Positions 1 through 64,000 of a stretch of DNA of 64,000 nucleotides are shown here, piece after piece (positions within the stretch are counted from its first letter, which is position 1; each line of letters starts with the position of its first letter). Below the pieces are notes generated by a model. It was not told the DNA's origin. It did not search any database and worked only from the letters and a program-made list of their open reading frames with translations. Source of the DNA: Paramecium tetraurelia (taxonomy: Eukaryota > Ciliophora > Oligohymenophorea > Peniculida > Parameciidae); the NCBI RefSeq assembly GCF_000165425.1, contig NW_001798987.1:1-64000 (forward strand), in the 5' to 3' direction. A program made the translations under genes and the position numbers.

Positions 1-3000
1 GCTTTAGAATCAGTTACCATACTTTTCTATTCGAAAATAATCTAAACGAAAATTTGCAGAAAGATATTATTTCACTTCTCCAACTCTATAATTCCAGAAA
101 CTTTCACAATTAAGTTATCTAATTAGGTTAATTTAATTTTTGCAGCCTTAAATTCTGATAGATACAATGATCTGGATTATAAATATCATTTTTATGGTAA
201 AAAACAATATTAACTTGGAATTGTTAGCAAATGGGCTTAATACTAAAAATTCCAAATTAAACAATAGTGTGATAACTAAAGAAACAACAATCATGTTGAA
301 GATGGAATAAAGTCATTATTATTTTGAACATTAAGAAATTTATAATTGGAGTAATGATCTGGAGTTTTAAAAAAAGAATGATTTAAACATTGATTTCATC
401 AATAGGATAAAAGGAGAAATGATTCAATAGAAATTATATTATGAATCGAGTATTAATGAATAAGAAATAATCTTATATATAGTATTTTATGTAAACTCTA
501 AGGTTGCGAAAGTCTAAAATCTTGCTAATCTTCTTTAATCCATTCTTTTACATTAATAGTAAAATTAAAAGCTAAAGACAATTTAATTAAATTTCTTCAA
601 TAAAATTTAAAAGTAATAGGTCGGCTTTGAAATTATTGATGACGAAACTTTTTATTGCCTTTTATTAGACTTCACATTTATCTCCTAAGTTTGCAAATCT
701 GAAATACATTCTTAGCTCCAATTATAATATTAATTTTCAATGCAGAAACTGTAGATAAAATAGGTATAGATTGTGTTATGCGTACATCTGATCCTAAATT
801 GAGGATATCAAATATGTGAATCAGGTTTTGCAAGACTAATTCAGATATTAGTAGTACTTATTTCTATGATATTGACACTTACAAATCTAATTCATAATGC
901 CTTCATTGCTCACACTCAAGATTCAAATTCGTTTGATTGTACTTCTTGAACAAGAGAGCAGTCAATTTTTAATTAATTGCAATGTTGAATATTATGATGA
1001 AATTATCAAATTAATTTTACAATTTTGATGCATTTCTTTTTTATAAGGTTCAATTGTTTATCTGGCTATTTATGCTGATTATCAAACGAGTTGACTTAAA
1101 ATGATATTTTGAATAGAGTAGGACTCACTACTCATGTTTTATTGATAATAAATAAATATCACTTTTTATAAACCTAATTGAAGCCTTAAATACAACTAGT
1201 ATTTCGTTGTAAATTAAAGGGATATTTAGATAAAGAATATAATGATAGGATCATCATTAGCTTAGATTCTGAATAGTGCAAAAGTAACAAAATAATCTAG
1301 AAGAAGGTGCAGTTGGAGCAAGGTTGGCTAGTACGTAGAAGGATATAACTATCAGATTAAGATGTTCCAAATCAATTGGAAAAGAACTTCAATTATATGA
1401 AAATCTATGTATTTTGACCTGAATGATGTAGAGAATTAGATGATAGAGTTACTACTGAAAAAGTAAGCCCTATTTGAAAAAAAATTAGATGACAAGGTGT
1501 GTAATGAATAAGAGAAATAACTGGTTACAGAATGAGATTTTCCCTATTAGACTAAAAATTAATAAAAAAAAATGGAGGTGAAATAAACTATGAGGGATGC
1601 TTTAAATACATCAAATTTATAGTAGAACAGGTGAATGGTGATGAATCTTCCAGATCTAAATAGATGGAGTTTTTCTGCTATTTGATTTTATTACCTTTTA
1701 AGGAAATAGATGTACTAAAACAGTTATTCTACCTATGTCCTTCCTTACATATTCTGTCAAATCTACTCCCTCCATAAAAATTAGAGATAATTGAGAGAAG
1801 TATATAGGGAAAGAAAATAATCATCTCATCATCATATTATTAATATTACCATTAATTATTTTCTTTTTGAATTCATTTTTAACTGCACCTTAATAACATT
1901 AATTCTTACTCCATAATTTATGCAACATTTCCACCAAATTCCTGAAATTAAATATTTAATACAAAAGGACAATCTGTTTTCATCAAATTCCACATCCGAT
2001 TACAAAAACCATTCTATTTTTGTTTCTGCTCAACTTAAGAATAAAAGAATTAGAACTGCAATAAAATCAAAATTCACTCCATATGTAAATTAAATATATA
2101 TGGGGTAGTTTGGTGGTTGGTTAAGGAAGATAAATTTATTTAGACCTACAACCTTCCCTTCTAAGTAAATATCTCCTTATTCATTTTTAATTCCACCCCA
2201 TAAAAGTTGAACTCCTTTAAATTGAATTTCAATGACAATACCATAGTTCTTCCATTATTTGAAAGCCCAATCCATTTTATAACATTATGTAATTTTCATG
2301 GCTTCTTCCAAGAGTCCATATCTAAAGTTTAAGGATCAAAGTTTTTTCAGTCTCATTTAGGAAGAAGGCATATCTCTATTTTTGTAGATCAACATAATTT
2401 TAGATTGGTTTTGTGAAATTTCCATCATCTATGATATTTATATACCTCCAGAACTACACATCATATAAGTAAATCACCACCTTGATGATACAGTGATTAT
2501 TTAAATTAATGAGAATTCAAGAATCTAAGTACCTTTTTTATTTTTATTATTGAGTCTCACTTTCCATTCTGTTTAGTATTGATGAAAAGTACATATTCTT
2601 AGAATTCTTTCTTCTATTTAAGAACCTTAAAAGAAGGAGTCGGATTCACTTAATCTATTAGTATGTTCTCAAGAGTATTTCTAATTTCACTCCTTTATTC
2701 ATTATCTCACTAAATACTTTGTCTAATGTTACTCTCCAATTCACTTAGTTCACGAGTTAGGAATCTAGTTCTATCTCATAGGCCTCCTTAAGTTAGTCTA
2801 TAAATTTTCTCTTCATATTAACCAGAATAAGATTGCCATTCCATCTCAAAAATGCAATAGAGAATTACTATGGGGATGGACAATGTCGGGGATTAACTTG
2901 AAAAAATATCATTCTTATAATATAAATACCATTCTCCAGCTCTTTATAATTCCTAGATAAGTTGCTCAACAACTTTATTGAAAGAAAATATTAAATATTA

Positions 3001-4712
3001 AAGTCTGTTTTATTTAAAATATTTCTGATTGACTCTGATCTTAAATTAATCTAAGACGGGTTATTATTATTTTCTATCATAAATTACAAATTAAACAATT
3101 TTAAATGAAGATTTAATTTTTTAACTATTTTTCCTTTCAACACTCTCTTCCCTAAAGATTCTTGTCTTTCTGGCTAAGTAGTGGATCTGTAAAAAATGTT
3201 ATTCTCTTCCTTAAAATCAATGTTATGGGGGATTTAAAAGGGGCACTATCAATTGTTTAAAATTGGACTAACTAATTTCTATTCAAAAGGATGAAGGCAT
3301 AGCCTAAACCATGCCTAAGCATTAATCCTTTGTATTCATATTGTAAATAGTAGTTTCCACAATTTATTCCCAAGACTCCTTATTGTCACCATCAAATCCA
3401 TATTTATTCTGGCCATTTTAATTTCAATCAGGTTATGCCTCTTTATGTCAACCATTAAAAAGAAAAATCAAATCCTAATTACGGTGAGTCATAATTAGCT
3501 GGATCTGATTAATTTTTTTTCTTAAAAAAATTTTTAACAAAAAAAAACTACAAACAAATATTATTTTAATAGGTAGAAACATTATATTATCAAAAAAAAT
3601 TACACCCCTTTCAGGGTATTTATTAGAATAATTAAAGATACTTCCTATCTGGGTCTAAAATTAATAATCAAAAAAAACAGCTTTATCCATAAAACATTAC
3701 AAAAATACAACTTATTTCTACAACAATAAGAGATAATGAAACTTATTCAAAATGTGCATATGAAAATTGTGTCAGATTCAACCACCTAAACTTTGTAAGT
3801 CGAAAATCCAAAGATATATGAATTAGTTAAATAAGGGAAAAGATCACAGCATAATGCTGTTTTAGATTTTCGAAACAAAATCCAACTTCATTTTCTTAAT
3901 TGAATAACCAGAAATACTAATAAAGAATTTTGGGGATTATCATTTAACTTATAAATGAAATCAAATTTTCTTTTGTTTATGAATAATAATAAATACTCGA
4001 TTTAATACTTACAAAAATGGAATTAATTGATTCTTGGGAGTTTATTTTTTATAAATAAGCTTTTTTATGTATGTGCTGTATTTAAACTACCAATTTAATG
4101 ATTAAATAAAAATAATAACAATTGACTTCAATTATAATTAGATGAAACACATTTAGACTTTAAATTTTTGTGCATAAGTGATTAATTCTCAGATTATTTA
4201 ATATATTTCCTATGACCTTAAAAATTCAGGTAAGATAAGATCCAAAACTTTAACCTTCAAAAAATTCTGATTAAAATTCAAATACTCTAAAAAATTCTAA
4301 TTCTGCCTAAAACTGCAGAGTTAAACTATTTTATTGAGATAAGAACAATTAATTTCTTATAAATGATTGAGCCAAAAAATACCAAAGGATAACTAAATAT
4401 CTTTTGAGAATGCAAGCAATCTCAGGTTTTAGAAAAATACCCAAGTATTAATTGTTAAGACACTAAATTAGTTAATGTAAAAGAAATAATTCCTTAAATA
4501 TGGATTAGAATCTTTAAACTTCAGTCTAATGTAGTTCTTATTGGTATGAAATTAGCAAGAGTACTTAATATTGTTTTATATAATAACTAAAACATAATAA
4601 AATTCTAAATTTAAGTATGATTTAGATTTTATTTTTGAAACAATCTTATTTAAAGATTAAATTAATTTTTTCATTAATAAATTTTTCCCTATATATAATA
4701 TGAAAATCAAAA
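1..4712. other. AT-rich gene-poor DNA downstream of the antigen gene
   Basis: I see no intact gene here. All frames on both strands are broken often by TGA, the only stop in this code. Around 1300-1680 on the plus strand there are short peptide-like stretches rich in Gly, Trp and Glu that could be the eroded remains of a repeat protein, but no frame holds for more than about 50 codons. The left edge shows no telomeric repeat. The texture fits subtelomeric filler next to a surface-antigen gene. Confidence 0.5.
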
Positions 4713-7700
4713 TCATGCCATTAATCCCAAAAGACCGAGTGAAATAACTGACAAGATGTAAGCACTGTCGGTGGTAGTTGTTCCATTATCTGTGTTGTTG
4801 TTAGTTCCATTTGAATTGTTTGGATTGACAGATCCTGAAATACAACTTTCACATTTATTAGTAGCGGCATTCCAACTATAAGTGTAAGCTGATTTAGTGT
4901 AGCAAATCTTGGAGTCAGTCATGGTTCCTGGATCAGCAGCAGCGCATTTTCCGCTTTAGAGAACACAAACAGTGGATGAGGCTCCATCGAAGCTTGGAAT
5001 TGGTTGACAATCAGTTCCTGTCGCAAAGGTATCACAAGCGTGATTAGCACAAGTTGTTCCTGTTGAGTTTTTCAGTCCATCTGCATGTTTTGTTGGTTGT
5101 GCAAGCCAATTTGTCTTTGGTAGCATCGGCACATGCGGTGAAGGTCTTGCATGTTCCATTAACTTTGTCAGTTCCAGTAGGAGTGAAAGCACAAACAGTT
5201 GATTTATTGTTTTCTAAACCACCTCCGTTACATGATGTGATGGTCTTATAAGTTGAGCAAGCAGCCTTGGCAATGCAACTAGTTCCATTGGAAACACAAT
5301 TCTTTCCTGCAATAACACCCATACAATTAGCATTTGATGTTCCTCCAGTGATATCTTCACATTGCTTTTATCTGCATGTCTTTGTTCCTGTAGTAGCTCC
5401 AACTGGTAATGCGAAAGTACATTCTCCGTCAGTTCCTGTGAAACATCCAGCTTCAACATAACTTGAGCAAGCAGCCAATGGAATACATTTTGTTCCATCA
5501 GTTGTGCATGATCCTCCAGTTACTGAGATAAGTTTGCATTAGTCGTTTGTACCCTTTTATTCATCTCCACATTCCTTCAATTTGCAAGTATTAGCAGTGG
5601 CGTTCCAATAGCAGATACCATCAGTTCCAAGATTATTGCAAGCTGTTTATGTCTTGTAGGTACCACAAGCTGCTTTAGCAATACAAGCAGTTCCATCAGT
5701 AATACAGGTTGGTCCATATGAGAGACATTCATCATTGGTGGCAGCAACGGCATCAGTACATTATCCGAACTTCTAGCATTTTCCAGTTGGTAACCATCCG
5801 CAAGCTCCATCAGTTCCGACGACGCATGAGGCCTTCAATGTTGTGCTGGCACAGTTGGTAATTGGAATACATGTGTCTCCATTGGTTGTGCATAATGGTG
5901 AGAAACCTTAGCATTCAGTGTGTGTCTTCTTGATAGCATCTTCACATCTGTCATAATCATAGCATTATCCATTAACCCAAAGGCATGGTCCAAAGTTGGA
6001 TTTAATACAGAACAATTTATTAGAGAATTCAGTACATGAGGTTCCAGCAACACAACTTGATCCATTGGTCTTGCAACCAGAGAGGAAAGTGTTACATTCA
6101 TCATCTGTTAAACCGTTCTTGTCGCCGCAAACTCTAGATCTGCATTTATTTGTTGCAGTATCCCAACCACATCTTCCTACTCCGTCCTTGGTTGTTGAGG
6201 CAGCAATACAGATTGATTAAGTCTTGTATGATGGACATGTTGTAATGGTCAAGCAACCAGCTCCAGATGTAGTACAATTATCAGCAAAGCTTTAACATTA
6301 GGCATGAGAAGCGATTGTTGCTGGTTAATCTTCACAAACTTAGGCTCTGCATGTTGAGTTAGATTCAGTCCAAGCACAGAATTTACCATTGACTTTAGAA
6401 TTGGTACATTATGAGTAACTGGTGTTATTATAAGTGGCACAAGTGGTAATAGAAGCTGTACATTAATTGGGCCCCATGTGCATTCTGGTCTCTTAATTTA
6501 CAAGCAGCTTATGATGTCAAATTACTGCAGTTCTTAGTAGCTGTACATCCATAACCTGTTGTTACACAATCCTTATGATATTTCTAGCAATCAGCGTCAG
6601 TTGCAAGTGTATTTGGTGCTTCTGTGCATACTCTCTTAGCGCATGCTCCCTTGATTGTTCCTACTGTGGTAGCTTTGCATGGTCCATCTTTAGCCAAATA
6701 ATTTGGACATGTTTCTTCAGTTCCATTGAAGGTACTGCAATTCTTTCCATAATCAATGCAACCAGTTCCATCGAAGACGCAGAAAGGATCATCTGTAGTC
6801 TTGAATGGTAACATTCCGTCATTACAATCCTTATTGTTTTTACCAGCAATATCACTGCATTTCTTCTTTGCACAAGTAGCTGTAGCTAATGCGGTTGAAG
6901 TATTCCAACAATAATCTTTTCCTGAGCTTCCCAAGAATTTTGCACAAGTAGCTTAATCTCCTTTAAATCCACCACATTACGATGTTGCATCTATACATCC
7001 TGTACCCTTTGTAATACATCCTTTCAGATAAGCAGCACAATCGGTATCTGATGAGGCTGTAGTGTTATCAGCACAAGTTCTTGGTTTACATTTTGCAGTA
7101 GCTGTATTGGTAGCATCACCAGAACAATATTCATAAATTGGATTTTTATTTGCATCTAATCCAATGTATTTTTTGAATTATTCACATTACTATTTAGTTC
7201 CTCTGTATGATGTGCATGGTTCTGAATTTGGAATACATCCTGTTCCACGTGTGACACATCCGCTCAAATAAGAATCACATTCAGAATCAGATGTTGCTGT
7301 AACATTATCATAGCATTTTTTATTTGTACATGCTGCAGGTGTAGTAGAAACAGTAGCTGTTAGTTTACATTTATCTTTTCCTGAACCATCTAATAAGAGA
7401 TTGCAAAATTCTGTGGAACCATTAATTGTATTACATGCAGTAGTTGCAGCAACGCATGCTTAACCGTTTGTCTTGCAAGATTTGAGGTAACTTGAACAAT
7501 CAAAGTCAGTATAGAATGTTTTATCACCGCATGTTCTGTCTTTACATTTTCCGGCTCCAGCGTCCCAAGCACATAAATCTCCTGATGAATTCAAAACTCC
7601 TTCACACCATGCTTATTTGGCTGTATCATCAGCACCTTATACTGCGTAAGCTCCACAAGTAGTTTTAGCGATGCATTTACTTGAATAATAGAGACAATTA

Positions 7701-10700
7701 GCTGCATTATTAACACAATCTGTAGCACTGGCATCATTATCAGTACATACTTAGGCCTAACATTTTTAAGCAGCAGAGGAATCTACAATACATGGATAAT
7801 CATCATTAGATTTAACAGATTTACATTAAGTTGCTTCAGAACCAGCTGCTGGTGTATATGAAGAACAAGCACCAACAACAGCACACTTAGTACCGTTAAC
7901 AAATGTGCATTATTTATCAGATGCGTCAGCTAATGCTTTGCATGCAGCTAATTTATCTGTTGCATCTGTCACATCATATGTACTGCATGCATCTTCCTTC
8001 ACACAGTAAGCACCAACTGCATAAGTACATGCTTCTGAAACTGTTATGTTTGAACAGTATGATCTTTTATCATCTGCTGTAGTTCCAACAGCTGGAACTT
8101 TTGCACAAGCAAGCTCCTTATTTACACAGGTTCCTTTGAAATAAATACATTTTAATTTATTTGATGAAATGTCACAATCAACTTAAGATGTTGGACTTGA
8201 AATATCTTTACAATCAAAATCTCTACATTTTGAGTCTCCGGCTGTAAAAGTACATTTCTTACCAGTGGCATTTATTTTACTATTACAATAAGTTGATCTA
8301 GCTGCATCGCCATCTGGCACAGTATATGAATCACAGTTTCCTGCAGCTACGCAAGCTGTTTAAGTTGTTGCATGGAATTCATCATATGTGCAGAATACAC
8401 TTGCTCCATCTTATGAAAAAACTTAGCAATAAGCTGTTTTTGCACTACCTGCCAAACTTGCAACGTCACTAAAAGGAACTTTAGCTAAGCTAGCACAGTC
8501 TCCTGCACCAGTAACAACACCTTTTGGTGTTCTGCATTTATTAGCTGAGAATACACATCCAATTAAATGTATATCACAATCTCCTTAACTAGCTGCACCT
8601 GTAATGTCTTCACAAGTACCATCTTTACATTTTGCATTATCATCTTTGATACAATATTTCGTTTTATTTTTAATTGATTGTGTAATACAAAATGTATCGG
8701 TTGTTTTAGCTGCTCCATCAAAATTAGATCCAGACCAAGAAGTAGCTATTGCAACAGAAGCACAAGCAGTAACTGTTCCAGCTTGGCAACCTGAGCCATC
8801 AGGTTTTATTTCGCAATATGCATCTCCAGTTTTGAAAATTGACTTACAATAAATAGCCTTTTTTGTATCTGTGTCTAAATCAGCTGGGAAACTTGTTGGA
8901 CAAGCGGCAACTGATGCATAACATTTTCCGGAATAATAATAACATCCTGCTGTTTTGCTGTCGCAATCTTTCTAACTTGTAGCTGAGGTGATAGCAGAGC
9001 AAGCCAATGCTGCACATGTATTACCAGTTGACCATGTACATCCAGTATATGTAGCAGTTCCTGCACCAAAATTACTTATATTATTAACAACTTTCAACGA
9101 TTCGCAAGCAGTCTTTTTATTAGCATCACTTAGTGATGAATCTAAGGTGTAACTTGTACAAGCAGCAACAGTTGATAAGCAACCTGTATTACTCGCTTTT
9201 TAGCATATTCCACTACCATAAGCTAAAACATCATTACAGGCTTAAGCAGTTGTTTAAGAAACTACTTTTTCACAAGTACTCTATTAAGTACAAGTTGCTT
9301 CTCCAGTTTTGAATGAACAAAATACTCCATCTGTATTCACATATTTCTAACATTGTGTTAATTTTTTAGCATCTGTATCAATTCCAGTGGGGAATGCATA
9401 GGTGCAATCTGATTTATTTGGTAAATAACAAAATGTTCCTGCTAATTTGCATGTATCAGTTGATGCAGCACTTGAAACACCCTTTTATAAATAAGCAACG
9501 CATGTTAATGATGTAGTAAATGTGCTCAAGAATTAATCACAAGTTCTAACCGCACACTTTGTTCCTGAGGCCCAACCACAAACATACCCAGTGCTATCTT
9601 TGATAGTTGTACAATAATCAAACTTTTATTAATCAGATGTGGCAGTATCAGGGGTAGAGTAACTAGTACAAACACCTGCATCAATGCATGGAGATCCAGC
9701 CTTTAAGAATCTACAAGTTGATTATATAATCTGTGCAATCAGAAGCTTACTAAGGACTTGCTTTGTCTGAACATACTCTATCTGCACAGGTATCGTATCT
9801 TGTGCACCCAACTTTTGTCCAAGATGGAGATAATCCACCGCTAAAATTGGGACAAGTAGCAACAGTTCCTTATTACGCAGAACACACTCTTGCAGATTTA
9901 GCAGCACAACCTCCTTCAGATTTTGCTATACATCCTGTCAAGAAAGCCTCACAATCTTCGTCTTTTGTGGCTGTTGTATTATCTGTGCAAGCTCTAGTTG
10001 TGCAAGCACCTGATGTTGATGTTCCAAAGCAATATTTTGAACTATTGCTTCCTACAATTGCTGACTCACAGAATGCAGCAACACCTGTGTAACTTCCACA
10101 AGTTGTGTCTCCAGCTTTAGGATCGACACAACCTCCATTGCCATTATAGACACAACCATCTAAAAATGATCCACATGAACCATCAGTCTAGTTTTCTGCC
10201 AATTTGCATGTTTTAACTTTGCAAAAATCACTATCAGTTGCACTTGCACTATTGTAGCATTAATTTGTTGTAAAGTTAGTACTTGATCCGTTCTTATAAG
10301 CAAATAGTTTATTGCAATTTTCCTAAGTTCCTTTCATTGATGAGCATGGAGTATTGTAATCAACACAACCTTTTCCACTACTAATACATCCAGGTAAGAA
10401 AGTAGCACATGTAGCATTATCTGTTGCATCTGTATTATCTGCGCATTTTCTTGACACACAAGGAGTTGTATCTGTTGCTGAGGCGACATTGGTACAGTAT
10501 CCTGGATAACTCAAACATGTAGATTATGTTCCAACAAGTTTGCCACAGTCATATTTGGTTATGCAAGCATCAACTCTATTACTAATACATGTTGATAGTT
10601 CTGCTGCACAATTTGCATCAGTGTTGTAATAGGCTCCGGTTAAATCTGAACAAGCCAAATCTTTGCAAGCATTATTCAACCAACCACATTTTCCTGTTAC

Positions 10701-12314
10701 ATAAATGTATAATGGATTTCCGTTTTCATCATTTTTATCGAATGTTTTAATTCTTGCTTAATTTGCTAAACAAATTGATTTTTTCTTAAAATCAGAGCAT
10801 TATGTATTACTAGTACATATTGGTTACCATGAGCAATTATTTGTACCTTCACAACTTTATTATTTGACAGTTGCATCACATGTAGTTTATGAAACACATC
10901 CAGATCCAGTTGTAACACAATTAGTGAAATAATTAGCACAAAGTGGGTTGGTATTTACATTACTTGCTGCAGAAGCACAATCTCTAGCGACACATTTGGT
11001 TCCACTCTTCCATGTACATTTTCCTTCAGTTCCTACTCTAGATTAGCAACTTGTGGTATCTCCATCATAAGTAGTACAAGATTTCAAGTTAGTCTTTGTA
11101 ACACATCCTTTTCCTGTAGTAACACATCCAACTTAATATTTGGCACATGCATCGTCTGTTGTAGTTGTATCTGGAGCTTCGTCACAAACCTTTGGTGCAC
11201 AAGCAGCTTCAGTAGTTGTACTTGTTCCTTTGCAATATCCATCAGTACCAATATAGACGGCACAAGTGGTGGGCAGTTCCTTTATATGTATTACAAGCTG
11301 ATAAAGCTGACACACATGCTTTTCCGTTTGTTTTACAACTGCTTTAATATTATTTGCAAAGATCATCAGTATTGAATGCACCATTTTCACATTTTCTTGC
11401 TCTACATTTAGAACCTCCAGCATCACCTTCACAAACTCCATCTGATCCAATATATCCAACACATGTAGTGTTATCACCTGAATAGGTTGAACATAATGGT
11501 TTTGTTGTTGCCAAAAACACATCCTTTTTCCTGTAGTGATACATCCTCTTTAATAGGCCTTACAGTCATCATCAGAAGCTAATGATGTTGGTGCATTTGC
11601 ACATTCCTTTGCTTTACAGTTAGTTGTTCCGGTTGCTAATTCACAATTTCCATCTGATCCAATGAATGATTAACAAGCAGCATCATCTCCAGTGTATGTA
11701 GCACATGCAGGTCTTGGAGCATTAACACAACCTTAACCTTTAGTCACACAACCAGCTAACCAGCTTGAACATTTAGCATCAGTATTTAAGGTAACATCAG
11801 CCTCTGAGCAAGCATAATCTCTGCAAGCTCCAGCAGTTGTATCCCATTTACATTTCAAAATTCCTGAGATACTTGGAGTAGACTCACATTATTATTATGT
11901 GTAAGCTTTACACTCTTTAGCCTCAATACATGAATTTCCGTCACTAACACAAAAATAAGATATAGCTTAGCAATCTGTTGTCGTAGTTTTAACATATGCT
12001 GGGCATCCAGTAAAATGAGTACATTTGGATTCAACGTAAGCACATCCCAAAGTTTTAGCACAGTTGGTTTCAGGCTTATCAACAAGTTCGCAATAAGGTT
12101 TGAATGAAGCAACTGGATCAACTGTTGTTTTCTTTTAGCATTTTGCTGCTGTTGTTCCTGAAGCAGCTACCCATTCACAAGCTCCTGTTACTGAAACTTC
12201 TTATTCACAATCATTCTGTGATTTTAGTTATCCACAATCATTACATCTGTTTGTGTATTAAACTTGCTATGCTAAGACCATAGCTAATAAGCAAATGAGG
12301 AATAAATTCTTCAT
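4713..12314 (-). CDS. Surface (immobilization) antigen, PSA-repeat family
   Basis: Giant GPI-anchored coat protein of the cell and ciliary surface, about 2,530 residues, the usual size of Paramecium i-antigens. It starts with a signal peptide (MKNLFLICLLAMVLAQ) and continues as an unbroken series of cysteine-rich modules of roughly 70-80 residues with recurring elements such as GCVTTGKGCV and C-x-W. It ends in a Thr/Asn-rich spacer and a hydrophobic tail (ILSVISLGLLGLMA) typical of a GPI-attachment signal. No introns are needed, as usual for this family. Start and stop are in the same frame, but the module pattern changes frame about six times, near 11527, 11515, 11272, 9725, 6500 and 5070, each time by a net single base and mostly in homopolymer runs. 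Either the copy is a silent, decaying antigen gene or the assembly has homopolymer errors. Only one of many antigen genes is normally expressed. Confidence 0.9.
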
Positions 12315-13220
12315 TAAAAGTATTGATATAACTTTTATAATTAAGGCTGATTAAATAGTTTTTTAGATATTAATTTTATTTAAATTTAGAAAGATGTAAT
12401 TTTTTTATTTTTATAATTCTATAGAATTCAATTTTCAAATTAATTCTGATAATTAATATTAATATTTAAATTCTCAAAACAGGTTCTGAACATTAGATGT
12501 GATTGATGTTCATGAAAATAACTTAGATACCCAATCAACCAATTATTATATCAAAATATAAATGCTATGAACGAAATTAGATGAGATTCTGTAGACTAAT
12601 TATTGATAGAACTAACATAATTTAGGGAGAAAGAAAAAATAAGTTAGTAGCATGTGTCTTCCTTGGTTTTCTTTCTTATCACACCAGGATTAGAACAAAA
12701 AATACTAAATTCAAGAGAATTGAGGAAATCAACAATTTTTAATAAATGCCAATTATGAATAAATAGTAAAAGAGCAGAGAAGATTTTATACTAAAATGAA
12801 AGACCTTAGGCTTAAGATAGAAACCTGAAAATTTTATAAGAAGTATTTACAACACTTAAAACAATTTTTTTAATTCTATCTGTTATTTAATTACGTGATG
12901 ATATTACAAAAGCTGCATCTTAATATAGTTTTTGATGTTGGAGTCTATTATATGAATAAACAGTCATTTAAGCATCTAATCTAATATTATTAAGTTAAAT
13001 TATAAATATCCATGCATAATCAAAATTAGAAATAAAATGTTTTTAATATTATTTATAAATATTGTAATTATTGTTAGCCGAAAGATACGAGTACACAATT
13101 ATGCCTGATATCACTTCAACAAGGAAGGATAGCCCAAAAAAATATCAAAAATTAATCATCAAGTTCGAAACATCAATCAAAAATTTTATAGTCCTATAAA
13201 TCATTAGAATTGAGTTTTTA
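12315..13220. other. Upstream region of the antigen gene, no gene seen
   Basis: About 900 bp of very AT-rich sequence upstream of the antigen start codon. It should hold the antigen promoter; antigen genes are transcriptionally controlled in mutually exclusive fashion. I could not identify a specific element, and no frame is open for a useful distance. Confidence 0.4.
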
Positions 13221-14620
13221 ATGAAGAAACTTGATTTCAATTTCCATAATTATTGGTTTAGAGTTAAAAGAATTATAATATGTATAAATTCGTTTTATTT
13301 TTTTCCTTACATAAATAATAATTATTATATTTTTCCTTCTTTAATAGCAATCATACTAATAATTCTTTTGTATTTTCTTCTAACCGTATTATTTTCAGCT
13401 TATACTTATAATAGGAATTTCAGAAAATTCATTTTGTTTCTAATTTGAATTATTTTATTAAGTGTAATTAAATTATATTTAAATTAATTAAATTTGCATG
13501 ACCCATTTACTTTATATAGTGAAATTAAAGAGTCTGAATTAAAGACGATAAGATAGTCTCTAAAAAGGCAGGAAGAGTTAGAATCAATTATTCATTCAAT
13601 TATTGGGAATAAAATCAAATAAAAGACGATTATCCAAAGGTCAGAAAGAAAATTAAAAATGGATTATTTCAATTAGATTTTTGGTTAATATTGCAAGGAG
13701 AGTTTATAAAACTGAATATCTATAATAATATTCGCACATTATCTCTGATACCTCAATTCAGAGTTTAGTTTACAAGATTATAATAATCTGTTTGTTAATA
13801 TATAATCAACAAATCCCCAATAGTTAGCCAACCATCCAAATATGCATATTCTAAACCTTCTTTGATTAGATGAAAATTATCTTCATTTATCATACTAAGT
13901 TAATTACGTTATTGAGTATATCGATTTCTGTGGTTTCATCAACTTTTATTTGACATTTTTATATTGATTACAACTCAGAATTGAACGAGATCATTTATGA
14001 TCTATTATTTGAAATCAATAGAGTTATTTTAAATAATTTCTAATTTTTAACAACCAGATTTTTAGTTTGATCTTTTGTTTTTAGAATTAATTATTTTATG
14101 TTATCATTGAAAATTATTTCAACAATATAGTAAAGCATTCCACCACCCCGAATATAATAATTATAAAAAAATCAATTCAAAGAGATGTATTTTTAGACTA
14201 TTTTTCTTATTTCTAATATAAACTATAGACCCCATTTTAATTTAAATGAGTACCAATTATACAATATTGAATGGCCAATAACATTATCAATATATATGAA
14301 TGATATTAATTCAACTAAATACCGGCTTAATCTAGATGGGACCATATTTTACAATTCTAAAGCAAGTTTAATATTTGCTTAAATTGGTGCTTTATTGGGT
14401 TTCATATTGCTTTAGACATATTAATTCACTTATAGAAACCAACAGAAAAAGACCTTAAGAATCTTAGAAGCTAAATTGTTTTAGCATCAAGATGAATTCT
14501 TGCTTTAAATGTTGATTGTTATTATCTACATAAGTGTACAACATAATCTGAAAAAATGCTTTAATATGATCTTTTTCTGGATTCAGTCTTAATGGAGGCC
14601 CAGTTGTTACTCTACCTTTG
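13221..14620 (+). pseudogene. Eroded gene for a multi-pass membrane protein
   Basis: A 75-codon stretch starting at 13221 (MKKLDFNFHNYWFRV) has the look of the N-terminus of a ciliate membrane protein: a short amphipathic leader, then a strongly hydrophobic segment (SLIAIILIILLYFLLTVL). Near 14390-14520 another open stretch reads IGALLGFILLQTYQFTY followed by a charged cytoplasmic-looking helix. Between them TGA codons interrupt every frame. I read this as one decayed host gene rather than two small ones. No family can be assigned with certainty. Confidence 0.3.
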
Positions 14621-14699
14621 TTGTTCTTGATTTAACACATCTACTAGAACTCAATATCCAGGAGGAGCTATATCATCATACTCTATGTATCTGCATATG

Positions 14700-15760
14700 G
14701 ATGCAATGTTAATTTTGTTTGTATTGTAACTTAAAATAATTGAAGATTGTAAGAAGCCTGACCCAATGAAATGGAAACTCTACCTTTAGACAGTGCAACA
14801 AATTTATAAGTGCTGCTAGTAAATGCTAGGATTAAAAGAACCCTTACTATGAAAAATGGAGATCTCAATTTATGATGTGCAGGAAAAGGTAAATGTTACA
14901 GAACAATGCTAAGAAATTATAATTAGAAATTGTATATATGTTGGCTGCAAACTTTGCTGCTCAACCTCTCCCTTTGTTTTAAGTATCATAACAATCATTA
15001 CCAACATTAAAAGTGTCTTGGAGGCCACAATATTAACAATAGTGATTTGTCAATTGAATAGTAATACAGCATTTTTTCAAAAACAGTTGTAGCTGGCAAC
15101 CGCAAACATTACTATTCAAATGGATAACCAGAATACTGTGCAACAGAGTTATGTGAATTTGTAGAGTATTCTTAACCTTATGTAAATGTTAATAGGATCA
15201 CGCGAAGTATCTTAAAAGTAGGACAGAATACAAAAATTTCAACCAATAACATGTATTCTTAAATCCATCAGTAAATGTTTACGTTAAAGTACTTCAATTT
15301 GCTAACCGAACTTAATTTCCTTATCAAAATTTGAACTACTAATATATTTTAATACGTGCAGTTAAATTTGTTCCCTCTTAGCATTTTATGTATTATACCT
15401 GAGCTTCTACATCATAACTTGATTACATTATTGCATAAAGGTAGCGATGCATCATTTACAATTTTTACCATAAGAAACTTCTGCTAACTATTAAAAGAAC
15501 AAAATGCATACGAACTGGAATAACTAATTGTAGAGGATGTACAAATTAATTTAGGATGTTGGTGTTCTGAGATGATTTATTGTATTCAAGATAAATAACT
15601 TGTCCTGTCAGAACATGTTATGTAATTACAGCAGATGATTTTGGTTTCGAATAAAATATAGGAAGAAAATTTATCATATTCAGTATCAGTACTTGGATCA
15701 AAAGTTCTCCTCTCTACCTACAAGTTACTCTAAGTACCAAAAATATGAGCTTTTTTTCAA
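14700..15760 (+). pseudogene. Probable relic of a surface-antigen-like cysteine-rich gene
   Basis: Short peptides scattered over the plus-strand frames carry the signature spacing of antigen modules, for example GQPEYCATELCEF near 15120 and CPVRTCYVITADDFG near 15605, but each frame ends in TGA after a few dozen codons. The relic points away from the intact antigen gene. It looks like a second, old antigen copy. The call rests on motif resemblance only. Confidence 0.3.
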
Positions 15761-18700
15761 CAACTTAAAGTATAGAATTGTAAGGGCTGAGTTAAGTTTG
15801 ATAAACCTGTACGAGCCCTATAAGAAAGTAATTAATAAGGATATTTTGTCCGAGCTACTCTATATATAATAGGAAAGGGTAACTCTAATACATAATTCCA
15901 CTGTTAAGTCCAAAGAATGTTTAACTTATTGGAGTTCAAAAAGTAATAGACAACGAGCTAAAACGCCTTAATTCTTTATAAAATCTGACACAGATGTAAT
16001 ATATCCAGAGCAACTTCGAATACTACCAGTAGCATTTGGAGATATGAATGAGAGATGGGAGGCAAATGTTTAAACTATTTTAATATCAGCTCTACACAAA
16101 AAATAGTGATTTGAGATATTAGAGCTTTTGTTATATGTAGTCATTAGGCAGATCTCAAGACAATTCAGCACATTAAGTGCATATGAGGGGAAATCGTTTG
16201 AAGAATGTTCCCAGGATTTACAGAGTCAGCCATGAAAAATAAACAAAAGTATTTTACGAGTTCTGATCACAATTTCAAGATATATTTTATAATAATTATT
16301 CAATCAACCTGCCCAAATATTGAAAAGTAAGCATGGAGAAATGTTGGGTCGCATATTTTTAAATCTGAATAATATTTTAAGGGCTTCCTATTTTAACTAT
16401 GAATTTGTATCCATTTGCCCATCTAAAACGATAAGCACCCAATCTATCTTTACAAACCTCGCGTTTTTCACACCTTGTTAACCCATTATTCTGTCTTATA
16501 AAAGGAGATTATCATTAATTTATTCTGTTACTTTCAATATCAGTTAGATTGAGGTAATTTTAGTTATACACTCTCGAATAGATGCCTTTGTCATCTGTTA
16601 CTTGATTTTCGTTTGAAAATATAGCCAAAAACTAATTTGTCATAAAAATTTAGAGAATTGCAAATGGATGTAATACAAATTGAGATGAAAGAAATTAAGC
16701 TATGATCAATTTGAAGAAGGCATTTGAAGTTCTCCCAATATATGTATTATGTATTTATAACAGATAAGGTTCTTCATCAACTAGAAATCCATCCTGGATA
16801 TCACACATGTTGTATGTCTTTTCTACTTATCTATCAGCATAATCAATTCAGTTAACAATGTATTAAAGTTTGAGTTGTCACTTTTATAATTTATATGAAC
16901 ACCTAATTTTAACAAAGTTTGATTTACAGAAAGTTTCAAGAAAATTATAGAGTAGGATTGCATTTTTTGAAATTAAGCAGGGTTGCAAAATGCAGTTATA
17001 TTTTCTATGCTTGCCACTTATTTATGTATCATTTTAATGGTTTTGATTTTAAATATTGAGTATTTTTTGATACCACCAACATTTTGAATTTTTAAAGCTA
17101 TTAAATCTGAGAGTCTCCCGAGTATAACATTTATCATACTCTCAGTATTTCAAGTTATTTAATTTTAAACTTCTTAGTCATTAAAATTCATTGTCTACTT
17201 AAACTTCAGTTCAAATAGTAACTATTACATTTTTCTTCTCGTTACCCAAATGACATTATCTGATTGAATAATATCATACTTGAAATACTACAAAAAAATA
17301 TGAATCCCTTAAAATAATTCCAAAAAACAATAAAATAATTACAATTTTTAAGATTTTAGAGTCTACTGTATTTAAAATTTCATCCTTCTTTTTTTCATAA
17401 AACAAGAATGCAAAAGAATTGTATCTGCGGTTGATTTTTTAATCATATGAAATATTGATGATATTTACCATCTAATTATTTAAAACTGAATAATGTTAAT
17501 ATAGATAATATATTTAATACATTTTTAATAAATCAAAAGGAATTGAAAGTGAAACTATTATTATAAGACATATAAATCATTTTGGTTTGGTTATTGCTGA
17601 CCAAAAAAGTTTGATGATTTAAATTCGCTTTATAATTATTATCTTTAGCTTAATGAAATAATTATTCAAATAATTACATAAAATTAAATACTTTAGAAGA
17701 TTTGTGTATAAGTATTGTGATTCAACAATATATTCCTGAATAATTCATTTAATTCTTTTTCTAATCGTTTTTGCTATTAATTAATATAAAGTTAACTCCA
17801 AAGTTTTTCTGTAAAGCTACTTGGATAAAAATAGAAGTATTTACTTCCTTCCTTTTTCTTTGATAAATAACTCTTCGAATTATATTTTACTTCATAAACT
17901 AAAACAAAAGTGTGAGACTTAATAAATCAAAATTATGTAAACTTTATAATCATATATCGTTCGAAAAACATCACATATACGGAGGGGGATTGAAATAACT
18001 AGCCATCTACTAGAAATATGGATAATTTTCGCCACTTAAAATAAAAGAATAATAATATAAACAAACTCAAAAATTTTAGTGAACAATTTTCTTCCAAAAG
18101 GAATAAAATCATGTAAACCTGTTACCCAATAAAGCTTCTAAGAATATTTATCTAATATTTTCAGAAGTTTGCGTTTAGAAATTAAATTGATCATACAACT
18201 CCTAATATCGAAAATCCCCTATTCAAATTAGAATCTTCAAATCAGTATAACTTAAAAGAAAAATGAGACTTTCTTTTGATGTTTAAGACATTTTCACCGT
18301 TATTCTTTTATTCATTATTCACCTAAGCTTGTCTCCGAGAAGCGATTAAAACTTCCTTAACCGATTCCTCACCTAAAGTTTTCTTTTTATCTTATCCCTT
18401 TATACTAAATAATGAGATGAATATCAATTGATAGTTTATTAGCTTTTTTAAATTATTAAATATATAAATCATATATAAGATCTCATTAAAGTATGTTGTA
18501 ATTATAATCAGTCCAATTCTTTCAAATTAAGAGTAGTTCCCGAATGGATTTTTGTATATTCTAGTAATTTATATCAACTTCTTTATTAATCAAGGGTGAT
18601 TTTTGAATGATCATTATGTATTTTATAAAGTAATTATTTATTTAACATATTAGAGATTGTTTCTACAAGCACTTTTAAATTAATATTCTATTTCATTTTC

Positions 18701-19060
18701 AATGGATTTATTGAAAAAGTTTAAACAAATAAAAGAGTTATAACTGAAAATGTATGAGTTTTATAAATTCCTCTCAATATGATTGATATAAAGATATTGA
18801 TTTCCCTTTTAATGGGAAAGTTTATTTGTTAAATGTCTAACTTTTAAGTGCTAGAGCTTAATAATTTCTTATCTTAAATGTATGACATAAGGATAATAGG
18901 ATATTTTCCATAATATCAAACAATGAATTAATTTCAATTGTTGAATGGAAAAAATGATTGTCTATGGTTAGTATTATATATGAAATGATATTCTAATTCT
19001 ATAACAATGAACCTAATAATAATTTTATAATGATTGCAAAATAATCATTTGTTAATAACA
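15761..19060. other. AT-rich region without recognisable genes
   Basis: About 3.3 kb in which I find no frame free of TGA for more than a few dozen codons and no RNA gene. The last few hundred bases presumably contain the promoter of the WD40 gene. Confidence 0.5.
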
Positions 19061-20692
19061 ATGTATAAACCATAGATGATAGAAAATGAGAAGGATGTTG
19101 ATTGTTCCATGAAACATTAAACTCCAATTAGTATGGTAGTTCTAGATCCTAAAGTTGAAAAAAATAAAAGATTCTTATGCCAAAAATGTCTTGATTATTT
19201 TGAATCTGATGTGAAGATGATTGGATTTAAGAAACTTATCTAAATAATCGAGGAGAATAAGAAAAAATAATTAGAACATTTGGAAAATGCAATTAAACCA
19301 ATGATATAAAAAGTGTAGTTATTTTAAGGTCATATCCATAATTTGAAGTCATATATTGTTTCATAATTAGATCAATTGATTGATAGCACACAAGATTGGA
19401 TAACAAATTTATAATCTATAGGGTTAAAGTATTCAGATTATAGTCTCTATCAAGAATTAGATTTCATGATTATGAATTAAGATTCAACTGAAAATGAATA
19501 GATTAATTAAGTAAATTAAATTAGATTATTAAATGATTCTTGGTCCGTGAAAATTAATAATAAATTATATTCATTCACATAATTTTAAGAATATCAAAAA
19601 TGCCAACAAATTTTAGAAGAATTATCATCTCAATTATTATAGAAATTCAATTTAAATTAAATTAAATAAGAAAATCAAGAAAATACATCATTAGTAAGTA
19701 ATAAGATATAATAATAATTAAATCCATATCGATCGTAATTAATGAACAATTCAGTTGAAGAAGATGAACTCTGTAAAACAATAGTATTCGACCCAACAGG
19801 GAAGATTATGATTTCTGCTAGTTCAAAGAACATTAAAATATGGAGTTTTGAAAATGCAAACATCAAATTAATACAAACACTTCAAGGACATTAAAAGAAC
19901 ATTAACTGTCTCGTCTTTAGTTAAATTGAACAGTATTTTATTTCTGGATCAGAAGATCATTCCATTATATTTTGGAAATGTTCAAATAATAATGGATGGT
20001 AAAGTTCTCAACCATATTGTGAACATAAGGGTATCGTATATTGTCTTATCTTAACATAAATTGAGAATTAATTAATCTCAGGTAGTGAAGATAAAACAAT
20101 TAAAGTATGGATGATAGATTATAAAAACCATAAATTATAATTCCTTTATGCTTTATAGAAACATAATAAACCGATTTTGTCATTAAGTTTAAATGAATCG
20201 GAAAGAGTTTTAGCTTCAGGAGTGTAAGATTCAATTATAATTTGGTAGAAAGGAGCAAATAATTAATGGGTATTTTCGTATGATATTAATTTGTCGAAAC
20301 AATAATTTGGGAAGCATATTAAATTTATAGGTGAAGAGTAATTCTTATGGCTAAATGACAGCAGTAATAGTCTCTGTGTATTTGAAATTCAAGATGGCTT
20401 TTATTAAGAAATTATACAAAAGAGAGTATTATTAAAGAAAATTTATGAAGGCTATGGAAACATTCCACTTTTCCCAATAATTTATAATAAACTTAAGAAT
20501 TTAATATGCTTAAGACATTAATTAGACATATACATAATTAACATATAATATAATGATTAATTGTCAATTATTGAGGAATTAAATTGCAATGACTTTATGA
20601 TATATGGAACAATAACAAATGATGGATAACATTTAATATTTTGGAGTAATACTAAAAAGAAATACCAAATACATGAGATATAATATAAATGA
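19061..20692 (+). CDS. WD40-repeat protein
   Basis: Intact 543-residue protein without introns. The N-terminal half has a short Cys-containing segment (RFLCQKCLDYFES, about residues 40-50) and a Gln/Glu-rich helical region. The C-terminal half holds WD40 repeats with clear blades: ISASSKNIKIW, FISGSEDHSIIFW and LISGSEDKTIKVW, so it should form at least part of a beta-propeller used as a protein-interaction platform. This architecture belongs to a large expanded family of WD proteins in Paramecium whose roles are unknown. The start could also be the Met five codons downstream (19076). It lies convergent to the decayed relative at 21819-23335. Confidence 0.85.
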
Positions 20693-21818
20693 TTTTAGTT
20701 TGTTAGAATTTGTATAATATATAGAAAAATTGTGTATACTCTCTAATTATTGCCAAGATTTCTTTATTTGTTTCAATATTATGAGAAATAATATTAATGA
20801 TTCTCTTAAAATTGCTACCTTTTGAGAGAGTTTTGTAACAAAAAATTACTAGTATTTTTGTTATTCAATTTATAAGTCAACGCTTAATATCATTCCTCTA
20901 TTATAATTAATTAAAGTCTCAATAATCATAATTAATTTGAAAATATTTTTTATTGAAATTAATATTCTCATTATTAAATAAATACTCACAATATAATGTT
21001 ATTCTAAGAAAAATCTAAAATAAAACGAACATCCCATTGTACTATCGTTATTTATTGTTATTCAAACCTTTTTCATTCTAGTGAGATTAGAGAAAGGTCA
21101 AAATAATATGCTTTATGAATTTATATTCCATCAATTTATATGCAATAGGAAAAATACTGAGTTTACGAAACTAATAATTAATTTAATTAGAATTATTATA
21201 ATTTTGTTCTAAATCATTTACTCTCGAGTTAATTAATTTGTGCTAGAATTTTAACATCTTTTAATTTTGCAAAATCAAAATCTTTTGAATATTTTAAGTT
21301 TTTCTAATAATTAAATCAAAATTAATGATATATGTATTTGCATATTAAATTGTAAAATGGCAATTAACTGACCTTATTAATGGCACTAAAAGATTCTAGA
21401 ATGTTAGAAATTTTTTCAAATTAGATTGAAAAGATTCATACCCTTTTAAGAACTAAATTATCATAATTATAATATTCTTTAAACCATTTTTCATAAGGGA
21501 ATGCATTTGCAAATCACAAAACTGTAAAATTATATTAAATTTTATAAAAATATCACTACACTTTATATTTTAGGTTTTATACTCCAGGATAACACATTTT
21601 GCTCACTCTTTAATTAATAAAATTCCTTTAATATAACAAATGAAAATAATTGTAATTGTGGAATGCAATTAAATTTGTTTAATTATAAGATAGTTAATTT
21701 TTGAGAAAATATTAAACTAGATAATTTTCTGATTTCCAATAATAAAATTAGAAACTTGATAGTTTTCATTGTATTTGTAATAATGATGTTGCGTAAATTT
21801 TAGAATTGTTTGATATCA
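20693..21818. other. AT-rich intergenic region
   Basis: About 1.1 kb between two convergent WD40 genes. It is rich in TGA in all frames, and I see no gene or RNA in it. Confidence 0.5.
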
Positions 21819-23335
21819 TCAAATTGCAATTAACTATCTAGTCTGTATAGCTTTTGATTCATCATCCCAGGTAATAATATATTCTCCATCTCTGCTGACG
21901 GTTCCAAATATCCAATGTTAGTCAAAATTTATTGTTTATACTAATCTACATTCCCAATCTGCCAGAGTTTAATTCGATTAGGTAAATCTTATCAAATTGA
22001 TGTAATATCCATTTTTGGATAGGATCATTTATTTAGAAGGAATATACAGCTACGGAAAATAAGCCCTGCAGTATTGGCCTTTTCCTTTAATGGGAACATT
22101 ACCAGTTCTAACATACAAATCAGTAGAGACATCGAATTAATATAGATCGAGGTTGCTTGATCCTCTTTAATCTTTATGTGGTTAAGATGCAAAAGAATCA
22201 TTGTTAATGAAGCTCAATCTGAATCCGCCATTCTCTACATACACTTTTTATTTTACAATCCACTAATGTTTGTTTGTACGTTCAATTATTAAGATTAGCT
22301 TATCTTCTCCACAAGAGATTAATTTATTTTCATCTTCATTAATTGATAATCCCCAAACGGTGCTTGTATGTTCTGTGATTGTCTAAGATTAAAACCAACA
22401 GTATGGGGAGACAGTTTATGATGTGGAGTAGGACCAAAATTTGATGGAGTGATCATGAGATCCACTAATTACTAGATCTTCTGAAGAAAGTACTGCAAGA
22501 CACCTAACAAAATGATATTTTTCTTATAATTTAGTTATATATTTTGGTGTGGATGTTAGATTCATGGGCCATATGATAATAGATGAATCGAATGATCCAG
22601 CAATGAAGTTTGAATTATGTTCAAAAAAATTTAATGTGGAGATAGCTTCAGAAGCCTTTTTAATCTGAGTAAGTTTTTTCAAAAATGCTTTTTAGAATTG
22701 GAATATTTAAATATCATTATCTGTTGCCCACAGTTAAAAGGGTGTTATTAGGGTTAATTGATATGGCCAAACAACATTAGGATTATTTTTATTTATATGA
22801 AGATGTAAGTTCATAATTAAAGGATTTTTCAACCTAGGTTTCTGAAATATTTTGAGATTTTGAAGTAGATTATCCCATTTGTCTTTGAAAGAATTGTATA
22901 TTATTGGATTATATTTAAATATATAAAAATATATTTTTATGATAACTCAATATTTGGTTAGAATCACAACATTAGATCATATTATCCTAGATAAATATAA
23001 TGAATAAGTTTTAATTAATAAAATGTTGAATTTTGAATATTTAGTTTTTTACTTAAGATTATATCTAGGTTGTGATTTAAGACTGTATCTATGTTTTTAT
23101 TTACTAATCTATCATTAGATTAAATTAATTTAAAGGCTTATTAAATAATTCTTCATTATTATTTTAAGCTCCTTGTCTAATTGATCCAATAGAAATATCT
23201 AAAATGATTTTGCAAATTTTAATTTTAACCTTAAAAATTCCATTTATAGTTTACTCTTAATAATGCTGCTGTTTTTGTATTTGGACAATAGCACATCTTC
23301 TTTTGTAATTTGGTGAAATAGAGAAACAAAAGGAA
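21819..23335 (-). pseudogene. WD40-repeat protein, frame-broken copy
   Basis: The last 370 or so codons are open and read as a WD40 propeller (FIAGSFDSSIIIW, VISGSHDHSIKFW, LISCGEDKLILII), ending SRDGEYIITWDDES near the C-terminus. Upstream, a frame change near 22705-22725 joins this to a stretch reading SQCCLAISINPNNTLLTVGN, which is the normal start of the propeller in this family. A second change near 23100-23220 separates that from an N-terminal helical part. At least two frame changes and the lack of a clear start codon suggest a decayed relative of the gene at 19061, though the changes are small enough that sequence errors should be excluded. Confidence 0.6.
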
Positions 23336-25096
23336 TAAGATATTCAATCTTGAGATAACATGGGAGTAGCAGAAAAAGGAAGTAACTTCAAAAAAAAACA
23401 ATCCAAACCGTGCTTATATAATTCGATTAAGGATATAAGAAAATTTTCAGAAGTGTCAAAAGTGTTTTGCTGATCATTAATATTCAATAATTAATTGAAT
23501 AATAAACCTATTCATATTTTTTTAAAGCTATTCTTATGAGCTCTTTGATTTAGGTAAGATTAAGGACCTACTTATGATACATAATTATAAATACCCTTAA
23601 TCCTTACACTATTATTTGATACTTGAATCTAATAAAAAAAATTCCTTGTGTTAATAGGTTAGTAATTATTTTAATTCCTTATTTTTTAAAATTTCAATTA
23701 GATAATCATACAATTTTGGTTAGTCAATTTTAATTGTATTTTCAAATTTCATTTCTCACTTTTGTCTTTTATTTTTCAATTTCTTATAATTTTCAGTATC
23801 AGTAGGGATTAGCCAACGAGAAGACTATCCTCAAAAACATTAAGCAGTTTTGCCAAGTTACAACCTTAAGAAAAATATAGATAATACCTAACTCCATGTT
23901 TCCTTTAATTGTACTGTTTCCTGGAAAAAGGGTTTACAGATTAATGAATTCGTAAATACACTCTAAACTATATTTTATATTTAATATATACGCCATTCTC
24001 AATATTCTGCATAACTCAAAAGCCTAGTAGATTTTACTACTGGACACTTGTGTTCGATTACAGATAGGATCTTACAAATCTTCTCCAGATTGCTTTACTA
24101 ATCATTATGTTATTGTTGTTTGAAATTTAACAAAACTCTATTACTCTGTTCTACAAATTAACATATTAATAACTTCCTTATTAGTAAAATATGTTAATTA
24201 AATTGTAAAGAAAAAATTGTATTAATTGTTGTAAAAACCCTTCAGAAGAAGAGGGAAATTAATTAATGATTTTAAATTTTGTTTATAATATTTAGAATAG
24301 TATTTTTTCATCAAATAAAATGAACCAATCGTACCTCAAAACTGTAATAATTATATTATTGAATTATCATAAGGTTAAAGTACTATAATCATTTATCTAT
24401 AATTGGGATTTTTATATAAGTTTAATACAATATGTCAGAAACTTTCTATCAGCTATTAATTTTCAGGTCAAATCATTTCAATAAATTTTGTTAACCTATT
24501 TCAGATTCTATTGATAATAATGTAGGGAATTGATGATTAAATGGGATAATTTAAAGAAATTTCGTTGAATTGGATTTTCTCTTTATTTTTAGGTGAATAA
24601 ATGTTGTAAAAACTAGATAATAAAAATATACTATTGATATTGATAAATTAGCATTAATAATTTGAAGCTATTTCCAGTGTTTCTTAATTCATTCATAATA
24701 GAGAGTAAACTCATGATCTTTCTGGAGAGTAAGAGAACTTTAATTGGCCAAAAATTCTGCATATTTTTTTAGTTTATTAAAATTACAAATTGTTTATGCA
24801 AATTAATCAAGTTAGAAAGTATATTTTATGTTTATTAGTATGATGCTCATTTGAATCACGAATGAAAACTGATATCATTAGTAATTATTGTGATAGAAGC
24901 AAAAATTTAGTATTCTCAATTTTTCTTAGATTAATTGGAAAAGTAATATAGATCAATTTTTTTCTGATAGCTTAACTACTCGCACTGAAAAACAATTATT
25001 GAAATTAAGGCATTTCAAAATAAGGAGATCTATTAGAACTGTCTTGAAGATGATTTATTTTATTATTTCATCTAATTCATATTTATAATATAAAAA
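23336..25096. other. AT-rich region without recognisable genes
   Basis: About 1.8 kb with short broken frames on both strands. I see no gene. It marks the boundary between the gene-poor left part and the dense right part of the window. Confidence 0.45.
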
Positions 25097-28000
25097 ATGA
25101 TCACAATCTCTATATTAATTATGACTTTCTAACTTATAGGGGCAAAATTGATATCAGCAGAAGATTATAACTTAATTAATGATAGTAATAAACAAATTTC
25201 TACTTAGATTGGTGTGTTTTAAGAGGAAATAAAGTGACTAATAATAATTATTTAGGAGAAGGTTATCTTGGAGGATTAAATGCGTTCAAATAGGATACAT
25301 TACTACAAAATTATTATAATCTGCCGCCTCATTCTTAAGTAACTATTTAGATAAAAGCAATATTCTCTTGTATATAATCTTTTCATGCTTACTTGGATGA
25401 CGCAATATAAACGATTGATAACAGTTCGTTTTCCACATCTTAACCTTCTTATTTAGTAGTAGCTAGCTACTTTCACTCCAGCAAATCTGCATTTTTTTCT
25501 CTGAATGTTACTGAGGATACAAGATGTCCTAATAATGATATATGGTGGGGTGTTTTTGCAATAGAAATCCAAGTTTAAGATTGTTAAGAAAATAATGATT
25601 ATTGTTAACCAGGATCAAATATTTTATGGAAAATCCTAAATTCAAACCTGAATTTCAAACCTATGGATTGGAATTATCAAGGAGGACCTGGGTCAATTAA
25701 CTCGTACACTTTTACTTTTAGTGGTATAATAAAATATAAACTAATTTAGATTTTTAGATAGAATCTCTTCATTATAGTAATATCAAGCTTTAAAAATATT
25801 TCCAAATACCATATCCAACTAAAGTCAAATTCAAATTCAAGCTCCTTTTTTACAATATTCCCTCTTCAATAAAAATACACATAAATGATCTTATAGTAGG
25901 GCCAATAATTAAATGTTTTTAATACAATTTTGGTTGCAATAATGGTGGCTCTCAGATGATTTACAACTTAGAAATAGATATTCACCAGCATAAAAGTGAT
26001 ATATTATCTTTCGTTATACTGTTGTAAGAAAATTCTGGGAGTAATTAGGTAAGTATATTTGATTTCGTTGTATATTATTAAGAATAATACATTGTACAGC
26101 TTCCAAGTTTGGGATGCCTAAATTGGATAGGATCATAATGTGTTTCTTGCGAATAAGATTGGTAATACGATGGTTTGAATTAATGCAGCCCAATTTGTGG
26201 TAACGGAATAATATAAGGATATGAAGAATGTGATGATGGAAATGGAACTTCTAATGATAGTTGTTATAACTGTAAATTTCAATGTTCGCTAGGTTGCTTA
26301 AAATGTAAATTTGGGGAATGTTTATAATGGTCCGATTCTTATAATCTAGATTAGTATAATACTATTTCAAAGATATAAGATTGTAGCCATGCTTAGGGTT
26401 ACTATTTTGATTACTTATTAAATGAGTGTTTATCTATCTGTGGTGATGGTATTATAACATTAAAAGAGGAATGTGATGATGGTAATACCTTATTAAATGA
26501 CGGATGTTATAATTGTTAATTGATATGTTCTGATAACTGTTTAGATTGTTAATTTGGAAAATGTTATCAATGTAATTAAGGATATAAAATAAAATAATTC
26601 AAATGTATTTCAGATTGTGGAGATCAAATAACTAATATTGATGAAACATGTGACGATGGAAATAACATTAGATTTGATGGATGCCATCAATGTTAAAGCA
26701 GCTGCTAATTATAATGCATGGACTGTTAAAATTTTTACTGCATTAAATGTTTATAAGGTTGGAATCTAATTAACGGTAAATGCGAAGAACAATGTGGAGA
26801 TGGGCAAGTGGCTCTAATGTCTAATGAATAATGTGATGATCCCACTAATACCAAGTGCATTGATTGTTTATTTTAATAATGTCAAGATAATTGCCTAGTA
26901 TGTAATTAACATCAGTGTGTCACTTGCTTTTTTCCATATCAATTGATCAATGGTGTTTGTTAACCCATATGTGGTGATTCGATTGTTACAATTGAATTCG
27001 AGCAATGCGACGATGGTAATGATATCCCTTTTGATGGATGTCATTAATGTCAGTATTCTTGCTAATATGGATGTTAATAATGCGAACAGGACAATATTTG
27101 TACATAGTGTGAATAAAATTTATTTTATATGGATATCTAAACTGGTAAGTGTAAAGAAATTGTTAAATTAACAGATAATGAAATGTTTTCATTGAATGAG
27201 ACTAATAATCAAACTATTTAATGCAATCCAAATTATTTATTAATTGAAAATACTTGTGTTAATTAATGTGGAAATGGAATGCTAAGTAGCCCTTATGAAG
27301 AATGCGATGATGGTAATAACTATGGAGGTGATGGTTGTTCTTCGTTATGCAATCTTGAAAATTTCTTTTAATGTCAAAATGGCGAAAACTTATTATCAAT
27401 ATGCTCGTTTATACAACCCCCTGATTTCAACTTAAATAGTCTTTCTGATAAAAAAAATCAAATTTAAATTGTTGAATTCACTTTCACTCAATAAGTTAAA
27501 TTAAATTCTCCATCTAATTTAGAAGACATTGCAATTCTCAGGATAACTCCATAAGTGCAACATGATCTAAGTATCATTCCTAAAGAAAATCTGACAACTT
27601 ATTTGAATAACCCTGCATATCAGATCATTATTTAATTTTATAACTCTATAGAAAATCCAAAGCTGGAGATTGAGATTTCTAAATTTGTCATAACTAATTA
27701 GTTTGATTTAGAATTATTAAACTTTAATAAGATTATAAATCTGGGTACTCCTTTTGTAATGTCAAAATCAACAAAACAATAGGTAACGTCAGTTGTAAAA
27801 TTCAATGATGCTATGATTTATTCTATGGTAAGCATTGCAGGTTTAGCTATGGTAACAGGAAACGTGTTGATGCTTCTGAATCTTTTAGAACTGTTGTAAT
27901 CTTTATCATATATTCGATATATGCAATATCAGTTTCCACCAAATTTAAGAGAGTTTCTTGAGACATACACTAAGGTCTCTATGTAACCCATATTAGATTA

Positions 28001-29012
28001 TTTTCAAGTTGATAAACTAATTGCACAACTAAACGGTGGTTTCTTACCATATAAAAGAAAAGATTCATCAAAATAAAGCTCAAACTTTGAATTAAATTAA
28101 ATTTATATTATGAATGCCAAGAGCTGTTACTTTTCTCTCTTGGCTTCATCCATTACATATGTAATTTACTCTATACTAGCTTCAGAATATGTAAATGTAA
28201 AATTGTTCAAAATTTACTCAAAGTAGATGGAAAAAATGAATTATTTGAAATATATAAAGATATTTCAATCAAAGATTTAGTAACAATGTCAAAAAATGAA
28301 AAATAACTACTTTTCATAAGGAATATTTTAACTCTATTTTACAATACTGCATCAATTAGCATTTAGTGCATTTTTACAGTTTCCAGATTACACCTTCGAA
28401 ACTCTATTTGAATCTCTTAATTCTTTGAATGCGATGCTTGGATTGTTATTGATAATATTTGTCTCCTTTAAAGTACTCTCAATTACATCATCCCCAATTA
28501 GAAACATGTCTAGATGGAAATATTTCTATTTAGGATCTCGATGTTAATATTGGTCACTTCATTACAAGTCCTTGTAGATACTTAAAGTTAAGTTTTATAT
28601 TTTTGTTATTGTAATCTGCATGAATTATCCAGAAATTCAATCAATCCTATTGTCAATGCAATCATTATGCTATTTGATTTACTTATTCAAATTTAGACCC
28701 ATTACTTCAAACTTTGATTTAGTTAAACTGATGATCAGGGAATCCTTTTTAATGGCAATATTCTGCTCATTCTTGCTATATAGTTTGGATTCGACCAATG
28801 ATTAACAGTTACTTTATGGATGGATGCATATCATCCTATTTTCGATTATATTGTCTACAAGTCTAGTAGCGGATATGATAGAATACTGTTATAAGTTGTA
28901 TTAAAAATATCTAAAAAAGAAAATGAAAGAATTAGAAAAAGAAAATAATAAATATTATGATAACCCACTCTAAAGATTTATATTGATTGAGTAGCAAAAT
29001 ATTGTGATTTGA
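25097..29012 (+). CDS. Cysteine-rich (DUF4215-type) transmembrane protein
   Basis: 1,288-residue predicted membrane protein, two introns (25185-25207, 25724-25749). A signal peptide (MITISILIMTFQLIGA) leads into a large N-terminal ectodomain with a lectin-like flavour. About six repeats of the pattern CGxGxxxxxEECDDGN...DGC..C follow between roughly 26190 and 27370; this is the DUF4215 or Myxococcus cysteine-rich repeat found in many ciliate surface proteins. A beta-rich stretch and several hydrophobic segments (about 27800-28900) place the C-terminus in the membrane with a lysine/glutamate-rich tail inside. Such proteins are common in Paramecium and probably sense or bind something at the surface, but the ligand is unknown. 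All six repeats keep the CDD core except the fourth, which reads QCDDPTN. Confidence 0.88.
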
Positions 29013-29501
29013 CATTTTTATTAATTTACATTAAAATTCTATAAAAAAATTCTACATAGATTAATTTAATCGCTTATCTTTCATTAACCAAATAGTTTTA
29101 TTATTAAATCCATAACTATTAATTTAAAAATCAAAAACTATTTTAGAGATTTCCTGTTTATGTAGATTTCGTATATGTATTAATATCAATTAAATATTTA
29201 CATAATAAACAATTCATTCTTTTAATGTTGTTCATTCTCCTTAGGTTTGTTAGATATTTAAAAAATTAATAAAATTTGTATTATAATGAGAAATTTTATT
29301 TAAATTTTATTATTCTATTTTAATGATAAACAATGTAGACTAGCTCTTAAGAAAATAAATAAATTTTCAAGAAATAAAACACTCAAACATTCTATAAAAT
29401 GTTATTAATATATTGAACTTACAGATTTGATCATAATAAAACTAGTTTAACTTGATTTTTTAAACAGAATATTTTAAAAATCTTATTATTTTTTTTTGTA
29501 A
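29013..29501. other. Intergenic region ahead of the kinesin gene
   Basis: About 490 bp, long for this part of the window. AT-rich with no gene seen. It contains the 3' end of the DUF4215 gene and the promoter of the kinesin gene, including a run of T and A just before the start codon. Confidence 0.5.
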
Positions 29502-31986
29502 ATGAAAAAAGAAAGTGAATGTGTGAAGGTTGTGGTTAGAGTGAGGCCCTTTAATCAGAAAGAGAAAGAAAATAATAGTAAACCTTGTGTGAACGTGGAT
29601 GAAAAATAAAATGTAGTTGAACTATTGAAGGTATGATAAAAGGATAATAAATAGCTTACTGATAATGAGACGAAGTAGTTTTCTTATGATTATGTTTTTG
29701 GAATGAATGCTAAATAATCATACATATACGAAAAGACGGCATTCAATTTAGTAGAATCTGTGATTGATGGGTATAATGGGACAATATTCGCCTATGGTTA
29801 AACAGGTACTTTATATAGTAATTTAAGGGTGTGGAAAGACCTTCACTATGACTGGAGTTCCTGAGAATGTAACTATTTGATTTTAAGCTTTTAGGAAGAA
29901 CTTAAGGGTATCATCCCGAGAACATTCACTCAAATATAGACGATTATCGATACAAACACAGACACAAAGAAGAAATTCTTGGTCAGATGTTCTTTTCTTG
30001 AGATATACAACGAGGAAATTCGGGACTTATTGGGAAAAGATCATAAAGCAAGATTAGAATTAAAAGAGTCTCAAGGTTCTGTCTCAGTAAAGGACTTAAC
30101 CATGGTTACAGTGAAAACTGCTTAGGATATGGATAAATACATGACTCTTGGTTAGAGTAACAGATCTGTTGGAGCCACAGCTATGAATGCACAATCAAGT
30201 AGATCTCACTGCATTTTTACTGTGTATGTTGAAAGTTAGATAGTAGATGCTAAGGGGAGTGAGTTTATCAGAGTAGGAAAACTTAATTTAGTAGATTTAG
30301 CTGGAAGTGAAAGATAGTCTAAGACTCAAGCCACTGGAGACAGACTTAAGGAAGCAACTAAGATTAATTTGTCCTTATCTGCATTGGGCAATGTGATTTC
30401 AGCATTAGTAGATGGGAAAACTCAGCATATTCCTTATAGGGATTCAAAATTAACCAGATTATTGTAAGACTCTTTGGGTGGTAATACTAAAACAGTTATG
30501 ATCACTGCTTTAAGTCCTGCCGATTACAATTATGATGAAACTCTATCTAGTTTAAGGTATGCATCTAGAGCCAAAATGATCAAAAATCAACCTAAGATCA
30601 ATGAGGATCCAAAGGATGCTTTGTTGAAATAATAGGCAGATGAAATTTCAAAATTAAAAGAATAATTATCTAAATTACACAAGAATGGGGGTGGAGGAGG
30701 CTCAGAGAAAGAGATTTAAAATAATAGTAATGCTAATCAGAGTTTTTATGCAAATTTGAAGAAATAATAAGAGAATCTTGAAATTGAAAAGATTAAAACT
30801 GATGAAGTGTAGAAGGAACTTCAAAAACTGAAATAAGATAATGAGAGGTTAATGAAGGAAAGGATGGAAAAAGAGGAATAGATGTCCAGACAAAAATAAA
30901 GAGAGCTTGAGTAATTGATAAAAGATAATGAAAAGTTATAAAAGGAAAAAGAAAAGGTATTAGAACAAATAGCAGAAAAGGAGTAAAAAGCTGTAGAGGA
31001 ATAAAATTTAAGGTAGAAATTGGAAGAGTTAATGCAAGCAAAAGAGAAGATGGTTGTTACAGGAGGAAAAGCAAGTGAAGAAGAAAAAAAGAAGTATCGT
31101 TTATAATAGAAGAAGTTGAAATAATAAAGTCAAGAACATGAGCAATTATTGGAAGAAAGAGAGAAACAGAAGGATGAATTGTATGAGATTGAACAAAAAT
31201 ATCAATCAGTCTAAGAAGAAATTGAAGCCTTAAGGAAAAAAAATTTGAGATTGAGGAAAGCCCATAAAGAGGCAATGGTAGAAATAAAGGATATTCAAAA
31301 AGAAAATGAGCAGGATAAAGAAGAATTACTTGAAAGTATTAGAGGTTTGGAAAGAGAAAATACATTATATTTACGAATATTGTTAACTTTGTTTAAAGAG
31401 GATGAATTATAGAGTCTTAAGGGCGATTGTGTTTATGATGAAGAAAAGAAAGATTATAAGGTCCCTCCTTTTATCTTTAAGTAGAATAAGGTGTCCTATC
31501 CTTCCTTGCCTTACAAAGAAGGTATTTTTTTAATTTATTTTTTAACTAGCTCAGGAGTATATTGAAAATCTTAAAGATTAAAGACAATTACAAATTAACC
31601 CTAAGCAGGATATGCTTGAGAATCCTATTAGAAACAATAGTAAGGTGCGTTCTGAGGAAGTCTAATTAAGATCAAATAGTCAAGGGTTTGATTAAAAAGC
31701 CAGATAAAATCAAATGTTGTTATAACAGAAGTAATAGGTGTAAGAATTAGAGAAAATGTATCCAGCCTCATAAACACCTTAGTTGGAGAAAAAACAAAAA
31801 GTATAGCTGAGTCCTATTGAAAATAAATCTGACCGGCCTCCTTCTACTCAACATAGTGATAAAAACATTTTCAAATAATCTCCTTTAACAAAATAGAAAG
31901 AACTTCAAGTTCCCTAGAAACCACTTAGCAAAATTCCTTTAGGAAAACTACCGCCAGATATTGATAGAAAGAATTATCATTATTGA
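29502..31986 (+). CDS. Kinesin-2-like motor protein
   Basis: 794-residue plus-end-directed microtubule motor. The N-terminal motor domain has the P-loop GQTGCGKT (about residue 92), switch I NAQSSRSH and switch II DLAGSER. The neck reads [11 protein letters not shown], which is diagnostic of the kinesin-2 (KIF3/OSM-3) family that drives anterograde intraflagellar transport. A Gly-rich hinge (NGGGGGS), a long Lys/Glu/Gln coiled coil and a Gln/Pro-rich tail follow. Four introns (29631-29654, 29806-29827, 29869-29894, 31522-31549) bring the model to an exact multiple of three. The second intron ends in AAG. In this ciliate the protein is expected in cilia or at basal bodies. It ends 49 bp from the convergent YTH gene. 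Confidence 0.93.
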
Positions 31987-32035
31987 GAGGAGATTTAATT
32001 TGGTATGTCTAAATATTAACAATAATATAAATTGA

Positions 32036-33336
32036 TCAATTCTTTTAAACAGAAGTTTATGCTTAGCTTTTCTCAACATATTCCACTTCATTCTTATTGG
32101 GGTATTTTTTGGTTTTTTCAATTTTTGTTCTTTTTTATAATTACTAATTATTTATTTAGAATCTTTAGTCCAATGAAAAGTTTTAGACCTCTCCATTAGA
32201 TTCGGGATTTTGCTATTGTTCAAATCCTTAATTTTGAGAGTATTATTGTTATTAATTTTATCTAGCAGGTTTTTCGTAATTTTGCTGCTTGCCATATTGT
32301 TGTTTATTGCTGTTTTATTATTGATAATATTGATTCTAATAAAATCCGTTGTTTTGTTACCAATATTGAGGAGTCTATTGAAATTAATAACCTAAAATAA
32401 TTAAATTTTATATACCAACTTATTATTATTAATAATAATAAGGTTAGTAAGGTTATTAATAATAATATTATTAGCCATAAGGAGGTTAATAGTATCCCCC
32501 TTAAGACTTTCGATTGTTTTTTTTCCTCTCGTAGGATGCAACTGAGAAGGAGAATGGGATAGTTTCAAAGACAGAGGAGAGTTCCTTGAATTTCTTCTCA
32601 AATCTTTGGTTGTTTGTTCTTTCCTCTCTATTTTCAAACTGTTGAATTATAAAATAACAATACTTCCAATTTATCTAGTTGAGGAAATTCTTCAAATAAG
32701 CTTTTATTGGAGACTTCATTTTGAAATATTTTTGTCATTTTGATGCCATTTTCATTTGATAATTCTGTGCAATCTATCAAATCATAAACTGATTTCAAGG
32801 TTTCTTCACTACCTTCTAACTTTTGAATTTGCTTGATATTTTCGAATAGCTTAAATGAAAGATCCTTAATATACAACTAAATGATAAATGATGCTCATAC
32901 CCATTCTATTGAAAATGTGCCAAACCATTTATTTTCAATTAACCAAAACTTAAAGTGGAATTTAGGATTGAATGCAGAAGTTAGCTTTGCCATTCCGCTA
33001 AAGCACATACTATTAATTTCTGTAAAGAACAGATAAACTTCTTATTTCTTATTTGTGAATGCTTCGTGTAATCGTTCGTTTTTACGAGATGAGCTATTAT
33101 CTTATTAATCATTTACCTCGTCCAAATGCCGTACTTCATAGCTCTATGGACATTGTCTTCTCCTTATGTTCTTATAATAAAGAATTTGCATTCTTCTAAA
33201 TTGTTAAATTCGTGATTAAGGTTGATTTTTGCTAAAGAGGGAAATTTCTTTCGGATCTAGTTGATATCGTCATAACTTTCTAATGATATGAAGGGAGGCT
33301 AAGAATATGGAAATGCTATACTTGATCGTTCATCAT
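32036..33336 (-). CDS. YTH-domain m6A reader with Q/Y-rich C-terminal tail
   Basis: 393-residue RNA-binding protein. The YTH domain (about residues 40-160) has the stretches FFIIRTQGEDNVHRAMKYG, VYLFFTEINSMCFSGMA and NKWFGTFSIEWLYIKD. Trp64 (KYGIW) and Trp116/Trp122 sit where the aromatic cage that holds N6-methyladenosine lies; the last two are one residue further apart than in human YTHDF1. From about residue 200 the chain is low-complexity, rich in Gln, Tyr, Asn and Pro (GGYYQPPYGQQYYYQQPY), like a prion-like domain. In YTHDF proteins such a region precedes the YTH domain; here it follows it. Five introns (33299-33321, 33094-33116, 32877-32900, 32639-32663, 32392-32415) were needed; the first exon has only 15 bases. 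The total is an exact multiple of three. Likely role: binding methylated mRNA and promoting granule formation. Confidence 0.87.
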
Positions 33337-33408
33337 TTGCTTAAATAAAAATAAAAGATTTAAATAATTTCTGAAATATATTTAATTGATCATCATTATG
33401 AAACCAAA

Positions 33409-34411
33409 TCAATCGACAGCAGTGTTTATTTTCTCAAATCTTTTCTCCGTATTACTCCATATCACCCCATTCGAAGGCAATTGTCTAAAGCTAGGCAGCA
33501 AAATTTAAAATAAATATTTGAAATCACCAAACACTTATTTTAAATTTTCAATTATTTCCTCTCTCTCATAGGTAGTTTTTCTGTTTCTGTCCATAAATTC
33601 AATTGCAGTAAACCCCCTGAGAACTAAGAACCAATTCCACCCTCCAAAACATCCCATCGACCAAGATAATGCAAGTTCAAGGACCCACAAAGTGGAAAAC
33701 AAAGAACTTCTTTTATTTTTAAAATCTTCAAAATCTGTGGAAAAAACAATATTTAAATTTAATAAAGTAAAAAAGGAAGTACCTAAGAATATGTAAGTGA
33801 GAAATAGAACAAAGTATCTATGATTTTAGTGACCAACACAATTATCAATCCAAGGACAATGGTGATCCATTTTCAATACACATTTGTTACATATGCTGCA
33901 ATGATGAGTTCTTTTAGGTTTAGGCAATAAACACGAATTACAAAATCCTAAAGTAGATTGATCCAAAGTGTTGGCTTGTTAGGCATTATTAGCTTCTAAT
34001 TTTGGTGTGTAGTTAAATTTTAGATATCTTAAATTAGGATTAGGATTGTTCTCTAGTTAGTTTTCATTATTTTCTATGTCATTTTAAATAGGGATAAAAT
34101 ACTAATTTGTAGTACCTGGAGAAACTTAAATTACAAAGGTGTAGTTTAGGATTACATTGAAGCCTACGATAAAAAATAATTGTACTTAATAGTAGTCCAA
34201 CAAGGAGAATTGCAATAGTTAGATAGGTATTCGAATAAACCAAATGATATTGCATTGCGGTGTCAAATATGAAGGAATAAATGATGGTTGAAATGAGCAG
34301 ATAGCAAAATACGATTAGGAGTTTACTAAAGCAGGAGAGTATTTTATTCAAAGAGTATTTTTTTTGTGCTTTATTTAAATTAGATTAGTAATCCTCTTGT
34401 AATTGTTACAT
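33409..34411 (-). CDS. DHHC-type palmitoyltransferase
   Basis: 327-residue S-acyltransferase that attaches palmitate to cysteines of membrane proteins. Two N-terminal transmembrane segments (about residues 25-75) precede the cysteine-rich domain with [20 protein letters not shown] and the catalytic DHHC ([20 protein letters not shown]). Two more hydrophobic segments follow, then GFTAIEF, which takes the place of the family's TTxE motif. The C-terminus is cytoplasmic. One short intron of 19 nt (34116-34134, ending CAG) restores the frame, and the model length is then a multiple of three. The YTH gene starts 72 bp downstream in the same direction. Confidence 0.9.
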
Positions 34412-34682
34412 TAATTTAATTATTTAGTATTAAATACATATAATTCTCTCTTATTTATAAAATTATATAACGACTATATTGTGATAAGATTTTAGCTGAC
34501 ATCAGTTGGAGGAATTTAAATTCAAGTATGCTCGATTTAGAAAAGGCAGAATCGAATTGACTTGGCTTTCTAGGAGCTAAGAATATTTAAGGAGGTTTAA
34601 AATTCTTCAAAAAATATCTTTTAGAAGAATAATAAATATGTTTAAACAAATATGTTAAATATGTTAAATCGTAACAAAAATA

Positions 34683-35021
34683 TCATTTAATACAAATAAA
34701 AGATTAATTTACTATCTAGAGAGCCCTACAAATGTGACATTTTAAGGTTTATGAATGTTATATCGAGATAATTTGATTTAAATCATCTTAACACAAGACA
34801 TGTCCACATAATAATTTAACTGTATTTTCTTCATTTAGATGACAAAAACATATGGGACACTCCTCCTCCTTGTATGAAGAATCCGTTTAAGTTGTAAGTA
34901 TGAATTATGGAGTCTCTTCTTCTTCTTCAATGAATGCATTTTAACGAATCAATGTCGGAGGAGGTAACATCAATTCATCTAGATCCATTTCATCATAATT
35001 ATAACTATCGGTGCCTTCCAT
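34683..35021 (-). CDS. Small RING-finger protein
   Basis: 112-residue intronless protein. The N-terminal half is acidic and disordered (DEMDLDELMLPPP, EEEEETPQ). The C-terminal half is a RING finger: CPIC, then LLCGHVLCQDDL, then KCHICR. The position of the sixth zinc ligand, usually Cys, is Asp here, which some RINGs tolerate. Probably an E3 ubiquitin ligase or a RING-mediated adaptor; the substrate cannot be guessed. About 270 bp of intergenic DNA separates its stop from the DHHC gene. Confidence 0.75.
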
Positions 35022-35306
35022 CGATTTCTTTTGCTTTTTAAATAAGCTTTATTTTTTTAATTTTTATTAAACATCTCATTGTGTTCCCATATAAATAGGG
35101 AATTCAAGATTTAAAAGTTTATCCTGTCCTATATGGCTTCAGAACATTCCAATAAAAGTTGGTAATTGTTATTCTAACTTAATGGAAACCCAATTCGCAT
35201 TTAAAAAAGGGAAAAGCTTTTCCTTCTCATACCCTAAGATTAATTCTAAATATTAATCATAAATTCATCAATTAAATTAAAATAGTTTATAATTCTTGAA
35301 AAATAA

Positions 35307-35813
35307 ATGTGGAAAATAATGTTATTGTCTTGTTTGATTATGTTTGGGTAATCGGCCCTCTAGCCCTCCGTATTGAATTTTATGCAAGGATATGCCTTCG
35401 GAGTGGGAATGGGAGACGAAGTTCCAGAGATTATGGATTGCGTATTGGATGTCATTCTAGTCAAGCCTTAATGGGATATAATACTGAAATAATTCAAATA
35501 AGGCGGTGCTATCAATATTTGGAATGGTTTGACTGACATATTATTCTCTTTTGATCAGTTTGCTCAATAATGTGGAAACACAACTATTGGGTTGAACAAA
35601 ATTCAGAAACAAATAAGAAAGATTTTCACAAGTTTATATTTCGGTTACTTTTTAGCTCCTAAGTTATTCAAGTAGGTGATAGAGAATCTGAGTCAAGAAA
35701 GTGAGAAAGTATCAGAATTATCTTGTTAATTTGTAGAATTAATGACGGAAAAAGATACATACTAAAGTGGCTATGTAATTGGATAACTGGTTTCAATAGT
35801 ATTTGAAATTTGA
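35307..35813 (+). CDS. Secreted or lumenal protein of unknown function
   Basis: 168-residue protein without introns. It begins with a signal peptide (MWKIMLLSCLIMFGQSAL), so it enters the secretory pathway. The mature part has a glycine-containing segment (QGYAFGVGMGDEVPEI) and is helical with three further Cys residues, suggesting at least one disulfide. No known motif is seen. It lies just ahead of the transporter gene in the same direction, 64 bp apart. I do not recognise the family. Confidence 0.7.
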
Positions 35814-35877
35814 GATTATAGCTAGCATTACATAATTAAATATTTATTAATATTATCAAAGAACACAGAATTATCCA

Positions 35878-37309
35878 ATGAAGAAATTTCACGCATTTTT
35901 AATCTTCTCTACATGCAATATGTTCGTTTCTATGTGTGGATCTCTCATTACTCCCTTCTTTCCCCCTTACGCCGATAAAAAAGGAATATCCTAGACCACT
36001 TTGGGATTGATAATAGCTGCTGGTCCCTTCGGTGGATTATTAGCTTCAATTATAATTGCTAAAACTTTGAATCACGTAAAATTTTATACCATATTTCTAG
36101 AGAAACAGGAACAAATACATATTAATTGGAGTGTTGGGAGAACCTCTAAGTTTACTGTTTTTTTCCTTGACTGACCTTTTTGAAGATAAAGTTCCGATCA
36201 TCATAATTGCATCTATAGGGAGATTTATAGGAGGAATTGTATTAAAAATATAATATATAAAGGGAACATCCTTATTTTTGACACCTTTCTTTGGGTATAT
36301 TCCAATTTTATACCCCAAAGATGTTGAAAAAAAAGTGAGCATTAGTGAAGCATTTAGTAGCGTAGGATTTTTTGCTGGGCCTGCATTGGGATCAGCTCTG
36401 TATGCTTTGGGAGGTTACTTGACTCCGTTCCTAGTATTTAGTTCGTTTGGATTCCTCTCGTTGCCATTTTTATATGCAGCATTGTAATCTGTGGGGCCAA
36501 AAAAATATTAAGTGGAAGTGTAAAGATAGATTGCAGAAATCGAGGAAACAAAGAAGTTGACAGAAATTTAGCAAACTCTTTTGGCAACTCAATAATTAGA
36601 TGGGGAACAACGATTAACTTTCCTTTCTTTGGTTCAACATTACCCAGTTGTTGTTATTTTTTGGGTTATAACCCTAGTAAACATTTGCATGACATACTTC
36701 CAACCAATCTTATCAATCTACTTTACAAAGCAATACGATTTTGACGAGGGCTAAATCGGCTTCATCATGACGATAGTATCCTTGGCTTACACTTTAGGAT
36801 GTTATCTTTGCGGATATAATAGAAACTATAAACGAGAAGTAATTTAAAATTGTTATAATATTCTAGATGGCTTGCATTTGTTTGTTTTTCTTTGGTTGTT
36901 CCTATTTCTTGGCTGGTCCTGACACTGAACTCATTCAAGTTCCCCATAAATTGTGGATTGCTCTGATGGCACAGTTCTTATTGGGAGTTTTGAGTGGTCC
37001 TGCTTATGTTCCTTCTCTGCCTGTGTTGAATGAATTCTTGTTGTTCCATTATCCAATTCAGACCATCAGAGTGGCCACTTATTCTTCTGCTTTGTAAATA
37101 TAGGGAATTAATTTCATTTTAGATTGACTAGTGGAATGTTTATTGGTCAGTTAACTGGACCCATAATTGCAGGTATTTTGGGGGATGAATATGGATTTGA
37201 ACGAGCTTGCAGTATTTTGGGAGTCATCATTATTGTCACGTCGTTTATCTATGTTCCAATCATATTTATGAAGTCTAAAAAAGAAAATAAATAAGCATTA
37301 TTATCATGA
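35878..37309 (+). CDS. Major facilitator transporter, SLC18-like
   Basis: 441-residue membrane transporter. There are about 12 hydrophobic segments in two halves, separated by a charged cytoplasmic loop (about residues 200-235). Motifs seen are GPFGGLLAS in the first half and SSVGFFAGPALGSALY, like the GPxxG motif of the vesicular amine and polyamine transporters (SLC18 family). Substrate unknown: vesicular or plasma-membrane export of small organic cations is the best guess. Four introns (36076-36100, 36239-36262, 36839-36866, 37094-37122) give an exact reading frame. Intron 2 ends in AAAG rather than TAG. Confidence 0.82.
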
Positions 37310-37390
37310 TCATTTGTATATAAAAATTGACATCAATAATTTAATATTTTTGTTCATTTTTTTCTGTTTTCCTCACTTTAACCTTTCAAT

Positions 37391-37418
37391 TTTTGGCGCT
37401 ATTAATTTAATGCCAAAA
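37391..37418 (+). promoter_or_regulatory. E2F-like inverted repeat in the CDT1 promoter
   Basis: TTTTGGCGC at 37391-37399 matches the E2F/DP consensus TTTSSCGC. The inverted half GCCAAAA follows at 37412-37418, so TTTTGGC and GCCAAAA form an inverted repeat with a 14-base spacer. It lies 62-89 bp before the CDT1 start codon, in the 170 bp between two genes, and is strikingly GC-rich for this DNA. CDT1 is a classic S-phase gene under E2F control in animals and plants. Confidence 0.5.
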
Positions 37419-37479
37419 TGTGGGGTTTATAGCTTCAGAAGCGCAATTTCGGAACATAATAATTAATAATAACAAGAGA

Positions 37480-38406
37480 ATGAGTAGCAACAAACTAATA
37501 AAAACTTAGTCAGAACAATAAACCAATGGTGAAGATGAATCCACAAGACATCTAAACGATATCATAGGTGTGAAACCTACTCAAATCGAATAACTTCCTT
37601 CTTACTCCATCAATTTTAGAAGTCTGAGACAAAGGTATGGCTCAATTTAAGATTAATATCCATTACCACTTAAATTTGAATAATTATTATAAACTATGAA
37701 AATCATAGAACAGACTTATTGGAAAAAGAAGAAGCCAATCATTTATGAAATTAAAACCAATGCTTTCAAAATCTTATAAATTGGATAATTATTAAAACTC
37801 GATTAAGAACTTTACGACATTAAAATTGTTGAAAAATCTGTGCAAATCACTCCCAACGATGTCCCTATTGAGAATTTGCCTGCATTTCAGCCTTTTGCTC
37901 AACAATTAGCTCCTATCTTCGAGAACAGGATAGCTGGAGTCAGAAGCAAACTGGATCGATTAGTATAATAAGTTCATGAAAAATATCTAGATGTGATAGG
38001 TGAATCGGATTTCAATGAGCAATCAATGAAATTCAAAGTCTATCATCCTACATTTGACCTTAATTTGGTCCCTGACATCATCCCATAACAATTACCCTTC
38101 TAAATTTATTCAGAAGAACAGAGAGTTCAACTGTAGTAGATCATCGAGAATACAATTCAATACTTCACTAAGAGAACGGTCTCCTTTATGTTCTATCCCA
38201 ACCTGGTTAATTATTTGTTGACAAAGATCGAGATGAATAAAGAGCAGATGGAAAAATATATACAGTTTTTGATGAAGGTTCAACCTGATTTTCTGTAGAT
38301 TACTAATTAAAAGAAGGAGTAACTAAAAGCGAAATGGATAATCTAAATTAATAAGTCAAGTACTGTAGAAAATCAAATTCAATAATTGAGAACTTATTTT
38401 TATTGA
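37480..38406 (+). CDS. CDT1: CDT1-like DNA replication licensing factor
   Basis: 308-residue intronless protein. An N-terminal disordered stretch is followed by a CDT1 fold: LPSYSINFRSLRQ starts the region that binds geminin in animals, then PIIYEIKTNAFKILQIGQL. The best signature is HPTFDLNLVPDIIPQQLP (about residues 190-207), very close to the HPRFNVDEVPDIEP motif of animal CDT1. The C-terminal part is a winged-helix-like region that loads the MCM helicase in other eukaryotes. Role: licensing origins in G1. Short for CDT1 (most are 400-600 residues), lacking the long N-terminal regulatory tail with a clear PIP box. Assigned from motif order, not from a search. Confidence 0.68.
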
Positions 38407-38674
38407 TTGGATATATGTATATTTCTTTAGTTTTGAGCATTGTTACATTTTCTATTGATTAAAATAAGTATGAATTTAGTTTAAAAATAATAACCCAATT
38501 TCTCTACAATAACTCAATAAGATTAATTAATCCTGGAGGGTGGAGTGTCCTAAGATATAGTATTGAAGGCATGAGTGTGAAATTCGAGTCGATTAATTTA
38601 CATAATATAAATAATTATTTTAAAAATTAGTGAAATTAATGATAAAGAAATAACCAACAAAACAAGCCACTAGG

Positions 38675-39886
38675 ATGCAAACCTAAGCTAATGATTAATA
38701 AGAAGTTATAGCAGTAAATTAATTTTGTAATGATTAAAGCAAAGTCAACAGGCAGCTAAATACACTTTAAATTAAATTGTCGGTAATGGAACATTTGGAA
38801 TGGTTTATTTGGTATGTGTCATCACTATAGCATAGGCAACAAACAGTTAGAGCAACGAAAAGGTGGCGATTAAAAAGGTGTTTCAAGACAAAAGATATAA
38901 GAATAGGGAACACTTGATAATTTAGGAGTTGAATCATCCCTGTGTTATAAAATTGAAGGAAGCCTTTTTCACCCAAGGAGACAAGGTAAAACAGTATATC
39001 CATAGGAAAGGGCGATGACGTGTATTTGAATTTGGTCATGGATTACATTCCTGATACGCTGAGCAAGGTTATTAGATATTACAAAAAGGCAAAACAACCA
39101 TTTCCTGCTGTTCTATTAAAAATTTATAGTTACTAGATGTTTCGAGCATTAGCCTATTTAGAAGGTAAGCACCATGAGTATCAAATAGGGATTGGCATTT
39201 GCCATCGAGATATAAAACCATAGAATATTCTTGTGGATCCGAATTCGCATGTTTTGAAAATATGCGATTTCGGATCAGCCAAAAGACTGCAGAAGGGTGA
39301 GCCAAATGTGGCTTACATATGTTCACGTTATTATAGAGCCCCCGAATTGATATTCGGAGCCACAGAATACAGCACAGCGATAGACACTTGGTCGATTGGT
39401 TGTGTGATAGCTGAGATGCTGATTGGAGAACCTTTGTTCCCTGGAGAAAGTGCCACTGATTAACTGGTCGAGATCATCAAAATATTGGGCACTCCCACTG
39501 TTGAGCAGGTCAAACAGATGAACCCTATGCACAAGGAATTTAAATTCCCTCAGATCAAGAATCACCCATGGAATAAAGTACATGAGTCTCATTCATTCGA
39601 TGTAGGTGTTCCAGAAGTTCAAGCCTGATCCGTTGTTTGTCGATTTGATATCGAAAATAATGTTGTATCCTCCCAGAGAGAGGTTGAGACCATTGGAGGC
39701 GTTGTCTCATCCATTTTTCAATGAAATAAGAGACGAAAAGTTTGGAATCCCTAATGTAAAGTTACCAAACTTTTTTGATTTCACCAAAGGTATGAAATGA
39801 TATTGAAATTCGTAGAGGAATTGGGAATACAGCCTGAAATAGCATTTAAATTAACTCCGTAGTGGTATTAGTAAAAGAGGATATGA
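38675..39886 (+). CDS. GSK3: Glycogen synthase kinase 3 (shaggy-like)
   Basis: 352-residue Ser/Thr kinase. Gly loop [11 protein letters not shown], catalytic Lys in VAIKKVF, HRDIKPQN catalytic loop, CDFGSAKRL, and the GSK3 hallmark [20 protein letters not shown] with the activation-loop Tyr. [11 protein letters not shown] and the C-terminal region also match GSK3. It phosphorylates primed substrates in many pathways. Six introns (38714-38739, 38812-38835, 38986-39010, 39165-39188, 39578-39605, 39790-39815) were placed by homology, and the result is an exact multiple of three. Introns 2 and 3 end in CATAG and GAAAG, chosen over earlier AG sites to keep the frame. Paramecium has many GSK3 paralogs. 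Confidence 0.95.
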
Positions 39887-39904
39887 ACTTAATTATTTTA
39901 ATAA

Positions 39905-41695
39905 ATGAATCCCATTCGTGTCTATCCACTCAAATTTAATAACCAAGATTCTCTTGCCATTTCTCCTGGTCTCAAAAAGAAGCAACAACCTTCTGAACGC
40001 ACTCATACTTTGCAATTAAAGTAAGGGGATGCTTGTATTTTAGTCCTTAACAAACCCCTTAGTAAAGTCGAAGCAATCAAAAAAGACATCCGACCACTGG
40101 GTTGACTTCTTAGGAAGATAAAATAAAGCTTGTATGTCTATAAATTGCATAGGTTCTATTAGGTTACTTAAAAGAAATTATAATTGCTATAGCCATCGAG
40201 TTATTCGCCCAAAAAGAGAGTAATCAGCAGCAACAATGAGAAACCTGAACTTTCTAAATTCTCCTATCAATCAAGTGAAGTATGAATGAGATTTTAATGC
40301 AAGCCTCAGTCTCCAACCAAATTACCAAATTTAAAAAGAAGCGAATCATCTACAACAACACAAGAAATCTTAGCTAAAATTGATTTGAGTTTGGCTCAAA
40401 AGAGAAGCAAACGTACTGATACTAGCAATGCCGACAATACACCTCAGGTATGAATGAATCTTACACTCTTTAGAACAAGACCTCATTTCTAAAAATGTAT
40501 CAAGATACATCTCCTAAAATTCGTTAAATTTAAAGTCGAGTCAGCTCTTAGGTTATAGAACAGGATCTCAAAATCAAACCTAGAATGCCCTCTCAAGTGA
40601 TAATGCTGCATGGAAGATCAACAAGTCAAGCAGCCTTAGTAAATTCCAATCCTACAGAAAATGAGGAATTGCAAGATTATGTCTAACTGTTTTTATCAAA
40701 GTAAAATGTGAATGTCATCATCTCTAGATCTCAAGCAGGACAAAATGGAAACAAGTAAACTAAAACCAATTAGGATTCAGTAATCATCTCGAATAATTTT
40801 TGTGGAATGAAAAATAGGTACATTAATATCATTACTGTCTATTAAGATATTTATTTTCGGTCTGTGATGGACATGGCGTGTATGGACATTATGTTTCGTA
40901 ATTAATAAAAAGAGTATTGCCAACAATAATTGAAACATAATTGAAGACCTTCATTGGAAAACAAGAAATTGACATCGGTGAAGAATACTACACTGAAGTG
41001 GTCAAATGTTTTAACAGTAGTTTCTAAAAGATGACCAAAGATCTAGTAATTTATTGTTGTTTATACTTTAAGTAAAATTGCGGAATCGACATCAATTTCA
41101 GTGGTAGTACCTGTTCTACAGTGTTCGTTTCTGGTAACAATTTATGGTGCTCGAATATTGGCGATTCAAGATCTGTATTTCTATATACTCATCTTAGATA
41201 TTTATAGAACAACACAGAGACTCTAATAAGTGGAAGATTGTTGAATTGAGCAATGATCATAAACCTGATCTGCCAACAGAGAAGAAGAGAATCATAGCAA
41301 GCAAAGGAAGAGTACAGCCATTTGTGACTGAAAATGGGTAAAATATTGGTCCTGCCAGAGTGTGGCTTTTGCATGAACAAATACCTGGATTGGCTATGAG
41401 CAGATCTTTTGGAGATTATGTTGCTTCTACTGTTGGTGTCATCTCTGAACCAGAGGTCATTTATCATAAATTAAGTCAAAAATGCGGGTTTTTGGTTGTG
41501 GCTAGTGATGGGGTTTGGGAGTTCTTGAGCAATGAGGAAATTCAATAAATCATTTGCCGTTATTGGAGTCCTCAGATGAATGCCAAGAAGATAGATGAGA
41601 TGGTTGAAAATATTGTTAGAGAGTCTATTAAGAGATGGTAAGAGGAGGACGAAGTAATTGATGATATTTCAGTCATTATTGCATATCTCTCGTGA
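39905..41695 (+). CDS. PP2C-family protein phosphatase (long N-terminal arm)
   Basis: About 553 residues: a 220-residue low-complexity arm, then a PPM/PP2C domain. Catalytic motifs are present: SVCDGHGVYGH, GSTCSTVFVSG, NIGDSRS, GLAMSRSFGDYVAS, VVASDGVWEF and DDISVIIAYL, with the metal-binding aspartates in place. Introns are at 40280-40303, 40448-40473, 40818-40846, 41046-41072 and 41175-41197. One TGA at 40103 lies in frame inside the arm. The best reading there slips one base forward (giving VDFLGRQNK) and back again some 25 bases on, near GGG and AAA runs, so a pair of compensating one-base errors or a missed intron is likely; the rest of the frame is intact and the length is a multiple of three. 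Confidence 0.85.
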
Positions 41696-41802
41696 ATATC
41701 ATTAAAATAATCAATTAAGAATTAAGAATTAAGAAATTCAATCCATATTTATTATAAAATTAATTAAGAATAAGATAGAGATGCAGATACAATGATCAGA
41801 AA

Positions 41803-42691
41803 TCATAATGGGAATACCATTATGGTTACGTTGTCTCTAATGTAATCGTTCTCGATTGATTAATATAACTATTTGGCAACATTTTTTGATGGGTCCACCT
41901 TCTACAAAATTTGTTGAATGGCAGTTTCAGAAAGTTCCTAACATTTACAAATTATATGTACATTCCAAAATCCATCACTTGCCATTACTATGTATCTATC
42001 GTTGTCTTTAATTTGATATTTTGAGATCTCAGGCTCGCTGATTACAAACTTCTTAAGATGAAAGTCTCCGAAAGATCTAGTCACCGTCAACTAACCAGAA
42101 ACTCTACATATATTTTGTCTCTTTGTGATTAAACTAATAATAGAAATTATTTCTTACCCTCCTTATTTATGAATTCTTTAATTTTCTTCCTTTGATTGAG
42201 GAATATGGATGGAGTTTAACTATTGGTGAGAATCTTCTCTGAATACAACTGCCTTGCAATCCCCTAAATTTGTAATTGTAACAGTTTTATTTTAAATAGA
42301 TAACAGGATGGCAACTGATCCTGATTGTGTATACTGACTCAAATTGCTGTCAGTCTCCTTAAATACTATAAAATAAATGGTGAACTTCATACATTATTTG
42401 TAATCTTGATCTGACATCTCATTTTAGATTTTCTATAATAAATTCTAAGTCAAATAATCGGCCACATGGGAAGAACCATGACCATCAAAAATTGCATAAT
42501 GGTTGTTCAAAATCTAGTACTAAACATTAGTAAATTATAAATACTCTATCTAGCATTTCCCGACGGAATCCTCTGTTCATGTAAAGATGATATTTTTCAG
42601 TTTATTACTCAAACTCATCAAATTGTTCAATCAATTCTTGAACTGCAAAGTCTTTGTACTCATGATCTATCACTATTTCCAAATCCATCAT
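41803..42691 (-). CDS. PP2C-family protein phosphatase (short)
   Basis: 270-residue PPM/PP2C phosphatase, essentially a bare catalytic domain. Motifs: YAIFDGHGSSHVADYL, QSGSVAILL, NLGDCKAVVF, RVSGQLTVTRSFGDF, IVMASDGFWN and RDNVTIMVF. Three introns (42520-42544, 42366-42392, 42134-42157) bring the frame together exactly. It is convergent with the longer PP2C gene (stops 108 bp apart) and lies next to a MAP2K-like kinase gene transcribed in the same direction. PP2C enzymes often switch off MAP kinase modules, but a link here is only by position. Confidence 0.9.
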
Positions 42692-42773
42692 TAAATAAGT
42701 TATTTTTTTTTATTATAATTATTTAATCAAAAACATTTCCATAAATAGTTGGAATATTTGATAGATAATATAT

Positions 42774-43964
42774 TCATTATTATTAAAATTGTTGTTGTAC
42801 TTTTTGATCCTTCAATAAAATCCATTATTGAATATATTGCTAATTCTATGCATTCTTCACAATCCAATTGTGTTATAACAACGTCTACGCATCCAAACGT
42901 TTGTTCTGATCTTTATTAAGACTAAATAAATCACAACACTATACCAGATATTCAAAAAGTCTTTCATCTCTATACTGTAGGCATGGTTGTCCAATTTTGG
43001 AGAATCCGATTTCAGAATATTCTGAATCATCTGTATGTAAGTCATTTATTTGTTTTAAAATGCATAAGGATGTTTCCCTGTGGCCAATTCATATATTATC
43101 AAGCCCAATGACCATATATCTGAAGCATAAGAGTAATTCTTTCCTTCAGTCCTCTCTGGAGACCTAGTAAATTAATACATTTTAAATTAAATGCTAGTTA
43201 CATGTACATTAGAGTGCCAACAAATGTCCTCGCTATTGCAATCGTATTTTCCAGCTGCTTGCTTATTCCAAAATCTGTCAGTTTGATTTATCCTTAACTA
43301 TTGATGAGAATGTTTTCGGGTTTAATATCTCTGTGAAGTTGATGTTTTTATTAGTGTAGGTATTATAACCCTAGGAGAATATTGTAAGTAATTGTTGCTA
43401 TTATTTGTTCGTTTATCAATTCAACTAAGTTATTTTTATATATCTATTGAATTATGCTCCTCAAAGATCCCTAATCCATGTATTCTAGCACTAATCGTAT
43501 AGTTCCTGAATTTGTTGTTTAATGAGATACCTTCCTCGTAATAGGCGCCATAAAATTTTATCAACTGTTCGCATTCTATACCATTTAACAATGTACTAAG
43601 ATCATTCAGCATCTAATGTCGTTTATCCTTGTCAAAAACGTTGATTATCTTGATATTAAGAATATACATCAACTTTTAATGCTACTTGGCAATTATATGG
43701 TATATAGAGTCCTCTGCAAACATAGCTTGACACTCCTTAACCAATGACATCCCCAATTTTTATTTGCAAATGTGTTATGGCATCCTTAGTTGTTTGTATT
43801 TATTCTCCATTGGTGGATGTTAATCCCTCATTATTAATCTTTATTCCTGCCTTTGGAAATCTTACACTATTGTGTCCTCTATGATTTTATATAAATTCAA
43901 ACATTTCAAATGTCATTGAACTATTTTATTCAAAATTAACTTCGATATCAAATTCATCTTACAT
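42774..43964 (-). CDS. MAP2K-like protein kinase
   Basis: 359-residue kinase. The region before the domain ([15 protein letters not shown]) and the ALK[10 protein letters not shown] stretch match the MAP kinase kinase family, especially plant MKK types. Catalytic motifs: [18 protein letters not shown], activation loop [19 protein letters not shown] with candidate phosphosites, and SDIWSLGL. Four introns (43649-43673, starting GTTGAT; 43506-43530; 43164-43201, 38 nt; 42922-42944) give an exact frame. Upstream DNA (43965-44236) looks partly coding, so the N-terminus may extend further. It would phosphorylate a MAPK on Thr and Tyr in a stress, cell-cycle or cytokinesis pathway. Confidence 0.85.
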
Positions 43965-44236
43965 GTTATATAATAATAAATTAAATATACACTATTTATA
44001 TTTTAACACCCACAGACATACCTTCCAATAGCTGATTTCTGCCCTGACACTTCAATTTAACTAACCAAATGCATTATATTTTGACTCACTCTCCTCACCG
44101 TTTTCAAAGATAACAATTTGTCAGACTACCACAGTTCCTTCTTATTTCTCAATCATACTCTCAAAATATAGATGTCAAAATAGTCTTTAAAAATGAAATA
44201 ATTTGCTTGAAAAATTACAATCAATTTCATCAAATG
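43965..44236 (-). other. Possible extra 5' exon(s) of the kinase gene
   Basis: 272 bp with protein-like frames on the minus strand. One frame reads IVIFENGEESESKYNAFGQL and, after a canonical 30-nt intron-like element (43992-44021), runs in phase with the kinase, but it is interrupted by two TGAs. Another frame, opening with MKLIVIFQANYF, is open but does not join in phase. I could not settle a model. Confidence 0.3.
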
Positions 44237-45643
44237 TCAATTTTTATATATTCTAATAGTTTCTAAGATTTTAACTCTACAAAGTGGACAAACAGAGAGA
44301 TTCTTACAACATTTTAAACAGGTAGCATTATGTTTACAAGGCAAGATCAAACAATCCCTCTCTCTTTCAAAACAAATTATGCAAAGATTTTCCCCTTGTA
44401 TTTCATTAACCTTCATCTTATTCTATTAACATATATATTGATTTGTCGTTCCAATTCTTATAACAGCCTCCTCAACTGGTTCCAGATAATACAAATTACT
44501 CATTTTTCCTTCTCCAGACAATCTCAACCATGATCTTTGATTTAATTAAATAAGATACCCGTTTGTTGATCCGTGATCTTCTAGTTAAATACTAGAATCT
44601 ACTTATAAATAGAATTTAGCATGTTGATTTGATAGATGATGATCCTCTGGAAATGAAATATCGGCAGTGGATTTTCTACCTAATGTAACTGATTGCTTAT
44701 CTTTATTTAACTAGATAACAATTGTATCTTCTAGGTTTGGTCCTTCTATTACCTGAAGAGAAAACTTTGATAAAAGTTAAATAAATAACTATACTTCAAG
44801 TCCTCCATTATCCTTTTGGTCAATACTTAATACCTGAAATTAATTGCTGCCCAATTCAATTAACATCCCAGTTTTCAAAGTTAGACTTTTAAGTATTTTA
44901 ATAAATGTTCCTGTAGTGCTTCCAACATCTTTGAGAGCGAACTAAAATTTCTATTTAGAATACCATATGATCTTGAAATATAATTTCAGCATGGAATCTA
45001 CTGATGTTCTCCTCTAAGATTAGGATCTAATTACTAGAGTGTCTTCCTATTTTTGCTCCTGTTTCTCTAACGCAATAAAAATTCGATTGCTAGCCTTCTA
45101 TTGGCTAGAGTATCAATTGATGCTCAAATTTGTTATTTGTTGTTATTTCCTATTTGAGTGCTTGATCCTCAATTCTAGCAACTTAACTTACAAACTGATC
45201 ATTGTGATGATTATTATTGTTATCCTGATTTTCTAGTAACATCTGCTCAAACTGATAATTCGCATTATTTTTTTGAATCGTAAAATCTTCGTCCTATTAT
45301 CGTTTATTGTTAAGACTGGATGACTTAAGCTGCTTAACATATTCACTATATTCTTTTAACCCATGATTCACCCCTAAAACTTTGTATGGCATAGTACAAT
45401 TTAACAATTTTCTCCTAAGTATTCGCTAGGTCACTCCCAATTCCTCTTCCAAGTCCTTTTCAGTCAAGTCCTCCAGTACGGAACCATCTATTGAACTTTC
45501 GACTATTTTCTTACAATGTAATTAATACCGAATCTGGCTTCCATCTGTCCAAGACCTATAAATTTCAACCAATTTACTACATCTTGAGTCAACCACTTTT
45601 TTGGTTCTTTTGGAATCAATTTATATAGGGAATCATAATCCAT
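44237..45643 (-). CDS. SAM-FHA-FHA-RING protein
   Basis: About 434 residues with an unusual domain string. An N-terminal SAM domain (WLTQDVVNWLKFIGLGQ to ELGVTQRILRRKLL, residues 13-75) is followed by a Gln/Asn-rich linker. A first FHA domain reads IGRHSSNQ, SRFHAEIIF and DVGSTTGTF. A second reads LGRKSTADISF, NQHAKFYL and DHGSTNGSW. A C-terminal RING finger reads CIICFERERDCLILPCKHNA then CLKCCKNLSVCPLCR. SAM should mediate oligomerisation, FHA domains bind phosphothreonine and the RING points to ubiquitin ligation, so it may ubiquitinate phosphorylated targets. Introns: 45503-45528, 44942-44963, 44535-44558 and probably 44765-44794 (30 nt, in-frame either way). Confidence 0.87.
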
Positions 45644-45789
45644 TTTAATTTTATTATATATAAATCACTACTCATAAAGGGATTTTAGTATACCAATCAA
45701 ATACTTTGTATTCGTTCCAAATGCTAATCATCAAAATCTATTAAGCACAAAGTAAATAACAACAAATACATATAAATATTTAGATCAAA

Positions 45790-47300
45790 TCATTTCAAAA
45801 ATGCTATAATGACAGTAATGTCATCAATGACTTCATCCTCCACCTGCCATGCCTCTTTGGCTGCTTGTACCAACTTATTACAAGCTCCTATGCAATCCCC
45901 CTTCTTGTAGAATTCATATACAGTCTCAATAACCCATTCGTTAGACAAAAATCTTGATTAATTAACAACCATACTCCCAAATGCCATCCGAAGCCACTAT
46001 TATGAACTTGTCCGTGGGCAACAATTAATGCTTTATTATTTCTGGTTCGCATATCACTCCAACTAAACTAGCAACGTAATCCCCAAAACTTCGAGACATG
46101 GCCAGCCCAGGCACATCTTCATCAGATTTCCACACTCTGGCTGGTCCAATTGGATTACCCTCCTCATCACTGTATGCTTGAACCCTGCCTCCTCTTTGAA
46201 TTATTCGAGCTTATTCTAAAAAACAATCAGGCTTGTGATCTTTTGATAATTCAACTACAGATAATTTTGTATCGTATCTTCCTATTATCTATATTAGTAT
46301 TAATTATTGATACAGCTCTGCTGTCTCCAATATTAGCACAATAGAGGATGTTCTCAAATGCTATGACTACAACGGTGGTGGCTCCGGAATAGGTGACATC
46401 AATGCCAGAATTCAGTAGATCTTCGTTCGTTTTTAGGAAACTTTCTTTAAAAATATTGGTTATTGTTCTATTTTGAAATAGTGCTATTAAATTACTTATC
46501 TCTGTCATAATAATATGGAGATTACAATACTTCTTATTCAATATATGCTGGTAAAATCTCTTGAACAAATTATGCAACTTAATGTCCGTTTGTCCCATGA
46601 CCGTCGGATACCTAAAGATACCAATCATTTTCCTTGGTTCCAAACTTTTAAATTAGTTTATAGGAGTCCTGGTTAATTTTAGTTTATCCTGTGTAAAGCA
46701 TGCCTGGAATTGATTTGGCATGGGCTTTTAAAATGGCCAATTAGAGAGTAGTGATATCTGGATTACTAATAGAGCGAGGCCCTTTAAAGAGTTTCTATTT
46801 CAATTGCTATTGTTATGATAACTAGTGGTGCTCAGCTTATTTGGATAAGTCAAGCAGTTTTTAATATTATTTTTAAATTAATTGCTAATGATATTGTAAT
46901 ATTTCTTTAGAGGTTTGTATTTATCCTATTTTGCTCTCGGGTCTATCAGCCTTTATTTTTTACAGTAGTTATAATGCTGATTAGGTTAGATTTTACGAAT
47001 TCTCTTTTGTTTCAATAATTTTACTATTTTAACGTACATGTGTTTTTTTTAATAAAACTGTGCTAATATCTTTCATATCTTTCCCACTTGTTGGCCTTTG
47101 TTTTTTCGAATCTATTTTCCCTTAACCAGAACTGCTATTTCTAAAATAAAGAATCCTTTTTACTTTTGTGTATTAATAAAGGGGCTCCCTTAGATATTAG
47201 GAGATTTAACAATTTTTTGCTATTACTCAATTTCATTTTTTTTTTTTAATAAACTAGCATACAATTTATTAGGAGATATTTAAAGTGCTTTTTATTTCAT
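45790..47300 (-). CDS. PP2C-family protein phosphatase with Gln-rich arm
   Basis: A third PP2C gene, similar to the one at 39905. The long N-terminal arm (PTSGKDMKD, QLSQQQQLKQ) precedes KINQDSYKLIQKFG, VSDGHGTNGHQVAQFV, YSGATTVVVIA, CANIGDSRA, GLAMSRSFGDYVAS, VASDGIWEY and DDITVIIAFLK. Introns at 47141-47163, 46500-46530 and 46289-46313 fit. Two places need attention. The start codon region (47247-47300) reaches the arm only if the 11-A run is one base longer. Near 45953-45969 the peptide passes from IWEY to LSNEWVIETV across either a 17-nt intron or a T-run lacking one base. The catalytic core is otherwise complete, so I treat it as a functional gene with probable sequence errors. Confidence 0.82.
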
Positions 47301-47514
47301 TCTAATAGTTAATATTTTTATTATTATTTATTTTAATTATCTCTATATAAAATATATCATTTCCTAAGATTTTTTAACTATTCCTTCATTTAGTTAGTAC
47401 AATTTAGATACTTGGATTTCGGTATGTGATCTTGAGATATAGTTCTTTCTAATAGAGATTGCTATTGAAATGTTAGTAATTTGACTTAATCTGAATTTGT
47501 TCCTCCCTCAATCT

Positions 47515-48210
47515 TCACATTGCTGAATCTTTGTTGATCTATTTGTCATAAGCATTTAAAATACTTTCATTTTCTACTTTGTTTTGCAAAGTGAATTGAT
47601 ATTTATCGATGAGTTTCTAAGTGTCTGTTTTGGTTATTGACTTGATGTTTTTATTCAGGTCGTCTTCCTCTTTTTCTTGCTTCCCTTTTGGATCTTGTCC
47701 TTTGTCCTTCTCAAGTGTGATGGATCTCATTCTGTCTGTTTTCTAGTATGTTTCGATTCGCTAATTCAGCAGAGGAGATTGTAATCGTTCTCCCAATATT
47801 TTGGATTGTCTCAATTCCTATTTCAAGAGCACTTCCGATTATCGAAAGTCCTTTGTTTTTATGTTCTGCATTTCTGTTGAGAGCTCTTTAGATGCAGTGG
47901 ATGCTTTTTTAATGAGATTATGTAATAGTTGGATGTCCTCATTTTTTAACTTATTTATCTTGGAATTGACACTTGTTATTTTATCGTCTTAGGACATTAA
48001 TTTGGCATCGAAATTTTCTTTTAATTTGTCAAAGAGCGTATGCAGTAAATTAATGCGTTCAGCCAATTCATCTATTCTCTCATATATAATGTTGATGGAT
48101 CGAATTCGGTCTTCCAAATGATTGATCTTTTTATTCATAAATTGCTCTTGATGTTCTAATCTGTCTTCGATCGCTTTCAATCGGTAATCGTATTGTTCTT
48201 TCAATAGCAT
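47515..48210 (-). CDS. Coiled-coil protein of unknown function
   Basis: 231-residue intronless protein, almost entirely alpha-helical and highly charged. Residues 1-110 form a heptad-rich coiled coil (YRLKAIEDRLEHQEQF, INHLEDRIRSI, ERIDELAERINLLHTL). The second half is Lys/Glu/Gln-rich and less regular. No other domain is visible. It starts about 150 bp from the divergent cNBD gene at 48360, so the two could share a regulatory region. A cytoskeletal or ciliary role is possible but unsupported. Confidence 0.7.
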
Positions 48211-48359
48211 CCCAAACTAACGACTTATTTATTTTTTTATTATAAATATTTCATATATTACTCCTCATCGTCTTGCATGTCCTCCCATTCTAACTGATTT
48301 CCATGCTTAAACATCTTCTAATTAAATAGGATTTGCATAATATTATATTTTATTTTTAA

Positions 48360-50144
48360 ATGGCTTCAGAGGAAGAATAATTGGACACCATTGAGAAGTT
48401 TCAGAAAGCAGTAAAGTTGACGGCCATTTTAAGATAGAAACCAACCTCTGACGAAGAAATGCAACGCGCACAAAAGGCTTTGATCAAGCCTGTATCCATA
48501 AGAAATGCTGAAGATTTCGAGGCTATTGAGAAAGTCATGATAAGAGTTAAGTTCTTCACCAAAGTCAAGTTGAAATACGGACTACTGGTCTTTAAGGAAG
48601 TCTGCAAGCATTTGTATTACAAAAGAGCACAGCCCGGTCACATCATGATCAAGGTGAATAATGAAGGAAAAGCTTTCTATGTAATTTTGAGAGGCAGTGT
48701 CGGAATCAACATATTTTTGCCAAAAGTCTCCCAAAAATAAGCAGAATCCAAATCTACTTTCGGTGTCAATGAAATAGAATTTGAGGATGAACCTTTTGAG
48801 TACCAAGAAGTCAATGTTCTGTCCATCGGTGATTCTTTTGGAGAAGTAGCCCTCTTGGATCCCAATTCCAAAACGACAGCAACTGTAATCACCAAGGACA
48901 TTTGCGAATTCGCCTGTTTGGACAAAGAATAGTACATCAATATTTTGGGAGTTTTGAATCAGGCAGAAATGAATGAAAAAATGTCCTTTGTCAGAGGAAT
49001 CCATTTCTTGCATGGATGGTTCGATAATGACTTGAAGACTTTGAGTTTCCACTTCGAATTGATGTATTATGAGAGGAATGATGTCATTTATCGAGAAAAT
49101 TCAGCCAATGATGGATACATCTACTTCCTAAAGAAGGGAGAGATCTCCTTATTGAAATTATTTTAGAGATAATAAATTTACGTTTGCAACTTGTGTGTAG
49201 GAGAAATATTTGGAGAGGAAATGTACTTAGGTATTAATAATAGATAGCATACTGCTATTTGCAATGTTTAAGATACATAGGTCTACAGATTAGCCAAAAG
49301 TGATTTGGATAAGAGAATGTGGCAGATAGAAAATAGGAATCTCTTCAAAGAAAGTGTTGAAATCAGATGGGAATGGAGAAATCAAAGGTTTGACAATTTA
49401 AAACTCTTTGAAGCAAAGGTTGAATAGGAGGAAAATCTTCAAAAATATTTAAAACCAAAAACTGAATCCATTCTTGAAAGACCTCAAATTTAATAGTCTC
49501 ATTCCACCAAGATCTCCTCCTATACTTGTGTAAAACCATTCAATTTCATGGAACCATTGACAGCAGCAGATGAGTTGTTCGAAAACAATGGAATTTAATC
49601 CAAAATCTTTCAGAACAAAATTAAAGTCAGACAATACAATTCATCCAAACAATCCCTAAGGAATTACACCTATATGAAATAATAGAGTTAGATTGGACTC
49701 ATTAAACAGAATCAATAACGAAAAGAAAACCTCAAAAAAACTAAGCGAGTTAATTCATAACAGTTTAAATCATTTTTATAACAAAAATTTCAATCAGAAG
49801 AGCACAATATTTAAAATTAACTTCCTTTCAATTTTATAAATCAAGAGACTCAAAATGAACCAACTGAATAACAACAATAATAGGTATAATAAAAATTGAC
49901 TTCTTTTGGATAATCACAGCAGAATAGCTTATATGAAGATGTAATTTAGTTTGCAGTTTCTTAGAAATAAAAAACACTTATAAAATTACCTTAAGCCAAT
50001 TCAACAAAATATTCTAGTAAAGAAAACAGCTTTAAAAAGCTTTCTCAAGATCAAATTCATCATCGTAAATCTCCGTCTAATTTATCATATGAATTCTCGG
50101 ATGCTAAAGGTAGCTTCTAATATAAAAGGCTTTTTAAGTATTGA
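48360..50144 (+). CDS. Cyclic-nucleotide-binding-domain protein
   Basis: 594-residue intronless protein. It carries two cNMP-binding-type beta-barrels: the first (about residues 75-190) has KRAQPGHIMIKVNNEGKAFY and SFGEVALLDPNSKTTATVI, resembling the phosphate-binding cassette but with Lys in place of the conserved Arg; the second (about residues 205-320) has YYERNDVIYRENSANDGYIY and GEIFGEEMYLG and is more divergent. The C-terminal 250 residues are Gln/Ser/Asn-rich and disordered. There is no kinase or channel domain, so it may act as a regulator or scaffold. The Arg change suggests weak or altered cNMP binding. It ends 32 bp from the convergent enkurin gene. Confidence 0.82.
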
Positions 50145-50176
50145 ATTATTTTTTATCTAATAATATATATATAAAT

Positions 50177-50937
50177 TCAATGATTGTAAAGTCTTTCCAA
50201 CTTTTTTATGTCTCCATCCATTTAATTTAATCTCTTTTCTAATTCTTCCTTTCTACTTATCTATATTTTATTTACTTAAGCTTTGTTTACTGAGTCATAT
50301 CTTTTTTGTGACTATATTGAGCAAATTCTTTTAGTAGTTCCTCTTTCTTTTGGAGAAGCTGTTACATTATTTTGAACACATCTCCCTTCTTAACCTTCTA
50401 TTCATCCTTCTCCTTCTTCTTCCTTCTGATCTCCTCTTCTTCTTCTCTTTATTTTTCTAGTTTTTCATTTTTCATCTTTTCTAAGTATTCAGGAACTTTG
50501 CCGAAAGTATCCTTTTTGAAATAATCAATTTATTTTGGTTTCTGTCCTGCAGACTTAGGACGTTTAGGTTTAGTCTCTAAAAACTCTTTGAATTTATCCA
50601 TATCAACCTTCTGTTTAAAATGATTAGGAATATTTGGTTTTTTGAGAGCACAATTGTCAGGTTTAATGAGACCAAGAGGGAACATCAATTCATCAGTAAC
50701 TTCAAAGTTTTTTGGTTTTCCCCACAATGCATGATGCTTTAAATATCCTTTATGAAGTATTTTATTGCCATTGATATTATTAATGTTAAGTGTAGTATTT
50801 TTTGTGTTAAAAGTAGAGTAGGAAGGAGGGAGGTTTCCTGGATGCTAAGATTTATACCTTTTTTGATTTTGACTGGGTTTTTTTGGTTCCTCAACAAATT
50901 ACTCCTCATTTTACAATCTGTAAATACATTCTGACAT
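50177..50937 (-). CDS. ENKUR: Enkurin
   Basis: 246-residue ciliary adaptor of the microtubule inner protein class that lies inside axonemal doublets in other species and links calmodulin or Ca2+ signalling to channels in sperm. The start MSECIYRLQNEEQ matches the SIYNL start of animal enkurins. QIDYFKKDTFGKVPEYLEK is the central motif. The C-terminal enkurin domain ends RKEELEKRLNQMDGDIKKLE, reached through a 20-nt intron (50256-50275). The model is an exact multiple of three. Length is close to the usual 250 residues. A paddle of Lys/Glu/Arg (about residues 140-170) forms the long helix. Confidence 0.87.
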
Positions 50938-51097
50938 CTAAAATATAACTTATTAATTTTTTTGTAATTTTATAACAAATTTGATGTTGTTGATATAAAA
51001 TAACACGGATATACCCACATTTATTTATTGTAAAGTGGCTATTAAATAAGATATTGACGAAGTTTATTAATTTAAAATATCATGCCATATAATTAAT

Positions 51098-51793
51098 TCA
51101 TTTCTTCTCTATTTTTTACGGAGTATCATCTTCAATCATCAAGTCATTCAAAAGGGTTTTCAAGAATGATGTAGTGTATTTCGCCTATCCCAATAAACGC
51201 TGTTAAACTTAAGGAGGAGCTCTTGTAATTATATCAAATAACTGGATTACAAAATACTTTTTCCTTAGTTGCTTATTATCACAGATCATTTGTAAGATTA
51301 AATTTTAAGGAATTTTAATCTTACACACACATAATATGGATACTTGATCGATATCAATATTGCTCTATATTTATTAATATAAACAATCCTTATGATATGA
51401 ATGTAAACAGGGTAAAGAAATGCAATCCTGATTAATTTATCCGGTGCAGTTTTTACAGATCTAAACTGTAGTTTTCATTATTGTTTAATTGAAGGTTTAT
51501 TGATAAATACTTTTATTGTTGAATTAAATCTACTCTAGATTATTTACCTATTAGTTTGAGTAATTTGTTTGATTGAGTGATGAAGGTTATGCTTATTAGA
51601 ATATTTATTCTTATTATTATTAAATAGGTTCTTTTTCATGATTTTGTTATTGACTTACTATTTTTATCTTTGGATTTGAAGTGGATATAAATATCTGGTT
51701 TTTTTCTTACTCTTACATGGTAATTTAGGGATTTTTAGCATAATGACAAGTGTTCAAATATACTTCTCCATCAGTCATTGTCCCTTCTTTCAT
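51098..51793 (-). CDS. RING-like zinc-finger protein
   Basis: 223-residue protein with a Gln/Asn-rich N-terminal half (residues 1-115) and a RING-like centre: ICKNCTGQINQDC, then LPCLHSYHKDCLYQQI. The first Cys pair and the Cys-x-His-x2-His-x2-Cys are clear; the last Cys pair of a RING is not (only a lone Cys in MICDNK). The C-terminal part is helical. One intron at 51320-51343. Probably an RING-H2-type E3-like protein with a degenerate second zinc site. It ends 160 bp upstream of the enkurin start and lies 57 bp downstream of the next gene, all on the same strand. Confidence 0.7.
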
Positions 51794-51850
51794 AATTAAT
51801 AATTATATTATATATTATATTCTATTATTTTATAGGATAGGAAATATTTA

Positions 51851-53492
51851 TCAGAGGGTTATGATATTGGCAGTTTTATACTTAGAGGATAGTTGTTCAA
51901 CTTGGCATTCTTGAACTTCATAGAGAGGACATGAAAAATGATTAGTAGATATTTTGGTTAAGAAGCAAGTCTCACAAAATAGGAAATGTTAACAGGGGAA
52001 CTAAATAACATTCCGTTCTGCTTGTTTGCATTGAATGCACAACAATTATTTAATCATTTAAATCTATGTTGAAATAAAAGATTACCCTTTGCTTAGTAGC
52101 AGAAGCCTTGGCCAGTTTTTCATTCGTTTAGTTTTGTTGTACCGCGATTTGGTTCTTCAAACTCTCACATTAATCCACTATTTAATCTTTTTTATTATGT
52201 AATTATTCTTTAGTTTTCGTTAGTTTTCTTATTTTTTGTAGATAGTCTATGCTTTGTTCTTCCCTCCTCATAGAGGACTTGTAAGTTTCAAGTTATCTCT
52301 AATTATTATAGAACCCAGCCAAGTTTGATTCTGCTTGCTCTAATTTTTTGATATTTATAGCATTATATTGTTCTTTGACACTTTCAAAACCTAAGTCCAT
52401 TTCCCTTAATTTTATTTGCAATTAGACTAGCAAAGTTTCATTTTTGTCTTATGCCTATATCATTGTTTAATTGATATCTTTTGCTTACTCTATCTCTTTA
52501 AAACTATTTTGCAATTTCTCTTTCAGTAACACACTTAATTCTTCTTACTTTTAAAGTTACATTTACAATTGTTAAATGATTGGATCTTACTTTTAAGTAG
52601 ACATTTAGATTGAGTCCTAAGTATTTTGATTAGTCGATTAAGTAACAACAATATTGAAAATACACCAGGGTTCGTCAAAACAAAAGTCTTTAACCAAATT
52701 CTATGATTCTGGTATCAAAAGCCAGAATTATTTTTGGCCTTTATTTTAAATGAATTGTAAATAGATTTCTGGATTTTTATCGAGTTTTGATTCACAGAAT
52801 TCTAAGACTCTGGAATCTTCAAGCAATTTTTTGGTTATTTAGAAATTGTGGGTAATTTAGATTTGTTTGAGTTTATCCTATTTAATTTTGAAGGAGTAAT
52901 CTCGATTGACTTATTCTAATTTATAATTATTATGTAGTTTAAAATAGGCTGCTTCCATTTTGGCGTGTCCGCCTAGTAAATTAAAGGAGATCCTATCAAT
53001 TATTGATATGTTTGCGGCTTTTATTTGATTGAATTCAATTTTGGGAATACTCAATCGGGGATCTGCCGTGATCACTACATCTTAATCAAAAATATTATAA
53101 GCATCTTCCTTCATCATAATCATTTACTTTTAGGCATTGGGACGGCTTTTGTATTGCTTGATCAATTCTTAAATCTTCGACGATCCCGTTCTTCCCAATG
53201 GAATTGAGGACTTTGCTGATAATGATTTAAATTACATTGGAATCTTTAAAAATTGGGGTGCGATTCTCCTTTTTACAGATTGAGATGTGATGATCCCTTT
53301 CCGTTTACAATTCGAACACTTGTAGGCAAAAGGCGCAAAAATAATATTCACTATTCTATTTAATGAACATTGATACTTTCTCGTTTCACCATAGGTGGTA
53401 ATTCGCTCGTTTATGATGTGGCATTTTTGCAGATGGTTGAGGTAATCCCAAACTGATGAAAATTTTATTAAATGTTCCTTTTATGGGCATGT
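51851..53492 (-). CDS. Zinc-finger, coiled-coil, RING protein
   Basis: 524-residue protein. The N-terminus carries C2H2-like fingers (DYLNHLQKCHI; YYFCAFCLQVFE followed by DHHISICK). A folded middle (about residues 110-260) ends in QFWLLIPESQNLVKD. A long Gln/Glu/Lys coiled coil (about 275-445) follows. The C-terminal RING reads LLCIQCKQAERNVIQ, PCQHFLFCETCFL and SCPLY. The final zinc ligand, normally CPxC, is Tyr here. The layout resembles the Vps11/Vps18-type RING found at the end of coiled coils. Introns 53351-53376, 53109-53127 (19 nt) and 52064-52085 give an exact frame. Its start codon is 31 bp from that of the divergent gene at 53524. Confidence 0.77.
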
Positions 53493-53523
53493 GAATTTCA
53501 TTTACAGTACAATAATTAAATAA

Positions 53524-55759
53524 ATGATCAGATAAAGGTCAGTTAGTCAGAATTCAAAAACCTTAGAGTATGAATAGGTGAGAGACATCAAAACATCTTA
53601 GTTCCATAGAAAGATAGTGGTAATGGGATTTCCTATAATTGTAGCCTTTGCATCAAGAAAATAGCATGCTTAAAGATAGACTGCACAAAATGAAATTCCA
53701 AGTGGAGGACAACTTGCAATTGGTGATAGATGAGTTGGACAAGGATCTGCAATTGAAGGCCAAACTCATAGATTTCCAATAGTTGTTCGGATTGATCAAG
53801 GCCCAAATAAGCAAGGATCATGAGAAGATCGATTCATTACAAGAACAAATAGAAAGACTGCAATTTAACTTGAATCAGAGTGCTCAACAGAGAGAAGACG
53901 AGAGTTAAATGTACCAGCAATCCCAAGCCAACTTAAATGAATAGTTATAAAAGGAAAAGTAACAATTTCGTAGTGAGAGACTCTCGTTGGACGAGCAAAT
54001 CAAAGTGCTTGCCTATTAGAACTACGAGAAAGAGTAGGAATTGGAGTAGATGAAGAAATAACTGCAATGGGAGTTAGATTAGAACCAGGAACTCATTTAA
54101 AAAGTAGAGAGGACAAAGAAGTTTGATTAAGAACTAAAGGACAAATAGGTATAGTATGAGACTACTATCTCTAAACTGAATTCATAGATTGAGACAGACA
54201 ATCAGGTGTTCAAGAATGAGTTGGAATTACAGTAGTAGAAGTTGGAATCCAAATACAGACAGATGATATAGGAAAACAAGTCATTGACATAGTAGGTGTC
54301 AGAGATGAAATAAAATATTCATCAATTGAAATAATAGAAGGAATCCATGGAAAGAACACTCGAATCTAATAATCAGAAAATGAAAGACATGAAAGCTGGA
54401 GTTATCTCAGATAAATAACAGATGTCCAAAAACGAGAAAACTATTGAGGAACTATAAACAGAATTGACATTCTTTAAAAATAAGGTATCCTTAGATGAGA
54501 AGAGAGAGATCAAATTAAAGTAGTAATTGACCCAATAAGAGGACTAAATTCAAGAATTATTGTAAGTCAAGAACCAGTATAATAATTTAAGAAAAGTATT
54601 GTAATAAGAGCATCTAGTTGAAATTGAAAAAATCAACATTCAACATAATTAATAACTGAAAAGTTTGAATGAATAAATGTAAATATAAAGGGTTAAATAT
54701 GAGAAATTACTTGGTAAACAGGTGGATATCAAAGAAATTGCTCAGTATTAACAAAAGGATTTCTCTTAATAATATGAGGATCCAGTTCATGTTTAGTATG
54801 TTGAAAATTTAGAATTAAAGATCGAAAATCAGACTTAACAAATTACACAATTGGAATAAAATATCAAATCTAATAATGAAGAGTACATTAAAGAAAAATA
54901 ACAGATGTACAATTAATTCGCTCAAGAAAAACAAGTTCTTATAACTTAACAGAAGCAGGATTTATAAAGACAATTGGCAGAATTTGAAGAGTTTAAAAAT
55001 AAATTATAAAGTGATTACAATTATAGGACCTAACTGTTAAGTCAACAATTCTCCTTTTAATTAGATTAATAGAAATAGGAATAGAAGCAATTGCAATAGA
55101 TCATAGATTAATCTAAATTAAGTGGAGATGAGAAGACTAAATTGTTAGAGATAGCCTCGGAGGAGATTATGAATTTGAGAAAGAAATACGATCACGATAT
55201 CTATGAGGAAAGGAATACTTAAAGACAAATGAAACATGAATTCGATAATGCTATCTCATAGAATAATTCAGATCATCAGAAACAAATTGATATTCTAAAA
55301 AGAGAAATTGAGAATCTAAAACTCTCATTATCTGACTTCCAAGAGAGAGATCAGGTCAACAAGTAGAAGATATCTGACTTATTGAATGAGCAAAAATAAG
55401 ATCGTTCGAGTATCAATCAATTAGAGTTCTAATTGAATAAAAGATAGATTGAGATCTAGAAACTAAATGAAACCATCAGAGGACTCAATGCTCGTATATC
55501 CACGTTGTTGTTGGAAGTAGAAAATACAAAAAAGACCTATAATATATTTGCTCCTTCTTCTTCAAACTCATCCCACTATAATTTGAAAAAGCTAGAATTA
55601 GAAATACCAGGAGATCTGAGTCAATAACAAAGACATTCCTCTTCTGAATTGAAATTTAAACCTGAACTTTTGGTGCAGGACTTTGGAAAAAAGTCTAATA
55701 GGAATAGATCCTAATAAGGTTCTAGATAATACCAAATAAGGCAGATGCCCCCAGTATGA
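53524..55759 (+). CDS. Long coiled-coil protein
   Basis: 733-residue protein that is a near-continuous coiled coil (about residues 30-655), rich in Gln, Glu, Lys and Leu, with a short Ser-rich tail (APSSSNSSHYNL, SQQQRHSSSELK). A 34-nt intron (53568-53601) joins the first 15 codons (MIRQRSVSQNSKTL) to WQWDFLQLQPLHQENS. No globular domain is seen. Such proteins in ciliates often belong to basal bodies, axonemes or cortical fibres, but nothing here proves it. The gene ends 35 bp from the convergent exchanger gene. Confidence 0.8.
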
Positions 55760-55794
55760 AAAAATCATGATTATATAGACATATAAATATTATA

Positions 55795-57022
55795 TCATTG
55801 TTATAGTAATTCATAAATAAAATACAGAAGATAAATGCTCAGCAACATCACTCCCAATTTGTATGTCAATCTCAGTTTCTGTTATAACATCAAGAAGAAC
55901 GAAGTGAGCACCACCGTCATGATGGCCAACATCGATTATGATATAGTTTCATCATAAAATGTGATATTCCTTTGCCAAATCAACATAGTCAAAACCCAAG
56001 GAAATCCTAAGCAGATTTATAAATTCATTATTTGACTGCCTATGATACTCGAAGTAGCCAACTCAGTTTTTTTATTCTTGGCAGCTAGTGAAGCATTTAA
56101 AATATCTATGATAAAGTATCAAATGTACCTTAGATATTTCCTCCCCAACTTGCTATTGTTAGTCCAACAAAGGCAGGACTCACTGAGAACTGCTCAACAA
56201 ATTCATCAACAACAGTCATCGTAACATTGACAGTAAGAAAACAATAGAATGAAATTATAATAAACGCTAATTCTGGATGCTTTGGAATTGTAAACTTGAA
56301 TAACAATGTAAAGGGCAATAATATTTTGGATGGCTATTATTCTTCTTATACTTGTTCCTACTGATTCTCTTGTCCGATTTCCTTGCCATCCACATCCAAA
56401 TCTTCGGCTTGTTCAGGATGAAAATCGAGGAATTGCAATAGAGTTGGGAAGTGATGCTTTTGGTGTGAGAGTTAGAAATCGTCCTTCTATTCCATTTGAA
56501 CTAAGGAGTATAGCAAGTAGGATGGGTAGAAGAGTGTTAGAATCAAGGCTTCTGTGAGAGAGATCTATTGATATTCATTACATTGTTACTTCGTAATCCC
56601 AAAAGACGAACGTCAAAAATAACAGTGTGAGCAAGTATACATATATGTCTCTCATCAATGCCTTTAGATTCATCCTCAAAGCTCTCTTGTGATAATAGTT
56701 TGAGAACAGTGACATCAAACCAAAACAAACAGTAAAGTCTTGTTGATACTAAACTAAATACCGAAAACTCCGCTTCCCACTATTGCTCCAAATCCATATC
56801 CTATTCTAGACGACTTGAAACAGGACAATATATTAGTTGTCAATTCTGGTATTGACATCCCCAAAGCCATCAAAATGCCCGTTCCTGTCTCACTTAGATG
56901 CCATTTCGTAGATAAAGACTCGAGACAAGCTAGGTTATTAAAGTAGTACGCATCAAGTAATCATTACTCAAGTATGTCTGTCCTGAAAGCACGTAAAAGA
57001 ATAAAGCACTCAATATTATCAT
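55795..57022 (-). CDS. Cation/Ca2+ exchanger (NCKX-like)
   Basis: 372-residue member of the CaCA superfamily. The alpha-1 repeat is seen in ALGMSIPELTTN and GAIVGSGVFDFTVCFGLM; the alpha-2 repeat in FSVSPAFVGLTIASWGGN, LAAKNKKTELATSSI and GSQIMNLQICLGFPW. An acidic, Gln-rich cytoplasmic loop (about residues 170-220: EDLDVDGKEIGQENQQEQ) joins the halves. About ten transmembrane segments are expected. It would export Ca2+ against Na+ (perhaps with K+), relevant to ciliary beating and secretion in Paramecium. Shorter than animal NCKX (500 or more residues) because the N-terminus and loop are minimal. Introns 56930-56967 (38 nt), 56739-56761, 56565-56589 and 56106-56128 give an exact frame. Confidence 0.88.
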
Positions 57023-57034
57023 TAAAATTTAATT

Positions 57035-57398
57035 ATGGGTCCTCCACCTAATTATATTATCACTAGGAAGTTGATTCGTCATTTCTTTAGAAAATACCTA
57101 CCATAATAACCTATCACTAAAGGTAACGAAGGAGAAGACTTGGCCTAAGCAGTGGTATTTGAACTTTCATTTTTAGTCAAAATATGGTATTGATCATCCT
57201 TAAACAAAAATCGCCTTGGATCGTTTTGATAGCTCAGAAGCAGAGTCTCTAAAATACAGAAAAAAGTTGGAAGCCATGAAAATTCAATAAAAAGTTATGA
57301 GCACTTTAAAGACACCCTTTTATCATTATCATGAAAAGGGAAGATTTAGAAATGATCTATTTCCTAAGGAATGGACCATTTTCCATGGTGTCAAATGA
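57035..57398 (+). CDS. Small basic protein of unknown function
   Basis: 113-residue protein with one intron (57155-57176, 22 nt). It begins MGPPPNYIITRKLIRHFFRK, rich in Arg and aromatic residues, then KYGIDHPQTKIALDRFDSSE, and ends PKEWTIFHGVK. No known motif. The basic, Arg-rich start without acidic residues could be a mitochondrial targeting segment, which would fit a ciliate-specific mitochondrial subunit, but this is a guess. Its start codon is only 12 bp from that of the divergent exchanger gene. Confidence 0.65.
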
Positions 57399-58263
57399 GA
57401 TTGATATATTACAACAATTAGCATATCACATCAAGTATTTTAGCTCATTATAATATTTTTGACTATTAACTGTAGTTTATAAAGTAAATACATGCCAAAA
57501 TTCATATAAATGATTCATAAAAATTAGATAACCATTCATGTTTTCCATCTCCGGTATGAACATTCTATTTTATACTATTATTCAGATTCCCTATGAATAT
57601 TACTTCCTCATATTATTTAATTCACTCTAACTAGATATATTGTAATCATATTATAATTTATGCTAATTTTATTATAATCACAATATTATCATCCTATTTA
57701 GATATATCAATAGGTAAGCCTTTTTTTGGATATAATCCCTTACTTTTACTACCATAAAATATTTTAAATTGACATCAAAATAATTATTATAATTTCTTAT
57801 ATTTTTAAATTTATTGAAGAATATTTTGATTACTCTTTCTATGTTCTATCTTCATTCTAAAGTTCTTCGATATTTAATTTTTTTATTTTTTCTTAAATTA
57901 AAAAGTTCAATTCATTTTAATGAACTAGGGTTGTTAACATGCGTAGTTGGTGTCAATATCCTTTTGTAAATTCAATAACTCTAACCAAGAAGGGTTGAAA
58001 TATATTCAAGTTTACATCTAATAAACTATTAATTTCTTTTTTTTATGATATATATAATTCTTTTTTTTGATAGAATTATATTCTTTTGCTAAAAACAGAA
58101 TCTATTTTAAAACCTTTTGTAGTAAATTTCTCTAATTATAAATCATTATATTATGTTTCAAGTATTTATTTGAAAGCCTTACAATTTTGAATCATTTCAC
58201 ATCAATTTATTTGTATACTTTGATATTTTTGAATATGAAAATAATCTAATTATGTAATAATCA
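57399..58263. other. Intergenic AT-rich region
   Basis: About 865 bp between the small basic protein gene and the IBR-RING gene, both ending here. Frames are short and I see no RNA gene. The region contains many A and T runs. Confidence 0.5.
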
Positions 58264-59146
58264 TCATCTTTAGCAATGTAGTGGCAATACTACTTAATCA
58301 TTGGGTAGCTAAGTTAAGAATAACACTTTTCTACAGTTGAAGCAATATTTATATTTTTACCCAAGCCTCATTTCAAAATGATCTATTTCGTAAGTACATG
58401 CAGAATTCTTATGATATTATTTTTTACATTTTAAACACCATATTATTTAGCAATTCGAGCAATCAAATATATCCTAACCATAATATAAAAAAGTATTTGA
58501 ACAACCTAACATTGGGCAACAAGATTTAAGTTATTGTGGTAATTTATCAAAGATTGATTTAAGGTATTCAATTTCTAATTGTTCTTAACAAACTGGGCAG
58601 TGATTACCTTAGACAAAAGAGGATATAGTTAAACATAAAAAATGAAATTGATGTTTGCATCTCGAGAGTATTGCTGTTTGATCATTTGATTTTTAATCAA
58701 TAACAAAGTTACACAATTAACACATTTTTGAGTTTTAAAGATTCTATACTCTTTGTGGAGAAACCAAAATTTAATTGTTGAGTTGTTACGAATTGTCTTG
58801 CACCTTCTTTTATGAAGGCGTTGTCTAACATTGTTTTAATTTGGCTGGTTTGCAGAATAATACAAAATTCTTTATAAAGATCAATCATTACATTATCAAC
58901 TAGAAAATTGTTATACTTATCTTCTTTGTAAAAGGGGGTTACCAAAGACTTGTCAATTTATTCGTTTACTTTTAATATCGATTTTATAGCTGATTTTAAG
59001 TCTGCGAAGGTGTGCAATTGTCTAATATATATGAATAATTTATACTTTCGTCCCCAAGCTATGCCAATAATAAAAGCATCCTTTATAAGTTCTTTTCCCT
59101 AGGAACCTGTTTCAATAATTTCTTCTATCAAATCAGAGATCATCAT
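58264..59146 (-). CDS. RING-IBR protein (degenerate RBR)
   Basis: About 293 residues. The N-terminal third is helical (DLIEEIIETGSQGKELIKDA). RING1 follows: CQLCNFV, RCKHQFHFLC, GNHCPVC. Then an in-between-RING domain: SCCPMLGCSNTFLYYGQDIF, CSNCQIIWCLKCKKQYHKNS, CTYE. The end (KYCFNCRKV ... LPLHCQR) has only a stub of RING2 without the usual catalytic Cys context, so thioester chemistry is doubtful. One base too many is present where the N-terminal part meets RING1, at a five-A run near 58727-58731; removing that one base makes the whole gene a single frame without introns. I suspect a sequence error rather than a dead gene. A short open stretch upstream (59288 down to 59218) may belong to its 5' end. 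Confidence 0.75.
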
Positions 59147-59581
59147 TTCGCAATATTATAAAAAGATTATTAATAAATTTTAGCAATTAATTGAATTATT
59201 AACAAGAATATTAAGTCATACGTTTGCATTCTAAACGTAAACTTTAATTTTCTGATTCTGAGCATTAAAAAGGATATTCCCTTTGTTCATCTTTTGATAA
59301 TTCACATTGGATTTTAGGTTTAAGTAAATAAGATCAAAATATATTTAGGAGTTAATTGATATCGAAATAAGTGATATTAATAAATGATCAATCCATTTAT
59401 AGATTTAAGGTTAATCATTTTTAATATAGTTAATTTAAATTAAACCTTTTAAAATATATTAAATTTTATAAAAATATAATAGAATTCAATAGTTTGCTTA
59501 TTTTTAATTTATATTACTATATATATCTTATTGTTATTCCTACATATATTTATGAAAATTAGAAATATTTATATCAATACA
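59147..59581. other. Intergenic region upstream of the tRNA gene
   Basis: About 435 bp. It holds a 23-codon open stretch on the minus strand (MNKGNILFNAQNQKIKVY) that could be a 5' exon of the RING-IBR gene, followed by a possible splice donor, but no matching acceptor at normal Paramecium intron length. Nothing else is seen. Confidence 0.4.
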
Positions 59582-59655
59582 GGTTTCGTAGCTCAGTTGG
59601 TTAGAGCGTCAGTCTAATAAGCTGACGGTCGAGGGTTCGATCCCCTCCGAAACCA
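59582..59655 (+). tRNA. trnI-AAU: tRNA-Ile (anticodon AAU)
   Basis: A 74-base cloverleaf folds perfectly. The acceptor stem GGTTTCG pairs with CGAAACC; the D arm is GCTC...GAGC; the anticodon stem TCAGT/GCTGA encloses loop CTAATAA with anticodon AAT; the T arm GAGGG-TTCGATC-CCCTC is canonical; the discriminator base is A. There is no intron and CCA is not encoded. A-box (TAGCTCAGTTGG) and B-box (GGTTCGATCCC) internal promoters are present. It reads isoleucine codons with inosine at position 34. Confidence 0.97.
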
Positions 59656-59662
59656 TTTTTTT
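59656..59662 (+). terminator. RNA polymerase III terminator of tRNA-Ile
   Basis: A run of seven T directly follows the tRNA discriminator base, the standard Pol III stop signal. Confidence 0.9.
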
Positions 59663-60274
59663 GATTAATTTTACTTATAATATAAATCATGAATAAATTT
59701 ATATTGTTAATCCTATTTGTTGTTTAAGTTATTATAAATCCTAATCGCCTTCTAAACACAATATCTTCCTCCTTACCTGTGGTGTTTAAATTTATTCAGT
59801 TAATTCTCATTTAATATATTCTTGAATTAAATACTATATGGACGACCATTTGTGATTTGTATAAGTTTAATACTGACTAAAGGTATTTGAGTTGCCTTTA
59901 ATAAATTAGCTTTAGTAAATGTATTTATATTTTCTGAATTATTTCAATTAGTAATTTTCTTATTTTGAAAATAAGGACATCTGGAGGAATTATATTCTAA
60001 TACTCCATTTAATTCTTATAGTATGATATAATATACTAGAGATTAATTAATGAATCTTTTAAGTATCTTAGTACGTAATACAAAATTTTTGAGTAAATAC
60101 TACATAAAAGTCTTAAATGGCATTCTGTAATAGAATATATAAAATATAAACTAAAGATAATAGAGAGTTAATTGAGGATAGAATATTTCTGGAGATTAGC
60201 ATTCATTTTACTAAAATATAGATATACAATTGCATTGATCCTGCGAATAAAATGGCTATATTTAATGTATTATT
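59663..60274. other. Intergenic AT-rich region
   Basis: About 610 bp between the tRNA gene and the next protein gene (which ends here). No frame is open for a useful distance and no RNA gene is seen. Confidence 0.5.
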
Positions 60275-61875
60275 TCATTAATTATTATATATAAGTTTAT
60301 CACTTGATTTATATTATTTCTTTATTATTAAATTTTCACCCAAATCAATAACGTCTGGTCTACTTTGTTTTTTTGACGGGCTAATAGAAGCCAAGCTCTG
60401 GGTTTTTTGGAAAGTCTTTCTAAATCTTGAATCATTGTTTCTCTTTAGTGCTTAAATCAGCATTTCATTATGGAGAGGAAATCCTTTGGTGTTTTTGCTG
60501 ATAGATTCATCAGTCTTATTAGCTGAAACATTCAAGGCTTATTTTAGCTTTTATTGCATAGGTTTGAGAGTGTTTCTGACATAGTGAGTGATCCTTCTTT
60601 TCCTCTCATCATTGGCTAATCTAGGAGAAAAGCTTATTTGAATAATTACTAAGTTTATTGGCTAGCAATATTATAGATGTTGACAAAGAGTTGATAATAT
60701 GAGGGTTTTCCTTTATATTCACTAGTTGATTAGTGGACCTTCCTTGGAGGCGGTCTCATGAGATAATGAAATTTGTTCTGCTTGCATACTTCCTCAATTG
60801 ATTATCTTCTATGGATGTGTTGATTGAGTTTTGTGAGTTCAAACTTGATTGAGGTCTTATCCATCTGATGGAAATTGAATTTGGCTTCGATGGTTTATTC
60901 TAAGTTTTCTCTGATCAATTGGAAGACGTAGTTTTGAAACAATTAGGCATCGCAAATGAGAACTTCACCTTTTTCTGATTAGCATATCAACGAGAATGGT
61001 CTGGAGTCGATATTGTTGAGGATTTCGTATTCTCCAATGATCTCTCCTTCAGAGATGATGCCAATAGTTTGAACTTCCTGTTCATTTGTTCGCTTGACGA
61101 GGGAATACTAGCCTCTGAGTATGAAAAACACGCAATGTGCTGGATCTCCTTGATTGCATACTTTATCCTTATAACAATGGGACTGTTAGTAAGAATTGAT
61201 GTAGAATTTCCTTAGTGTAATTGAATAATACTTTCAATTCCTTGTATTATATTTCCTTAAATAAGCAGAAATCATACAATCTACTAATTTCAGAGTTCAT
61301 TTTCCGTTATTCTTGTTAGTGAAGGTAGGCATGAAAATATTGATAGTTGAGAGTGGCAACGAATGTTTATTTCTTAGCTTTGATTATCAGACCATACCTA
61401 ATTAGAGATGGTGATTACTATTCAAAGATATCTTCCTTTGCCATACAGAATAGTTGATGTCCAAAGTGTTGATACATTTTAATCGATTAAACCTCCACAA
61501 ACTCTACGTCCTTGAAGTTTTCTGGCAGCAAACCAACGGACAAATAGATTCCTAGTTCTCCTTACAAGATGACATAGAACTTCTTTTAATCCTCAGCAAT
61601 CTAGTCAAACCTCTTGTATATCAATTGATTTGGATGAAGTACTTCATATCTCATTTTCTAGTGTTAAAAGTGCAAAAATTACACTGCAACAATTTCTAAT
61701 GATTTCATCATTGTATCCCTGAAAACATTGGAACTATCTAAAATATTTAGACATGTAAAACACTTCTACGGGAGTTCTCTCATTTCTGTGTTTCTGCAAT
61801 GCTATGATGGCTAACTGAGACTCTAGAAATATTGGTCATTACTTCATCATAATAATTATCTGGAATTTATTGCAT
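60275..61875 (-). CDS. Cyclic-nucleotide-binding-domain protein
   Basis: About 515-520 residues with two cNMP-binding-type barrels. The first has LHPNQLIYKRFDQIAEDQKK and FYVILQGELGIYLSVG; the second CNQGDPAHCVFFILRGQYSL, then GEIIGEYEILNNIDSRPFSL, which keeps the Arg of the phosphate-binding cassette. The tail is Ser/Lys-rich. Similar in layout to the gene at 48360 but only distantly related. Intron 61823-61842 is clear. A second intron near 60620-60660 is certain to exist but its borders are ambiguous (a 23-nt or a 17-nt choice, both keep the frame). Near 61160-61175 a one-base shift is needed at a GG pair, or else a 16-nt intron. It follows the EF-hand gene by 33 bp on the same strand. Confidence 0.78.
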
Positions 61876-61908
61876 GATTAAATAAATTAATACAAAAATA
61901 TAAAATAG

Positions 61909-63225
61909 TCACAAAAGTTATGGTAGCTTTAAAGGCCGATTAGAGAAAAGAGCACTATCATTTGACGGCAAATCATTGGATGCCAAAGTGGTTTGATGAG
62001 GAGTTCGATCAAGTTGGTGGTACTTCAGAGAGGTCGAATCAAAGGATTACTCGTACTTATTGACTCTGATCTGTCTTCTCAGGAACTGTTGAGTAGGCAC
62101 TGACTTTTGTTATTTCAATTGAAATCGCATTCTCGGCACTTCCTCGTCGACTTACTCCAAACTCAAGAGACTGACTTACGATTTGTTGTGATAATCCTTG
62201 CTTCTCTGTGTGATCACCACTTGAGCTTATTGTTTACCATGATTTTGGGCTTTAACTAAGAGTTTCTGCAAATCACTCTCCTTTTATGAGAATTCTTCAT
62301 CAGAGACATCACTCTCATCTAAGATTTACTTGATGCTATTGTATGATTTGATTTCTATTTAAGTTTACAATCTAACTACTTTAGTTAATTGTCTGATGTT
62401 ATCCACATCCCTCATTGACATATTCCTGAATAATTGAGGCTACAATCCAGGCACTGTACTCAATGACATGTTATATCTCGGTTGCTATAATTTGATTTCC
62501 AATTGTTTAAGGGAGGAATTCGATTTCAATTTGGCATTCATCAATTTATATTGAGCCTTTATGTACAAGTCATAGGCGTCATCAACTACGGTCTTCTTCT
62601 CTTTTGTGATTATCAGATTACGAAAAGCCTCGTACTTCTTTTCCGAGTCCATTATGGTTTTATCACATAATATGTTGATGTATTATTCCCTCCTTATCAT
62701 GTATGACAGGAAAGTCAGCATGGCTCCAACACTCAATGGGACGTACTTATTTTCAATTGCATTCAATTGCAGTGTATTTTACATCTTAGTCATCATATTT
62801 CTAAATGCTTTCAAAGCAGACGGATTTTCAGTAAATGCTTTAAACTCCTAGTAATTTAGAGCCCAATCTCTGTCCTAATCAATGTAGGAGTAAATCACTT
62901 TGAGATCATTCTTACTGACTTCGAAACCAAAATGCTTAAACATGAGGAACATTTCAGCAATATCCAAAGTCTTCGAATCATTGTAGTCAAATACCTATAT
63001 AATCATTACACAACTCTTTACATTAAATATTTGTTTCAATTCCATCTGAATTCTTCGCTCCTCTGGGTAAAACAGATATTGTGGTTTCACCTTATCAGAA
63101 TACCTGCTCTTAAACCATTGATTCTAAGGTAGATTATGAAATTTATTTCTCTTATTCAACTTTCTCATCTCCTCGTCATCAAGCTTAGCAATGTCAGGAA
63201 CTTAATTCCAATCAACTTTATACAT
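61909..63225 (-). CDS. EF-hand calcium-binding protein
   Basis: 429-residue protein. Two EF-hand loops lie near the N-terminus: DYNDSKTLDIAEMF (about residues 75-88) and DQDRDWALNYQEF (about 111-123), both with acidic residues at positions 1, 3 and 12, so Ca2+ binding is plausible. They are followed by a helical region (RREQYINILCDKTIMDSEKK) and a Gln/Ser/Lys-rich disordered tail. One intron (62995-63021) interrupts just before the first EF loop. The model is an exact multiple of three. The neighbours (two cNBD proteins, Ca2+ exchanger) make a local set of second-messenger genes, though only by position. Confidence 0.85.
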
Positions 63226-63456
63226 AAAATAATAATCTTAAAATTTACATGCATTATCCAATCAAATAATTAAATCCAGAAATTATATTGAAAGTGTTCA
63301 AGTACGTATTTTCATACAAATTTTGAATTACCAAGGTTACCTCTTAAATTCATGATGATATAATGAATTAAGAACATGTATTTTTAATAGTAAATGAAAT
63401 AGAGTAATTGCAATAAATTCTAGTTAAATTATAATATTGTATGTGCATTTCAAATA

Positions 63457-64000
63457 TCAATTGTGGAAATTCCAAACCATAAAACCGGTGGTTCCCATAA
63501 ATGCTGCCCATCCCCAGAGTTCATAAAAACCTCTAAATCCATCATGATATTAGCGAATCACTTATCTGAAAATTGAAAAAGTGATTACCTATGTGTGCCA
63601 TTGCAAAAAGGAGCATTGGCACTCTATTTGCAATTACACAATTTATAATATCCTGATGTATCAACATTAAATTTAATTGGTCTATTTCTCGTGACAGAGG
63701 CATTGCACATTCCATCACACCATGGATTTGATTAAGAGATACCGCATGAACACCATTAGTAGATCTGAGATAATGCATCACACAATCAATACCTTTCCCT
63801 TTTGGAGATAACAATTGTAGGGATAGAAACCAGCAACATACGGGACTGAAGCGGGTCTATACTTACCTTCTGGATATGGAATGGACTCTGGGAGCAGGAC
63901 AAATTTCTATTCAGGGAAATCAGTAATATCATCCGGTTTTCTTTCCTTCCTGGCTGTTATTATGAAAATTAGGAGAAATTCTTACGTGGTGGAGGAGTGA
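63457..64000 (-). CDS. CISD3-like CDGSH iron-sulfur protein (5' end outside window)
   Basis: Partial gene; its start lies beyond the right edge. The visible 146 residues begin with a Pro/Arg-rich segment, then a NEET-type core: LQKGKIYQWCSCGISQSNPW with CDGMC, a spacer, and a second motif LCNCKQSANAPFCNGTH. Two CDGSH motifs in one chain are typical of CISD3 (MiNT), a mitochondrial matrix [2Fe-2S] protein. Here the first motif has Cys where the His ligand should be, and the second has Asn for Asp but keeps His. A hydrophobic stretch near the end (WGWAAFMGTTGFMVW) could be a membrane anchor, unlike soluble CISD3. Introns 63954-63985, 63846-63866, 63765-63792 and 63566-63588 give an exact frame. 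Confidence 0.85.

Follow-up and report, generated by a model that had tools for sequence, protein, structure and literature searches.

Can a YTHDF-type reader of N6-methyladenosine (m6A) carry its disordered arm behind the YTH domain instead of ahead of it? The question is raised by a gene in a 64,000-nucleotide stretch of Paramecium tetraurelia DNA (contig NW_001798987.1, positions 1 to 64,000; hereafter the window). A preliminary description of this DNA had proposed there a YTH domain with three tryptophans at the aromatic-cage positions, followed by a long Q/Y/P/N-rich tail. Its coordinates, intron number and tail were right; the strand, which it did not give, is minus. The features of the locus are as follows.

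32036..33336, minus strand: whole gene, ATG to TGA, 393 amino acids, six exons, TAA and TAG read as Gln
33299..33321, minus strand: intron 1, 23 nt, phase 0, position matched in paralogue L021 only
33094..33116, minus strand: intron 2, 23 nt, phase 2, directly past the first cage Trp, position common to nine of 13 C-tailed genes
32877..32900, minus strand: intron 3, 24 nt, phase 0, contains an in-frame TGA, position common to nine of 13 C-tailed genes
32639..32663, minus strand: intron 4, 25 nt, phase 0, at the junction of YTH end and linker, position common to nine of 13 C-tailed genes
32392..32415, minus strand: intron 5, 24 nt, phase 1, within the prion-like tail, aligns with that of L021
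32721..33187, minus strand: YTH domain (Pfam PF04146), residues 43-182, split by introns 2 and 3
33122..33124, minus strand: cage Trp 64, equivalent to YTHDF1 W411 by alignment
32943..32945, minus strand: cage Trp 116, equivalent to YTHDF1 W465 by alignment
32925..32927, minus strand: cage Trp 122, equivalent to YTHDF1 W470 by alignment
32504..32638, minus strand: conserved linker block, residues 202-246 (..VFETIPFSFSVASYERKK..), aligned in nine paralogues, candidate partner-binding motif
32198..32500, minus strand: prion-like Q/Y/N/P/G-rich tail, residues 248-340, contains intron 5
33337..33408, no strand: gap of 72 bases to the stop of the predicted upstream gene, too small for a long N-terminal disordered exon

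The gene runs from an ATG at 33336 to a TGA ending at 32036. An independent gene finder, trained on codon use and not informed of the introns, recovered all five, each of 23-25 bases, with the same stop, and placed the start at the second of two adjacent ATGs. When introns were made cheaper for the gene finder, the model of this gene was unchanged; the same run gave false introns in several paralogues, and the introns of the C-tailed paralogues were therefore set by hand, yielding introns of 21-30 bases. Without splicing, the frame opened by the ATG ends after 66 codons, and 32 of the 46 Gln codons in residues 202-393 are TAA or TAG, so that the low-complexity part is indeed hidden, as had been pointed out before, unless these codons are taken as Gln and the introns spliced out. 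A missed upstream exon encoding an N-terminal disordered region was considered and rejected because of the size of the 72-base gap, beyond which lies a gene that we take, from its motif, to encode a DHHC palmitoyltransferase. On the other side, the stop of a predicted convergent gene lies 49 bases from the end of the gene.

The domain matches the Pfam YTH profile over positions 2-135 of 135 (E 1.1e-32; 113.1 bits, the cut-off being 22.1). No other Pfam domain was found in the protein, and a comparison with NCBIfam found nothing. Among solved structures, human YTHDF1 is the closest (1.1e-20, 77 bits), with YTHDF3 and YTHDF2 next; weaker matches are those of yeast MRB1/Pho92 (1.9e-12), CPSF30 (6.3e-9), YTHDC1 (8.5e-7, 32 bits) and YTHDC2 (3.4e-5). 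Alignment with YTHDF1, without a structure model, places W64, W116 and W122 at the cage positions W411, W465 and W470, in agreement with the three tryptophans proposed earlier. The one additional residue between the second and third cage tryptophans, relative to YTHDF1, is likewise real, but it is not a special trait, and we rejected it as a novelty: according to the available text of PMC6112328, the cage residues of Pho92 are W231 and Y237, which gives equal spacing. Other pocket positions of YTHDF1 are altered in the window protein (K395 to R, Y397 to Q, C412 to T), and the position of D401 is occupied by Asn 54. Asn is found there in nine of the 13 C-tailed genes, and also in YTHDC1 and in two CPSF30 domains. 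The same text relates Asn at this position, which unlike Asp can bond N1 of m6A at neutral pH, to the approximately tenfold stronger binding by YTHDC1 (PMC6112328).

The tail stands behind the domain, as had been claimed, with 42 residues ahead of the YTH domain and 211 after it. Residues 248-340 comprise 35 Q, 18 Y, 9 N, 7 P and 7 G out of 93, and no I, L, M, D, C or H; judged by composition, this stretch is prion-like, being longer than 60 residues, rich in Q, N, Y, G and P and poor in hydrophobic and charged residues. Its richest 80-residue segment contains 71% Q+N+Y, against 44% in the runner-up among the 31 predicted genes of the window (predictions of at least 150 amino acids, 12 of 43 having been dropped for overlapping longer ones) and a maximum of 40% in 5000 random proteins built from the residues of 25 other window genes, and chance Q-richness was rejected on these grounds. 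Between domain and tail lies a linker of 45 residues with the motif ..VFExxPFxFSxxSYxRR... This motif is present in the nine genes that share intron positions, in a diverged form in two of the nine (L020 and L023). One genome search with a blended linker query gave 7 places, all of them YTH genes, while missing the diverged copies of L020 and L023. A comparison of the block with Pfam gave nothing credible; identity with a known domain was rejected, the phage antirepressor domain being matched in just two of nine members, with a best E of 0.048.

The C-terminal position of the tail stands, but the gene is not a lone oddity. A search of the genome (69 Mb, 231 contigs; TAA and TAG as Gln, TGA as stop) gave 21 YTH exon matches, counted as 19 genes, all of which were modelled, and 13 of the 19 have a C-terminal Q/Y/N-rich region: the window gene, L009, L010, L011, L012, L015, L017, L018, L019, L020, L021, L022 and L023. 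One of them, L010 (G000:C200:457500-463500), bears a one-base shift between the YTH domain and the tail, which continues in another frame, and is either a pseudogene or the product of an assembly error. All 13 have the W/W/W cage in the alignment. In nine, three introns of the domain and linker agree in position and phase, and the tail of each of these genes holds a further intron, of phase 1. Outside close pairs or trios the tail introns occupy different alignment columns, low-complexity sequence being hard to align. Two other introns are found in L009-L012. Because introns and linker are shared, the view that the layout predates the divergence of at least nine paralogues is supported by these comparisons. 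The tails vary in their longest Gln run, which is 36 in L017 (G000:C161:116300-122300), 14 in L022, 10 in L018 and 4 in the window gene; the excess in L017 over L018 and L022 suggests repeat-length change.

One further gene, L016, has the usual order, with 204 Q-, N- and Y-rich residues ahead of the domain and 48 behind it, and a W/W/Y cage; the remaining five are laid out differently. For L013, L014, L016, L024, L025 and L026 the models are unrefined predictions, whereas in the C-tailed paralogues the introns were placed manually, guided by predictions, homology and splice ends. Pfam was searched for other domains in seven of the 19 YTH proteins; four of these were partial sequences or had short ends.

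Three of the genes with other layouts, L013 (G000:C3:8300-14500), L014 (G000:C63:151000-157000) and L025 (G000:C53:183300-189300), encode an N-terminal ubiquitin-like, DWNN-like part and a RING-like CxxC..PCC..CxxC part ahead of the YTH domain, with an SR/KR-rich tail. DWNN is the ubiquitin-like domain of RBBP6/Mpe1. All three isolated domains matched it, with a best E of 4.1e-5, below Pfam's cut-off, and two longer proteins of the set gave E values of 0.005 and 0.002; profiles of these N-termini found nothing in PDB. The YTH domain of L014 is closest to those of CPSF30-YTH from Arabidopsis and Toxoplasma, and L025 lacks the second and third cage residues. A new DWNN-YTH fusion is possible; no such fusion was found in the literature, by title, among the matches listed. 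Such a fusion, if real, would link m6A reading to the 3'-end processing of mRNA via a subunit other than CPSF30. A DWNN search of the genome gave two matches, dismissed as chance. About 460 bases around these (L043, G000:C124; L044, G000:C212) are identical across the two contigs, and the full 3087-base stretches agree in register at just 1600 places. In L024 (G000:C23:255600-261600) and L026 (G000:C209:289700-295700) the YTH domain is at the extreme N-terminus, followed in the unrefined models by 841 and 715 residues, of which 44% and 54% are K, R, E or D. Their cages align as I/L/F and I/L/Y, and these two proteins are probably not m6A readers.

Placement of the C-tailed genes depends on how long branches are treated. 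A tree of 23 rows, with L010 left out, left the deep forks unresolved and did not unite the C-tailed genes in one clade, and it was rebuilt for this reason without the long rows. In the resulting 19-row tree (L010, L016, L024, L025 and L026 omitted) the split between DF and DC types received 100/99, with human YTHDF1 and 3 and 12 C-tailed genes on one side and YTHDC1, two CPSF30 domains, L013 and L014 on the other; the C-tailed genes formed one group (88/86). When L016 was restored and L020 and L023 were removed (18 rows), the DF/DC split was again 100/99, and L016 was placed among the C-tailed genes (82/84), on a very long branch (2.28). We do not trust this placement, yet it counts against a clean C-tailed clade. 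Thus, with long-branch rows left out, the tree supports the window gene as a DF-clade reader, as does the score of 77 bits against YTHDF1 compared with 32 bits against YTHDC1. There is moderate support for the C-tailed layout having been set only once, which hinges on the omission of the sole N-tailed gene, L016.

An MT-A70 search of the genome gave 16 exon matches. One gene is of METTL3 type (2.9e-82 to METTL3 against 1.4e-31 to ciliate MTA1 structures) and another (L029, G000:C77:13958-14512) has METTL14 as its best match (9.5e-55); DPPW is present in both, and for each there is one further gene of similar score in this search. Human METTL14 has EPPL where L029 has DPPW, and the METTL14-type partner subunit may, judging from this motif, still be catalytic. 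A third MT-A70 gene is closest to the Tetrahymena MTA1/AMT1 structures (1.5e-45), and L031 and L033 are also nearest MTA1, more weakly. In the available part of PMC12695648, METTL3 and METTL14 are linked with RNA, and AMT1 is described as the main writer of DNA 6mA in ciliates. Since METTL3- and METTL14-type genes are present, reading of m6A by the window protein is plausible.

These considerations lead us to favour, with some reserve, a YTHDF-clade m6A reader ordered as YTH domain, linker motif and prion-like tail, which would work as YTHDF proteins do in a mirrored layout. The YTH cage would hold N6-methyladenosine in mRNA made by the METTL3/METTL14-type writer. The short linker, given its conservation, might dock an effector or co-binding protein, and the Tyr/Gln-rich tail, given its composition, could gather methylated mRNPs through weak multivalent contacts. 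As the tail is flexible, the end to which it is attached should matter little; a flexible arm could act from either end, and mirroring the order does not have to alter the principle. According to the accessible text of PMC11649824, YTHDF proteins of Arabidopsis rely for their action on a short ALBA-binding motif in the arm, and the linker block could by analogy be the counterpart of that motif. An ALBA-family (PF01918) search of the genome gave 18 exon matches, and nothing links them to the linker block. Matches to this family are numerous, and an expansion in parallel with that of the YTH genes is conceivable.

Whether the tail is real protein can be judged from its evolution. Nonsynonymous to synonymous ratios were obtained with a plain Nei-Gojobori count under the ciliate code over ungapped columns, which leaves changes such as those of polyQ length uncounted. 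In the tail they were 0.014 (L015/L019), 0.101 (L017/L018), 0.074 (L020/L023) and 0 (L011/L012, 47 codons only), and ahead of the tail 0.031, 0.061, 0.053 and 0.028, respectively, the tail ratio being thus above the pre-tail ratio in two pairs and below it in two. For the window gene no ratio is given, because silent sites are saturated against L021 both before and within the tail (pS 0.76); pN is 0.10 before the tail and 0.23 in it, and 35% of aligned tail residues differ. Taken over the paralogous pairs, the tail evolves as coding sequence under constraint.

It could still be argued that the Q/Y-rich stretch is another gene or an untranslated region, joined to the YTH exons by miscalled introns. 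Introns were called from sequence alone, and the run with cheaper introns did miscall them in several paralogues, though not in the window gene. Yet the independent gene finder reproduces the model under both settings, the ends of the two predicted neighbours lie at distances of 72 and 49 bases, and the three common intron places and phases, with a phase-1 tail intron in each case, recur in nine paralogues on different contigs. With introns shared and paralogous tails constrained, a tail belonging to a separate transcript is unlikely, and we give an artefact of the gene model hardly any credence. A real but passive tail deserves more attention: the YTH domain would read m6A, and the low-complexity extension would be kept by drift in a genome with four Gln codons, with no role in condensation or partner binding. 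Such a view gains from the differences in length and composition among subfamilies (the Gln runs of 36, 14, 10 and 4), from the mere 47 aligned tail codons in L011/L012, from a tail less conserved than the remaining protein in three out of five pairs, and from the general richness of window proteins in Q and N (15% Q+N over 31 genes). It has to contend, however, with tail ratios of 0 to 0.10 in the four pairs where they could be obtained, with the retention of Y, P and G and the absence of I, L, M, D, C and H in residues 248-340, and with a Q+N+Y content far above that of the other 30 window genes. We regard a passive tail as unlikely.

The substrate might also be different, the window protein reading N6-methyladenine in DNA, not RNA, so that the expansion of the family would track the abundant macronuclear 6mA of ciliates. 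A YTH domain can bind 6mA in single-stranded DNA, which would suit such a role. The genome carries the MTA1/AMT1-type gene and further MT-A70 genes nearest to the same Tetrahymena structures, and genomic 6mA is robust in ciliates according to the available text of PMC12695648. On the other hand, the domain lies on the YTHDF side of the family and RNA-type writers are present as well, and we consider DNA as the substrate quite improbable, more so than a passive tail.

How the layout arose is a more tentative matter. DF readers of the Paramecium lineage may have been rebuilt by loss of the N-terminal arm, acquisition of a prion-like arm at the C-terminus, along with a new motif for docking an effector, and radiation to 13 genes, a course that we hold to be possible but somewhat short of an even chance. 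The earlier suggestion of an independent gain, or of a loss and regain, of the disordered partner in ciliates is at most a candidate explanation, as L016 in the same genome has the N-terminal layout. If such rebuilding took place, the place of the arm would be no constraint of m6A reading and could be flipped by evolution, and the linker motif would mark a lineage-specific effector.

By title, no paper on ciliate YTH proteins was found among the matches listed in our literature search. In the available text of PMC10617740, a long disordered N-terminus precedes a C-terminal YTH domain in those plant and animal YTHDFs that have been studied in detail, and chlorophytes are likewise described, as are land plants, metazoa and yeast; the departures given are YTHDFs of charophytes that carry additional folded or transmembrane domains, and a single lycophyte protein whose N-terminus is very short. 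The window protein lacks this long N-terminal region. YTH proteins are typically flanked by disordered N- or C-terminal regions, as the part of PMC12787238 available to us puts it, so that a disordered C-terminus in a YTH protein is not new as such. The apparent novelty lies in a family of the DF clade whose arm consistently follows the domain. Its layout is firm, whereas its function is inferred. The ciliate has RNA-type m6A writers and 19 YTH genes, compared with nine annotated in the dinoflagellate A. minutum (PMC12787238).

Among known systems, human YTHDF1-3, Arabidopsis ECT2 and yeast Pho92 are the most similar in kind, as they also have a DF-type YTH domain, a three-aromatic cage and one long, disordered-looking Q/Y/N-rich region. 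They differ in that this region lies ahead of the YTH domain, whereas in the window protein it lies behind, and the latter has in addition a conserved linker motif without a credible Pfam match and, relative to YTHDF1, Asn in place of D401. YTHDC1 and CPSF30-YTH share with it the Asn at the position of YTHDC1 N367, and in YTHDC1 disordered sequence flanks the YTH domain on either side. However, the sequence match to these readers is far weaker (8.5e-7 and 6.3e-9, against 1.1e-20 for YTHDF1), they fall on the other side of the DF/DC split, and the tail of the window protein is Q/Y-rich, not charged. L016, from the same genome, resembles the window gene in combining YTH with a Q/N/Y-rich region, and differs from it in its canonical order and its W/W/Y cage. 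Set beside the N-terminally armed YTHDFs, the family with the C-terminal arm amounts to a natural domain-swap experiment on whether the arm is needed in one place or merely has to be tethered.
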